From Diphasiastrum complanatum (taxonomy: Eukaryota > Streptophyta > Lycopodiopsida > Lycopodiales > Lycopodiaceae), in assembly GCA_029204225.1 (NCBI GenBank), contig CM055107.1:31645410-31709409 (forward strand): a stretch of 64,000 nt of DNA, given 5' to 3'. Below, piece after piece: positions 1 to 64,000 of the stretch (its first letter is position 1; each line of letters begins with the position of its first letter). Position numbers and translations under genes: made by a program. The notes below the pieces were generated by a model. It was given only the letters and a program-made list of their open reading frames with translations, did not search any database and was not told the DNA's origin.

Positions 1-793
1 TGGTACCGTAGGCTACAACTAGAAGACCAAGGCACACGACAATCCACCCAACCAATAGAACTCTCAACACTAGAAAACTTTCCCTTGTGTTGCAGACTGA
101 GACTACAAGCTATCCACTACTAGATTACTAGTGCTTCCATCCCATACTACCATCACCTGCTTTGGCAAGGCTAACCTAGCTCAGAGTGGAAGATAAATTT
201 GCTAGATTACCTTGCAACCAAGAGGAGGAATGAATGAGGAGAGAAGGGAAATTGGCTTTTTACCCTAGCCTCCTCTATTAGGCTCTAGTTGTGGCTTTGA
301 TGTACCTCGGAAGGGCTAGTGACTAGGTGGGTCAAGTGACCGCTAGTGGCAAGCCACCCCCTAGTCCCCAGTGCTAGGCACCCATGTCCTTGGTTGTGTA
401 ATGGTAGGTGGCCTAGTGATTAGGCCCATCATGCATTGATCGAGTCAACTTGTAGTCAGGTGGGTAGTGACTAGGGTTAGCTCCAAGGGACCGTCTAGGT
501 ATGGCTGGGGCAAGAGGATGGCTACGTATCCTTGGGACATGACTGACATTGGCATGTTGGGTGGACCGATCACCCATACATGGGCACCATGTGTTGTAGG
601 ACTAGAATATAGTTTGCTATGCGTAAAGGTTTGCTTATGGATGTGAGGAGATCATTCTTTCACCGGCTACTAAGTTTCTTGAGGAGTTTGGAGAGCTAGC
701 ATTCTCACATTTTTTATTAGAGCCTTGTTCTAGAGAGATAATAGCTTGTTCTAGAGAGAGAAATTGTGAAAACACCATTATTCAACTTTTTCT
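1..793. other. intergenic, no feature recognised
   Basis: I see no convincing reading frame, RNA gene or repeat boundary here. Base composition is less AT-rich than most of the window, with several short direct repeats around ctagtgg/ctaggtgggt. It could be the remnant of an old element. Its right edge is set by the start of the copia LTR. Confidence 0.3.
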
Positions 794-1557
794 TGTTGAC
801 ATGTTACTTCTAACTTGTAGATCAAATATGTCGATCTTATGATTAATTTCACATCTGATCCCACACGTGTGGAGCCTGTTCCCACGTGTGAATGGAAGCC
901 AAAAGAGTACTTGTATATAGTTGGATTTAAGTTGGACCAATCTACACAAGTGTGAACTAGTTTTTTGACTAGAATCTATGAAATTGCCATTTGGCACTAT
1001 TTCCTTGTATGTAGCTAGCACTTCCATGTGAATGAGTAAATGCTCCCACATGCTAGATGTTGTTCACACGTGTGAAGCTGGCTGTACTATATCACATGTA
1101 CATATTCTCCTAGATTAGGGAAGTTTTCTATTTCCAAGGAGACTAGTGGTTGGATTTTAGCTATTAGCATAAGTCAACTTTGTTGTATGGGAATAACTTT
1201 CTCCCATTGGTGGAGCTAAATGATGTGGCACTCTCCACACGTGCCAAACCTGCTGAATCAGCATACAGGTCGTGCTTGTACTTGATCTATAAGTAGATCA
1301 CCCAATTCAATGAGAAGTTGATGAGACATTGTGATTTTATGCATAATTCTTGTGATTTCACCAATAGAATTGGTTTTTTATGCTTTGTGAGCTGTCGTTA
1401 AGTATTGTACTTTGTTCTCTGCTCACAGTCCGCACAGGGACTGTATTCCACATGTGTGAGGCCACCCTTAATGGTTCTTGAAATTTACATGTGTTGATTT
1501 TGCTAAATAGTTAATGATTTACATCTAGATCTTGATCTAATCAATAGAACTTGTTAG
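794..1557 (+). repeat. left (5') LTR of the copia element
   Basis: Direct repeat of 3348-4119 with scattered substitutions and a few small indels. It starts TGTTGACATG. It holds at least three CACGTG cores (864-869, 883-888, 1067-1072), the G-box motif bound by plant bZIP/bHLH factors. The expected tRNA-Met primer-binding site after its right edge is absent because of the internal deletion. Confidence 0.85.
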
Positions 1558-2471
1558 AGTTTGATGCCTTGCTAGATAATCAAACTTGGGATCTTGTATA
1601 CCTTCCACATGGGAAGAAGCCATTTTCTTGTAAGTGGATTTATAGATTAAAGTACAATCAAGATGGATCTATTAACAAGTACAAAGCTAGGCTTGTTGCT
1701 GAAGGTTTTCTTCAAACTAAAGGCATAGATTATGATGAAACTTTTGCACCTGTAGCAAAGCTTGTAACTAGAAGGTTGATTATTTGTATTGCTACTTTAT
1801 TCAAATGGGATCTTTTCCAAATGGATGTGACAAATGCATTTCTTAATGGCTACTTGGAGGAGGAGATGTACATGTTGCAACCCGCGGGCTTCATCAAAGA
1901 TGGAGATGAAAACAAAGTTTGCCACTTGAAGAAAAGCTTACATGGTCTTAAGCAAGCACCTAGAGCTTGGTACTCTAGGTTGCATACCTTCCTCTACTCT
2001 ATGCATTTTGTGATAAGTTCTTATGAACCTTCTTTGTATATCAAATGCAATGATGGAAAGATCATCATCTTGGTTCTTTATGTTGATGATATCATATTGA
2101 TAGGAAATGATGATGAAGGCATAAGAAAGGTAAAAGTTGCATTGTGTAGTGAATTCAAGATGGTCGATCTAGGACTTCTTAAGTTTGTACTTGGAATAGA
2201 AGTTTCTAGAGGTAGTGATTTTACTTTTATTTGTCAATCAAAATATGCTACTTCCATTCTTGAAAGATTTGGGATGAAAGATTGTAAAGGGATTGACACC
2301 CCTATGGAGCATGTTGTAAAAGTTGCTAATGATGGTGATGAAGCTTCCTTTGAGGACATCACACTTTTTAGAAAGCTTATAGGCTCCTCATCACACTTTT
2401 TAGAAAGCTTATAGGCTCCTTAATCTATTTGACAATCACTAGACCAAATTTGAGCTATTGTGTAAGTAAGT
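1551..2471 (+). pseudogene. copia reverse transcriptase fragment (N-terminal and catalytic part)
   Basis: The reading frame matches the copia RT domain (Pfam RVT_2): it opens with FDALLDNQTWDLV, followed by KWIYRLKYNQDGSINKYKAR, then QMDVTNAFLNG, LKQAPRAWYSR, and the catalytic box LYVDDIILIG, with both aspartates kept. It lacks its natural start; the codon at 1551 falls in the LTR junction. A 32-bp tandem duplication at 2357-2420 shifts the frame about 290 codons in, and the following stretch is split by the MITE at 2472. The enzyme would copy element RNA to cDNA in a virus-like particle, but this copy cannot make a full product. Confidence 0.85.
2357..2420 (+). repeat. 32-bp tandem duplication inside the RT frame
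   Basis: The unit beginning catcacacttttt is present twice with no differences (2357-2388 and 2389-2420). Thirty-two is not a multiple of three, so it breaks the RT frame. Confidence 0.9.
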
Positions 2472-2727
2472 CAAGGTTGCATCGAACCGCGGTTCGAACC
2501 TCGAACCGTTTGAACCGGAATCTGGTTTGAACCGGATTTAAAAATAAATAAAACCCCAAAAAGCCAAAAAAAAAACGTTTTGGAGATTTTTATTTTATTT
2601 TTTTCAGTTCGAACTGTTTTCCGATTCGAACCTGGCTTGACGGTTCAAACCAGAAAGAATCGGCCAGTTCGAATCGAAAAGAATCGGCCAGTTCGAATCG
2701 GCCGGTTCAAATCGGGTTGTTACCTTG
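2472..2727. mobile_element. hAT-like MITE inserted in copia RT
   Basis: A 256-bp insertion begins caaggt and ends accttg, an inverted terminal hexamer. It is flanked on both sides by the same 8 bp, aagtaagt (2464-2471 and 2728-2735). Removing the insert and one copy of the 8 bp would rejoin the RT reading frame. An 8-bp duplication with CA(A/G)GG-type ends is the hallmark of the hAT superfamily. The interior is full of GGTTCGAACC-like palindromes and repeated gaatcggccagttcgaat. There is no coding capacity, so it would depend on a transposase elsewhere. Confidence 0.85.
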
Positions 2728-3239
2728 AAGTAAGTTGAGTCAACATATGCAAGGTCCTTTAGTACATCATTGGAAAAGTGCCAAAAGAGTGCTTAGATAT
2801 ATCTCATCTACTAGATTTTTTGGCATTCTCTATCAAGGATCTAACTTGCACTTGAGAGCATACTCGGATTCAGATTTTGCAGGTGACAAGATGGATAGGA
2901 AATCCATAAGTGCATTTGCTACTTTCATTTGTGGAGGAGTGATATCTTGGCTTTCCAAAAAGCAAGATACTATCTCACTTTCCTCTTGTGAAGTCGAGTA
3001 TAAAGCCTTGACATCAACAACAAAAGAACTGCTATGGCTAAGAAGACTTTTGGAGGAGCTTCAAGTGATCAAGGCCGAGTCCCTTGCATCTATTGTGATA
3101 ATCAAGCATCACAACAAATTGCTACAAATCCTATCTTCCATGCTAGAACAAAGCATATCGAGATAGCACATCATTTTGTAAGGGAGAGAGTGCAAGCCAA
3201 GGAGGTACAACTTCTTCATGTACAACTTCTTTATTGTTG
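2728..3239 (+). pseudogene. copia RT C-terminus and RNase H fragment
   Basis: Resumes RT/RNase H coding after the MITE. Recognisable copia motifs are the HWKSAKRVLRY connection segment, YSDSDFAGD (first RNase H aspartate region), SAFATFICGGVISWLSKKQ, SCEVEYKAL (catalytic glutamate) and, in another frame, YCDNQ and HARTKHIEI. The last two lie about one frame away, so a frameshift sits near 3075-3095. The segment ends shortly before the polypurine tract and right LTR. Confidence 0.85.
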
Positions 3240-3347
3240 AAGTCTTAACCAAGCCTTTGCCAAAGGATCCATTTTTTAAGTTAAAATTTGCACTTGGTAT
3301 TGTAGATAGATGTACATTGGATTTACCAAGTTAGAATTGAGGAGGAG

Positions 3348-4119
3348 TGTTGAAATGTCATTTCTAACTTGTAGATCAAATATGTTGATCTTATGGTTAA
3401 TGTTCACATTCTGATCCCACACATGTGGAGCCTGTTTCCACGTGTGAATGGAAGCCACAAGAGTACTTGTATATAGTTGGCTTTAAGTTGGATCAATCTA
3501 CACAAGTGTGAACTAGGTTTTTGACTAGAATCTATGAAATTGCCATTTGGCACTATTTCCTTGTATGTGTGCACTTCCACGTGAATGAGTAAATGCTCCC
3601 ACATGCTAGATGTTGTTCACACGTGTGAAGCTGGCTGTACTATATCACATGTACATATTCTCCTAGATCCTATTTTTTAGGGAAGATTCCTATTTCCAAG
3701 GAGACTAGTGGTTGGATTTTAGCTATCAGCATAAGTCAACTTTGTTGTATGGGAATAACTTGCTCCCATTGGTAGATCTAAATGATGTGGCACTCTCCAC
3801 ACGTGCCAGACCTGCTGAATCAGCATACAGGTTGTGCCTGTACTTGATCTATAAGTAGATCACCCAATTCAATGAGAAGTTGATGAGACATTGTGATTTT
3901 ATGCATAATTCTTATGATTTCACCAATAGAATTGGTTTTTTATGCTTTGTGAGCTATCATTAAGTATTGTACTTTGTTCTTTGCTCACAGTCCGTACAGG
4001 GACTGTATTCCACATGTGTGAGGCGCCCTTAATGTTTCTTGAAGTTTGCATGCGTTGATCTTGCTAAATAGTTAATGATTTACATCTAGATCTTGATCTA
4101 ATCAATAGAACTTGTTACA
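3348..4119 (+). repeat. right (3') LTR of the copia element
   Basis: Partner of the LTR at 794-1557, starting TGTTGAAATG straight after the polypurine tract gaggaggag and ending near cttgttaca. The two LTRs differ by scattered substitutions and small indels (for example extra bases near 3670), so the insertion is not recent. Confidence 0.85.
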
Positions 4120-5719
4120 TCACTTGATTTGGCAATCAACACCTCTTGAAGATTGATTGTACTAATCAATCATTGTCCAAAAATCAGAAAATCAACAGTT
4201 GATAGGTGGTGGCGTAAGCTACAATGTACCCTTGGGTATCCAACAATGTAGGCTGGTTATAAGGCCATTAGAAACCAGTTTGTCCCGCCACATGAGCATC
4301 TAAGGGCTATGGAGACATGGCATTTGCATAGACAAACAAATAACACCGTTTAGGTTTAAGCAGATTTTTTTTGTGAAATTTCAATAGAAGTTCCTAGTGA
4401 TGTTCGTGAGTGGATGCATGTCCACAAATTTATATTTGGCTTGCAGGAGGATTTACTTCCTCTAGTGCTGCATGAGGCTTGTACGAACATGTGCATGCCA
4501 TTGCGATAGCTCTTATTTATGAGGGTGGTGTCAAGGGCAAGGTGCTCATGGACAGGTTGCAGGAGGTACACAACACGAGGACTTTTAGAAGCTAGCGACT
4601 GCAATAGGGTTAGAAGTGCAAGTAGTTTTTGGTAAATCTTGCAATGCTTTCGTGGGTTTTCTTGAACAAGAACTGACTTAAACATCTGCTTAATCGACTC
4701 ATCTAGAGTTTTAAGTGTAATACCATATCTTTCACTACATTTTTTTATGAATGTCAATTCTAAACAATCTTTTATAACCTGAAAAAGATCCAAAGCAGAT
4801 GTGGATGCTATCTCTGAAGATTGCAATGCAAAACTATTTTTTTCCCTATTGAACTTATCTGATGCAGATTGCAACACATACTATGTACTTGCCTCTACCT
4901 TTTCAAAACTTACAACATGTGATTCATCCACTAAGTCATTCACACTCAAAAAACACAAATACAAATACTAGAAACTTTGTTTCTTCATTTGTATAGCCAA
5001 AACGAAAGGGCCACCAGGCAGCTTCCTCTCGCTTATCAAGTCATGGGACAAACCCCTGTACTTGAACTTATATATACATGAATTACAAAATCTACAGTTG
5101 GCTGCCTAGTCACATGCCAACGCTTACCAAGCACTACATCAAAACGTTTCAACCTAATAATCTCAAAATCTAGAGATTCTGTATACGTCTGCCATAGTTG
5201 CATTGCATTTCTAGAAACACGTTCAGAAATACGTTTCTGGTTTGGGGCAGCATTTCTCAGAATTTTTTTTTTTTTGGATTTTTGAATTTTGATTTTTGTG
5301 GGCAATATGGGTATCAAATTTTAATTAAGGGCAGTACAATGCAGTCATTTCCTGCATACAGGACATTTTCCAACTTCACGGGTTCATCATTGAGGCACTT
5401 TTTTGGTTGTTAAGTTCATCTCTTTATGGACTAGCATTATCAGTGGTTTTGCTTCATGCAGCATAAACATTGTAGTATATCCTCCCCTTAACTCGAGTTA
5501 CGTTTTTGAAATAATGTTATCTTTCTTACGTGCTTTCATAAAGTCATTGGGTTGTGATTTGAGCTAGCAGTAACTTGAACTACTTTAATCACGTGCTTGT
5601 AGACCTAGACTAGCCCACAAATCTTCCAACTCAAGTCATTTCTGTAAAGAATTTGTTCGATTTTACGCTTACTTTAGACACTTATTACAAAGCCTAACTC
5701 ATTTTGATTATAATGACAG
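4120..5719. other. unassigned region with one uncharacterised minus-strand open frame
   Basis: Between the copia element and the LURP-like exon. The minus strand at 4356-4877 is open for 173 codons, with a lysine- and leucine-rich, helix-like composition (...ALDLFQVIKDCLELTF...). I do not recognise the family. It could be an exon of a decayed host gene or of a transposon, and its right-hand codons look less coding-like. A second minus frame at 5036-5317 is weaker. If the gene ending at 6353 is real, its earlier exons should be in or beyond this stretch, but I could not identify them. Confidence 0.25.
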
Positions 5720-6353
5720 GAGACCACCATTCTCCGACGAAGGTGATGTACTTTGTTGGTGTCATCTTCCTGCTTTCCAGAGAGACAGATCATACAGCAG
5801 TTCTGGACATGAGGAATATGGAATCTCCCCAGACTTAAACTCAGAAGTTTATTGGTATGATTCACAGTACGACCAACCAGCTTTAGCTTCAATGATTCTT
5901 TGGAAACGTGAAGAGTGGCAATTTCATGTTCGGATCGGTTTTTATCGTGACCGCTACATGGAAGAGCCACTTGGGGTGCTGGAAATTTGCAGCAGAGGGT
6001 GGATAGTACAGAAAATTGGTGGTCCAGGAAAAAGCTTTGTGCAACCAATTGAGGACGTTAAAAATGTCCGTTATGTATTTGAAGACAGAAACGGGCTTCA
6101 CTTCCCTATTGATGTCAACATGGTGCTAAAGAACAATTCAAGAGTTCTGTCTTATGATTGTTGCATGTTTGGCTTTCTTGTTACTCCAGGTTCCTACCGG
6201 GCGATTGGTTATAAATTTATTGTGAGCAGTAAAGCTGGTCATGATCCTGGTCTGGCATTTCTAGTTGCCTTTGTCTGTGCAAGTGCATTCTCTCCAGAAA
6301 ACATTGGATCTAATCTTAGGGTCTCACAGATGTGCCAGAAGAGCATTGACTAG
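5720..6353 (+). CDS. probable last exon of a LURP-one/Tubby C-terminal-like protein (partial)
   Basis: An open frame of about 210 codons runs from a good splice acceptor (pyrimidine-rich stretch then gacag|g at 5719/5720) to TGA-free coding and a TAG stop at 6351-6353. It starts well upstream of the methionine at 5892. The protein alternates short beta-strand-like segments: an EEWQFHVRIGF strand, LGVLEICSRGWIVQKIGG, an FVQPIEDV turn, and a closing hydrophobic helix DPGLAFLVAFVCASAF. That layout, a beta-barrel with a central hydrophobic C-terminal helix, is typical of LURP-one-related and Tubby-C-like proteins; the family call is an inference. Upstream exons were not found, and a copia element ends about 1.6 kb upstream, so this may be a truncated gene. 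Confidence 0.5.
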
Positions 6354-7200
6354 GGAGCCAGAAACATGGAGGGGCTCTTCTCTTTGTGATGATTCAGGAG
6401 GTTAAGAAGAGAGAGAATATGAGTAAGGGAAAGAAGACCTTTGTATAGCTTAGGTTGCTAAGTGTTGTACGAGCCACCTTGATCAATGTAAGGCTGTAAA
6501 AGCCAAGGGGGATCCAAATTTTCCATTCATAAATCTGTGAGGTTCGAAAAGATTGTTTGGAAGTTTAATTTTAATCCATTGAATCTGCTTGGGACAAGTG
6601 CAATAACCAAGGGTCTGTTATGAATAAAAAAGTTATGGACTATTGTATTTTAGTGAGAAATTTACTTTCTCTCAGATGAAGTAATATTACATATCTATAT
6701 GTTGCTCCATTTGTAAAAGAGCATGTTTTTACATAATGCTGTGCATCCTCGGGTTGTCACTGTGTATTGTTATTGCATTGTCCTCACTTTCAATAGTCCT
6801 GTAAATAGTGAAATACCCCTTTGACAGCTGTCCAATGTGCATGACCATGAAGCTCCGATGTCTGCTTAAAAAAGGACTGTTGTTGCAACGTCCGGTCTAC
6901 TTCTGGTCATCACTTCCTATGACATTTTTTTATATGAAATTGTTATCATAGCTTTCTTCTCCTCTGATGTTTTTGGACACACTACAAACAGGTATGCAAT
7001 CAAACATACCGAAACTCTTCAAAATCTATTCGATTTATTTGAATTGACCAATCCATTCTACCCTATCTCTTCTCACTTGTATCCCTAGACAATGCTCCAG
7101 TTCTCTTTTATCTTTCATATCATATTTTTCAGTCTGTTACTAGCTAGAATCAAATTGTCTACATTTAGGGCAACAAGCAAGACATGCTGCACAGGTTTTG
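6354..7200. other. probable 3' UTR then intergenic
   Basis: Directly follows the stop at 6353. An aataaa-type polyadenylation hexamer occurs in gaataaaaaag near 6622. Beyond about 6650 I see no gene. Confidence 0.4.
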
Positions 7201-7204
7201 ATTT

Positions 7205-8420
7205 AGACTCGCACAACTCCATACCATAACAACTCCATACCATACACTAAAGCCTATTGCATTAGAGAACTTGTCAATTTTAACCTACCAGGCTCTCGAG
7301 GCTTGCCTTAACGCGTAGACGGCTTTGTTCAATTTGCACACCAAGCCTCCCTGCCCTGTTTGAACAAAGTCTTCCGATTGCTGCGTATATAGTTTGCCAT
7401 TAAGAAAGGATGCCTTGACATCCATTTGATAATTTCATAGTTCTTCACTATAGCAATTGCCAAGATTATGCAAATTGATTCCAAACGTGCCACTGGTGGA
7501 AACGTTTCTTTGAAATCTGTTCACTCTGTTTGGGGATACCCCTGTGCTACTAAGCATGCCTTGAATCTATCCACCTTTTCATTTGCAATTTTTTGATCTT
7601 GTATACCCAGCAGCATTCTATGGGCCTTTGTCCTTTGGAAAGATATGTCAGGTATCATTTCTCTCCATGGATCTTGAATAGCTTCCTCCCAGTCTTTAGC
7701 ATCTGGAGAGCTTGACATTTCTTTGTAGTTCTTTGGCTCCAGTACTTCCCATGTATCATCACATTCTTCTGCAAAGAGGCCATAGTCTATAAACTCCTGC
7801 GGGGAGCTTTGTAATTCTCTTAGATCTGCGTAGATTCACTTCCCGCTGTTCCCTTTCTTTGTAATTTGTTTCATCGTCATTCGTCTGCTCTTTCAACAGA
7901 TCTTTTTCTTCTTCCTCTATCATTACTGTCTAGTATGCATTCTTGTTTTTTTGGTTATACTCTTCTACTTGTGAATTGCTTTAAGTCACGTTGGATTTCT
8001 GGAATGCAACATCCCTTCTCAGTTTCAGGCTTCAGAAGACGATACCCCTTTCTTTTACATTGGAGCAGTATCCTACAAAGATGCACTTTAACCCTTAGAA
8101 TCCATTATCCAATTTACTACTACACTTTTCTTTTGGCATGTGTGCATCGGCACCGAAAAACTCTAAAATGTGTGTTGACTCAAGTCCCAGCTTCCTCGGG
8201 TTTTTTCCAAAGCTTGTGTTGGGACTCTATTTAATGTGTGCAACAATACGAATGACTTTTCCTCAGAGTTTGAAATCAAGCTTTACACTGTGAAGCATGC
8301 ATCTTGCCATCTCAACAATGATATGATTTTTCCTATCGGCGACCCTACTACGTTGTTGTGAATAGCTCATTGTAAATTCCCTGTGAATGCCTTAAATAAT
8401 GCAAGAATCATTGAAATCCT
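7205..8420 (-). pseudogene. decayed copia pol (integrase end, RT) on the minus strand
   Basis: Reading the minus strand from about 8390 down gives the end of a copia integrase: a degraded QQ..RVADRKN motif, then IVEMARCMLH. The integrase C-terminal linker follows, with an FFGADAHMPKEK-like segment. Between 7718 and 7521 comes the start of RT (DWEEAIQDPW, then KVDRFKACLVAQGYPQTE). Between about 7480 and 7260 come QMDVKASFLNG and LNKAVYALRQASRAW. Stops and frameshifts occur throughout, and the RT catalytic YVDD box is not present. No LTRs could be assigned. Confidence 0.75.
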
Positions 8421-10160
<1,740 letters not shown>

Positions 10161-10174
10161 CTCATGTCCATACG

Positions 10175-10620
10175 TTGTGGCTAAAAGAATTCTTTCACAG
10201 GTTCATTATGGACTATGCCTTAATACCATTGCCCCTAACGTTCGTTCTTAAGGGGGCGAAGAAAGAATGTGGCCACAGAAAAAGTCCATTGATAACATGG
10301 ACTGATAAAATGAATGAGAGTTTTGAAACTCTCAAGCACTGTGTTTCTACGGCTCCAATTTTACACATTGTCGATTCTAACCAACCCTTTGTGGTGGATA
10401 CAGATGCTAGCAACTTTGCAATTGGAGAAGTCCTTTACCAGAATGGTAGCCCAGTGGCGTTTGAAAGCAAAAAGTTGAATCTTGCTTAGTCTAGATATTC
10501 TACCTATGAGAAGGAGCTTTTTGTAGTAATTCACGTGTTAGAAATATGGAGGCATTATCTTTATGCTGTCAGATTTACAGTGATGACTGATCACCAATCC
10601 ATTAAGTATATATGTGATCC
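10175..10620 (+). pseudogene. Ty3/gypsy RT-RNase H fragment
   Basis: The frame begins at the conserved end of RT (FFHRFIMDYALIPLPLT, matching the YYRRFI.xYA..A.PLT signature). It continues into RNase H: ITWTDKMNESFETLK, TAPILHI, FVVDTDASNFAIGEVL (first catalytic aspartate), then after an in-frame stop near 10489, SRYSTYEKELFVVIHVLEIWRHYL and MTDHQSIKYI. It stops abruptly near 10621, where a reversed copia LTR fragment begins. Nothing of the upstream polyprotein is visible, so this is a fragment of an old insertion. Confidence 0.8.
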
Positions 10621-10621
10621 A

Positions 10622-11000
10622 TAAAATGATCTTGGGTTAGAAAGACAACAAATCACGAATCTTGCCAATGTAGAAAAACCAATATCTACACTATGAATGA
10701 GATGCAAACTCTAATAGATCTTGAACATCAATCAAACATGAAATGAAATTTCTGTTCATACAAAAACAATAAGCTACTGTATTTCACATGTGTGGATCTA
10801 AAAATAGCATTTAATGAGCATTCTACACACAAAATTGCAAGATATCACAAATATAGTGCACCAATGGATAGTAGAACCCAAGAGAACCATGTATAAGCAT
10901 GAACGAGATAAGAGAGGGAGAAAAGCCTTCTCTTCCCACGAGATACATCCTTTTATATCAGGTCCAAACCTAACTTCAAACTTTGGTTTCCCTCTATAAT
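10622..11000 (-). repeat. truncated copia LTR, same family as the LTR at 61.7-62.2 kb
   Basis: The reverse complement matches 61790-62160 over most of its length: a gtttggacctg(a/c)tataaaagg TATA-box region, catggttctcttgggttctactatccattgg, and the atttcacatgtgtggatc stretch. It lacks roughly the last 30 bp of the LTR and the primer-binding site, and its other end fuses to gag coding sequence near 11000. Confidence 0.8.
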
Positions 11001-11009
11001 GAAAAACCC

Positions 11010-12010
11010 TACTATTATTGTGAATAGATTCAATGTCTCGCTTCTTCTTTTCATTTTTGTACTTGAGTGTTCTGCAGTCCTTGATGAGATGGCTAGTCCT
11101 CTTATAGTATTTGAGAACAATTTTTGCATTGGCTGAAATGATCAAGAATTCGGCCCTGAACCAAAATTCGACCCTGAGCCAAAATTCGACCCAGAGTCAA
11201 AATTTGATCCAGATTGTATGTTGCTCTTTCTGTCAGGATAATCTGACTTTGGAGATGTCTTAGATTTGAACTTCTGATTTCTGTTTGTGTATAGAGCTTG
11301 AGGATCAGATCCTGAGCTCGAGGAGGATGCATTTCTTCTGATCTCCTCTTGTAATAGCCTCTAAATGACTTTCGATAGAGTGAGATGCTGCTGGGTCAAA
11401 ATAGCCATGACCCATGTTTCATAGGCATCAAGCAGACTCGATAAAAGAGTCATTACTGCAACTGAATCTTCAATGACTGAGCCGGTTCCAATCATTTGCT
11501 CCATGAGGTTTTTGAATGTATCGAGATGGCTGAAAATGGTGTCTGCATCAAATTCTCAAAGTGAAGAATTTCTTCCTCATATGGAGTTTGGATGTGACAT
11601 CTCTGATGTCATAGAGAGTTGCTAGGATGTCCCATGCATCCTTAGCAGTTTGAGCAGATCTAATGTGATTGATCTGAGAGTATTTGATGATCAATGCAAT
11701 TAAGGCAAATGCCTTGCCATCTCGTTGTCTCCATTTGGTGATGCTAGTTGCATCAACCTTTGGTTTGATTTTAGTACCATCAACTATGTCCCATAGTTCT
11801 TTGGCTAGTAGAACGACTTTCATCTTGAACTTCGAGAGATGGTAGTTCTCTCCATCGAGCTTGTCAATCAGAGAAGAACTAGAGGATGATCCATTCTGGT
11901 ATAGTGGCGAGATCGTTGGTAGAAACAATGACATATGAATACAGTTGGCTACGCACTTGCTGAAAATATGTCTTGGTAGAAACAAGACTGATAATCCGCA
12001 ATAGAAAATG
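11010..12010 (-). pseudogene. copia gag on the minus strand (UBN2-type)
   Basis: From 11985 down the minus strand encodes a copia gag: LIDKLDGENYHLSKFKMKV, WDIVDGTKIKP, then AKDAWDILATLYDI and LHMRKKFFTLRI, the classic DUF4219/UBN2 capsid pattern. A frame change near 11548 is followed by a low-complexity segment. A degraded CCHC zinc knuckle lies near 11100-11050 (YYKRTSHLIKDC, with the expected first cysteines lost). Gag would form the virus-like particle, but this copy is broken. It ends at the LTR fragment at about 11000, so protease and pol are missing. Confidence 0.8.
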
Positions 12011-12026
12011 CAGATTACTTAACCAC

Positions 12027-12123
12027 CCGCTCTGATACCATATTGTAAAACGGTGGGTTATCAGAAATGATTGACCGATATCAGATTAGTAGAGCTCAGA
12101 TAGAAATAGACACTCTGATACCA
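12027..12123 (-). promoter_or_regulatory. two copies of a copia primer-binding site
   Basis: On the minus strand TGGTATCAGAGC occurs ending at 12030 and a close copy ends at 12113, 83 bp apart. This motif is complementary to the 3' end of initiator tRNA-Met and primes minus-strand cDNA synthesis. Two copies suggest a local tandem duplication of the LTR/leader junction. Confidence 0.75.
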
Positions 12124-12126
12124 TGT

Positions 12127-12585
12127 TGTACAATGATAGAAATGTGGTGATGAGCAGCGAAACTGGTGAGCAGATGGTTATTGGATCAGAAGTGCAACAG
12201 TTACCAAGAAAAAAAAATGTTCAAGGTGAATAAATCAGACAATGCACAATAGAACAACAATAATGTGGAAAAAGACTTGCACTTTGATAGGATATAAAAA
12301 AGGAGTACAAGAGCTTGAAGCTGGCGCAAAATAGTAGGCGCAAAATACTTTAGTTGAGTTTGGTGATTGCAAACTGATTGAACAACTATCTACAAAAATA
12401 CTGCCTGTGCAGGATGATAACCTGATAAGGGCGCTGACTCCATTGTAGACATTTCTTGATGATTGGCAGATGATCAGTACATTGAAAGCTGACATTAATC
12501 TGCTTAATTAACTACATTCGTCCTCTAGTAGGTAGCCGTCATTTTACCAATAAATGAATGTACATAGGTAGGCGGACTGTCAACA
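12127..12585 (-). repeat. probable copia 5' LTR
   Basis: On the minus strand it starts TGTTGACAGTCC at 12585 and ends ...ATTGTACA just before the outer primer-binding site. It is followed in the right order by PBS and gag. No second copy is in the window, so the start is inferred from the TG terminus only. Confidence 0.5.
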
Positions 12586-12850
12586 TCGAGACGTGGGTCA
12601 GATTTCTGAGTTGACAAAATTTGAATTTTACAAAGGGTCAAAAAATATACAAAGGGTCAGAAATATACAAACAGTGAACTGTCAAAAAAATTAGACCCGA
12701 TCCGATCCGATCCAGGGTCAGAATAGTTAGACCCGATCCAGGGTCAAAAAATCTCTCTTCAACAAGATTGACATTGGGTTGAAAAAAGGCTTGGGTCGGG
12801 AAAAATTTGATCTTGAATTTTTTTGATCTTGCGGCTAAGAAATTCAAGCC
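12586..12850. repeat. GGGTCA/GATCC-rich short repeat cluster
   Basis: Many copies of gggtca and its complement, plus a short gatcc tandem run around 12697-12715, in a stretch of about 200 bp. It could be a decayed MITE; no terminal inverted repeat or target duplication was found. Confidence 0.35.
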
Positions 12851-12904
12851 TTCCCTTTTTTTTGTCTTTTCCAGAATAAGTATAAACAGATTTCAGGATG
12901 CTCA

Positions 12905-13680
12905 TTACCAAATGGAATTGAGCCTGAGCATGAATTCCAACAGAAATGAAATCATCCAAATGAACAAGATAAAAGAATTGATGAGAAGTAGAACACCTTG
13001 GCAATAGCTCTCCAAGTGCTTTGGCCAAAGCACCATCTTCTTGAGCCTTACCATCTTGGAACATAGGTTGAGGTAGATCACTTGCCTCTCCTCCTTGAGA
13101 TGATCCAAGATCCTCTTCGCCACACTTTCACAAGGATTAGCATCAATCTTGAAAAGATTACCACATCTAGTCCCACTTGCTACCACATCACCATCTCTCT
13201 TGAACTCTTACTTCTTGAAACAATTAGAATCAAAATGCCCCTTCTTACCACAAAAGAAGCACTTCTTGTTGGATTTGCAACTTGAATGTTTGTGATGACT
13301 TCTCATCACTCCCCTCCTTTGACTTGTCCTTCTTGAAATGTTGATGTTGCTCTTTGCCCCTTCCTCTTGGCTTGTCCTTTGTGAAGTAAGCGCTCACCTT
13401 TCCATCATCCTTCAATGTGTTCTTTTCATAGATGGATTTCAATGTGTCCCAAGTCTCCTTGGATGAGGTGCATGAGCCAATCTCCCACAAAACTTCATTG
13501 GAAACATTCATCTTTACGATATGTAGGGCCATCCTAGACCTCTTTTTGTACCCTTTTCCACCAAGCTTTCCCCTCTTCCTCCAAGCTTTTTCCTCTTCCT
13601 CCAAGCTTTCTTCTTGGACGTCTTGGAGCACTTGAGGCTCCTCCTCAACAATCTCCATCACATTGGAGCACCAAAATGGA
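12905..13680 (-). pseudogene. copia gag fragment with CCHC zinc knuckle, minus strand
   Basis: From 13661 the minus strand reads the second half of a gag capsid (MALHIVKMNVSNEVLWEIG, SCTSSKETWDTLKSIYE). It then jumps by an internal deletion to a basic linker (KDKPRGRGKEQHQHFKKDK) and a complete knuckle, CFFCGKKGHFDSNC, near 13270-13220. The knuckle is one frame off the upstream part. A further frame down to 12905 carries the knuckle-to-protease linker. Protease is not visible. It is the gag that belongs behind the PBS and LTR at 13.98-14.54 kb. Confidence 0.75.
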
Positions 13681-13977
13681 CCCCTTCCTCACTTTCCAAA
13701 TGGCATAATTGGAGGTGTTCTAGCTTTCTAACAAGCTATCTAGCATAGATTTTGGATCTAATTTGGAGGAGAACCAAACCATCAAATTTGGTTGTACCTC
13801 ACACATGTTTGAGCACTAAATTCCGTATAGTACCAGATCAGGTCCATTCATAATGATTATGACCCTTCTTGATCCTAAAATCAAAAGATAGACAAGGAGA
13901 TGCATCTACACTCACAAAATCTTGATTTCAAGGCAAATTTTCACATCAAACTTGACATATGCATGGATATCTTAGGC

Positions 13978-13992
13978 TAGCTCTGATACCAT
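13978..13992 (-). promoter_or_regulatory. copia primer-binding site
   Basis: The minus strand reads TGGTATCAGAGCTAGCC, complementary to the 3' end of initiator tRNA-Met. It lies between the LTR end and the gag relic. Confidence 0.85.
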
Positions 13993-13994
13993 TT

Positions 13995-14540
13995 GAAAAT
14001 TCACACGTGTGGGAATGCCACAAAGTGTGATTTTGATCTCCTAAGATGTGGTGATTGCACATAGATTGAAAACCAAGATCTATTCCATCAATCTAAGGCA
14101 AGAGCACTTTCTACCATGCATAAATCATCCATACAAGTACATTCACATGTGTGGAGACTTGTACAGCACAAAACTAAGTATGAAAATGCCATCCTGTCGG
14201 GTAGAGAGAGAATCCACAATCAAGAACTCGACTAGAGAGAGAAATCGATTTTGACTCAAAATAGTGTAGAAATCTCATAACTCCAAAAACTTACAATACA
14301 AATGGATTGATGCTCCTATATGTAGCCACTCGAAGTAGAGGGGAGTGAAACATAATTGGACCCCTTGTTTTTCTCCTCAAAATCCTATTGGTTGAGTGAC
14401 ATATGAGCTCTTAATCTTGATTGGACCATTTTGCTAGATTCTAGCTTTTTGATTGGTCACTAACTCTCATGCCAACACATGGACATGTCACACACCAAAT
14501 CTAAACTTGATAAGTCATCAATGTTCTGATAAGTTTTTGT
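13995..14540 (-). repeat. probable copia LTR
   Basis: On the minus strand this region ends ...GTGTGAATTTTCA two bases before a PBS. It contains the polypyrimidine and tctctctct tracts seen also in the LTR at 52.56-53.0 kb, and a CACGTG palindrome near 14004. The outer edge is uncertain, within about 40 bp, because matK homology begins close by. Confidence 0.5.
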
Positions 14541-14544
14541 ATCA

Positions 14545-15857
14545 ATAAATGCCTAGAAGTGTTCCTTCTTCTCTTAGATAAAAGAGTTCTTAGTAATCAA
14601 TAAGCCTATCGAGCCACTAGTACGTCTAATCAGTAAGATACGTCAACAAGACCTTTTAGAAACTTTAGCCTTATCAAAAAAACAAATTTTCAACAAGGGA
14701 AGGGATAATAAAAACCAATCCTTTGAGTACTATATCAATTCCTACTTCGAATCAATTTGAGAAGTCCCGACCTTAGTTCCGCAAATTGTTCTTTCGGTAC
14801 AATTAAAACCCTTGCTAAAAAAAAATGAATGTTATAGTTTTCGATCTATTCATTCCATATTCCCTTTTATGGAGGACCATCTTTCACATCGTCATTGTTT
14901 CTCAGATATAAAAATACCTCATTCTATTGATCCAAAAATTCTTATACGAATTTTTTGTTGACGGATTCAAGATGCTCCTCTACACTCATTACGACTCGTT
15001 TTCTATAAATATCCAAATATCATTGTATTGGATAAATCCATTCCTTTTTCATTGGAATAAATAAATAGATTATCCACAATTTTATGGAATTATTATGTCG
15101 ATGAATTTGAATCCACTTCGGTTTCTATTTGGAAACGAACTTTGCATTTCGAACCATTATCCTATGGAGCTTTACTTGATCGGACTCAGTCCATTCATAA
15201 GATTGAACATATTCAAGAGCTATCACATGTTACAAAGTCATCATGGATTCTTATTTTATCAGGGAATATTTCACCTTGTACAAAAAAATATTCTATTCAT
15301 TATGTAAGATATGGAAGTAATCTCATGATAGCTTTGAAAGGTACTAAATTTTTGGTCCATAAATTGAAGTCTTATATAGTAAGATTTTGGCAATATTATT
15401 TTCATTGCTGGTTTCGACCATACAGGATATGTATCAAAAAATCATCCAAGATTGTCTTCCTTTTCTAAGTTATACTTTGGGTATCCAGCCCCGAATCATC
15501 GTGGTTCAATCTAAAATGATAAATGATTTACCTCTTACCAGTCTTATTACCAAAAAATTATGTGCTATAATTCCGGTTTCCCATTTAATTCAATTATTAG
15601 CTAAAGAAAATTTTTGTGACACATTAGGACGTCCAATCAGTAAATTACCTTGGACTACTTTTAGAGATGATGATATTCCCAACCCATTTAATCACATTTG
15701 GAAAAATATTTTTTATTATTATAGTGGATGTCTTTCAGAAATGGCTTGTACCAAATACAATATATACTCCGATTTCCATGTGTGAAAACTCCGGCTTGTA
15801 AACATAAGAGTACGATACGTGTTGTATGGAAAAATATGACTGGCTCTGTACTGAGGT
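14545..15857 (+). pseudogene. matK: chloroplast-derived matK pseudogene (nuclear plastid DNA)
   Basis: Conceptual translation across several frames gives a nearly full maturase K. Recognisable in order are VRLISKIRQQ, the [18 protein letters not shown] core, then LSYGALLDRTQ, SIHYVRYGSN, FWQYYFHCWFRPYRI, CDTLGRPISKLPWT and [11 protein letters not shown]. Domain X ends with [21 protein letters not shown] up to a stop at 15855-15857. The intact chloroplast protein helps splice group II introns. Here there are in-frame stops (near 14760, 14960 and 15060) and frameshifts (near 15465 and 15740), so it is non-functional. No trnK exon is visible on either side. The gene is plastid-encoded in plants, so a broken copy among transposons is best read as a transferred plastid fragment. 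Confidence 0.9.
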
Positions 15858-16263
<406 letters not shown>

Positions 16264-16639
16264 CGGCCTGGTTACATAGTGTAAAATAGTGTCTTGTGTC
16301 TCCAAGAGTCTGATTCACTTCTCCAAGTTGAGCCACATCATCGGATTTTGATCAAGACAATTCAACGGTGGAGAACATCCAATCTTGGATGCAGAAACTT
16401 CATTTTTTAAAAATTTGAAATTTCTAAAGGGCAAAATTGGGATTCCTCATTAAAAAATCTCATTTTGAAGGGACCCAACTTTTCGTCCATATTTTGGAGG
16501 GCTGCCCCTATCTCTTTAGGGCCCTGTCCACTGGTGTTTTTTGCAGAAAAGTGAAAAACAGAGTGATATTTGAGCATGGAGAACGCGACTGTTTTGCAAC
16601 CGGGCATTTGATAGGAGGAAACAAAAAGCACAAAATGTC

Positions 16640-17360
16640 ATCAACCTGTCAGTAAGAGATCATTCCCTACATTTTGGATTCGGAAGGACCGAAAGAAGCA
16701 TGGGATACGTTGAATGCATTGTTTGAGACCACAAACACATCTCGAGTGCTATTCTTGAAGATGAAGCTGCACACATTACGGATGGATGATGGTTGAACTA
16801 TTGCCGATCACCTATTGAAGGTAAAGGAGATTCGTGATCAACGAGCTGCCGTTGGAGAGTGAGCAAAGGATCGTGAGATCGTTCAATTGACATTGAACAG
16901 CTTGAGTGAATCACATCAGATGTTTGTGACAAGTATTGCCACACGGGAGAATCTTCCAACATCTGAAGAGCTAGGTAGATTACTTTTGCAGGAAGAGCAA
17001 CGTCAAGAGAACTTGAATCATCGTAATAGGAGCTATGATCAAGCTCTTACAGTTAGAGGATGAGGTGGAAGATTTGGCCGTGGTAGGTATCAATTGAGAG
17101 GATGAAACTCAAGCCGAGGATCATTTTAACAATTTCATGAACAAGCCAATGATAGTCCGAATTGAGGCAATTGGGATCAAGGCCGAGGTCAAGGATGTGG
17201 CTATTCCAGGCAAAATAAACCTGGAAACTATAGGTACTGCAACAAACCTGGCCATTGGGAGCATGAATGCTTCAAGAAACAAAAGGAAATAGCACAAAGA
17301 AAAGACAAATGGCAAGCTGGCAATTATGCTGATCAACATCAACTATGTTGATTAACATCA
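16640..17360 (+). pseudogene. copia gag (decayed)
   Basis: The frame reads a gag of the UBN2 type: PKEAWDTLNALFETTNTSRV, LKMKLHTLRMDDG, then EIVQLTLNSLSESHQMFV and ELGRLLLQEEQRQ. A glycine/arginine linker leads to a knuckle near 17235-17280 in which the first cysteine is tyrosine (YRYCNKPGHWEHEC). Several in-frame stops interrupt it. No LTR or primer-binding site could be found upstream, so the element is truncated at its 5' end. Confidence 0.8.
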
Positions 17361-17399
17361 ATACGATCATGATTAGATGATACAGGTGAAAGCTCAAAC

Positions 17400-17665
17400 T
17401 TGTTCATTACAGCACTAATGACAAGTGACGAAGCAAAGGATACCTGGTACATCAACAGTGGAGCATCCAAGCACATGACTTCGAGGAAGGAGTGGTTTTC
17501 GAAATTCAAGGGGCTAGCCAGCGGAATGATAAAGCGAATAAGCAATGTGCAATATATTCCTGGTTTAGCCAAAAATTTACTATCAGTTGGGACGATGGCT
17601 GATCTACAACTTAAGGTTGAGTTTGATAGCAAAAATGTCTCGTCAAGGACATCAAGAATCACTAC
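17400..17665 (+). pseudogene. copia aspartic protease, catalytic Asp changed to Asn
   Basis: Reads DTWYINSGASKHMTSRKEWF and further on VQYIPGLAKNLLSVGTMADL, the copia protease pattern. The active-site triplet, normally DSG, is NSG here (about 17451-17459). This would abolish polyprotein cleavage. The ATG at 17400 is simply the first methionine after an upstream stop. Confidence 0.85.
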
Positions 17666-17668
17666 AAA

Positions 17669-18412
17669 GTGATTGCTACAGGAGCTAGAGTCAACGAGAA
17701 TCGACTCTACAAATTGAATGCGAGATTTTTTACTCAAGCTATGGTAAGCACTGTTGATAGTCGAAGTGACCTTTGGCATCAAAGGTTAGGTCATATTAGT
17801 GCTCAAAGCTTGCAAATCCTTAAAAGAGGTAATCTAGTTGTTGGATTGCTTGATATTGCTTTTGAAGGAAAAATTTGTGAGGGTTGCATTTTGGGAAAAC
17901 AACATAGAGAGAGATTTTCCAAAGGTGGAGCAAGAAGAGCCAATGGTATTCTTGATCTTGTTCATAGTGATCTGTGTGGACCAATACAAACTAGGTCCAT
18001 TAGTGACTGTTACTATTTCATCACGTTCATTGATGACTATAGTGGACATATCTGGATTTATTTCTTAAGCAAGAAATCAGATGCTTTTGCCAAGTTTAGA
18101 GACTTCAAGGCTCTAGTTGAAAAACAAACATGTTGTTATGTTAAGACTCTCAGATCAGATGGTGGTGGTGAGTATTTTTCAATAGAGTTTATAGATTTTT
18201 GCAAGGATCAGGGGATCAAGAGGCAAACTGCTGCACCCTATTCACCACAGCAGAATGGAGTTGCAGAACGGAAGAACAGATCCATTGTGGAGATGGCTAG
18301 GGAAATGCTTAAGAGCAAGGGTTTGCCAAATACTTTTTGGGCAAAAGCATGCAACACAGCTACTCATATCTTGAATTGGTGTCGAAGAGCCAATGGAAAA
18401 AGACAGGGTTAA
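17669..18412 (+). pseudogene. copia integrase, N-terminal and catalytic domains
   Basis: A clean frame of about 247 codons. It has the HHCC zinc-binding N-domain (WHQRLGHIS ... CEGCILGKQ) and the DDE core: HSDLCGP with the first aspartate, LRSDGGGEYFS with the second, and SPQQNGVAERKNRSIVEMA with the glutamate. It would insert element cDNA into chromosomes. The C-terminal chromatin-targeting part is missing: after WCRRANGK the sequence jumps to the start of RT, so an internal deletion spans the integrase/RT junction. Confidence 0.9.
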
Positions 18413-18599
18413 TAATGAGACTCCTAGGAGAGTGCCTAAGTGGTACTTGTCAGTACAAGTGATGCTAATTAGGGAGATACTCCCGAATCAAGTGAACATG
18501 GAGAGCTTAGGAGATCAAGCAGAAATCGAAAACCTCCAGCTCGACTAGAGATGAATCTAGCCTTGATGGGATCCATGTTAATGGCTCAAGAACCTAAAA

Positions 18600-19340
18600 C
18601 TTTTAACGAAGCATAAGGAGTGGCGTGCAACTATGGAAACAGAAATGGAGGCTATATCGAAGATCAAAACATTGGTTGAGCTACTTGATGGTAAGACGCC
18701 TATCTCATGTAAGCGGATCTACAAGACAAAGTATGGAGCAGATGGGCAACTCAACAAGTACAAGACACGGCTAGCTACAAGAGGTTTTGAGCAGCAGGAA
18801 GGTATAGACTTTGAGGAGACCTTCGCACTCGTAGCCAAAATGGTAACTATTCACTCTATCATTGCAATTTCTGCTTTCTATGGTTGGAAAATCCAGCAAA
18901 TGGACGTCAAATATGCTTTTCTTAATGGAGTGTTGGATGAAGAGGTATATTTAGAGCAACCTCAAGGGTTGTTGAGCCAGGGAGAGATCATTTGGTTTGT
19001 AAACTCAACAAAGCCATATATGGATTGAAGCAAGCGCCACAAGCATGGTACTCTCGCATTGATGAAAACTTCAAGCGAAGGGGAATGGTAAAGAGTGATG
19101 CTAATCCTAATCTTTATATTCTTAGGCAAAACTCAGATATAGTGTTCGTTGTTCTCTATGTCGATGATTTGATTATTACAGGAAGTAATATGGGCTTAAT
19201 TGATGAAATCAAATCATACCTTTCCAATACCTTTGACATGAGCGATTTAGGGTTGATGCATTATTGTCTTGGTATTGAAGTTTGGCAAAAGGAAGACAAT
19301 GGTATTCTTACGCAGAGCAAGTATGCATGAGATCTATTGT
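18600..19340 (+). pseudogene. copia reverse transcriptase (frameshifted)
   Basis: Two overlapping frames make up RT: KTLVELLDGKTPISCKRIYK, NKYKTRLATRGFEQQEGIDF, QMDVKYAFLNGVLDEEVYLE, then after a shift near 18995 VCKLNKAIYGLKQAPQAWYS and the catalytic VVLYVDDLIITGSN. A stop interrupts it at about 19328. Both catalytic aspartates remain. Confidence 0.88.
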
Positions 19341-19344
19341 ATAA

Positions 19345-19985
19345 GTTCAATATGCAGGATTGGCAAGTCACTAACTACTCCAATGGAGGTCAATACCAAA
19401 CTTTCTGCATTTGATGAAGCTGAGAAAGTTGATGCATACTTATATAGGCAGTTAGTGGGCAGTTTAATCTATTCGACACACATACGTCCTGATATTGCGT
19501 ATATTGTTGGTGTGGTAAGTCAATTTATGCAAGAACCTAGCCAGACTCACTGGAAAGCTGCTAAACATATTTTGAGATATGTTTGAGGCACGTTAAATTT
19601 TGGCTTGAAGTATGATCAGTCTGAAGCCCTAATGTTGGTAGGTTATACAGATGTTGATTGGGCAGGAAATATTGATGATCGACGATCTACCAGCGGTCAT
19701 ACATTTAGCTATGGTAGAGCTGCTATTTCTTGGAGCAGCAAGAAGCAACCTATAGTAGCTTTATCTTTGACGGAAGCTGAGTATCGTGCACTTAGCAATG
19801 CTACACAAGAGGTAATATGGCTGCGAAGACTACTTACTGATTTGGGTCAATCACAGGTGGATGCTACAACTGTATATTGCGACAACAAAAGCTGTATCCA
19901 TCTTGCTAGAAACCCAATTCTACATGCTCGAACAAAACACATCGAGATACATCATCACTTTGTTTGAGAGAAAATAATTGATGGC
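19345..19985 (+). pseudogene. copia RNase H domain
   Basis: Continues with LVGSLIYSTHIRPDIAYIVG, HWKAAKHILRYV and, after a stop, VGYTDVDWAGNIDDRRSTSG, ISWSSKKQPIVALSLTEAEY, VYCDNKSCIHLARNPI and HARTKHIEIHHHFV. The catalytic D/E/D residues are kept, but the domain is split by a stop near 19587 and an opal stop at about 19966. Confidence 0.88.
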
Positions 19986-20120
19986 GCCATTGATCTAGTT
20001 TTTTGTAAATCTGAAGATCAAGTGGCTACTATTTTTACTAAGTCCTTAGGTAAATGTAAATTTGAGACCCTTCGTAGTCTCTTAGGAATAGAAGAATGTA
20101 ATTTTATCATTGAGGGAGAG

Positions 20121-20218
20121 TGTTAGAAAGCAATGATAAACTTACGATTTACTGTTTACGTTACTGCTGCCAGCTGTTACTAGCTGTAATTAGCTGTAGG
20201 CTAGTTTAGTAGTCATAG

Positions 20219-20276
<58 letters not shown>

Positions 20277-20405
20277 GTTACTTTTGTACTCTCTTTTATT
20301 CAGTTATTGTAATAGTGTGATACAGTGATTGAGTGCTCTTCCTCCTTATGGTGATTGCTTATGATGAATGATTGATAGTGCTTATCAGATCATTGACACT
20401 ATTCA
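20121..20405 (+). repeat. probable copia 3' LTR containing a (CT)n tract
   Basis: Starts TGTTAGAAAG right after the polypurine tract ttgagggagag (20110-20120), as expected for a 3' LTR. A CT microsatellite (about 20224-20273) lies inside it. The end is judged near ...cactattca. No 5' partner LTR was found. Confidence 0.6.
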
Positions 20406-21940
20406 CATTACTTTTGTTATGATAGGTAAAATTGTAGATATTCTACTAATTGGAATAGTTCAATTTATTTACTAGTATTTTCTTTGTTAATATTGATCGC
20501 AAAAATGACAAATTTTAGTAATTTCATGAGAATCAAGAGTTTTGAGCAGCACAAATAGGTATTGGAACATTATTCAACAAAATTTACTTGATTTTCCATG
20601 TGTGTCAATTTATGCGCGTTGTGCATGAGCAATTTTCCGTAAACACATTATGTTCATGATAGCCATACAATTGCAATATATAATTTTACACTAAACAAAA
20701 ATGAAATGAGGGTTTAAACATTTTTGCTAATAGTCTTAATATCACACTTTTTGAAACTTTTTAACACAACCCGCATATCAGTATAAGCATGTTTGACGAG
20801 TTAATGACTATATTGGTATTGCACATGATAAAAATCCATTATCAACTCGTATAATTAACATATAGTAGTTGTTAAAATCTACATTTTTTAAAAAGTTCAT
20901 GATGTATCTATTGAAAGGCAAGACTTTTTTTAAGCAATATTGATTTGAAAAGCCAATAATTTGTTGGTGCCCAACAATTTATCTGCTAAAAGTTTTAAGT
21001 ACCTTAACAAATTTGATACATGGCAAAATCCATGTATATGAATATTAAGGCCCCCAGCCCTAGTCCATTACACTCTATTATGATATAATCACATACGAGT
21101 AGAAGAAAAAGTTGATCCTTTGTTCGGCTGAGCACTTTGCATACCTTCACCCATTGCTCGGAAAACTTTTTTTTGAGTTATCCTTGAAAGACCTTTTTTT
21201 GAGTTATCCTTAAAAAACCTACAATATTTTAAGCTTCTTGATATATTTGAAGACTCTCATTAACGGTTATGTATGCATTGCATATACAAAATCGTCAAAG
21301 ATCTTAGGATATCCATTTTTGAAAAATTATATCGATTTTTTTTTTTGCAACGTGTGAAGCTACTAGGGGTCGTTTATATCTTAGGATATCTATTCCCAAA
21401 AATATCACTTCACAGCGATTGGGAATAGATCTTGAGCCTGACCGGCCACAGTTAACAACTGACAAAATCTGCTTCAAGTGCGTTGTTCCTGCACTCGTTC
21501 TTGACAAACCCGGCTGTCGGGTCAGCCAAGCCACGCACATCCTCAAGCTGAGTTTTCGGGCTCCACGGGTCGGCCTCTTGAAGGTTTGGCACCTGAAACA
21601 ACAACCATCTCCAGCCATCTTCGTCGTTTCAGATTATCATGGGTTTTGAAACCTGTTGCAACAGGCAAAGACAATCTGAGCACAGGAAGCAGATCTGTTC
21701 AGTCCAGCCCGCGCTCTCCTCTACGTCATGCACGGGCCGGCGGGCCAGGCATGTGAAGAAGTTCTTATATAGTAATACTTTGCCCATTTTCCTGAGCAAT
21801 GGCCTCCCCCAATACCACCCCTTAAATCATTATTTAACTTAAAAATGAAGAGATAGATAGGGCCCCAGAGTACATTGTAACCGAAATAGCAACCGTCGGG
21901 TGCTAACGGGCCCGGCCCTACAACACATCCACGAAATTCA
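20406..21940. other. AT-rich intergenic; rises in GC towards the promoter
   Basis: No gene seen. A short direct duplication of ttttgagttatccttgaaa occurs at about 21173-21215. From about 21400 the GC content rises, and the region probably belongs to the upstream region of the gene at 22.8 kb. Confidence 0.35.
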
Positions 21941-21946
21941 GTAAGG

Positions 21947-22130
21947 ACACGTGGAAAGCGTTCCTTAGTTCTCCCGCACTTTTGAACACGTGTCAATGCG
22001 CCGCAGAGACGGGGAATGCTGCACGAAGCTTCGCGCCGCTCCACACAAATTTTTTTGTTTTCGGTTTTGTGGATAGACCGTTGGACTTACTCGAGGACTG
22101 AAGGGTAAGATGGAGCAGCTCACTATAAAA
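21947..22130 (+). promoter_or_regulatory. promoter: two ACGT (ABRE/G-box) elements and TATA box
   Basis: acacgtgg at 21947-21954 and acacgtgtc at 21986-21994 are classic ABRE/G-box sites recognised by plant bZIP factors in abscisic-acid and stress signalling. TATAAAA at 22124-22130, in the context actataaaaggc, is a good TATA box placed about 690 bp before the ATG. Expected transcription starts near 22155. Regulation by ABA or stress is an inference from the motifs alone. Confidence 0.6.
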
Positions 22131-22226
22131 GGCGAGCTTGCTTCCATAGCTCCACAACCCATTTCATCGACGCAGCTTCTGCACACCATCCATCTGTTTT
22201 TCGTCGTCTTTCTGTCTTCTGACTCC

Positions 22227-22632
22227 CTTCAGCAAAGCCCATCAGTCGGATAGATAGATCTGCTCTTTCTTGTGTGCCTTTTTATCTGCTAAGAAGCTGT
22301 AGCACTGGTGTATAGTTTTGGCATATTTGTATCTATCAATCTAAGCTTTTTGCTGTTGATCTCTGGTTCTTTCTGCTGTTTTGAGCATTCACTAAGCTGT
22401 TGAATAGCCGCCTCAATTGCTCTTGTACATACACTCGTCTTCAGCAAAGCCTCCATCGTTCTGACAACTATATATGCTCTTTTTTGTGTGCCTTTTTATC
22501 TGCTAAGAAGTAGCACTGCTGTATAGCCTTGGCATATTTATCCAATCCTTTTTGGTGTTGATCTCTGGTTCTGTTTGATGTTTTGAGCATTCAATAAGCT
22601 ATTGTAGTATAGCTTCGCACATACCCTCGTCT
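22227..22632 (+). repeat. 212-bp imperfect tandem duplication in the 5' leader
   Basis: cttcagcaaagcc... starts at 22227 and again at 22439. Both copies carry ctttt(t)tgtgtgcctttttatctgctaagaag and gttgatctctggttct. The repeats lie between the TATA box and the ATG, so they are 5' UTR or a leader intron; splice sites were not resolved. Confidence 0.8.
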
Positions 22633-22817
22633 TCTCAGCTGATGAGAGATTTTGCCTTTCTTTGAAGTCATTTGAGGAAGCATAAGTTCAGTCACACTTT
22701 TTAGCAGCAGATTAGTAGAGGCATTTTGTTGTAGTTTTCATAGAAAAGATTTTTGTAGCTCACATACTGGTAGTTTGAAAGGTTCCTTGGAGCTCACATC
22801 CTGGTATAAGTTCAAGC

Positions 22818-25594
22818 ATGGAGCAACAAACGTCATCTCCTAAGAGTCCCAGAAACGCCGTGGTAGTGGAGATCATAGAGCCCGGAGCATTTGAGCCGTC
22901 TGAGCATTTCTACCCTCGCGTTTTGAATGCTCAAATTCATCCACTCGTACGCTCGTTTTTGTGTCTCGGAAATGAGCGGATTAAGAAGCGCTACTGTCAC
23001 CTGCACCCAGAGGCCAGGGCTGAAGCTGTTGACAAGGCACTCAATTTTACCACAAGGTACATAATCTGGGAGCAAAAGTGTGCTAGAAATTTCCATATGG
23101 TATTGTCTTTCTCAAATGTGCTTTCTAACTGTACGGTTTTTTTCATTGCAAATAGCTATGTTAGTGAATGTTAAGCTATTTCTGATTTCAGTGCTTTCAA
23201 TGAAACCCTAATTCAAAATCCTGCAACCAGGTATTTTAAATGGGGAGGTGCAGACCTGTTTTCTACCACTTCAGATCGTGGACAGAAAAGGTTCGTGGTG
23301 GTGGAAACGAATTCCTGCCCGTCAGGGCAAAAGTCCATGCCCTTGGCAAATGAAGAGATGGAGCATGCTGGGTATCGCACACTCTTGGAAAAAACCGTCA
23401 TGCCAGTACTGAATGAAGGAGAGGTCAACGGGCAGCCTCTACCAGAAGGAAAGCTAGCAGTTCTTTATGACAAAAACAAGATGGAAGCTTCCGGCTATGC
23501 TGCTGCACTTGCAGATCTCGCGAATGAGCCTGTTTACCTGGTGCCGTGCTTTGCGGATGATCCTGAACCCAAGCTCCAATGTAGACAGGATGGAGTGCTG
23601 CTAATCAAAACCTCTCAAGCTCTGTGGAAGGCCCCAGAGTTGGCAGTGAATGGCCAAGCTCCCTATGAGTCTTTGCTAGCTAGTGATGAGCAATGGGAGC
23701 CAGTAAGAGCTGCTTTGAGGTATGTGACACAAAGGCCTTGGACTAGGATCCCTCCAATAACACGTACCTTTGTATTCAATCCCGTTCTAGCTTGTTTGGC
23801 TGGTGGGAGGAACAAAGTGCTGGCAGCCAAAGCCTATGATCTGTACAATGCAGAAATTTCTTCAACTGGGCTCACAATCCACACTCCTCATACCATATGG
23901 GATGTCAACAAGCCAGAGGTGCCGTTGTGGGTGAGGAGAATGGGTGGCCTGGCTGTTGTGAAAGTGCCATATGCAAATGCTGGCCAGGGCGTCTGGACAA
24001 TCACCCATGAGGCAGAGCTGAAGGACTTCATGGAGATTGAACACCGCTATGATCGCTTCATTGTGCAGGTAAATTCAATCTTTTCATGTGCATTTGATGG
24101 CATTCTGTTATGAGTGTTAAGTTGGGTTTCATTCCATGGGAGGATTCTCCTAACCACCATCAACTGAGATTTGTACCCGGTATGTCCTGCATATGCTTGT
24201 ATCAATTGCAGAGCTTGTTCTTTGGGGAAACTGCGACTTCTTCTTGAACAAAATTAGTATTGTAATCTTTCTTTCATGTACATTATGTTTGCTTAGAATG
24301 ATCTAAGAGGTATGTCTTAAGCAGGCACTAATTGGCAACAATGGTTGGAGCTCTGCTGGTTATGGAGGCAGGCTCTACCACGTTGGAACAATACCAAATT
24401 CCAAAGGTCATATTTATGCAGCAGATCTGAGGCTAATGGTGGGATCTTCCCCTGAGGGTTTCTTCCCTGTTGCAATATATGCAAGACGAGCACGCCTTCC
24501 ACTGGCAGAGAATCTTGAATCAGGAGCACACTCCTGGGATATGCTTGGCACAAACTTGTCAGTGAAGGTAATGTTGCACCACCCAAAAGAACCTTCCATG
24601 AATCTGTTGTTTCCCAAAAAAATTTCCACTCGTTCGCTGCTTAGGTATCTTCCTTTTTTTATAGAGGTCCTCAGGGCAAACTTTGAGTTCTTCACATGAT
24701 CAGCATTTGCTTTAAACTGAAAAAAAACCAACAAATGCCAGAGCAAGCAGAGTGCCATATTTGTGGTCTAAGACTATGGCCTGAGACTTCAGATGTTGAG
24801 TGCCTTTAAATTGGATCAGAGAAAGCGTTGTGAACTCGCACATGTTCCATTTTCAATATGCTGAGATAGCTAGTGTGTATGTCCACAGAACCCTGATGGA
24901 TCTTGGGACACAGAAACTGAGCGTTTGCTGCTGATGGACAGCAAAGATTTCAATCATATTGGCATTGGTTTGGACGACTTGATTGAGGCTTATATGCAGG
25001 TTGGGAAATCTTTTGTGCTTGTACTTGTCAAGCTGCATTTTAAAATTCTTTTTTGAACATTAAAGTCTTCTCCTTAGAAACTTGAGATCAGCAACAGACA
25101 GGTTCACGTTTTTTACTGATTATCTTGACGGTATATCTTGTAAGTTGGGGATTTCATCTGCATAAAGTGCTATATTTTTGTTCATATGAGTCTCATGCAT
25201 TGATGGATGAAGACTTCAAGTGCCTCATTACAGGTTTTGACATTCTTAGGATTATGCTTATAATATCTTCCTGTCTTTCCTGGCAGACAGTTTTGTCCGT
25301 TACGGCTATTGACAGTTTGGCTTGCAAACTTGTAACACAAAAGGTAGGCGCTTGCCACGCTTTATTGAGGTAATCCAAAATATATCAATGTTTGCTGGAA
25401 AAATAGCTAACACCTTATCAATATTGCAGGGTGACTTTGGCCTTAGATTGTTTCGATCGCTCAATCCAGATCCTAAGCTTCTGGCAGAGCTGTTTCCTAC
25501 TCAACTGCGTCCATCTCTTCTCGAACCACCGCCGACTTTGTCAAAACTTCTTAAAACACAACTTGACATCAGTAGCAGAACAATTCACACATAG
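22818..25594 (+). CDS. conserved six-exon gene; ATP-grasp-like protein of unknown function (550 aa)
   Basis: Coding exons: 22818-23056, 23231-24068, 24325-24567, 24889-24999, 25287-25343 and 25430-25594. All introns are GT...AG and the phase is kept throughout, giving 550 residues and a TAG stop. The ATG has a good context (A at -3, G at +4). No signal peptide or membrane segment is seen, so it is probably soluble. Around residues 90-115 lies FKWGGADLF then [18 protein letters not shown]. Near residues 325-360 is [16 protein letters not shown], a lysine followed by a glycine-rich loop, then FIVQ. Exon 3 gives [14 protein letters not shown] and [10 protein letters not shown] strand-lysine, glycine loop, hinge and late acidic/basic residues in this order resemble ATP-grasp ligases (glutathione synthetase-like fold). 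No substrate can be named. It is the only apparently intact host gene here. Confidence 0.8.
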
Positions 25595-27273
25595 ATCACA
25601 CTTGTTACCTTTCTTTGACAGCGGCTTCAAAGACAAACTTTTGGTATATCTTTCTCTAACAATCTAAAACTTCATAGATTGTATTTTCGAAGTCTTTATG
25701 ATTTCCCTTTATCAATGTGTAATTTATATAAAAATGTGATCCTTGCTTTTATGCTGCTATGCAATTCACTAATCACAAATTTTGTTTTGCAGAAAAACTT
25801 TTACTTGCATATTATGACAGTTCTTTGATGGGTTGATCTTACATCCGTGCAATTTTGAAGATAGAATGAATACTGCATCAGAGATTCAGAGTTTCTGGAG
25901 GCCAAGGGCTGATGCATTCTAATATTAGCCCTGCCAAAAGTTTAAGAACAGTTTGAACAGATAAAGTTCATCAATAGCGATATATATGGTAGCAGGGAAA
26001 AGTCTATAGTTCTATGCAGCTCAAGGATTTTTTGCCTCACAAATTTAGAGCTGTTATGAAGCCTTTCATAAGGATTATCAAATGCAGGCTGAGTATTTTT
26101 AGAACTCAGTCCATACTTTCTGAATGTAAAAAAATTTCATAAATTAAAGCGACTGGTGACAGACACTCCAGATGTATTATTTGAGACCACCGAGTAAGAA
26201 TGTATTTCTGATTCTGTAATGTCGAAGCTCTCTTTTATTTAATTTTCTCTGTTATCTCTAAGGGTATCTCATTATCTGATCTTTATTTCTTTTCTTAAGA
26301 ACTTTATTCTCAATGAGGATTTGTTTATGCAGTTCAGTTCAGCCTTTTTTGGAAAAATGTAGCACCCAATTCTGTTGGGTTTTTTGGTAGATCAATTCTC
26401 TGCTGTCTGTCTGTCAGGCATGTGTACTTTGGAGCCTAATTGGCAAAGCCATTGTACATAGAGTTTATTAAAAAACCTATATCTCTTTCCTTATTTATTG
26501 TATGAACCTGCAATTCTTCAATAGTGTTGCATCAGCCACTAATTTACCAACACATTAAATCAAAATTCTTCAAATCAGAATTTCATTTGGCTGATTTTAA
26601 CATCACCCAAGGTCTAACTAGGTCTAGAGAATGGGGAGCTAAGGGCCCACTTCCATCGACATGTCACACAATAATACTACACTAGAGTGACTTGGTAGTC
26701 ATTCTCACTTTGCTTGCTTTTCGATAGTTATTCTCATTTAGCTTGCTTTTCCAACCAACACATGCCTACCGTATGCCAACTTATAATTGTAACCAACTTG
26801 GCCATTCATCCACAAAAATTAACGAACTTACCATAGCAATCACATGAGGTAATAACATCAACATGTGGGCCCAAATGGTTTCGAGGACAATTCTTTCCTC
26901 GAGGATCGAACAATATCAAGGGTGTAGCGTCCCCCCAATATAGACCCCAGCGCAAGCACCCAACAGAAGGTTGGCACGATATATGCTTCCATTCCATTGG
27001 ACCATTCCATTGGACCAAAACATATAAGTGAAATTCAATAAGGTCGTTTGTGCCATGGTTTTGAAGAGTGCTTCATTTGATCTTAATTGACTTTGGTTTC
27101 ATGACCAGTTGGGAACATCAGAAACATATTAAGTTAAAATGGAACATATACATATATTCAAAACATAGTAGATGATGTATGTAAAATTCAAAATATTTAC
27201 TTCAATGTGACAATATTCCGTTTGCTAGGAGCGGCAACCTCGCCTCAACCTGCATAGCTCATGAAAAGAGAAG

Positions 27274-27277
<4 letters not shown>
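25595..27277. other. 3' UTR and intergenic
   Basis: Downstream of the stop at 25594. A possible 3' UTR intron runs from ttttg|gtatat near 25641 to ttgcag|aaaa near 25793. No other gene is seen; short frames here lack recognisable motifs. Confidence 0.4.

Positions 27278-27330
<53 letters not shown>
27278..27330. repeat. (GA)n microsatellite
   Basis: GA dinucleotide run of about 52 bp. Confidence 0.97.
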
Positions 27331-27331
<1 letters not shown>

Positions 27332-27482
27332 AATTGTACAAACACAGTGAAAAATATAAAAAATAAAAATAAAACTCTGTGGCATGTGTTTTGTAAGCCC
27401 ACGTATGAGTATTTGCCAATAAACTTCTACTATGGCATGTGTTTTGTAAGTCCATGGCTATTATTTTTCATTCCCTTTTGGG

Positions 27483-27775
27483 TGTTAAGTAGGATCTAGT
27501 TAGACTCCCTTGCTAGTTGGGTACCGCCTTAGCAAGGTTTTTGGTATTTGTACATCTGGCTAGTTGGCTAGTTGGGTACCGCCTTAGTCACACCTTAGTT
27601 TTATTTCTGTTCCGAGCACCAGTTGGGAAAGCCTTGGTGCTCCCTCTTTGTTTATGTTTTATTCACAGTTGAAAACTTGTAGAACTTAGAGGGTGGACGA
27701 CCGGTCTAACACTATACTATGCACGAAACCCTCTTTAAACATAGCCACTTAGCGGAGTAGATTTTACTTCCAACA
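27483..27775 (+). repeat. putative gypsy 5' LTR
   Basis: Ends ...cttccaaca one base before a gypsy-type primer-binding site. The TG start at 27483 is a guess, because no partner LTR was found. Within it, gctagttgggtaccgccttag occurs twice (about 27513 and 27566). Confidence 0.35.
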
Positions 27776-27776
27776 T

Positions 27777-27790
27777 TGGCGCCGTTGCTG
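27777..27790 (+). promoter_or_regulatory. gypsy primer-binding site
   Basis: tggcgccgttgctg closely matches the TGGCGCCGTTGCC primer-binding site common in plant Ty3/gypsy elements. It marks the start of the internal region of the element extending to 33.4 kb. Confidence 0.75.
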
Positions 27791-28646
27791 CTTTTTAAGA
27801 TTTTTCTAGCTAGCTTTCTTGTTCTTTTTCGCATTTCTAACATGCATGTGTGTATGCTTAACTGATTTTTTTTCACACTCCAACACAAGACTTTTCTCCA
27901 GGTCATAAATGAGCTGCTGAGCAACCCATCAAGCCGGAGGGAAGCAACAAAAGTGTCAACTTGGGAATTTTCTCCAAAAGAAATGACCCAAGTGACATTT
28001 TTTTCAACCAAACAAGTATATCAAAATTCGTTGAGCTGTCTGCAGCCATAACAAACACTGATCTTTCATCCTATCACCTCCACAAATTTTGACCCTGGTT
28101 AGATTTTTTTGAAAACACCCTGATATACTGTCAAAATCCTTTGTTTTGCAACCAAATCTTGGTTTTAGAAATCGCCGACTTCACTGAGGCTAGATCTATT
28201 AAATATCAGTCCTCCAGCAGCCCCGCAAATTCTATCTCAAAGATTTCACCTGGTTTCTGTCAGAACATTATTTTTTTCACTATTTACCTTACCTTTCCAA
28301 CAAACCTCCGTATCAGAAATCGTCGACCAGACCACGAAATCGCCCACAGACTGAACAATTTTCTTGCACCCTTTGCGAATTCCATCCCTTCGAAAAAATT
28401 CTAAAAAAACCAATTAAAACAATATTTTACAATGTAAAGACCCTATCAAAATTTGCGAATACTGTAAATTTATTTTTCAGCCTGTCCACGATTTCTACCT
28501 TTGTCTACAAATTTTATTACTACAAAACTCCAGTTTTTGCCAATATCTCCTATTCTGCAAGAAAACTGTCTTTTTGACTTTTTTTTTGGCCAAGTACAAT
28601 ACTGTATTGATTACCTGTACTATTTTTCTACGACTCATACTGCATC
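27791..28646 (+). other. gypsy untranslated leader
   Basis: Lies between the primer-binding site and the gag start. I see no coding signal or motif in it. Confidence 0.5.
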
Positions 28647-30660
28647 ATGTCTCGAGATTGTGCTGAATCTTCCATTCCTGCTCCTCCATGACACAAACAC
28701 AGGATCCCACGCATCGATGCGCCAAAGTACGATGGAGAATATGACCCAGTTAGATTTCTCCAAGACTGTGAAAAATAGCCTAATTTGGCAAGCCATGTAG
28801 AACATTGTAAATATTGTGTATAATTGGGTTCCACACATGTAAGGCCAAGATGCCACGTGGAAACCCACTCCTAATGTAGGTTAGGTCAAGTAAAGAGAGT
28901 TGGTCATGTCTATTTGGTGGTCAGCCCTACTTTATAGGACCTACACCTAAGTTTAAGGTGAAAATTTGACCAGCTAGCTACCTACCAAGCATAACTAGGA
29001 TCTAGGCTAGGGTTTCATTTTAGGGCAAGAAGAGTGAGTTAACTTCCTTATTACATGCTGGAAATCCACCTAACTTCAAGAAGGAAGTCGAATTTGCTAT
29101 GTATTCCAAGCTCCCATAGTGAAAAGATAGAATATTTTTGGAGCTCATTGGAAATCTCAAGCTACTCCACTATGTATATTGAGTTTTTGTGATACAAATG
29201 CAACCAAATCAATTTCTACTTGTTTTTCAGCTTGAAGGCCGTACTATAGCCTGTAGTACACACGTGTGGGCTCGGATTTCAATGTTCGTCAATGCTTTTG
29301 ATTGTTAATAGTTGTAAGTTGTCAAATTGCCAATCTAGATCAACTTTTTTGTGTCTAGTTTTTTGATAGATTGTTAAGCAAGCATCCAAACAATCTTGTG
29401 GATCTTTTGTAGATCCATGTATGGTCCTAAAGTACAGTACTTTCACACAAAGAATTTGATGATGCATGCTGCTTCTATGGAGATACCTCTGAAACTGAAA
29501 AGCTCAGACTATTCCCTATGGTGCTCTATGGAACTTCAAAAGAGTGGTATTTCAACCTTGAAGCTCCTAATTTTGCTTCTTGGACTACCCTCAAGGATGC
29601 TCTCATCAAGTGTTTCAAACCTTCTAATTTGACTCAGAGCCCATTCGTCCAAATCACACATATTAATATGTGTTGCGAAGAGTCTGTTAGGAGCTACATT
29701 GAGCGTTTTAAACATCTCAAGGTAGAATGTATTTACAAAAATATCACCGAAAGAATGGCCATCAAACTATTTCTAGTTGGACTTCCCAAAAATATCTGCC
29801 GAGAACTAAAACCAGTTGACCTTTATGATCAACTTAAGGACGTCATGACTGATGCCATCTGTGAAGGACGAGGGGTCCGATGAGGACTTTGATCACAGAG
29901 AAAAGAAGTCAAAAAATCCAGACATTCTTAATCAACAAAAGTTCGAAAATACCACCCAATCCTACAAACTTCTACAACAAATGGAAACTTGACAAAAAGC
30001 TCAACAAACCCATATGGATAAACTCGCTGATGATTTCCAAACCACCATGAAAAATTTTGATGATAAATCTTTCCCAGCAAGAGAAAATATATGGTGTTCT
30101 ATCTGTTCACAAAACCACACTACCAATGAATGTCCTCGACTGAAAAACCATTATCCAGTGGACCCTAGACCCATTATCCAGTGGACCCATTATCAATGAA
30201 TGTCCGCGACTGAAAAAGCATTATCCAGTGGACCCTAGACCCATTTATCGGCAATATCATGCTTACAATTCACAATAGTCCATGCCGCGACAAGGCATCT
30301 ATCAACCACGACCAACTGCACCCAATCAGTATCCACCACATCAACAATTCCTCGTCGATTATCAACCTGCTCCATAGCAAGCTGTCCACTATCTTGATCC
30401 CAATACCATCAATCAGACAACTTATTATGTGGAAGACACTACTCAACCAGGGTACACCACTGAGATAGTTGTTTATTATGCGTATGATCCTAATGCTCAA
30501 GTGCTTGACCCCAATGCCCAAACTTATGATCCTAACCAAGCTGTGCTTTCCACGCATCAACTTCCAGCAATACACAGATGTTTTATCTGCGTAGGTAAAC
30601 ATCCTAGTATTCGCTGTCCAGATAAACTTCGCTTTCTACCAGCTTGTGAAAATTGAGGCA
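28647..30660 (+). pseudogene. gypsy gag, interrupted by a solo copia LTR
   Basis: The gag opens at an ATG (28647) and, after one stop, reads RIDAPKYDGEYDPVRFLQDC. Interrupted at 28796-29447, it resumes with TSKEWYFNLEAPNFASWTTL, SYIERFKHLKVECIYKNITE and LFLVGLPKNICRELKPVDLY, the Retrotrans_gag pattern. Zinc knuckles follow: CSICSQNHTTNEC near 30093-30132 and CFICVGKHPSIRC near 30581-30620, then a third knuckle-like HHVKDC. About 70 bp around the first knuckle is tandemly duplicated (30124 and 30194). Stops and frameshifts make it non-functional. Confidence 0.85.
28796..29447 (+). repeat. solo copia LTR inserted in gypsy gag
   Basis: TGTAGAACATTG...ACTTTCA(CA) matches the reverse complement of 47609-48256 nearly end to end. 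Here no primer-binding site follows; gypsy gag coding resumes instead. It is therefore a solo LTR left by LTR-LTR recombination. A perfect 5-bp target duplication is not obvious. It contains CACGTG cores near 28853 and 29264. Confidence 0.8.
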
Positions 30661-31089
30661 TTGAACACCATGTGAAGGATTGTCCTTGCCGATCTAAACC
30701 AGTTGCTCCTGTCTGTTCTGTGCAAGTCGCAGTCGAAACTCATCCAGCATGGGTATTGACTCGTGCACAAGCCCAATGCCAAGCCCCTACCGTCGCACCC
30801 AGCAAAACCCAGCAGCATAATGTACCTCCAAGTGAAGGTTCGACACCCATTGTCTATCCTCACCCATCCGAAAAAATTAGGTTGCATCACTAGTATTGAC
30901 AACAATTTCCAAATGCAGACCAACACTCTTCCACCTCCCATAAAGTACCTCACATGTCTTTTGAGAACAAGACTTTTGAAGGCACTGAAGTCTGGGGGGA
31001 TCTATTACAAGCTATTGTGACTCTCCCTTTCCACGTTCTTTGGAAACATGCGGGTAAGTGAAAACAAAGAATCCAATCCACCGAAACCA

Positions 31090-31560
31090 CCACCCTTGAT
31101 GAGCTACCCGAAATGCCATTACACCACACAAATCCGCTCAGTGAAAGGGGCAATATCAAGATTTCAGCTACTCATCGCCAATCTCGCGAAGCCTTCGCTG
31201 TACTAGATGGTGGCTCAGGTGCCAACATCATTTCCACATCCCTCATGTTAGAATGGAATCTGAGAGACAAACTCACCAAACCCACTTGTCAGCTCATGAT
31301 GGCTGATCAAAGTGTGGTCCGCCGACCTACCGATTTCCTCCCACAAGTTCTGATCAAACTAGGAGGCCTGAAATTTTTAGTCGTACTCGAAATCCCTAGT
31401 AATTCATCTTCCTACGACTTACTACTTGGTTGTCCATGGCTCACTAGTCGTTCACGACTGGAGCAAAGGACGAGTCACCTTTGGTAATAGAGACAGCTCT
31501 GTTATCATTGATTCATTTGGCAAACTTAAACCTGCACGCTTTCACGACGAGTAATCATCT
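31090..31560 (+). pseudogene. gypsy aspartic protease
   Basis: Reads FAVLDGGSGANIISTSLMLE, with the D-G/S-G catalytic loop, then PTCQLMMADQSVV and LEIPSNSSSYDLLLGCPWL, the usual ILLG(R/C)PWL end of gypsy retropepsins. The frame is open for about 124 codons (31113-31487), then shifts. It would process the gag-pol polyprotein. Confidence 0.8.
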
Positions 31561-32159
31561 ACTACTAATTCAGTGTTTGATCCATATCAGTCCACTCAAG
31601 AAAAAGGTCACTATGTTGAGTCTACTGATATCATAAACTAAAGTCACAGTTTGGCTACCATTGATTGTGTGAATGCTGATTATTGTGCTCAACATCAGGA
31701 TGATTGTACCTATACTCCTCTGGCCGATAACGAACACTTTCCTGAACTAGACACACCTATCATTAATATCGATTTTATTGATATTCTTCCACACAATGAT
31801 GAGTTGTTAAATGTTGTCTGACTACCTACTGATGAATCAAAAAATTTATTTGTAGATGACGACAATGTCTTACAAATTTAGAATTGCCCAAAAGATTTCG
31901 ACATTTCTGATATTCAGATCCTCAACTACATGGAGGCACTTCCACTCAAAGCCTTCCTGCAATATTTATCCAAAGTGGAACCAGTTGCCAAAGTTACAGT
32001 CAAAAAAGCTGATACCAAGCTATGCCGTGTCAAACGACAAAATTATCCATGGGACCTCTATGAGGAGGAAATAATTTTTCAAATCGACGATAAGATCCTC
32101 CATGATGTGCCACCACTTTCTTATCCGCACCCTCACGTCCTCCGAAGCCACAACCTCGT

Positions 32160-33410
32160 GTCCATACCATGAAAGAAAAGATGAAGAAACCCCTTCAAAT
32201 CCAGTCGCCTGGAGACCTTATCACTATTAGGGAAGTTCCTGATATCGCTCATATGCCAATCCCCGAACCTCCAATTACCACAAGCTCAACGTGAGCCAAA
32301 TGGTAAATTACCCTACGAAGGCCCTGCTCGATCACTCTATCTTTGAGAGAGCCCAATGAAAGTAACAAATACATTGTCCACATTGGGACTCATCTCAATC
32401 GGGAACAATACATAAGGCTTGAGAAGATTTTGCACAAATATCGACATGTCTTTGCTTGGTCCTATAAAGACATGAAAGGAGTCTCACCCCAAGTAGTTGT
32501 GCATCGTATTCCTCTTAAACCAGATGTGAGACCAACTGCTAGTCGTCCCTACAAATGTAATCCGATCTACAAGGCCAAAATCAAAGAAGAATTACAATGC
32601 TTGTTAGATGCGAGATTCATCTACGAAATTGAACCTACTGAGTGGGTCTCCCCAATCGTCATCATTCCTAAGAAAAATGAAAAACTCCGCATCTGTGTCA
32701 ACTTTAAAAAATTTAATGCCATCACAGAACGTGATCATTTTCCATTATCTTTTGGAGAATCCATCTTAGAAAATCTAGTAGGAGATGAGGCCTACTCTTT
32801 CTTAGATGGCTTTAGCGGATACAATATGATTCAAATTTTGAAGAAGATCAACATAAAGCCGCTATTGCCACAGAATGGAGAACCTTTTGTTGGAAAGTCA
32901 TGCCTTTTGGTCTATGTAATGCTCCTACCACTTTCTAGTGTGTTATGCAAGCTACCTTTTCTCAGTAGATGAGAGCCTTACCCTAGAGGATTACTTGGAC
33001 AATTTAGGTGCACATTTAGAAGAAACACGTCAGTCTGTGCTTGAGAAATATTTTATCCAATGTCAACAGTTCGACATCTCCTTGAACCCTGAAAAATGCC
33101 AGATCTGGGTAACACATGATATTGTGTTAGGACATATCATTTCAAAAAACGGCATCGCAACTGACCTGGACAAGGTCCTGATCATTCAAAATTTGTCTGA
33201 ACCACGCACCATCCGCAAAGGTTATTCTTTCCTAGGCCACACCAACTAGTATCGGTGCTTTATTCTTGATTTCACATATAAAACACGATTAATTTGTAAA
33301 GGGGTATTGTTCCCAAATGGACCGATGAACAACGAGTCGCATTCATTCAATTAAAGGAAGCCCTCACCAATGCACTTATCCTCCGGGCTCCTGTTAGTGA
33401 TAAAGATATT
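32160..33410 (+). pseudogene. gypsy reverse transcriptase and start of RNase H, truncated
   Basis: Open from about 32343: YRHVFAWSYKDMKGVSPQVV, HRIPLKPDVRPTASRPYKCN, EWVSPIVIIPKKNEKLRICV and [14 protein letters not shown] are core RT motifs. A frameshift follows near 32860. The catalytic F/YxDD box appears as YLDN (near 32990), with the second aspartate lost. SLNPEKCQI, VLGHIISKNGIATD and LGHT then follow. A further shift gives the early RNase H segment WTDEQRVAFIQLKEALTNAL, which stops near 33410, where the CACTA region begins. Confidence 0.85.
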
Positions 33411-33671
33411 TGTGGATCTTGTTAAATTTGTGTGTATATATCAATTTTAACTATATATTTTGACAAGTGTATTTTGTCAATATCATTAACATTCTTGTTA
33501 AAAAATGTAGATAAAATTTAATCGTTCATTAGCGAATATGTCTTCTACTGAAGAAATGTCTCTAAACAGGTATATTTATTAAATGTATAGTAGATATTAT
33601 ATACTTAACATTTGGATTTGCAGCATTGTGTGTTGAATATAACTTTTTGTTTTTTTTCTACGATTGTTTAA

Positions 33672-34086
33672 AGCACGACGCCTCCACAAGATAGCAAAAG
33701 TTTAAAGAAGATGCAATATTATTACAAAATGAAATCACAAAAAAGAGCACAAATGCTTGAGCAAAGACTTAGTGGAAGATCATTGTCATCAAGTTCTGGT
33801 GCCCAGCCTCGACCTAAATCGCACGTACTATATAATTATTTGTTTAAAAGTTAGGACTATATTTATACACATATAAATTAGCTTGTATCATTAAGCTAAT
33901 CATTTTTGTAATTGTAAAATGAAATTAGTATCAACAGAGGTACAACGAAAAGATATATTGCAAGTGCAAACAATGCAAAGGATTGAAAATTCAAGAAAGA
34001 CGAATAGTGGCGCAACATCTGTGGAAGTTTGGAAAGCACATTGAGGAGCCCGATGTGGATTTGGAGGTACATTTTGACAATTTAGT
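33672..34086 (+). CDS. CACTA transposase, N-terminal exons (transposase-associated domain)
   Basis: Exon from about 33675 (after tttaaag) to 33823 reads a lysine/serine-rich segment (QDSKSLKKMQYYYKMKSQKR). It is followed by an intron and an exon from about 33937 to 34066 encoding IYCKCKQCKGLKIQERRIVA and HLWKFGKHIEEPDVD. A CxCxxC cluster followed by V..HL...G is the pattern of the plant transposase-associated domain (Pfam PF13963) found ahead of TNP2. Donor gtac and acceptor ag sites fit. It could be a separate product or the N-terminus of the main transposase. Confidence 0.55.
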
Positions 34087-34348
34087 ACTGTTCTTATCAT
34101 ACACATATTTATAATTTTTTTGAAAAAAATAAAACTAATGCTTGTGTAATGTTTCACTCTTGAAAAATAATACATTGATGTCAATGTCTTATAACACATC
34201 GATTGACAATCTTATCAACAAGATAAGAAATATCAATTTTGGATCATCTTTGGCATTGGACGAAGATCTTGTTGATGATCATAATGATGTCACTAGTCAT
34301 TACACACCTCATGATGTGGAAGTTATGCATCTTTCCATTTCGCACGTC

Positions 34349-34612
34349 ACTCACTCCACCACACCTCACATAGATCTTTCCATGGAATCTATTCATCCCA
34401 CGATATCACCACACATAGATTCTATTCATCCCATTACACCTCACATGGATTCTATCCATCCCACAACACCTCACATAAATTCTACTATGGATTCTATTCA
34501 TTCCACAATGTCACCACACATTGATTCTATCTATCTCATGACACCTCACATCGATTCTATCCATCCCACGACACCTCACATCGATTCTATCCATCCACAT
34601 CACCTCACATAC
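34349..34612 (+). repeat. coding minisatellite with a 30-bp unit (TPHIDSIHPT)
   Basis: About eight copies of a unit close to cctcacatcgattctatcca plus ten bases, translated as a ten-residue TPHIDSIHPT repeat. Units vary slightly (PHMDSIHPT, PHIDSIYLM). The frame stays open from 34142 to 34621, and because the unit is 30 bp, copy-number change would keep the frame. Confidence 0.9.
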
Positions 34613-34759
34613 CTTGTGTAGAATCTCCTCTTCTTCCTATTCCATCTAGATTTACTCCATTAAAAAAAAAAAACACGACTTGGACGCATTTTGACAAGAT
34701 TTGAAAATGAACAACCAAATTTAAGTACTATTGACTTATCCAAGAATGTTTTAAATTAA

Positions 34760-35410
34760 TTGACTGAGTCTCCCCTTCCTCCCTACCTAGAAGCATTGGT
34801 TAAGCCCTTTGATAGAAAGAAATATTCATGTTGGCCTGATAGAGTTCCACTACCATTATGTGGAACAACATTTTCATATTGGAGTCATATGTACATGATC
34901 AAGCCAAGTGAGCACTTTCCTAATGCGGGATTGGGTTTATTTTCTTTGACTAGCATTGATGTCCCCTTGAATAGTGTTGTCACATTAATGCCTTATACAG
35001 GACCTCAATACAATTGGGGTGATTGGCATGCTCTATGTCGTCACCAATGGAGAATGCAGGTTCATAGCTTGAATGCCAATGCTTGTTCTTTGGAAGAGCG
35101 ACGTGTGCAAGGAGAGAATGTTTTGAAATCACATCGTATGGACATTGATGGGTGTCCATAAAAATATGGCAATATTGCTGCATATATAAATAGTTCCATT
35201 GGGCACCCTTCATTAACTAATTGTGATTTCGAGGAATGTACCAATGGAAAGGAAGAATACTTTTCTAGGAAATCAAAAAGTACATACGTAATGGTATGTG
35301 CGATAAGGCCTATTAAATGTGCGATAAGGCCCATCAAATATAGCTTCAATTGCCCTCTTCCAAGATGTGTACAAAAGGCTTTGAGCCAAACTCAAGCATG
35401 TACCTTGTGA
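34760..35410 (+). pseudogene. SET-domain-like coding segment inside the CACTA element
   Basis: The frame reads NAGLGLFSLTSIDVPLNSVV then TLMPYTGPQYNW, matching the SET N-motif (GxGLF...I..G..V..Y.G). After one in-frame stop (35159-35161) it gives KYGNIAAYINSSIGHPSLTN, like the SET-N/HxC region (GNIARFINHS), and then STYVMVCAIRPIK, like the strand before the GEEL.xDY motif. That last motif is missing where a 20-bp unit, tgtgcgataaggcc, is duplicated (about 35299 and 35320). SET domains are lysine methyltransferases, and the cofactor-binding NH pair is degenerate here (NS). It could be a captured host gene piece or a transposon-encoded accessory domain. Assignment is by motif reading only. Confidence 0.55.
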
Positions 35411-35579
35411 ATATCAAAATACATTTTATCTATTTAGTGAGAGCAAGTTATATTGAATGTGTAATAAATTATTATTTTTAATATTTCATATTGCATGCCT
35501 TAATTTAAGATATGGTGTTTGATTTGCATGTCTTAATTTTAGTTTTAATTTTCATGAGTGACAATCTTATATGTTAATT

Positions 35580-36079
35580 GATAAATATGTTAATTTGTTT
35601 CCCATGTTTGAAGGACTATGAATTGTCATCTAGCTCTAGTGACGATGACAACAGTCACTCCATATCCAAAACAAGATTGGCATACGATGGGCCGCACATA
35701 AATCAACTATCACGTCGTGAGCGGATGGGATTGAGAGCCATGATGAAAATAGATGAACAACAACGTGCCAAAGCAAATTAGCCTCGATCTTCTTCTTCTT
35801 CTTCTTCAGAATCAAGATCAAGTGCTGAAAATGATTTTTGCATTCAAGATGAAGTTTAAATCATGAACAACTTGATAAATAACGTCTATGAGCATCATGA
35901 TATGGAAGAACGCACTGAACATGATAGCGAATCATTTATTAGTGCCGAGGAAACAAATTGAGAGAAGAATCAAACACATCATTATATCTTGGAGACATCT
36001 CGTTTGGCCGCTTCGATGCTTATATTGAACCTCCAAGCAAAATATAAATGGAGTGATACAAGTGTTACATCCTTATTTG
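35580..36079 (+). pseudogene. CACTA transposase, linker exon
   Basis: An acidic/serine-rich segment (ELSSSSSDDDNSHS) is followed by QLSRRERMGLRAMMK, two stops, a SRSSAENDF stretch, and finally AKYKWSDTSVTSLFG. The last part flows across an intron (36080-36199) into the LLRKLLPEGN start of the TNP2 core. The linker is degraded although both flanking domains are well kept. Confidence 0.6.
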
Positions 36080-36199
36080 GGTAAATAAGATTGAGATTTT
36101 TTTTAAAGAATTTAATAGATGTGTTGTTCAAGTCAAATATTTTAGTTGGCTAAATGATCTTTTATTTTATATTATGAAAATTCATTTCATTATGTACAG

Positions 36200-39100
36200 G
36201 TTATTGCGCAAACTACTCCCAGAAGGAAACACTATGTTAGAGACAAGAGGTGAGGCACGAAAAATGTTGAGTGCAATGGGAATGGACTATACATTGCATC
36301 ATGCTTGTCCAAAAGATTGCATCTTTTATCGTGGTGAGTATCGAGGGTTAAAAGCTTGTCCTATATGCGATACTCCTCGATATCGAGATGACTTACAAGG
36401 GACCACTATCCCATGCAAGCTGTTACGACACTTTCCAATAATTTCACGATTGCAACGATTGTTTCGTTGCAAGTCTCTTGCAGAACTTGTGAATTGGCAT
36501 GCTAGTCATCGTTCTTCAGATGAGATCATGAGAGTACCCTCAGACTCTCCTGCATGGAAACACATTGACAAAGAATATCCATGTTTCGCAAGTGAAACAA
36601 GAAATATAAGATTTGGACTTGCAATAGACGGAGTTAACCCCTTTGGAAAAATGTCAAGCACGTGGTCTACTTGGCCAGTGGTGTTGGTCAACTATAACAT
36701 TCCACCTTGGCTAAACATAAAAAACGGACATCTCATGCTAGCACTTCTCATTCCTGAAAAACATAAAGTAAAAAATATGGATATCTACTTTGCACCATTG
36801 ATTGAGGAACTAGAACTACTACGGAAGGGAGTCCAAGCATATGACATCTCACGTCCACTTCAAGACAAAACATTTTTGTTGCGTGCGATGTTAATGTGGA
36901 CTATGCATGACTATCCAGGATTGGGCGATTGTTCAGGTGACTATAAAATGAAATCATTTGTAATGTTTGTATATTTATTTTTTATGCGTGCAATATTTAT
37001 AATTCTATTTATAAGACCAATTGGATTTGATTCTTTTAGGTTTTACAACTTCTGGATATCACGCGTGTCTCATTTGTGGATCAAATATTGATGCTCGCCA
37101 CTCACGTCATTTAAACAAAGTTGTGTATGAAAATCATCGCAAGTACTTGCATGATGAAAATTGTCCATTTAGAAATGCTCATAGAAGAGGCTTTGGAGGA
37201 AGATCAGAAACAAGAATGCCTCCAAAGAGAATGTCCGTGGCAGATTGGTACAAATTTTGGATTGAATCCGAGACTAAGCCAATCAATGGTATGAAAAGAC
37301 TATCCATCTTTCATTGTTTACCGTATTGGAATAACCTTTTGATCAATCACTTGCTTGATCCTATGCACATATTCAAAAATGTGGGTGAATCAATATGGAA
37401 ACACTTGGTGGGCGACAAAGACAGTATTTCTGCTAGGCATGATCTACAAGAATCAAAAACAAAAAAAGAGTATTGGCCAAAATTATGTATTGATGAAAAT
37501 ACCTATAATATTCCAAGAGCCCCTTGGATTAGAGTATAAGTATGTACGGTCAGTCATTTGCGAGATGAGAACACCAACGGGTTTTGCTCATTCACTACGA
37601 ACATCATTCATAGCTGAAGGAAATCTCCATGGTCTAAAATCTCACGATTGGTTGAAGATGGTCGAGTACATATTTCCAATGTGCATTCGTGGCTGTCTAA
37701 CTGATCAACTTCGTGATGCCATTTACAAATTAGCATCCGTTGTTAGGTACTTAATTTTTTTTTGTTTACATCGATATCTTATGAAATTTCGTGTTTTTTT
37801 TTTTTAATACAAGTTTGATTAAATAATATGAACGTACTAAAATCTAGTTATACTACAAAGATGATGTAGATGGATGTGTGGTAAGGAGATTCGTGAGATA
37901 GACATGCAAACAAAGCAAGAAGATATGGTGGAGGCTGTATGTATGCTTGAAAGGGATTTTTCAACTTCTATCCTAGACATACAGGTGCATCTGCTTGTGC
38001 ACTTGGTCCAAGAAGTTGGTATTGTCGGTCCTGTGCACTCAAGGTATAATACACTTGAATTTGATTTTAGTAATTTCAATAAATGTAGTGTGATTCTTTC
38101 AAATTATAAATAACAGAATGTTCTCATTGATGTGTTAAAATTTTCTGTAGATGGATGTTTTTCTTGGAGAGATTTATGAAAGTGTTGAAAGATATTGTGC
38201 GTCAGAAGGCAAGGCCAGAGGGAAGCATGTCAGAGGGAAGTTAGTGCAAGAATCTCTATTTTATGTTACCGAAGTTTTGTTTCAAATAGATCCATCTGCT
38301 CCACGACTATGGCATGATGAGGAAAACAATGAGGTGAAAGGTGAAAAACCTCAAGGTATGGGTAGTCTTAAAAAAATGACACCTAGTTTGAGAGAAAAAA
38401 TTCAACCTTCATGCTATATAATTCAGGAGTAATGGATAAATGGTTGGAACTATATGAAGAAGAAAAAAAAAAAGGTATTGATTAGAAATCGACACCGACG
38501 CAATAGGCGTAGAGGTCAAGCTATACCTTCACATGATCTTGAGCCATTGCCCAACCAATGCACTATAGACTGGATGGTTGATACACTCCAAGAAGCAAGA
38601 TCAAAGGGACAATTCATATCTGATAGTATCGAAAGTATAGTGCAATGTGGGCATATGCTCGTCATCATCGCATTGAATCAATTGATATGAAACGACGAAC
38701 TTATGATTGTGGTGTGATGGCATCCTTCCATCAAGAAAGTCGGAGTAGTGCTCGAGATCAAAGTCCAATTTCTGGACAGCTTGAGTATGTAGGAACCATA
38801 TATGAGGTGTGTTTGGTGAAATGGGTAAATATTTGTTGTTTGACGTGAAATGGTTCAAAATCAACTATAGGGGATCAAATGCAACTGTAAAAAACGATCG
38901 TAGTGGATTTTTTGCTATCGATTCAACCAAGACATTAAGCATGGACTTTTCAAACACATTGGTGTTGCCTCGTCATTGTGAACAGGTGTGCATGAATTTC
39001 ACATTTTTTTTCTTTTTGTCAATTGTGATCAATGTTATATTAATCATCTACACTACTTTTTCACTACATATATTTATTGTGAATTAAAATGTGAGCATAA

Positions 39101-39455
39101 CAAATATCTATTCCTAACATTGCTAAATGTGCAGGTATTTTTTCATCCAGATCGACTAAACAAAGATTGGTGGTATGTTGTTCAAATTAAGCCACGCTCA
39201 AGACATGTATTTGAAAATGCATATGTTGAGAATGAAATGGAAGATCTAAATTTGGACAACACAAGTATATCTAATGAAGATGTACATATACCTTCGAGTT
39301 TTATAAGTATTGAGAACCCGAGACTTGATTCTCATGATTCCGATAACTCAGATGATGAAGAGGACAACAATGATTCTTTGCATGAGAACAATATTGAGAG
39401 AGGTTTTGATTTCGATAGTGATGATGAAAATCATCTTAGCGGAGATGAGTTGTAA
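36200..39455 (+). CDS. CACTA transposase, TNP2 core with DUF4218 and DUF4216 domains (spliced)
   Basis: Exon 36200-36936 gives the Transposase_21 core: RKLLPEGNTMLETRGEARKM, HACPKDCIFYRGEY, CPICDTPRYR, then FGLAIDGVNPFGKMSSTWST and WPVVLVNYNIPPWL. The GDCSG|F junction joins 37040 (GYHACLICGSNID, LPYWNNLLINHLLDPMHIFK). After a 1-nt shift near 37530 comes DUF4218 (TPTGFAHSLRTSFIAEGNLH), then exons near 37869-38042 (LERDFSTSILDIQVHLLVHL) and 38151 onwards (GEIYESVERYC). DUF4216 (FDVKWFKINYRGSNATVKND) runs into a last exon from 39135 (VFFHPDRLNKDWWYVVQI) with an acidic tail. It would bind and cut element ends in the nucleus. A few frame breaks suggest it is recently dead. Confidence 0.8.
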
Positions 39456-40219
39456 GATGTATTGGCTGATGAATTTGAATCTTGCGATGATGAATAAAGT
39501 TTGTAGATGTCACAAATAATTTTGTCATAAAATGATCCATTGTGGTCAATACATATTGTTTTCAAATTAAAATTATTATATTTTTCTACGATGTTGCATT
39601 TCGAAAGTTTCATTTCAAACGCATCTTGCAATCACTTAGAATTAGAAAAATTTATCAATATTAATAGATGTGTGAACTAATTAAAAGATATATGTGTTGA
39701 TTATTTATATATAATTAAAAAACATCTTCTTTGAGATAATAATACACTTTGCCACAATATTGTTTGACTATTCATTGATCTTTGCAAACACACAAAGGTG
39801 TATAACATTGTAATTTTTTTATCAACTAATTAGCTTAACAAGCTACCACACGGCTCTCAAATGTAAGGTACTTAGCATCCTTTCACATGCATACTAAGCT
39901 CATGCTTATATTTTTACCCATCAATACCATATTGAAAAAATTGTCAAATTTTGATTAAAATTTTTTCTCAATATAGAAACACATCATAATGTCTATAAAC
40001 ACATAAGATAACATGTAATATTCAACTGATAGTAACTTTAATTCGTTAGAGCATAATAATTTGAGATAATGATCATTTAATTTTTAGTCCACATTTTATT
40101 ATAAGTATACACCTATTCAAAATATTAAAAAAAATCTTATTTGCTTTTAAATTAATCATAAAGTTATTTTTTATTAACTTATTATTCATAATAGATAAAA
40201 AAAAATTACAACAAACTAA
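39456..40219. other. AT-rich 3' flank within the CACTA element
   Basis: No gene seen; follows the transposase stop and leads into the subterminal repeat zone. Confidence 0.4.
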
Positions 40220-40705
40220 TTTTGTCATGCGTGGCACTGCCATGCGTGGCAAATTTCCAAAACAACATTTTTCTAAGTATTGTGTTTTAATATTGCCACG
40301 CGTGGCAATAAAAAAAGCCATCGCTTTGGAATTTTCTCTGGAGATTTGTCACGCGTGGCACTGCCACGCATGGCAAATCAAAAAAATTTATGTCACATGA
40401 GAATTGGTTAAATAACAACCGTACGTGGCACTTCCACGCATGGATGTGCCACGCCGACATATTTTGGCACTCAAATTTTAAGTTTTAGTTTTAAAAAAAT
40501 TTGCGTGGCACTGCCACGTGTGGCAGTGTCACGCAGAATTAATTTTATTTTTTTTGTCGGACCTCTCCTCTAGTCTGGATTTCACCGGCAGGGTCCTCGA
40601 AAAAGTTTTAGCGTGAATATGCCACGCGTGGCAGTGTCACGCATAAGAAAAATGTCAAAATTTTGGCTAAGTATCGAGTTCGCGTGGCAGCGTCGCATGG
40701 CAAAA
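40220..40705. repeat. subterminal repeat zone with TGCCACGCGTGGCA palindromes
   Basis: About a dozen full or half copies of the self-complementary tgccacgcgtggca occur at roughly 40227, 40241, 40294, 40348, 40361, 40422, 40433, 40449, 40503, 40513, 40524, 40619, 40632, 40682 and 40692, often as head-to-head pairs. Arrays of short motifs near the ends are transposase binding sites in CACTA elements; the role here is inferred from position. No comparable array was seen at the left end. Confidence 0.75.
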
Positions 40706-40714
40706 CACACATAT

Positions 40715-41669
40715 ATGTAGTTGTGTAAGGAACATCCATATCATTACTTTGAGATAGATTACCTGAGGTTGAAGCTTGGTTTTTGACGCAATCACGTGCA
40801 AGGTGACCCTCGCCATTGCACTTGAAGCACAGGTTCTTCTTACGAGCTTCAGTTTTATCATTGCCACCTTGACGGTTCTTAAAATTTTTCTTGCTTTTCT
40901 TGAGATTGTTGGAATTGGGATGTGTTTCACTAAGAGCTTCCTTATCCTTCCTCTTAAATTGAGAACCTTTTTTCTGCTCATTAGACTATTGACCCCTAGG
41001 TGGCTTAGGTGTGTCTTCAAAGTATTTTGCAACCCTAATAGCATCTTCTAGGGTTTTTAGATGGTTCCTACAAACATCCACTTGATAATCTTTTGATAAC
41101 CCATCAATGAACATTAACATTTGTACCTTAGACGGAATGTCACTATAAAGTGGATTCAGGTACTCATGAAAATCTTGAATAAATTGCTCTAGACCTTTAT
41201 TCATGGTTAGATGACTCAACTTTTGGAAGTGTTCATAGTCACCTAAAAGTGGTAGAAAATAATCCCTAAAAAGCTTGTGAAAATCGTCCCATGTACAAGG
41301 TTGATTGCCCTTTGCAACTAAGTCATCCCACCAAACTAAGGCTCTTCCTTCAAGGAACATGGTGACAATGGATAACTTTTCAGATTCATGGAATTGGTTC
41401 ATGGCAAAGTATTTGTTCCAAACATTTAGCCAAGAACTTACCACTTGTAGGTTCCTATCTTTCTTCTCCCCCTTAAACACTTTTACGGGAGGTGGAACTA
41501 CATGCTTCTTCTGGTTGGCTAACCTAGACTCTAAGTCTTGGTCTCTTTGATTAGTTTCAAGAAGCTGCTTATTAGTGGCTTGAATTTGTTTGTATAAAAG
41601 TTCAAGAGCTTGTGCCACATTGGATGAGTTTGATAGATCAAATGTTGGGTTTTCATTGGTTTGATCCAT
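40715..41669 (-). pseudogene. gypsy gag on the minus strand, cut by the CACTA element
   Basis: A clean minus-strand frame (41669 to 40986) reads a Retrotrans_gag capsid: LASWL-like SSWLNVWNKYF, MFLEGRALVWWDDLVAKGNQ, TWDDFHKLFRDYFLPL and EQFIQDFHEYLNPLYS. After a stop near 40986 another frame gives a basic linker and a CCHC knuckle, CFKCNGEGHLARDC, at about 40832-40791. Coding stops near 40725 at the CACTA edge, so protease and pol are absent. The ATG at 41669 is a plausible natural start. Confidence 0.85.
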
Positions 41670-42240
41670 TGGGGTTGCTTGTGTGTTTTCCTATTATGCA
41701 AATACAACAACAAGTGCTCAAATTAGAATGATAGAAATGCTTCAATTGTTACATCCAATGCAAATAAAAAGCATTTACTTTTATTCATTCAATCTTATTG
41801 TTTGTAAGCTCAATCCAAGCTCACTATTTGCAAGCTCAATCCAAGCTTAAGAGGGAAACAACAACAAGCTACATTTGTCTTAATCAAAAGCAAAAATGAA
41901 AACCAAATCCTTATGTAAACTTCAATTAACTAATCCAAGCTAATGTTTACATAAAGTTCCCATTCCAATTCCAATTCCAATTCCAATTCCAATTCCATTT
42001 GTCATTTCAAAAGCAACCGAAGCTTTCACATTTCTCACTATTCTAGATCTCCAAATCCATGGAACTAATGGATAACTAATGAAGCTGTATGAAAACTTCA
42101 ATTTTCAAATCTGATTTACAGATCTTACGCATAAATAGCTCAATGTGGCTAATCTTTTGAAGTTTGCATTGCATGTGATTGTAAACCACATATTATAATT
42201 TTGAAATTCAGAGCATGGTCTTCTGAAATGTACGTACATT
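41670..42240. other. gypsy leader or intergenic, with (TTCCAA)n tract
   Basis: Probably the untranslated leader of the minus-strand gypsy. A TTCCAA hexamer array lies at about 41963-41997. No LTR or primer-binding site could be placed. Confidence 0.4.
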
Positions 42241-42432
42241 CTCACACATATATATGTACACACATTCTCACACATACACATACGTACACACATTCTCACA
42301 CATACGCATACATGTACACATTGCACATGCACATGCATATACAGACACATACATGTACACATGCACACTCTCACTCATACATACACGCATGCATAGATAT
42401 ATGCACTCTCATGAATACACACACATACATAG
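42241..42432. repeat. CACATAC/ACATTCTC-rich minisatellite
   Basis: Irregular tandem copies of cacacattctcacacata and shorter CA-rich variants; frames through it are artefacts. Confidence 0.8.
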
Positions 42433-42515
42433 ATGCGAGATCGGCCACCATCCAAATCATCGGCTGTCACCTAGATCGGCCTCCATTGCCCGTCAACGAC
42501 GGGCACTCTTCACTA

Positions 42516-42516
<1 letters not shown>
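42433..42516 (+). mobile_element. Helitron-like 3' end (copy 1)
   Basis: Ends with the hairpin GCCCGTCAACGACGGGC (42488-42504; 6-bp stem, 5-nt loop), nine bases later CTAG at 42513-42516, then T. A GC-rich hairpin shortly before CTRR, with insertion before a T, is the 3' signature of plant Helitrons. The host site is a (TA)n tract starting right after. The 5' TC end was not identified. Confidence 0.65.

Positions 42517-42551
<35 letters not shown>
42517..42551. repeat. (TA)n microsatellite
   Basis: TA run immediately downstream of the CTAG of Helitron-like copy 1. Confidence 0.95.
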
Positions 42552-42559
<8 letters not shown>

Positions 42560-42589
42560 TTGAACTTATGTACACTTTTGTGCATGTGT

Positions 42590-42960
42590 ATGGGTGCACC
42601 CATGCATCCTCCTCCCCTCACCCATGCATGAGCTTTTTCTAACTAAAAAACTTGGGGAGGAGGATGCATGTATGGAGAAAAGGATATATGTATGAGAAAA
42701 GTGCATATGCCCATACATTTGCACATTGTATGGGGAAAGTGCATATCCCCATACATTTGCACATTGTGTGCATTGGGGGGTGGGCCCCAAAAAGATTCCC
42801 CACCCCTCCCTCTCAATTACTAAATTCAAATATCTTTCTCTAAATATCTTTCTTAACTAAAAATGATGGGGAGGGGGATGCATGTATGGGGAAAGTGCAT
42901 ATCCTCATGCATTTGCACATTGTGTGCATTTGGGGGTGGGCCCCAAATATTTTTCTCTAA
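42590..42960. repeat. duplicated block around gatgcatgtatggggaaagtgc
   Basis: The block ggaggaggatgcatgtatgg...aaagtgcatat(g/c)ccc(a/c)atacatttgcacattg occurs around 42655-42790 and again at about 42868-42950, each followed by a gggggtgggcccc stretch. Related pieces occur at 44520-44630. No coding signal. Confidence 0.75.
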
Positions 42961-43189
42961 ATTCAAATATTTGAAGTTTGAAGTTAAGGGTCACACAGTT
43001 TAATGTGCTTTTAACTTTAGACAATAATCTTTATTACATGGCTTTCTTATTTATTTTGAATTACCAAAGTTTTACTCAAAAATCATGAACATAAAAATTT
43101 TCTTGACTACCTAAAATTGCTTCTTTTTTTTTTCAATCCTTCAAATCTCTATCTTGGCCCACCATTTTCATGAATGTTTAACCACAAGC

Positions 43190-43390
43190 CCAAACTCACT
43201 ATCTTTAATTCCAAAGGATTAAATTTTTCCAAAGACTCGAATTTTTCCAAAGGATTGAAGGACCCTTTGTATTGTCAAGTCGAATTTTTCAAAAGACTCG
43301 ATTTTATTTTCCAACGACTATAATTTTCCCAAAGACTCGAATTTTTTCGAAGACTCGAATTTTTCTAGAGACTCGAATGTTTGATATTCA
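43190..43390. repeat. minisatellite of aatttttccaaagactcg units
   Basis: Roughly nine degenerate copies of an 18-20 bp unit lie directly upstream of the second Helitron-like 3' end. Confidence 0.8.
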
Positions 43391-43391
43391 A

Positions 43392-43484
43392 GATGCGAGA
43401 TGTGCAAGATTGGCCATCATCCAAATCATTGGCCACCACCTAGATCGGCCTCCATTGCCCGTCAACGACGGGCACTCTTTACTA

Positions 43485-43485
<1 letters not shown>
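43392..43485 (+). mobile_element. Helitron-like 3' end (copy 2)
   Basis: Same sequence as copy 1 with a few differences: identical hairpin at 43457-43473, eight bases, then CTAG at 43482-43485 and T, again abutting a (TA)n tract. Two copies sharing about 85 bp and ending at the same base support a real element terminus. Confidence 0.65.

Positions 43486-43537
<52 letters not shown>
43486..43537. repeat. (TA)n microsatellite
   Basis: TA run of about 52 bp directly after Helitron-like copy 2. Confidence 0.95.
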
Positions 43538-43541
<4 letters not shown>

Positions 43542-44689
43542 TACATACACTGAAGAAACATTAAGTTTATACTTTAAAGTCTTAGTATTTTTCCTTGTCT
43601 TTTTAGACTGCTACATATTTTAACTAGTTTTTGCACAGTCTACATATTTGAATTGTTTGTCGCACAGTTTACGTTTTTCACATTTTGATAAAAAGACGAC
43701 AGTAGGTCTAAAATGACCCAAGATTTTGTTTCAACCAACCTTCGGCTTTTTCAGCTTTTTCGCCACATACTCATAAGGCCGACACTTCCGATTATCCATA
43801 TGCAAGCCAGGACGAACTATTGGGCGTGGGTGGACTATCAGACCTTAGCTACTCAGACGTGAAGTTTTTCAAACTATCACGATCCACCGCCGCCATGCAA
43901 CATTAACAGAAACGTATTTGAACAAATGCTTTAGCTTAAACTTAGCTAATCAATCTTGTAATCTAATTCAACATGATATATGTATTGGATCAGAGATGGA
44001 TACACATACACACAAATATAGAGAATCCTAAAAACGCAACTCTCAGTGAGGTGTGTATCAAGGAAATAAGACAGTTCTAGCAGTAGCTAGTTCCATTCGT
44101 GAGAAGAGAATACCTCTCTCACGCTTACGCGCTGATCTGAAAAACAGACAACACTCAAGAAAGAACTTCTAATGTACACCCGATTTTGATAATATGGACG
44201 AGTTAAATCTTCTCTGCTCAATGTGCAAACTCATATTGTGATGCTTGTTCAACCTTTCAGTAGATATGTTTCCGTTGCTATTAGAAATTGTTTGCTGACA
44301 TTGTTTGTTGTTTCGTAAACTCATTGTCAGATTAGCAAAAGCTATCTGCAGTTCGAAGGACGATTGATCGCAGCTTGAGGTAGTAGCTTTATTTGACAGA
44401 TCGGCTCCATCTGAGCATAGTTTGGAATCATCTGAGCATAGTCTAGAATCATCGTCGCCTCAAGTAGACTTGTGGAGTGCCCATGAGTTGTTTCTGAGCC
44501 CTCAATCAGGGGTTCCAACATACGCTTTTGCGCATGGGTGAGGGACCCCATGCACACACTTTTTTGGATTGAAAAGTGAGGAGGAGGATGCATGTATGGG
44601 GGCCCCTCCCCATACATACATATTGGTTCCTCCCCTATCCTCCACCTCCCCTATTCAATATATTTGTTTCTCTCCCAGCCTCCACCTCC

Positions 44690-44690
<1 letters not shown>
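43538..44690. other. no gene seen
   Basis: No recognisable motif. Around 44520-44630 there is a block related to the repeat at 42.6-42.96 kb. Confidence 0.3.
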
Positions 44691-45005
<315 letters not shown>

Positions 45006-45008
<3 letters not shown>

Positions 45009-46560
45009 TCACCCCAGTTAGACAAAATGGCATTTGGAGATTCTCATTGGTCCAGGTTTTCCCTAGAAAATCAAAAAAATGAACTTTGAAGAGTGCCATT
45101 GACTCACTATCTCCGTTAGAAGCTTAAGATACCCTAGCTATGACGATGCTGGAGCATCTAAGAAGAGCCGATCTATCAACCAATGAGGTGTTGGACTTGG
45201 CATGCCGATTCAAGGTTCCACAACTGGTTCTCTCTGTACACTTGCCATGGGTTCCTCCACCTACACTCAATTGTGCCACTCACCTTCATTTTTTTCTAAC
45301 CATTTTTATCCTACCAACCTTCATGTTTTCTTTCTACTTGTTGTCTCCACCTCTAACACCATACCCACCACATCTTCTTTTGAATCTGATGACAATTTTT
45401 TCAAACAATTCGTTTTGCCAACAACTCAATACAACCTCATAGCCAACCCACCACCTGCCACTCGTCAACCGTTTTCACCTCCGTCACCACCAGATTTCAA
45501 TTCTTTTGATCAAGATCCACCATTTGATGAGATTGTGCAACCTTCAAAGGGACTCCATCCCTTTCAAGGTATAAGAGTGAATCTTTCACCGAACCAAGGC
45601 TTGAGGATTTGATACCAAGAGTGCAATGGCCTTGGATGATTATTTGGAAAGGCCCTCAAGAAAACTGTTTGAGAAATCCAAAGAGAAGATCCAAAGGCAT
45701 TTTAATGATTGAAAGGAGTTCGAAGAATTTCAGAGGAACTACAAGAAAGAAGACTGAGGGGGTTCAAAGAAAGTGACTGTTGAGGATTACCCTAAGCTTA
45801 GCAACCCGGTGAACGCTTTATGACCGCAACCCTCTTGGAGAATTATGATGCTACTGAACAACGACGATCAACTTCAAGAATACCTAAGGGCAACAAGTTG
45901 GAAAAGAGTCGATCCCTATTATGTGCCGATCAAAAGAAGAGACCCTTGGGAAAGAAAGAAGCTAGCCAAGCGACAAGTTAATTAGCTAGTTATTTCGGGA
46001 ATTGATTCCAACTCAAAATTTAAGAAGAATCGAGATGCACTGCTGAAGTTTGGACACACCTATAAGGAAAGTGCAGACGCTGTAGTCTGAGAAAGTGCGA
46101 CTTATTGCTTGTCTATAGCTTTTCTCGTGACATTGGAATGCTATTGGGACAAAGGGCTGCCACCAATAAGGTTGGACATCAATCAACCCCTACAAACAAA
46201 AGAAGAACATCTGATGATGGCAAGGCTCTTTTACCGAGTAGCACTTTCCTCCGGCCAATACATGCAGATGATCAAGAAATGATATACAAACAAGTTCTTA
46301 ACTGGATTGAGGCCGTACCTAGGACCTATCCCATTGGGCATCAAAATGAGATTCATCACATTTGAAGCCATCGAAAGGAAGATCGGCTACGAGAAATCTC
46401 TTGACAAGAAGAAAGCTGAAAAAGACAAACGAGAGATGTTCAGTTACGCAGGGCTATCTTGATGAGCCGCTTTACCATGCATCAAATCTGAGTCAGCGCA
46501 GTGGGACCTGCAACACTATAGGGGAGGATAATGTTAGCTGATGCCACACCCTGAGGTGTT
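45006..46560 (+). other. unclassified, possibly decayed gag-like sequence
   Basis: Short plus-strand frames in sequence: MTMLEHLRRADLSTNEVLDL near 45140, a proline-rich part near 45440-45540, and lysine-rich segments including IPLGIKMRFITFEAIERKIG near 46330. Composition and the alternating charged helices suggest an old retroelement gag, but I cannot name the family. Many stops and shifts. Confidence 0.3.
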
Positions 46561-47594
46561 GATGTCGTGTCTCATCACTCAAAAGGGTTTTCAGTGGAGT
46601 TGAATTTGAGAGTCGAGTCTGAGAGCACGAGAATGACTAGTGCTAGGCTAAATTGTATATTTTGTGAGCCTCATGGTGATTCCCAAAAGATGGAAAACCA
46701 TGTGGGAGATAGCCCTCTCAACTTGAGATGTATTTTTAATAAAGAGGCCTTTCAATAATGAGTAGGTTAAGGAATGGTCCCCTAATTATAGGTGAATCAA
46801 GAGGTGGAACCCAAAATGCTATAGAAATGGGTTCACCACTTGTAGAGTATATAGAGGAGCCTCCTCCATGAGTTTCCAAGCATAAGATATGTTGTTGCTT
46901 TGATAATGAAGATTCTTCCATGTGCATTTCCTTCTATGCTCCATCTTCATGCATTCAGTTTGGGTACTTGTGTATGAATGTGATTGTTGATTCTTCCTTC
47001 TTCTAGGATTGGCTTTTGTGATTAGTATCAGGTAGATGTGCAGGGCTTAGTGGCAGATCATAACCATTCACATTTGATGCTGCTTTGTGCTTGACTCCCT
47101 GAGGAGCTCTTATTACAAATGTTGAGTGATATTTGTAATAAGCACTTTGTAGGATCTTGTAATTATTAGTTAGATTCAGTTTTGTTGTTCTGGTGAATTC
47201 AGTAGGAGTAAATTCAATCTTGTTCATTGTTCTTATTTAGTTTAGATTAGTAATAATCTGCATTCTGTAAGAAACCAGATTAATTAGATCTCATGAATCA
47301 AATTCAAATCTAATTAATGGCACTCAAACTTGGTAGCTTTCCTAAGATTAGCACCAAAAATCTTATCAAGAATTCACAAATTGAATTTTTATGGATCAAA
47401 TGAATATCATGCAATAAATGCAGGTTCAGAGGTTCCCACATGTGGATAGTACAAATTTGTATCCATACCAAGTTTGGAATCAAATCGGCTCACCGAAATG
47501 TAGATTCTAACTCGCCCTCTCAATACTAGTTTTTAGCACCAATACTTGCTACAAATGGATTTGCATTAGATCAATGGCTTATGCTCTTGTATTT
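46561..47594. other. probable leader of a minus-strand copia element, no coding motif seen
   Basis: Lies downstream, on the minus strand, of the primer-binding site at 47.6 kb. No gag motif is recognisable. Confidence 0.3.
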
Positions 47595-47608
47595 GGCTCT
47601 GATATCAT
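47595..47608 (-). promoter_or_regulatory. copia primer-binding site
   Basis: The minus strand reads TGATATCAGAGCC directly after the LTR end, one mismatch from the usual TGGTATCAGAGC. Confidence 0.75.
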
Positions 47609-48256
47609 GTGAAAGTACTGTACTTTAGGACCATAAATGGATCTACAAAATATCCACAAGAGTGATTGGATGCTTGCTAACAACCCATCAAAAAACTAGA
47701 CACAAAAAAGTTGATCTAGATTGGCAACTTGACAATCAACAAGCAAGAACAATCAATAGCATTGATCAATCATTTAATCTGACTTGGTACATGTGTACTA
47801 TAGGATGTAGTATGGCCTTCAAGTAGAGAATCAAGTACAAAGTGATTTGTTTGCATTTGGATCACAAAAACTCAATGTACAATGTGGAGTAGCTCTAGAT
47901 TGCCAATGAGCTCCAAAGATAATCTATCTTCTCACTGTGGGAGCTTGGAATACATAGCAAATGTGACTTCCTTTGTGAAGTTAGGTGGATTTCTAGCATG
48001 TAATAAGGAAGTTAACTTGATTGTCTTTCCCTAATTTTCAACCCTAGCCGAATTCCTAGAGTCATGCCTAGTAGGTGACTAGTTGGTCAATTTTTCACCT
48101 TAAACTTGGGTGTAGGTCCTATGATCTAGGAATCACTACCAAAATGACATGACCAACCTTTAGACTTGTTCTAACCTACACTAGTGTGTATTCCCATGTG
48201 GCTCCATGGCCTCACATGTGTGGGACCCACTTATGTACATTTTACATTATTCTACG
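47609..48256 (-). repeat. copia 5' LTR, same family as the solo LTR at 28.8 kb
   Basis: The reverse complement aligns with 28796-29447 along almost its whole length, beginning (C/T)GTAGAA and ending ...GTACTTTCACA before the primer-binding site. It interrupts or abuts the gypsy integrase relic that follows at 48.28 kb. CACGTG-type cores are present. Confidence 0.8.
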
Positions 48257-48279
48257 TGGTTTTTGATCAAGCTAGATTT

Positions 48280-48762
48280 GCCAATTTTTGGCAATTCTTC
48301 ATATTATGGGCATTCAAAATAGCTTCTACAAACCAGACACCATTCCAACTTGTTTATGTTCAAGATGCCGTTATGCTGTTCAAATTTTTAGTATCATCTT
48401 TACGCATAGTAACAACTAAATGGCTGGATGATGCTAAATCTTTACAACTGCATCATGAAGCTTTACATAAATGTTGTGAAACCAGATTGATGGCAGTCCA
48501 TGCACTAGCCACAGAGAAAGCTCGTCGCAAAGCATGGCATGATTGTCGTTTACATAAGAAAGATATGGATCTAGCCTTGATGTACAAGACAAAATTGATC
48601 AAAGAAAAATTGAAATTTATAGGTGAAGGACCATACAGAGTTAAAGAGGTATTATGGTACGTGGAGCAGTGACCTTGGAACACCTGGATGGTAGAAGATT
48701 TGATACTCCAATGAATGCCAACCGACTACGCAAGGCTTGGCAGCTAGATCTACCGGCGTGAT
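48280..48762 (+). pseudogene. gypsy integrase C-terminal fragment
   Basis: Reads FKIASTNQTPFQLVYVQDAV, a hallmark of the end of the plant gypsy integrase core, then LVSSLRIVTTKW, a helical stretch, KARRKAWHDCRLHK, FIGEGPYRVKEVL and, after one shift, a LEHLDGRRFDTPMNANRLR-like tail. This is the GPY/F module near the polyprotein end. It could be the distant 3' part of the gypsy element starting at 27.5 kb, separated by nested insertions, as it has the same orientation. Confidence 0.75.
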
Positions 48763-51700
48763 TGAAGATCTATTCTTACTTTTGTCATTTTACAAATTTG
48801 TTGTTTTTCATTACTTGTTAATTCTTTTTTTTTGAAAAAGACAGTATTAAAAAAAATAAGAAAAGAAAAAAAATGATGAGCATAAGTCAAGAAAGTCATT
48901 AGATGAGAAAAGAGGAAGAAAACTATTTTCAAGAAGCAATTTAAATGACTCAAAAAATAACTTTTTTAGTCAAATCTTGAACAAAAAGTCATATGAACCT
49001 TCGCCTAGTTGCTAGACGATAGATCCAGTTCAAATATACCTATATTGAGTTGGTCAAAGGTTGGTTTGCACAAAAAGTACCTATTTTAAAGCTAGAGGCG
49101 AGTTTTCAGAGATATGCCACTTTGGGAACTTTTGCCGAGTATGCTACACTCATTATGAACCTTCACTGACTTGAAAGATGGATTCAAAATACCAAAATTA
49201 GGTTGGGCATAGGTTGAAATCTTGAAAAAAGTCATTAAATGCAGTACCTAGGTGAAGGATGCACTTTGATGAGGATTGAACCAAAACCTTCGCCAAACCT
49301 ATAGAACCTTTGTCGAGCTACCCTACTGGTCAAAAATATTCGCCGAGAATTCTGGAAGCTATTTTCATAATATTGAATATGCCTGTAAATTTTTGTCCAA
49401 AATTGATGAGCCAAACTAGTACTCTGTCTAATAGGCCTTCCAAATTAGCCTAGCCAAGAAATCAGCATGTGGAGTGGTTGAAATGCCATGAAATCCTACT
49501 TAATGCTGCAAAAACGAGTTTCAATTAGATCTTAAACATTAAAACTATTCTACACATACATTAATCCATAGAATTGAAACAAGAAACTAATCTAATAGCA
49601 TTTTAGAAGTCCAAGAATCAAGAAACACTCATTTCTTGATTTTTGGACATCTCAAGAACATCAAGCACTAGAATGTCAAGAATCTACAAGATTTACACCA
49701 CATTTCTAGCCTCTATTGTTTACCTGAACGTTGATTCCTATACTAATCCACAAGCAAGAAAAAAAATCTAATCCACAACTAGGAAAGCAAGAAAACTAAT
49801 CCACCACTAAATTCACAACCACACACAAGGGATGGAAGGGCATGATCATACGCACTCAAGAAAACAATCATGATCAAGGAGCTCAAAGGATGCACCAAAC
49901 TCGTGGAGGCTCTTCTCATTTGGACATGGAGTAGATGCATTACACAAAAATCTCCTCTTCTCAAAGAGGTTGTCTCTTAAATAAGCAAGAGAGCTCCTTA
50001 GGTGGCAAATTACAAGTGGAATTATGCTCTCCACTAGATGTCACCATCAAAAGGTAGCTCACTCTACTTGCATTTATTACTTTGCCTAGAAATACTAGTT
50101 CCTACATGGTCATTCCATCTTTCAGGATATACCATGAGGCTTACACAGTTTCTACTTGACAGTATTAACTAGTATTCCTTAGCTCTCATACTCAGCTCTC
50201 AGTCTTCATTTATTTCGTCTTCTCAGAGACCTCCTCAGATAAACGCTTTACGGAAAACATAACAGATATAATAAAGAATTTATCTTCTAAGGAAAAAAAT
50301 AAAACTGATAATTTTTCTAAATCAATTTGTTATGCCTTTTTAGACATATTATCAATAGGCGAACTAGGTATAGGTTCCCATAGGTCTAAGGTGAGAGGTG
50401 CTCTTGTGTAGCCCTAGTTGAGTATCTTGGGGATTCATCAGAATCAGCCAACATCATCCTACCCCTAAGGTGTTGCGCAACCCATATTGGATGATATTGC
50501 TCCATTGTTGGCATCTTCGATTGTTACTTGGAAAAGTGTAGATCCTCGTTCGCTTACATAAAGCCGAGTGCTTATTGTCGCCGGTCTTTACCAAAAAATT
50601 GCTTTTCGCAATCTGCCGCAATGTAACCAAGTGGTTGACATTTTCAAAATTGGAGAGCTCCTAGCAGCTTCACAACCTGCATGCCTGAGTGCATCCCGCG
50701 TGTCTTTTGTTTTACCACTTGTATCTGCAATTGACGATTTCATCTTTGGTTTCTTGGCAGGTACTAACTTCTGGGAGGTCTGTATCCTCCATTTTGCTTC
50801 TAGGCATTTTCGCAGTTCTTCTCTTAGTCAAAGTTCTAGTCTTTTTGATGCTCTTTCCGAATAGGTTGCACAAATCTTGGTTATCAGTCTTCAAGGGAAT
50901 GGACTCAATAGTTAGTGGTAGAAATAGAATGGATGGATGGGTTGGATAGGGACTTGGTGGAAGGATGAAAGAACTGATAGTTCTACAGCTGCAGCCTTGG
51001 ACCCTTGCAATGTCGAGCCTTGACCACCACTTATAGGGTGAGGAGCTCGTTTTATTTTGTTGTCTTTATCTTTTCTACAGCTCTTTCTTTTGATCCATTA
51101 CTTTTGGATCTCTTCGAGTTTCATAGGAGGGGATTCAACAATCATTGCTCTAGAGAGTTTCTTTTGATCAAGATTGATCTGACTCAACTGTTGCTTAAAT
51201 TTTGTCCTTTCCTCCTCGGTTTCTTTGCTTTATTTGAAGAAGGAGATTGATTTTCCAATACTTGTGCTTCCATCTTCTGAACGATCTTCGTCATTACTGG
51301 AGTACTTCTTTTGATTGAGTCTCTTTGGATTCCCCATATGCCTTCTTAGCCTTGTCATTATTGCCATTGGTTTTGTGACCTTGGTTGTCGACCTTGCTGA
51401 TGTTGTTGTTGGCAATGTAACTGCTCGTAGTGGATCCAAGTAGATCCACTCTCTCCCCCCTCAAAATATGTTGGTGGGGATGTTGTTATCTATAACTTGC
51501 ATGCTCAAGGTTGGATCGGCATTGGGGACATGCGGTTGAAACACGTTGAACATGTGACTAGATTAAAGATTGAACAAATTTTAACTAAATCTGTTTCGAT
51601 CTTGCTGTGGTTGACTCGAAGATGAATATCACTATGAAAGACAAGAATCAACTCTGACATGACGTGGATTTCTGAAAGTTGTAGTATGCTCAAAGATCCT

Positions 51701-52558
51701 AAATTCTGTACAAGGTGATCTGAAGACGGTTAGATGAATGAAAATGTGTTCTTGAGATACCCTACGGAAGACTCTCGTGCATAGTGGCTATTTCTCATGC
51801 AAAAATCAATGACACAAAAGGAATGAAGAGGAACAAGAAAATAAATGAACGGTATAGAGAGTGAGATTATATGGCACTTGTCAAAAACAAAACTTTCATT
51901 CATCAGCATTGATAATTCACCTTGACAATTGCAATATCCCATTGGTCTTGTAGAGTAATGAGAAAAACTCTGATATGCCCTTGTCAAAAACAAGGCAACG
52001 GACACTAAATCTACCATCATTGATAGTAGATATTGTAAGATATGACTTGAAAGGCATGGAAGGAGAAGATACTATTCCCATTAGTATCCTTTGGAGCATG
52101 AGATACATAGAATGAATCGCTTTTAGATTTTTGATTCTCAGATTAGGTTTGTTATATCCAGTGGTTGAAAATTGATGGAAAGTGTGCACTCAGAAATTGC
52201 AAATTCGAGCTAGAACTCTGGTGACAAACTAGTAAAAGTCTCGAACAATTCGTGAAACTTTTACGAAACTCAAATTATTTCTGTTCAAGAATAATTCGTG
52301 TTGGATCAATCAGGCTCTGTAACACAACAAAACGAAATGAGACAAAATCTAGACGAAAACGAAACGAAGCGAAGCTAAGCAAAACTTAAATGAGCTCTGA
52401 CATTGATTCATGCTGGATGCATAGAGATCACGAAATGAAACGAAACAAAGCGAAACTAGATGAAAGAGAAGAATTCACCACCTTATTGTACATATCTTTA
52501 TGATGATTAGGGATAGGAAAAAAGACATCCATCAACATCCATCTCGAGTCCTATGAGG
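48763..52558. other. no gene recognised; probable old retroelement sequence
   Basis: Directly behind the gypsy integrase end, so the first part may be its 3' untranslated region and LTR. Phrases such as (a)accttcgccaaacctatagaacc and gaaccttcactgac recur in 49.0-49.4 kb. A degenerate aaacgaaa(t/g) cluster occurs at 52325-52460. Frames are short and without motif. Confidence 0.3.
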
Positions 52559-53003
52559 TGTTGACACATGTCCTAGATTGTAGGGATGCAAAATTGCAAG
52601 TGGTGCACCATAATCCAAAATTCTCTCCTATTGGTTTTTGAGGTCCAATCAAATTGAGAGGTGCAAAATGATGGATCCAATCTTCATGTTTAGAGGTCAC
52701 CACATACTTTATTGAGTAGGAACTCAAGCTACCACTATATGGATGTGGGTTCTCTTTGTAATTGAAACACTTTTGAGGGATAGAATGGTTTTTGTGTCAA
52801 ATCTCTTGTATTTTCTCTCTCTACCTGAAGGCTCTTGTTCTTTCTCTCTCTCTATCCGAGAGTAGGATGTTTCCTCGCTCTAAAATTTTGTTTGATAGCT
52901 TACTAAAATCTGAGTTGATCAAAAGTGATTTGGTAGTGTGTAAAGCTTCACACATGTAGGTCATGGTAGATCTATTCAAGGTCCTTAAATGCACATTTTT
53001 TAA
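52559..53003 (+). repeat. probable copia 5' LTR
   Basis: Starts TGTTGACACATGTCC and ends just before a primer-binding site at 53006. It shares the tctctctctatccgagag-type tract and general order with the LTR at 14.0-14.5 kb, suggesting a related family. Confidence 0.5.
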
Positions 53004-53005
53004 GA

Positions 53006-53018
53006 TGGTATCAAAGCT
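53006..53018 (+). promoter_or_regulatory. copia primer-binding site
   Basis: tggtatcaaagct, one base from the standard copia tRNA-Met site. The element's coding part is missing; a CA microsatellite follows 160 bp later. Confidence 0.7.
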
Positions 53019-53178
53019 AAACCTAATGCTATTTTATCTTGATCCTCATATTTGAGCTACTATTATCTTTGATGAGGGATGATTTGGGTCAACACTTGAG
53101 ATATGCAATTTTTGGTGACATTGGCAAAAATGGAGTTTAAGGCCCAGTAGTAGCTAAAGTTTTATTTCGATTCTACAA

Positions 53179-53181
<3 letters not shown>

Positions 53182-53272
<91 letters not shown>
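53182..53272. repeat. (CA)n microsatellite
   Basis: Uninterrupted CA run of about 90 bp. Confidence 0.98.
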
Positions 53273-53274
<2 letters not shown>

Positions 53275-53645
53275 CAGATATACAAGTTTCGTTCTCTATT
53301 TGTAGAGAAAATTTCCTTATACTCTTGGTCTAAGATAGTACATTTTTTTGCATTAAACAAGGCTCTATATCATTGATTGTAATCTGGCTGATAAATAGTA
53401 GATTCTTTGTTTATTTGGGTACATAAAGTACACCAATGATTAATCTGGTTGTGTGTGTGTGTACAAACATATGCAGATTGTACAAGTTCCATTCTCTATT
53501 TGCAAAGAAATTTTTATTAGACTCTTGGTCTAAGATAGTACATTGTTTTACATTAAACAAGTCTCTATATCCTTGATCTGTAATCTTGCTGATAGATAGT
53601 AGATTCTTTGTTTATTTGGATACATAAAGTACAGTGATTAATCTA
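53271..53645. repeat. imperfect tandem duplication, about 195-bp period
   Basis: The block from acatgcagatatacaag (53271) to the agtgattaatctg stretch recurs from about 53466 to 53645. Shared phrases are ctcttggtctaagatagtacat and tagtagattctttgtttattt. A short (GT)n tract sits at the junction (53450-53462), opposite in sense to the (CA)n run before copy 1. Confidence 0.85.
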
Positions 53646-54215
53646 GCAATGCCATCTGGGAACTGAAGTAGAATAGATCCTTGGCCTTCTACCTTATACA
53701 AACTTGAGTATCTAAAGAAAATGTATTTTAAATCAAATATAGTGAGTTCTCGAATAGGTTCTTGCATGGTGTCATGTGTTGAGAAGCTCCTAAATAAAGA
53801 TACCATTGATGAGCATCTTTACTTTGCAGATTACCATAAACAATGTCGGGTCTTCGTGAGAGATTCTGACAAAATGTGAGCTTCCATTTTGTTGTTGCAT
53901 CTTCTTCTTTGCTTCATTATGCTTGAGAATTCGACAATCCTTAATGTCGTGATTGGTTCTCTCTAATAGATTTGCAAATAACCCATGTAGCTAATTGTTC
54001 CATTGCCAAATAAGCATGAGACATTCTAACTAGTTTATATGAAACTAAAGATGTCACCACTCGTCTTTTTCTAAGAAAAAAATCCCCTTCACTTAAAATG
54101 AGTGAAGGAACTTCAGTAAGTAATTGTCTTAATGATTGCAAACAGTTGCTAAAATCAACTAGCTGCAATAGGTTCTCTAGTATCGAATGAAGATGCCAAT
54201 ATGTCACTTGTATCT
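53610..54215 (-). pseudogene. copia gag-protease relic, minus strand
   Basis: From 54207 the minus strand gives gag-like sequence (LLTEVPSLILSEGDFFLRKR). A degraded knuckle follows near 53985-53940 (RTNHDIKDCRILKH, first cysteines lost), then by 53806-53612 a protease-proximal segment (YKVEGQGSILLQFPDG, LITVLYV). Stops and shifts throughout. It is in the right order downstream of the primer-binding site at 54.93 kb. Confidence 0.65.
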
Positions 54216-54256
54216 AGTCTTCTCCCCTCGTATGACAGTTTAGTATCACTCTAAAA

Positions 54257-54658
54257 ATTGACAACAAGTTTGTTGTAGGAAGAAGTAAGAAGGAAGAGTT
54301 TATCCTCTTCAAATAACAAGGTAGTCACCTTATATTCAAATAAACAACAGTCCAAGAAGAAGAAAAATTTGAAGGACAAGAAGATGAATACGAAGCAAAC
54401 CAAATCAAACCAGCATCAACAACACGATCAACAACAATAGAAATCCAAAACCAAGCTATTTTTCAAATATTGCAAGAGAACCAATCATGACATTAAGGAT
54501 TATCGAATTTTCAAGCATAAATTGACAACAAGTTTGTTGTAGGAAGAAGTAAGAAGGAAGAGTTTATCCTCTTCAAATAACAAGGTAGTCACCTTATATT
54601 CAAATAAACAACAGTCCAAGAAGAAGAAAAATTCGAAAGACAAGAAGAACATGAATAC
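54257..54658 (+). repeat. 263-bp-period direct repeat carrying gag-like sequence on the plus strand
   Basis: A block of about 135 bp from attgacaacaagtttgttg (54257) to gatgaatacg recurs at 54520-54658. Between them the plus strand reads a knuckle tail, TNHDIKDYRIFKH, nearly the same peptide as on the minus strand at 53.95 kb. So two gag pieces of one family lie in opposite orientation. Confidence 0.75.
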
Positions 54659-54923
54659 GGAAAATGTGATGGCTAAGGCCTTGCCATCTTTGCTTCCCAA
54701 GTAATCAATGATTTTGGTTGAACCAGTTTGGCTACTGAACTGTTAACGTATTCCCATGGTTCCTTTTCGATCAAAATCATCTTCATTTGGCCTTCCACAT
54801 GTGGAAATTATACCGCTGAACTTGTTGATCAATCAAATCTTAGAGTTAGACCTTTTATGATTAAATAATGCTATTACGAATACGGACCAGCAATAATCAT
54901 GAACTCGATAGATAACTCGAACC

Positions 54924-54935
54924 TGCTCTAATACC
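54924..54935 (-). promoter_or_regulatory. copia primer-binding site (variant)
   Basis: The minus strand reads TGGTATTAGAGCAGG, one mismatch from the standard site. Confidence 0.7.
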
Positions 54936-54942
54936 ACTTGTT

Positions 54943-56031
54943 TGAGATATTTAATAACAACATGGAATATTGGAATTCTGTCCAAGAAAAAAAAAAAAAT
55001 TTTAAGGATTGATCTTTTGATATTCAGACAAATCGCTAGATAACTAGATCATTTGTTTAACTTATTAGAATATCTTACGTGGGTGTCGACATGAAAAGTG
55101 TGAATAACTTAGGCATCTATGATAGCCATGCATTCTTTGTTAACCTATGGAATAAGACTATTTCTAGCTTAGATAGAGAAGTAACACAAGGTCATTCAAC
55201 ATATGATTAACACATACATAGATAATAGAGAATATGTGGATTGAAGCTATTGGAATACAACGATCAGATCAGAAAAGAGAATTCTGTGATTGATACAGTT
55301 GATAATAGTTGTGCACTAAGCGCTATGATCCTACTATGCTTCTTCAGTTGATCGAAGATGCAACTGATAGATAAGTCAATCTCTCTATTAGGTCGATTGC
55401 TCTCACTCTCTCGATATATTTGATTCTAATGATCTATGTATACAAATTAACAGAGCTTATCATCTAATCACTTCATGTAAACGATGTGTTGAACACTAAG
55501 ATTGTGTTTACAAGAAGAGACTAATCTGATCAGTACATTCTGCATTCTGAGTTGTAGTCGATATGTGGATAGTGATAAATATCTACATATAATAGCATGA
55601 TCAAATAGTGACGTAGTCTGCATTGGATCGGCAAAGGAAATACTCCATGTTATGGTCAATAGTCAATAGTTCGAGTCGATGGTTGAGTCGATTCGATAGT
55701 CCATGGTTGATAGTCGATAGTGTTGATGTCAATAGTCGATAGTGAGTTGATAGTCATTTTGATAGTTGATGAGAGTCGTCTGACTCAAACTTGAACTCGT
55801 TTGATGAGAGTTGTCTGACTCGAACTTGAGTATTGAGTGTCAGAGTCGACCTTTTCTCTGTCTCGTATTTATGTGTATTTCTACAGACTGTTCAAATATG
55901 CGTGTAAAATTATAGATTGTCATGAATAATAATTCATTTCTATAGGCTGTTATAAGGAGTGAGTATGTATAGTGGATAGGAGTTCTCTGAAGATATAATC
56001 AGGTGAGTAGGAGTAAGATTCAACTCCAACA
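54943..56031 (-). repeat. probable copia 5' LTR
   Basis: On the minus strand it starts TGTTGGAGTTGAATC at 56031 and ends ...AAATATCTCA six bases before the primer-binding site. TGTTGGAGTTGAAT is a common plant copia LTR start. A cluster of gtcgatagt/gagtcgat short repeats lies at 55660-55860. No partner LTR in the window. Confidence 0.55.
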
Positions 56032-56456
56032 AAATGTATATTTTTTCATGGTCATTTTGTAGGAAATAGTCACAAGTGTGAGATAAGAAAGTGAACATAT
56101 ATGAAAAGTCTTCTTGCTCATTTGACTTTCATGTTCATTTGAAGAAATCATTTTCATTACACTAAAAGATCAACAAGGGACAAAGTTTTACAAGAAGATG
56201 TCTAAAACATGTATAGTCAAGTTGCACAACAATAATGATAATTTAATGTTTCATACTTGATTTTCTTGAATAGGAGTAAAATTCTAAAAGTATCTATAAA
56301 GTTTGTGGGGTTCCTATTCAATAAAAAATACTCAACATATCTATTTATGTTGAAAGATATATCCAAAGCGAGCTAGTACTAATATATATAATATTTGTAC
56401 AAAGAAATTGTGAAAATTTTGTGGATGCAAATAGACCATGTTCACAAAATATGTCA

Positions 56457-60890
<4,434 letters not shown>

Positions 60891-60985
60891 GGTTGAAAGG
60901 GGTAGCACGCCGGCATGCTACCAATTTAAGCTTTTAGTCTTTAACTCAAATTGATAGCATGACGACGTGCTACCCCTTTTAGGTT
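60891..60985. repeat. foldback with about 40-nt arms
   Basis: The arm at 60891-60930 (aaggggtagcacgccggcat...) is complementary to 60945-60985 with about six mismatches, leaving a 14-nt loop. The transcript of either strand would form a long hairpin. It may be a tiny MITE or a hairpin-RNA precursor. Confidence 0.75.
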
Positions 60986-61115
60986 CCAAGGGAAAAATGT
61001 TTTCTAGTTTAAAAACGGTTGAACTGTCATAACTTTCTTACTATTGCTCAGATTGAGATGGTCCAAAAAGTAAAAGTGCTCCATTCTTATGTAGACTCCA
61101 TTGGTATAATCAAAG

Positions 61116-61689
61116 TTAGTTTTTATCTTATATAAAATGAGTATATATAAAGCCTATATATTTGATAGCATACCATGTGCTATGAAATTTTAGAAATTAT
61201 TTGTCAATAAAACTCGCAAAACTCGCAAAGAATTTACTCATAGATTGTCAAAACCCCATCAAGACTAGCTTCCAATTCTAGCGTCTGCTTGACAATTTTA
61301 GTGATTCCAAGCAAGAACAATCAAACAATGATGACCCACAACTTCAAACATGTGAAGTACTATTACTATACAGCCTGATAACAGAGAATAAGTTTACTTA
61401 TGTTAGTTTTTATCTAATATAAAATGAGTATATATAAAGCCTATATATATGATAGCATACCATGTGCTATGAAATTTTATAAATTATTTGTCAATAAAAC
61501 TCGCAAAACTCGCAAAGAATTTACTCATAGATTGTCAAAACCCCATCAAGACTAGCTTCCAATTCTAGCGTCTGCTTGACAATTTTAGTGATTCCAAGCA
61601 AGAACAATCAAACAATGATGACCCACAGCTTCAAACATGTGAAGTACTATTACTATACGGCCTGATAACAGAGAATAAGTTTACTTATG
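61116..61689. repeat. 287-bp tandem direct repeat
   Basis: 61116-61402 and 61403-61689 are nearly identical, with only a few differences (for example tttgata/tatgata and acaactt/acagctt). They include tactcata, gcgtctgcttgacaatttt and the gatagcataccatgtgcta palindrome. The repeat lies directly upstream of the copia LTR and may belong to its 5' end. Confidence 0.92.
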
Positions 61690-62191
61690 AAATACTAAGC
61701 ATTCATTCACAAAGAAGTTGCTAAAGAGAGTGAAAAAACATTGAATCTAGACCCAAAATTGGTAGGGTTAGCATTTTGGTGGGAAAGCCAAGTGGCCAAA
61801 TAGGGTTTGGACCTGCTATAAAAGGATGTAACTCGTGGAGAGAGTCATCTTCTCTCTTCTCTATCTTATTTCATGCTTATACATGGTCCTCTTGGGTTCT
61901 ACTATCCATTGGTGCACTATCTTGGTGATTGCTTGCAATTCTGTGTGTAGAATGATCTATATTTGCTATTTTGGATCCACATGTGTGAAATACAGTAGCT
62001 TGCTGGTTTTGTATGGACAGCAACAGTACATAATCATTTCATTCAAGTTTGATCAAGCTCTATTAGTGTTTGCATCTCAAATTGTGTGTAGATGCTGATT
62101 TTTCTACATTAGTGAAATTGGTAGTGTATTTCTCTTTCTAACCAAAGATCATTCAAGTAGATTGGATCTTAAGGATCTGAAATCTTTCACA
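61690..62191 (+). repeat. copia 5' LTR
   Basis: Ends ...GAAATCTTTCACA directly before the primer-binding site and matches the reversed fragment at 10.62-11.0 kb. A TATA box (tataaaa, 61817-61823) places the RNA start near 61850. The outer edge is uncertain and may include the tandem repeat upstream. Confidence 0.7.
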
Positions 62192-62203
62192 TGGTATCAG
62201 AGC
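62192..62203 (+). promoter_or_regulatory. copia primer-binding site
   Basis: Perfect TGGTATCAGAGC, complementary to the 3' end of initiator tRNA-Met. Confidence 0.92.
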
Positions 62204-62791
62204 TTGTGTTTCAGGTTATGAAGGAGGAAATCAGATCTATCAATGATTTGGTGAAGATATCAAGTCTAGAGCATGCTAGAGAGGATTCTACACCAAAATC
62301 GGATTTTTTGCTTTTGTAGATTGGATCTTTTGTAGATCAAAACACTAAATAAGTCAATATACTTGTTCAATTCCGTTTTTTGAATTCACATGCTGGATTT
62401 GACCGATTTTTGGATCATTGGTTCAGCCTAAGTGATGGCTTATAGATTGCATATCAAATTTTCAGCATTTGCATGTAGATTTGGAATAGTCAATTTTTTG
62501 TGATTTTGTCAAAACCCTAATTTTGATTGGATCTCTAGATAGTGAGGTTGCTGGACCTCATTTGAGTGTGTTTCAATCTTAGGAAGTGGCAAAAGTCATT
62601 AGATTGAGGATAGATCATAGGTTGATCAAGATTCCATGATTCTATGTGTTGATTTGCTTGGATAAGTGCTAGAAGAGAATTTGTGAGATAGTTTCAAATC
62701 TTGGTGATTTCTTTTGAAAGCATTTGTTGTTGCTCAAAGGAGTGCTTTGTGCATTGAAACAGGTTGAAAGAGAAGATCAGGTCATTGCTAC

Positions 62792-64000
62792 ATGGCAACC
62801 TCAATTGGAGTCATGTTGGAAGCCAATGATAGGCTTACCTCAAGTAACTATTCATTATGGAAAGTGAGAGGATGGAGTCACTTCTTGAGATGAATGATGT
62901 TTTGGATATTGTTGTAGGTTTGGAGGAGAGACCAGCAACACAACAAGATCAATTGAGGTATGACAAGAGGGCCAAGAAGGCTCTACACATGATAAAGATG
63001 AATGCTACCAATGAACTTCTCAAGGAAGTTGGTAAGTGCACATCATCTTTGGAAGCTTGGAATTCATTGAAGAAGCTTTATGAATCCAAGTCTACTTCTA
63101 GAGTGTTGACTCTAAGAAGGCAAATCTTTTCTTGTTTGCAAAAGAATGAAGAAAGTCCAAGTACTTTTGTTTTGAGAATGAAAGCATTGAATGATGAGTT
63201 AGCTTGCATAGATGAAAGCATTAAGGAAGGAGAATATATTCAAGTGATTCTTAATGGCTTGTTGGATGCTCATGCTAACATTGTTCAAAGTATTGCTATT
63301 CAAAAGACTTTGCCAAGTGTGATGGATCTTCAAGAGATCTTGATCAATGAGGAATATAGGCTTCAAGCAAGAGGTGGATCTACATCGACACTTCAAGAGG
63401 ATGCTATGTTCACAAAGGGCAAATTCAAGGGCAAAACCAAAAGCAAGTGGTCTAAAGGGCAAGATCAAGTGGATGCTTATTCAAGTAGCAAAAATAAGGA
63501 TAGATCAAAGCTCAAGTGCTTCTATTGTGGCATCAAAGGACACTTTGCAAGTGAGTGCTACAAGAAGAAGAGAGATCAAGGAGACAAGCAAGGTAATCTT
63601 ACTCTTGATAAGGATGGTTTGGATGTGCAAGATGCAAATGATGATGCTTTTGTGATGTCTTCATGTATGCTTGCTAATGATGGAGATCTAGATCCTTGGT
63701 GGATTGATAGTGGAGCAAGTTCACACATGACCTTTCACAAAGAGTACTTCACTTCTTTGTTGGCATATGGAGATGACAAGAGGGTGATCTACACGGCCAA
63801 TGATGGTGAGTGTGCAATCAAAGGGATTGGCACAATTCTTATTTCTCTCTCTACAAATAGGAATGTTCATTTGGAGGATGTCTTGTTTATTCCATCTATT
63901 ACCAAGAATTTGCTTAGTGTGAGTCAAATGCTAAATAAGGGCCTCATGGTGGAGTTTGATGGAGATGCTTGTTTGATCAAAAGGAAGGATGTCTTGATTG
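62792..64000 (+). CDS. copia gag-protease, open to the window end (one frameshift near its start)
   Basis: The natural start is the ATG at 62792 (ATSIGVMLEANDRLTSSNYS). A 2-bp excess near 62866-62871 shifts the frame, and from the ATG at 62872 it stays open for 376 codons to the last base. Domains in order: UBN2-type capsid (AKKALHMIKMNATNELLKEV, SLEAWNSLKKLYE, LTLRRQIFSCLQ); a basic linker; a perfect CCHC knuckle, CFYCGIKGHFASEC, at about 63520-63561; a short linker; then copia protease, DPWWIDSGASSHMTF, with the DSG active site intact at about 63705-63713 and FIPSITKNLLSVSQML. Gag builds the particle; the protease cuts the polyprotein. Integrase and RT should lie beyond the window. It is the best-preserved retroelement here and may be young. 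Confidence 0.88.

Follow-up and report, generated by a model that had tools for sequence, protein, structure and literature searches.

The window, which is the whole stretch of 64,000 nucleotides analysed here (G000:C16:31645410-31709409, from the 1.74 Gb genome of Diphasiastrum complanatum), carries a decayed CACTA-type transposon on the + strand at 33.4-40.7 kb, as judged from its domains and from comparison with other copies. Homology to these copies starts at position 33394 and a common 3' end lies at 40725, giving a recognizable extent of 33394-40725. The 5' part of the element is cut at a Ty3-like fragment (31062-33394, assigned by frame reading) that runs to the start of the homology among CACTA copies; Pfam finds nothing at 0.001 in the part of this fragment at 32307-32969. 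Copia-type pieces are present at 1548-2411, 17630-18409 and 62848-63999 (RVT_2, E-value: 2.8e-75; GAG-pre-integrase and integrase core; gag with Pol_BBD). The window also contains two inverted copies with 83% identity over 658 bp (28793-29447 and 47608-48259) and a 288 bp tandem duplication with 98% identity (61115-61402 and 61402-61689). No Rfam family or tRNA was found in scans of the window.

The coding order of the element, all on the + strand, is predicted to be a transposase-associated (TAD-like) exon, a repeat spacer, a SET domain, a Ser/Asp-rich piece, the TNP2 transposase, DUF4218 and an acidic tail. An open frame piece 5' of the TAD-like exon (33672-33851) has a weak match in elements of the third identity tier described below (tier C; E-values: 0.014 to 2e-4). 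The TAD-like exon (33929-34111) matches PF13963 under the cut-off (23.7 bits against 27.7, E-value: 5.5e-5). It is followed by an open spacer frame (34139-34618) with direct repeats, in which a TPHIDSIHP-type tandem repeat occupies 34356-34610; the unit count and wording of this repeat differ among copies. In copies such as L009, the spacer frame and the SET segment form one continuous frame. The SET-like segment of the window (34760-35407) is a single frame broken by one TAA (35159-35161). Where other copies have the sequence GEELF..Y (SET motif IV), comparison with intact copies identifies a 21-bp tandem duplication (35296-35337), at which motif IV is lost. The Ser/Asp-rich piece (35578-35778) is an open frame that has a match of 36-51% identity in 6/6 tier C loci. 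The TNP2 transposase is in two parts (36057-37088 and 37015-37536; PF02992, E-values: 2.8e-50 and 3.4e-10). DUF4218 follows at 37865-38110 (PF13960, E-value: 1.9e-11; 44.2 bits against a cut-off of 27), then a weak DUF4216-like match at 38806-39084 (PF13952, E-value: 0.044; 14.8 bits against a cut-off of 30.6) and an open frame with an acidic tail at 38982-39452, which is matched in other copies.

Subterminal-like direct and inverted GCGTGGCA repeats, to which no strand is assigned, are present on the 3' side of the element (40221-40714) within the region common to other copies. The 3' terminus GTAGTTGTG (40717-40725, + strand) is found in six copies, the window copy and five others with an identical end (L009, L014, L025, L027 and L028). 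This end came from comparing copies; a direct search for CACTA/TAGTG ends within the window gave none. A 5' terminus, or a CAC...GTG partner for the 3' end, was detected neither in the window nor after the addition of 5 kb to four copies; a 3-bp target-site duplication, the reading of which requires the 5' end, was likewise not found.

A first-pass annotation had proposed that the sequence flanked by the N-terminal domain and the TNP2 core of the transposase reads like a SET methyltransferase domain. The window copy alone is weak evidence for this, and its relatives decide the question. Against the curated Pfam SET cut-off (PF00856; 22.4 bits), the read-through segment scores 13.8, 14.0 and 14.7 bits at three lengths (E-values: 0.082, 0.07 and 0.042). 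The match spans the stop, and the two halves of the segment scanned separately have no Pfam SET match. Alignment of the window copy to six canonical SET domains with hhalign gives a probability of 5.1% over 17 columns (E-value: 0.0076), compared with E-values of 0.46 and 0.13 for two TNP2 pieces used as controls. In a control scan of 148 window proteins (the SET core and 147 other window frames, with the two SET half-frames excluded), 125 families were matched at E<=1, so the E-value of the window copy is not rare as a match to any family. A frame of 216 codons with one stop at most was found in 981/126706 sliding window frames and in 1/4000 Markov sequences. With motif patterns drawn up after the sequence was known, matches in shuffled sequences were rare: motifs I and II under strict patterns in 125/200000 cases, motif III in 10/200000 and AxRxI in 1353/200000. 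The segment has no match in an NCBIfam scan and no relative among the viral and prokaryote contigs scanned, and a sequence search of solved structures, using the segment and also a 10-copy alignment profile, found no SET match. With its stop codon and the loss of motif IV, the window copy is a pseudogene, a decayed example of its kind, a point that the first-pass annotation did not make.

The segment is multicopy, with at least 150 matches in the genome to its first 133 residues (150 scored of 2064 candidates). Some rows from different contigs have equal scores, which points to allelic or duplicated sequence, and so 150 is not a copy number. Identity to these 133 residues is 75-93% among the matches listed, the window itself apart. 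Twenty copies of 9.9 kb were read for their neighbourhood: TNP2 lies downstream on the same strand in 17/20 (the exceptions being L017, L019 and L022), and a TAD-like exon precedes the segment, also on that strand, in 11/20. The GEELF..Y motif is present in copies such as L009, L012, L013, L014 and L016. All six stop-free copies tested have this motif and are over the Pfam SET cut-off (36.9, 33.4, 33.0, 28.8, 34.5 and 33.6 bits). L056 (28.6 bits) and L079 (37.2 bits) also exceed the cut-off, of which a 76-aa piece of L053 falls short at 16.8 bits. An alignment of 10 copies compared with the six canonical SET domains by hhalign is colinear over motifs I-IV (E-value: 7.6e-5, probability 62%), the four motifs occurring in the same order in these 10 relatives. 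The SET assignment and its place in the element are thus borne out by the relatives, with the qualification that stop-free copies pass the Pfam cut-off and the window copy does not. Intactness is similarly divided: stop-free copies exist, but the window copy and many others carry stops.

Identity of TNP2 to the window copy falls into tiers of roughly 84-100% (tier A), 77-83% (tier B) and 70-75% (tier C) among the matches listed (150 scored of 6548 candidates), with a few rows falling between tiers. In tier C, SET is upstream of TNP2 in 6/6 loci fetched, and SET identity is 61-75% in matches of more than 100 residues. The SET copies of L054, L055 and L057 are incomplete or broken. Many tier B matches to both SET and TNP2 are found within about 1.7 Mb at G000:C1:48.6-50.3 Mb, as if locally amplified.

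Selection was assessed from pairwise comparison of gap-free SET segments (36 copies, 630 pairs); alignment gaps excluded 5/41 sequences (L027, L039, L042, L046 and the window copy). The median dN/dS of SET is 0.94 at dS <0.1 (279 pairs), 0.71 at dS 0.1-0.2 (36 pairs), 0.236 at dS 0.3-0.5 (257 pairs) and 0.225 at dS >0.5 (58 pairs), where the pairs share history and are not independent. When the tiers were compared using 22/40 copies, chosen as open over most of the segment, the between-tier medians were 0.225 for A-B (80 pairs), 0.171 for A-C (40 pairs) and 0.229 for B-C (32 pairs), and the within-tier medians were 0.728 for A-A (45 pairs), 1.019 for B-B (28 pairs) and 1.355 for C-C (6 pairs). 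Against the tier B copy L025, dN/dS is 0.205 both for SET (dS 0.470, 17 pairs) and for TNP2 (dS 0.496, 12 pairs); within tier A, TNP2 has a dN/dS of 0.853 (65 pairs). SET is therefore under purifying selection between subfamilies at a strength like that of TNP2, with near-neutral decay among young copies. Constraint between lineages together with near-neutral change among young copies is what one would predict if movement of the elements requires the protein and each copy decays after its insertion. Most of the copies read are decayed, given that within-tier dN/dS is close to 1 and that stops occur in many of them.

The motif III asparagine and the motif IV tyrosine of SET domains have roles in SAM binding and catalysis. 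In the element, this asparagine is kept in 37/37 readable copies and the tyrosine in 28/30. The histidine of the motif III sequence NHS is replaced by serine (NSS) in all 37 readable copies, which the first-pass annotation had not recorded. Loss of this histidine may mean loss of catalysis; as the asparagine and tyrosine are kept and the histidine is not, the domain may also act by binding alone, with no catalysis. The SET frame ends at the same place, within a few codons, in tiers A, B and C. Given this common end, SET may be made as a separate product or may be joined to TNP2 by splicing.

A genome search with PF00856, in which 150 of 875 candidates were scored, listed at least 146 matches, every one of them above the cut-off. 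The top matches are canonical SET domains, and many of the others listed share the range of the element SET (profile position 36-46 to 104 or 105); all three such stretches fetched for inspection (L076-L078) are of the element type. Two further stretches, L074 (C17:35282091-35282456) and L075 (C22:580966-581328), share 31-34% identity with the element SETs (tblastn E-values: 8e-18 to 5e-14) and also carry NSS. The region around L074 (L079) encodes a TAD-like exon under the cut-off (23.9 bits), a SET domain that covers the full Pfam profile (E-value: 4.1e-9) and TNP2 (E-values: 9.3e-31 and 9.1e-11). The order of these three features is the same as in the window family at a SET identity of approximately 34%, and hhalign relates the L079 SET to those of the window family with an E-value of 1.3e-14. 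L074, L075 and L079 represent another SET lineage, deeply diverged from the first, that shares the NSS motif. With L074 as query, at least 150 matches in several identity tiers are found (150 scored of 1241 candidates). One short match to the L074 SET (G000:C17:45544464-45544550; 97% over 29 residues) is listed within a 3368-aa open frame, unusual for such sequence.

Comparison of 36 SET places from the L074 search with 16 TNP2 places by coordinates gave four same-strand pairs within 1.5 kb and two more at 7.3 kb, in lists that were hand-picked, partly on pairs already noticed, so that these counts are not a rate. A CACTA family lacking SET was sought as a contrast at two TNP2 loci and none was established. 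At C22:21920966, the 2.5 kb upstream of TNP2 is Copia-like in the frames read and has no SET match, and an element-type SET is listed approximately 13 kb upstream on the same strand. At C11:45896430, no SET was found within 2.5 kb upstream, and one further up is possible.

We consider it likely that the segment at 34760-35407 is a SET domain, now decayed, that belongs to a DNA transposon of the CACTA/EnSpm type, with the role proposed below taken as part of that explanation. That the SET likeness instead arose by chance in an unrelated transposon spacer is hardly conceivable. Such a reading could draw on the sub-threshold score of the window copy, on the number of window frames that give chance matches of this size and on the 6/5000 shuffles that scored at least as well as the window core with a six-SET profile (3985 were reported by the program). 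It is refuted at the sequence level by the stop-free copies, six out of six of which are over the cut-off, and by L079, with its full SET profile and its hhalign relationship to the element SETs. Recent transduplication, in which a fragment of a host SET gene would be carried as a functionless passenger as in Pack-CACTA, is very improbable. CACTA elements are known carriers of gene fragments (PMC8978399, PMC2528002), and the broken state of the window copy would fit such an origin, but SET keeps its place across the three identity tiers of TNP2 and also in the lineage whose SET is only about 34% identical, and it is constrained like TNP2. Host-type SET genes are also distant: the 15 further canonical SET stretches that were fetched reach a tblastn E-value of 0.014 at best against the element SETs. 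The segment, which is multicopy, is not identical to a host gene among these. Recent gene capture was rejected on the depth of the association and on selection, and the captured-fragment reading offered by the first-pass annotation fails at least for a recent event. Its other suggestion, an element-encoded factor, was upheld by the multicopy state of the segment, its fixed position, after the TAD-like exon and before TNP2, and a constraint equal to that of the transposase. Position across subfamilies and selection together argue that SET is very probably a standing, selected component of a diverse CACTA clade, and an old one.

What such a component would do is less certain. SET may be kept as a structural or binding module of the transposition machinery (contacting SAM, a histone tail or a protein) that has no methyltransferase activity, which we regard as a serious possibility while still doubting it. 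Replacement of NHS by NSS in every readable copy, and in L074 and L075, is consistent with such a module, as is the co-conservation of SET with TNP2. Retention of the motif III asparagine and of the motif IV tyrosine in nearly all readable copies speaks against it, to the extent that the roles known for these residues apply. A methylation or anti-silencing role is put forward tentatively and falls short of being probable. A protein-methylation role that aids escape from silencing would be slightly likelier than a purely structural one, which stays open because motif III is altered.

The association of SET with a transposase has some precedent. SETMAR is a host gene in which SET was joined to a mariner transposase by one fusion; like the element described here, it combines SET with a transposase, but it was formed once and is not a mobile multicopy component. 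SET histone methyltransferase genes are reported in the HarbingerS and MuDR families of Phytophthora (PMC12730594, citing Kojima and Jurka, Repbase Reports). These are also DNA transposons with SET besides the transposase, but they belong to other superfamilies and an oomycete host, and are likened here by the description given in that source rather than by SET sequence. Gained domains and captured gene fragments are described for CACTA elements in PMC8978399. Jozin of Chenopodium (TAD, Transposase_21, DUF4218 and DUF4216) shares the order TAD, TNP2, DUF4218 with the window element, and some such Jozin-type CACTA/EnSpm elements gain domains, but those named there are Transposase_24 and Peptidase_C48; the terms "SET domain" and "methyltransferase" are absent from the main text of that paper. 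Transduplication is described in grapevine (PMC2528002). No report of a SET domain in CACTA elements was found among titles and the starts of abstracts, with subscription journals and Repbase outside this scope. Element-encoded counters to silencing are known, according to PMC12730594, from Vandal elements and from captured TET enzymes. The fungal DNA transposons bearing TET/JBP, EnSpm among them, similarly encode a chromatin or DNA modification enzyme that is thought to counter silencing, but this enzyme is a dioxygenase acting on methylcytosine and the hosts are fungi (PMC12730594).

The proposed model for the element SET is as follows. The SET domain would bind SAM and would methylate a lysine residue of histones or of a protein from the element or the host. 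This methylation would let the element stay transcribed, or transpose, within chromatin that is otherwise silenced. The stop-free copies make such a methylation role testable.

Among the 146 SET matches that the genome search listed, many share the range of the element, and counts of plant SET genes can thus be inflated by transposons. If the model is correct, a selected SET domain in a plant CACTA clade would give these elements a direct handle on histone or protein methylation. A large and old CACTA clade may then, as we cautiously suggest, encode a SET-type chromatin factor of its own, a regular component of the transposition machinery, with an NSS-type SET subfamily that would make up a large share of the SET matches in the genome and act as a writer or reader against silencing.
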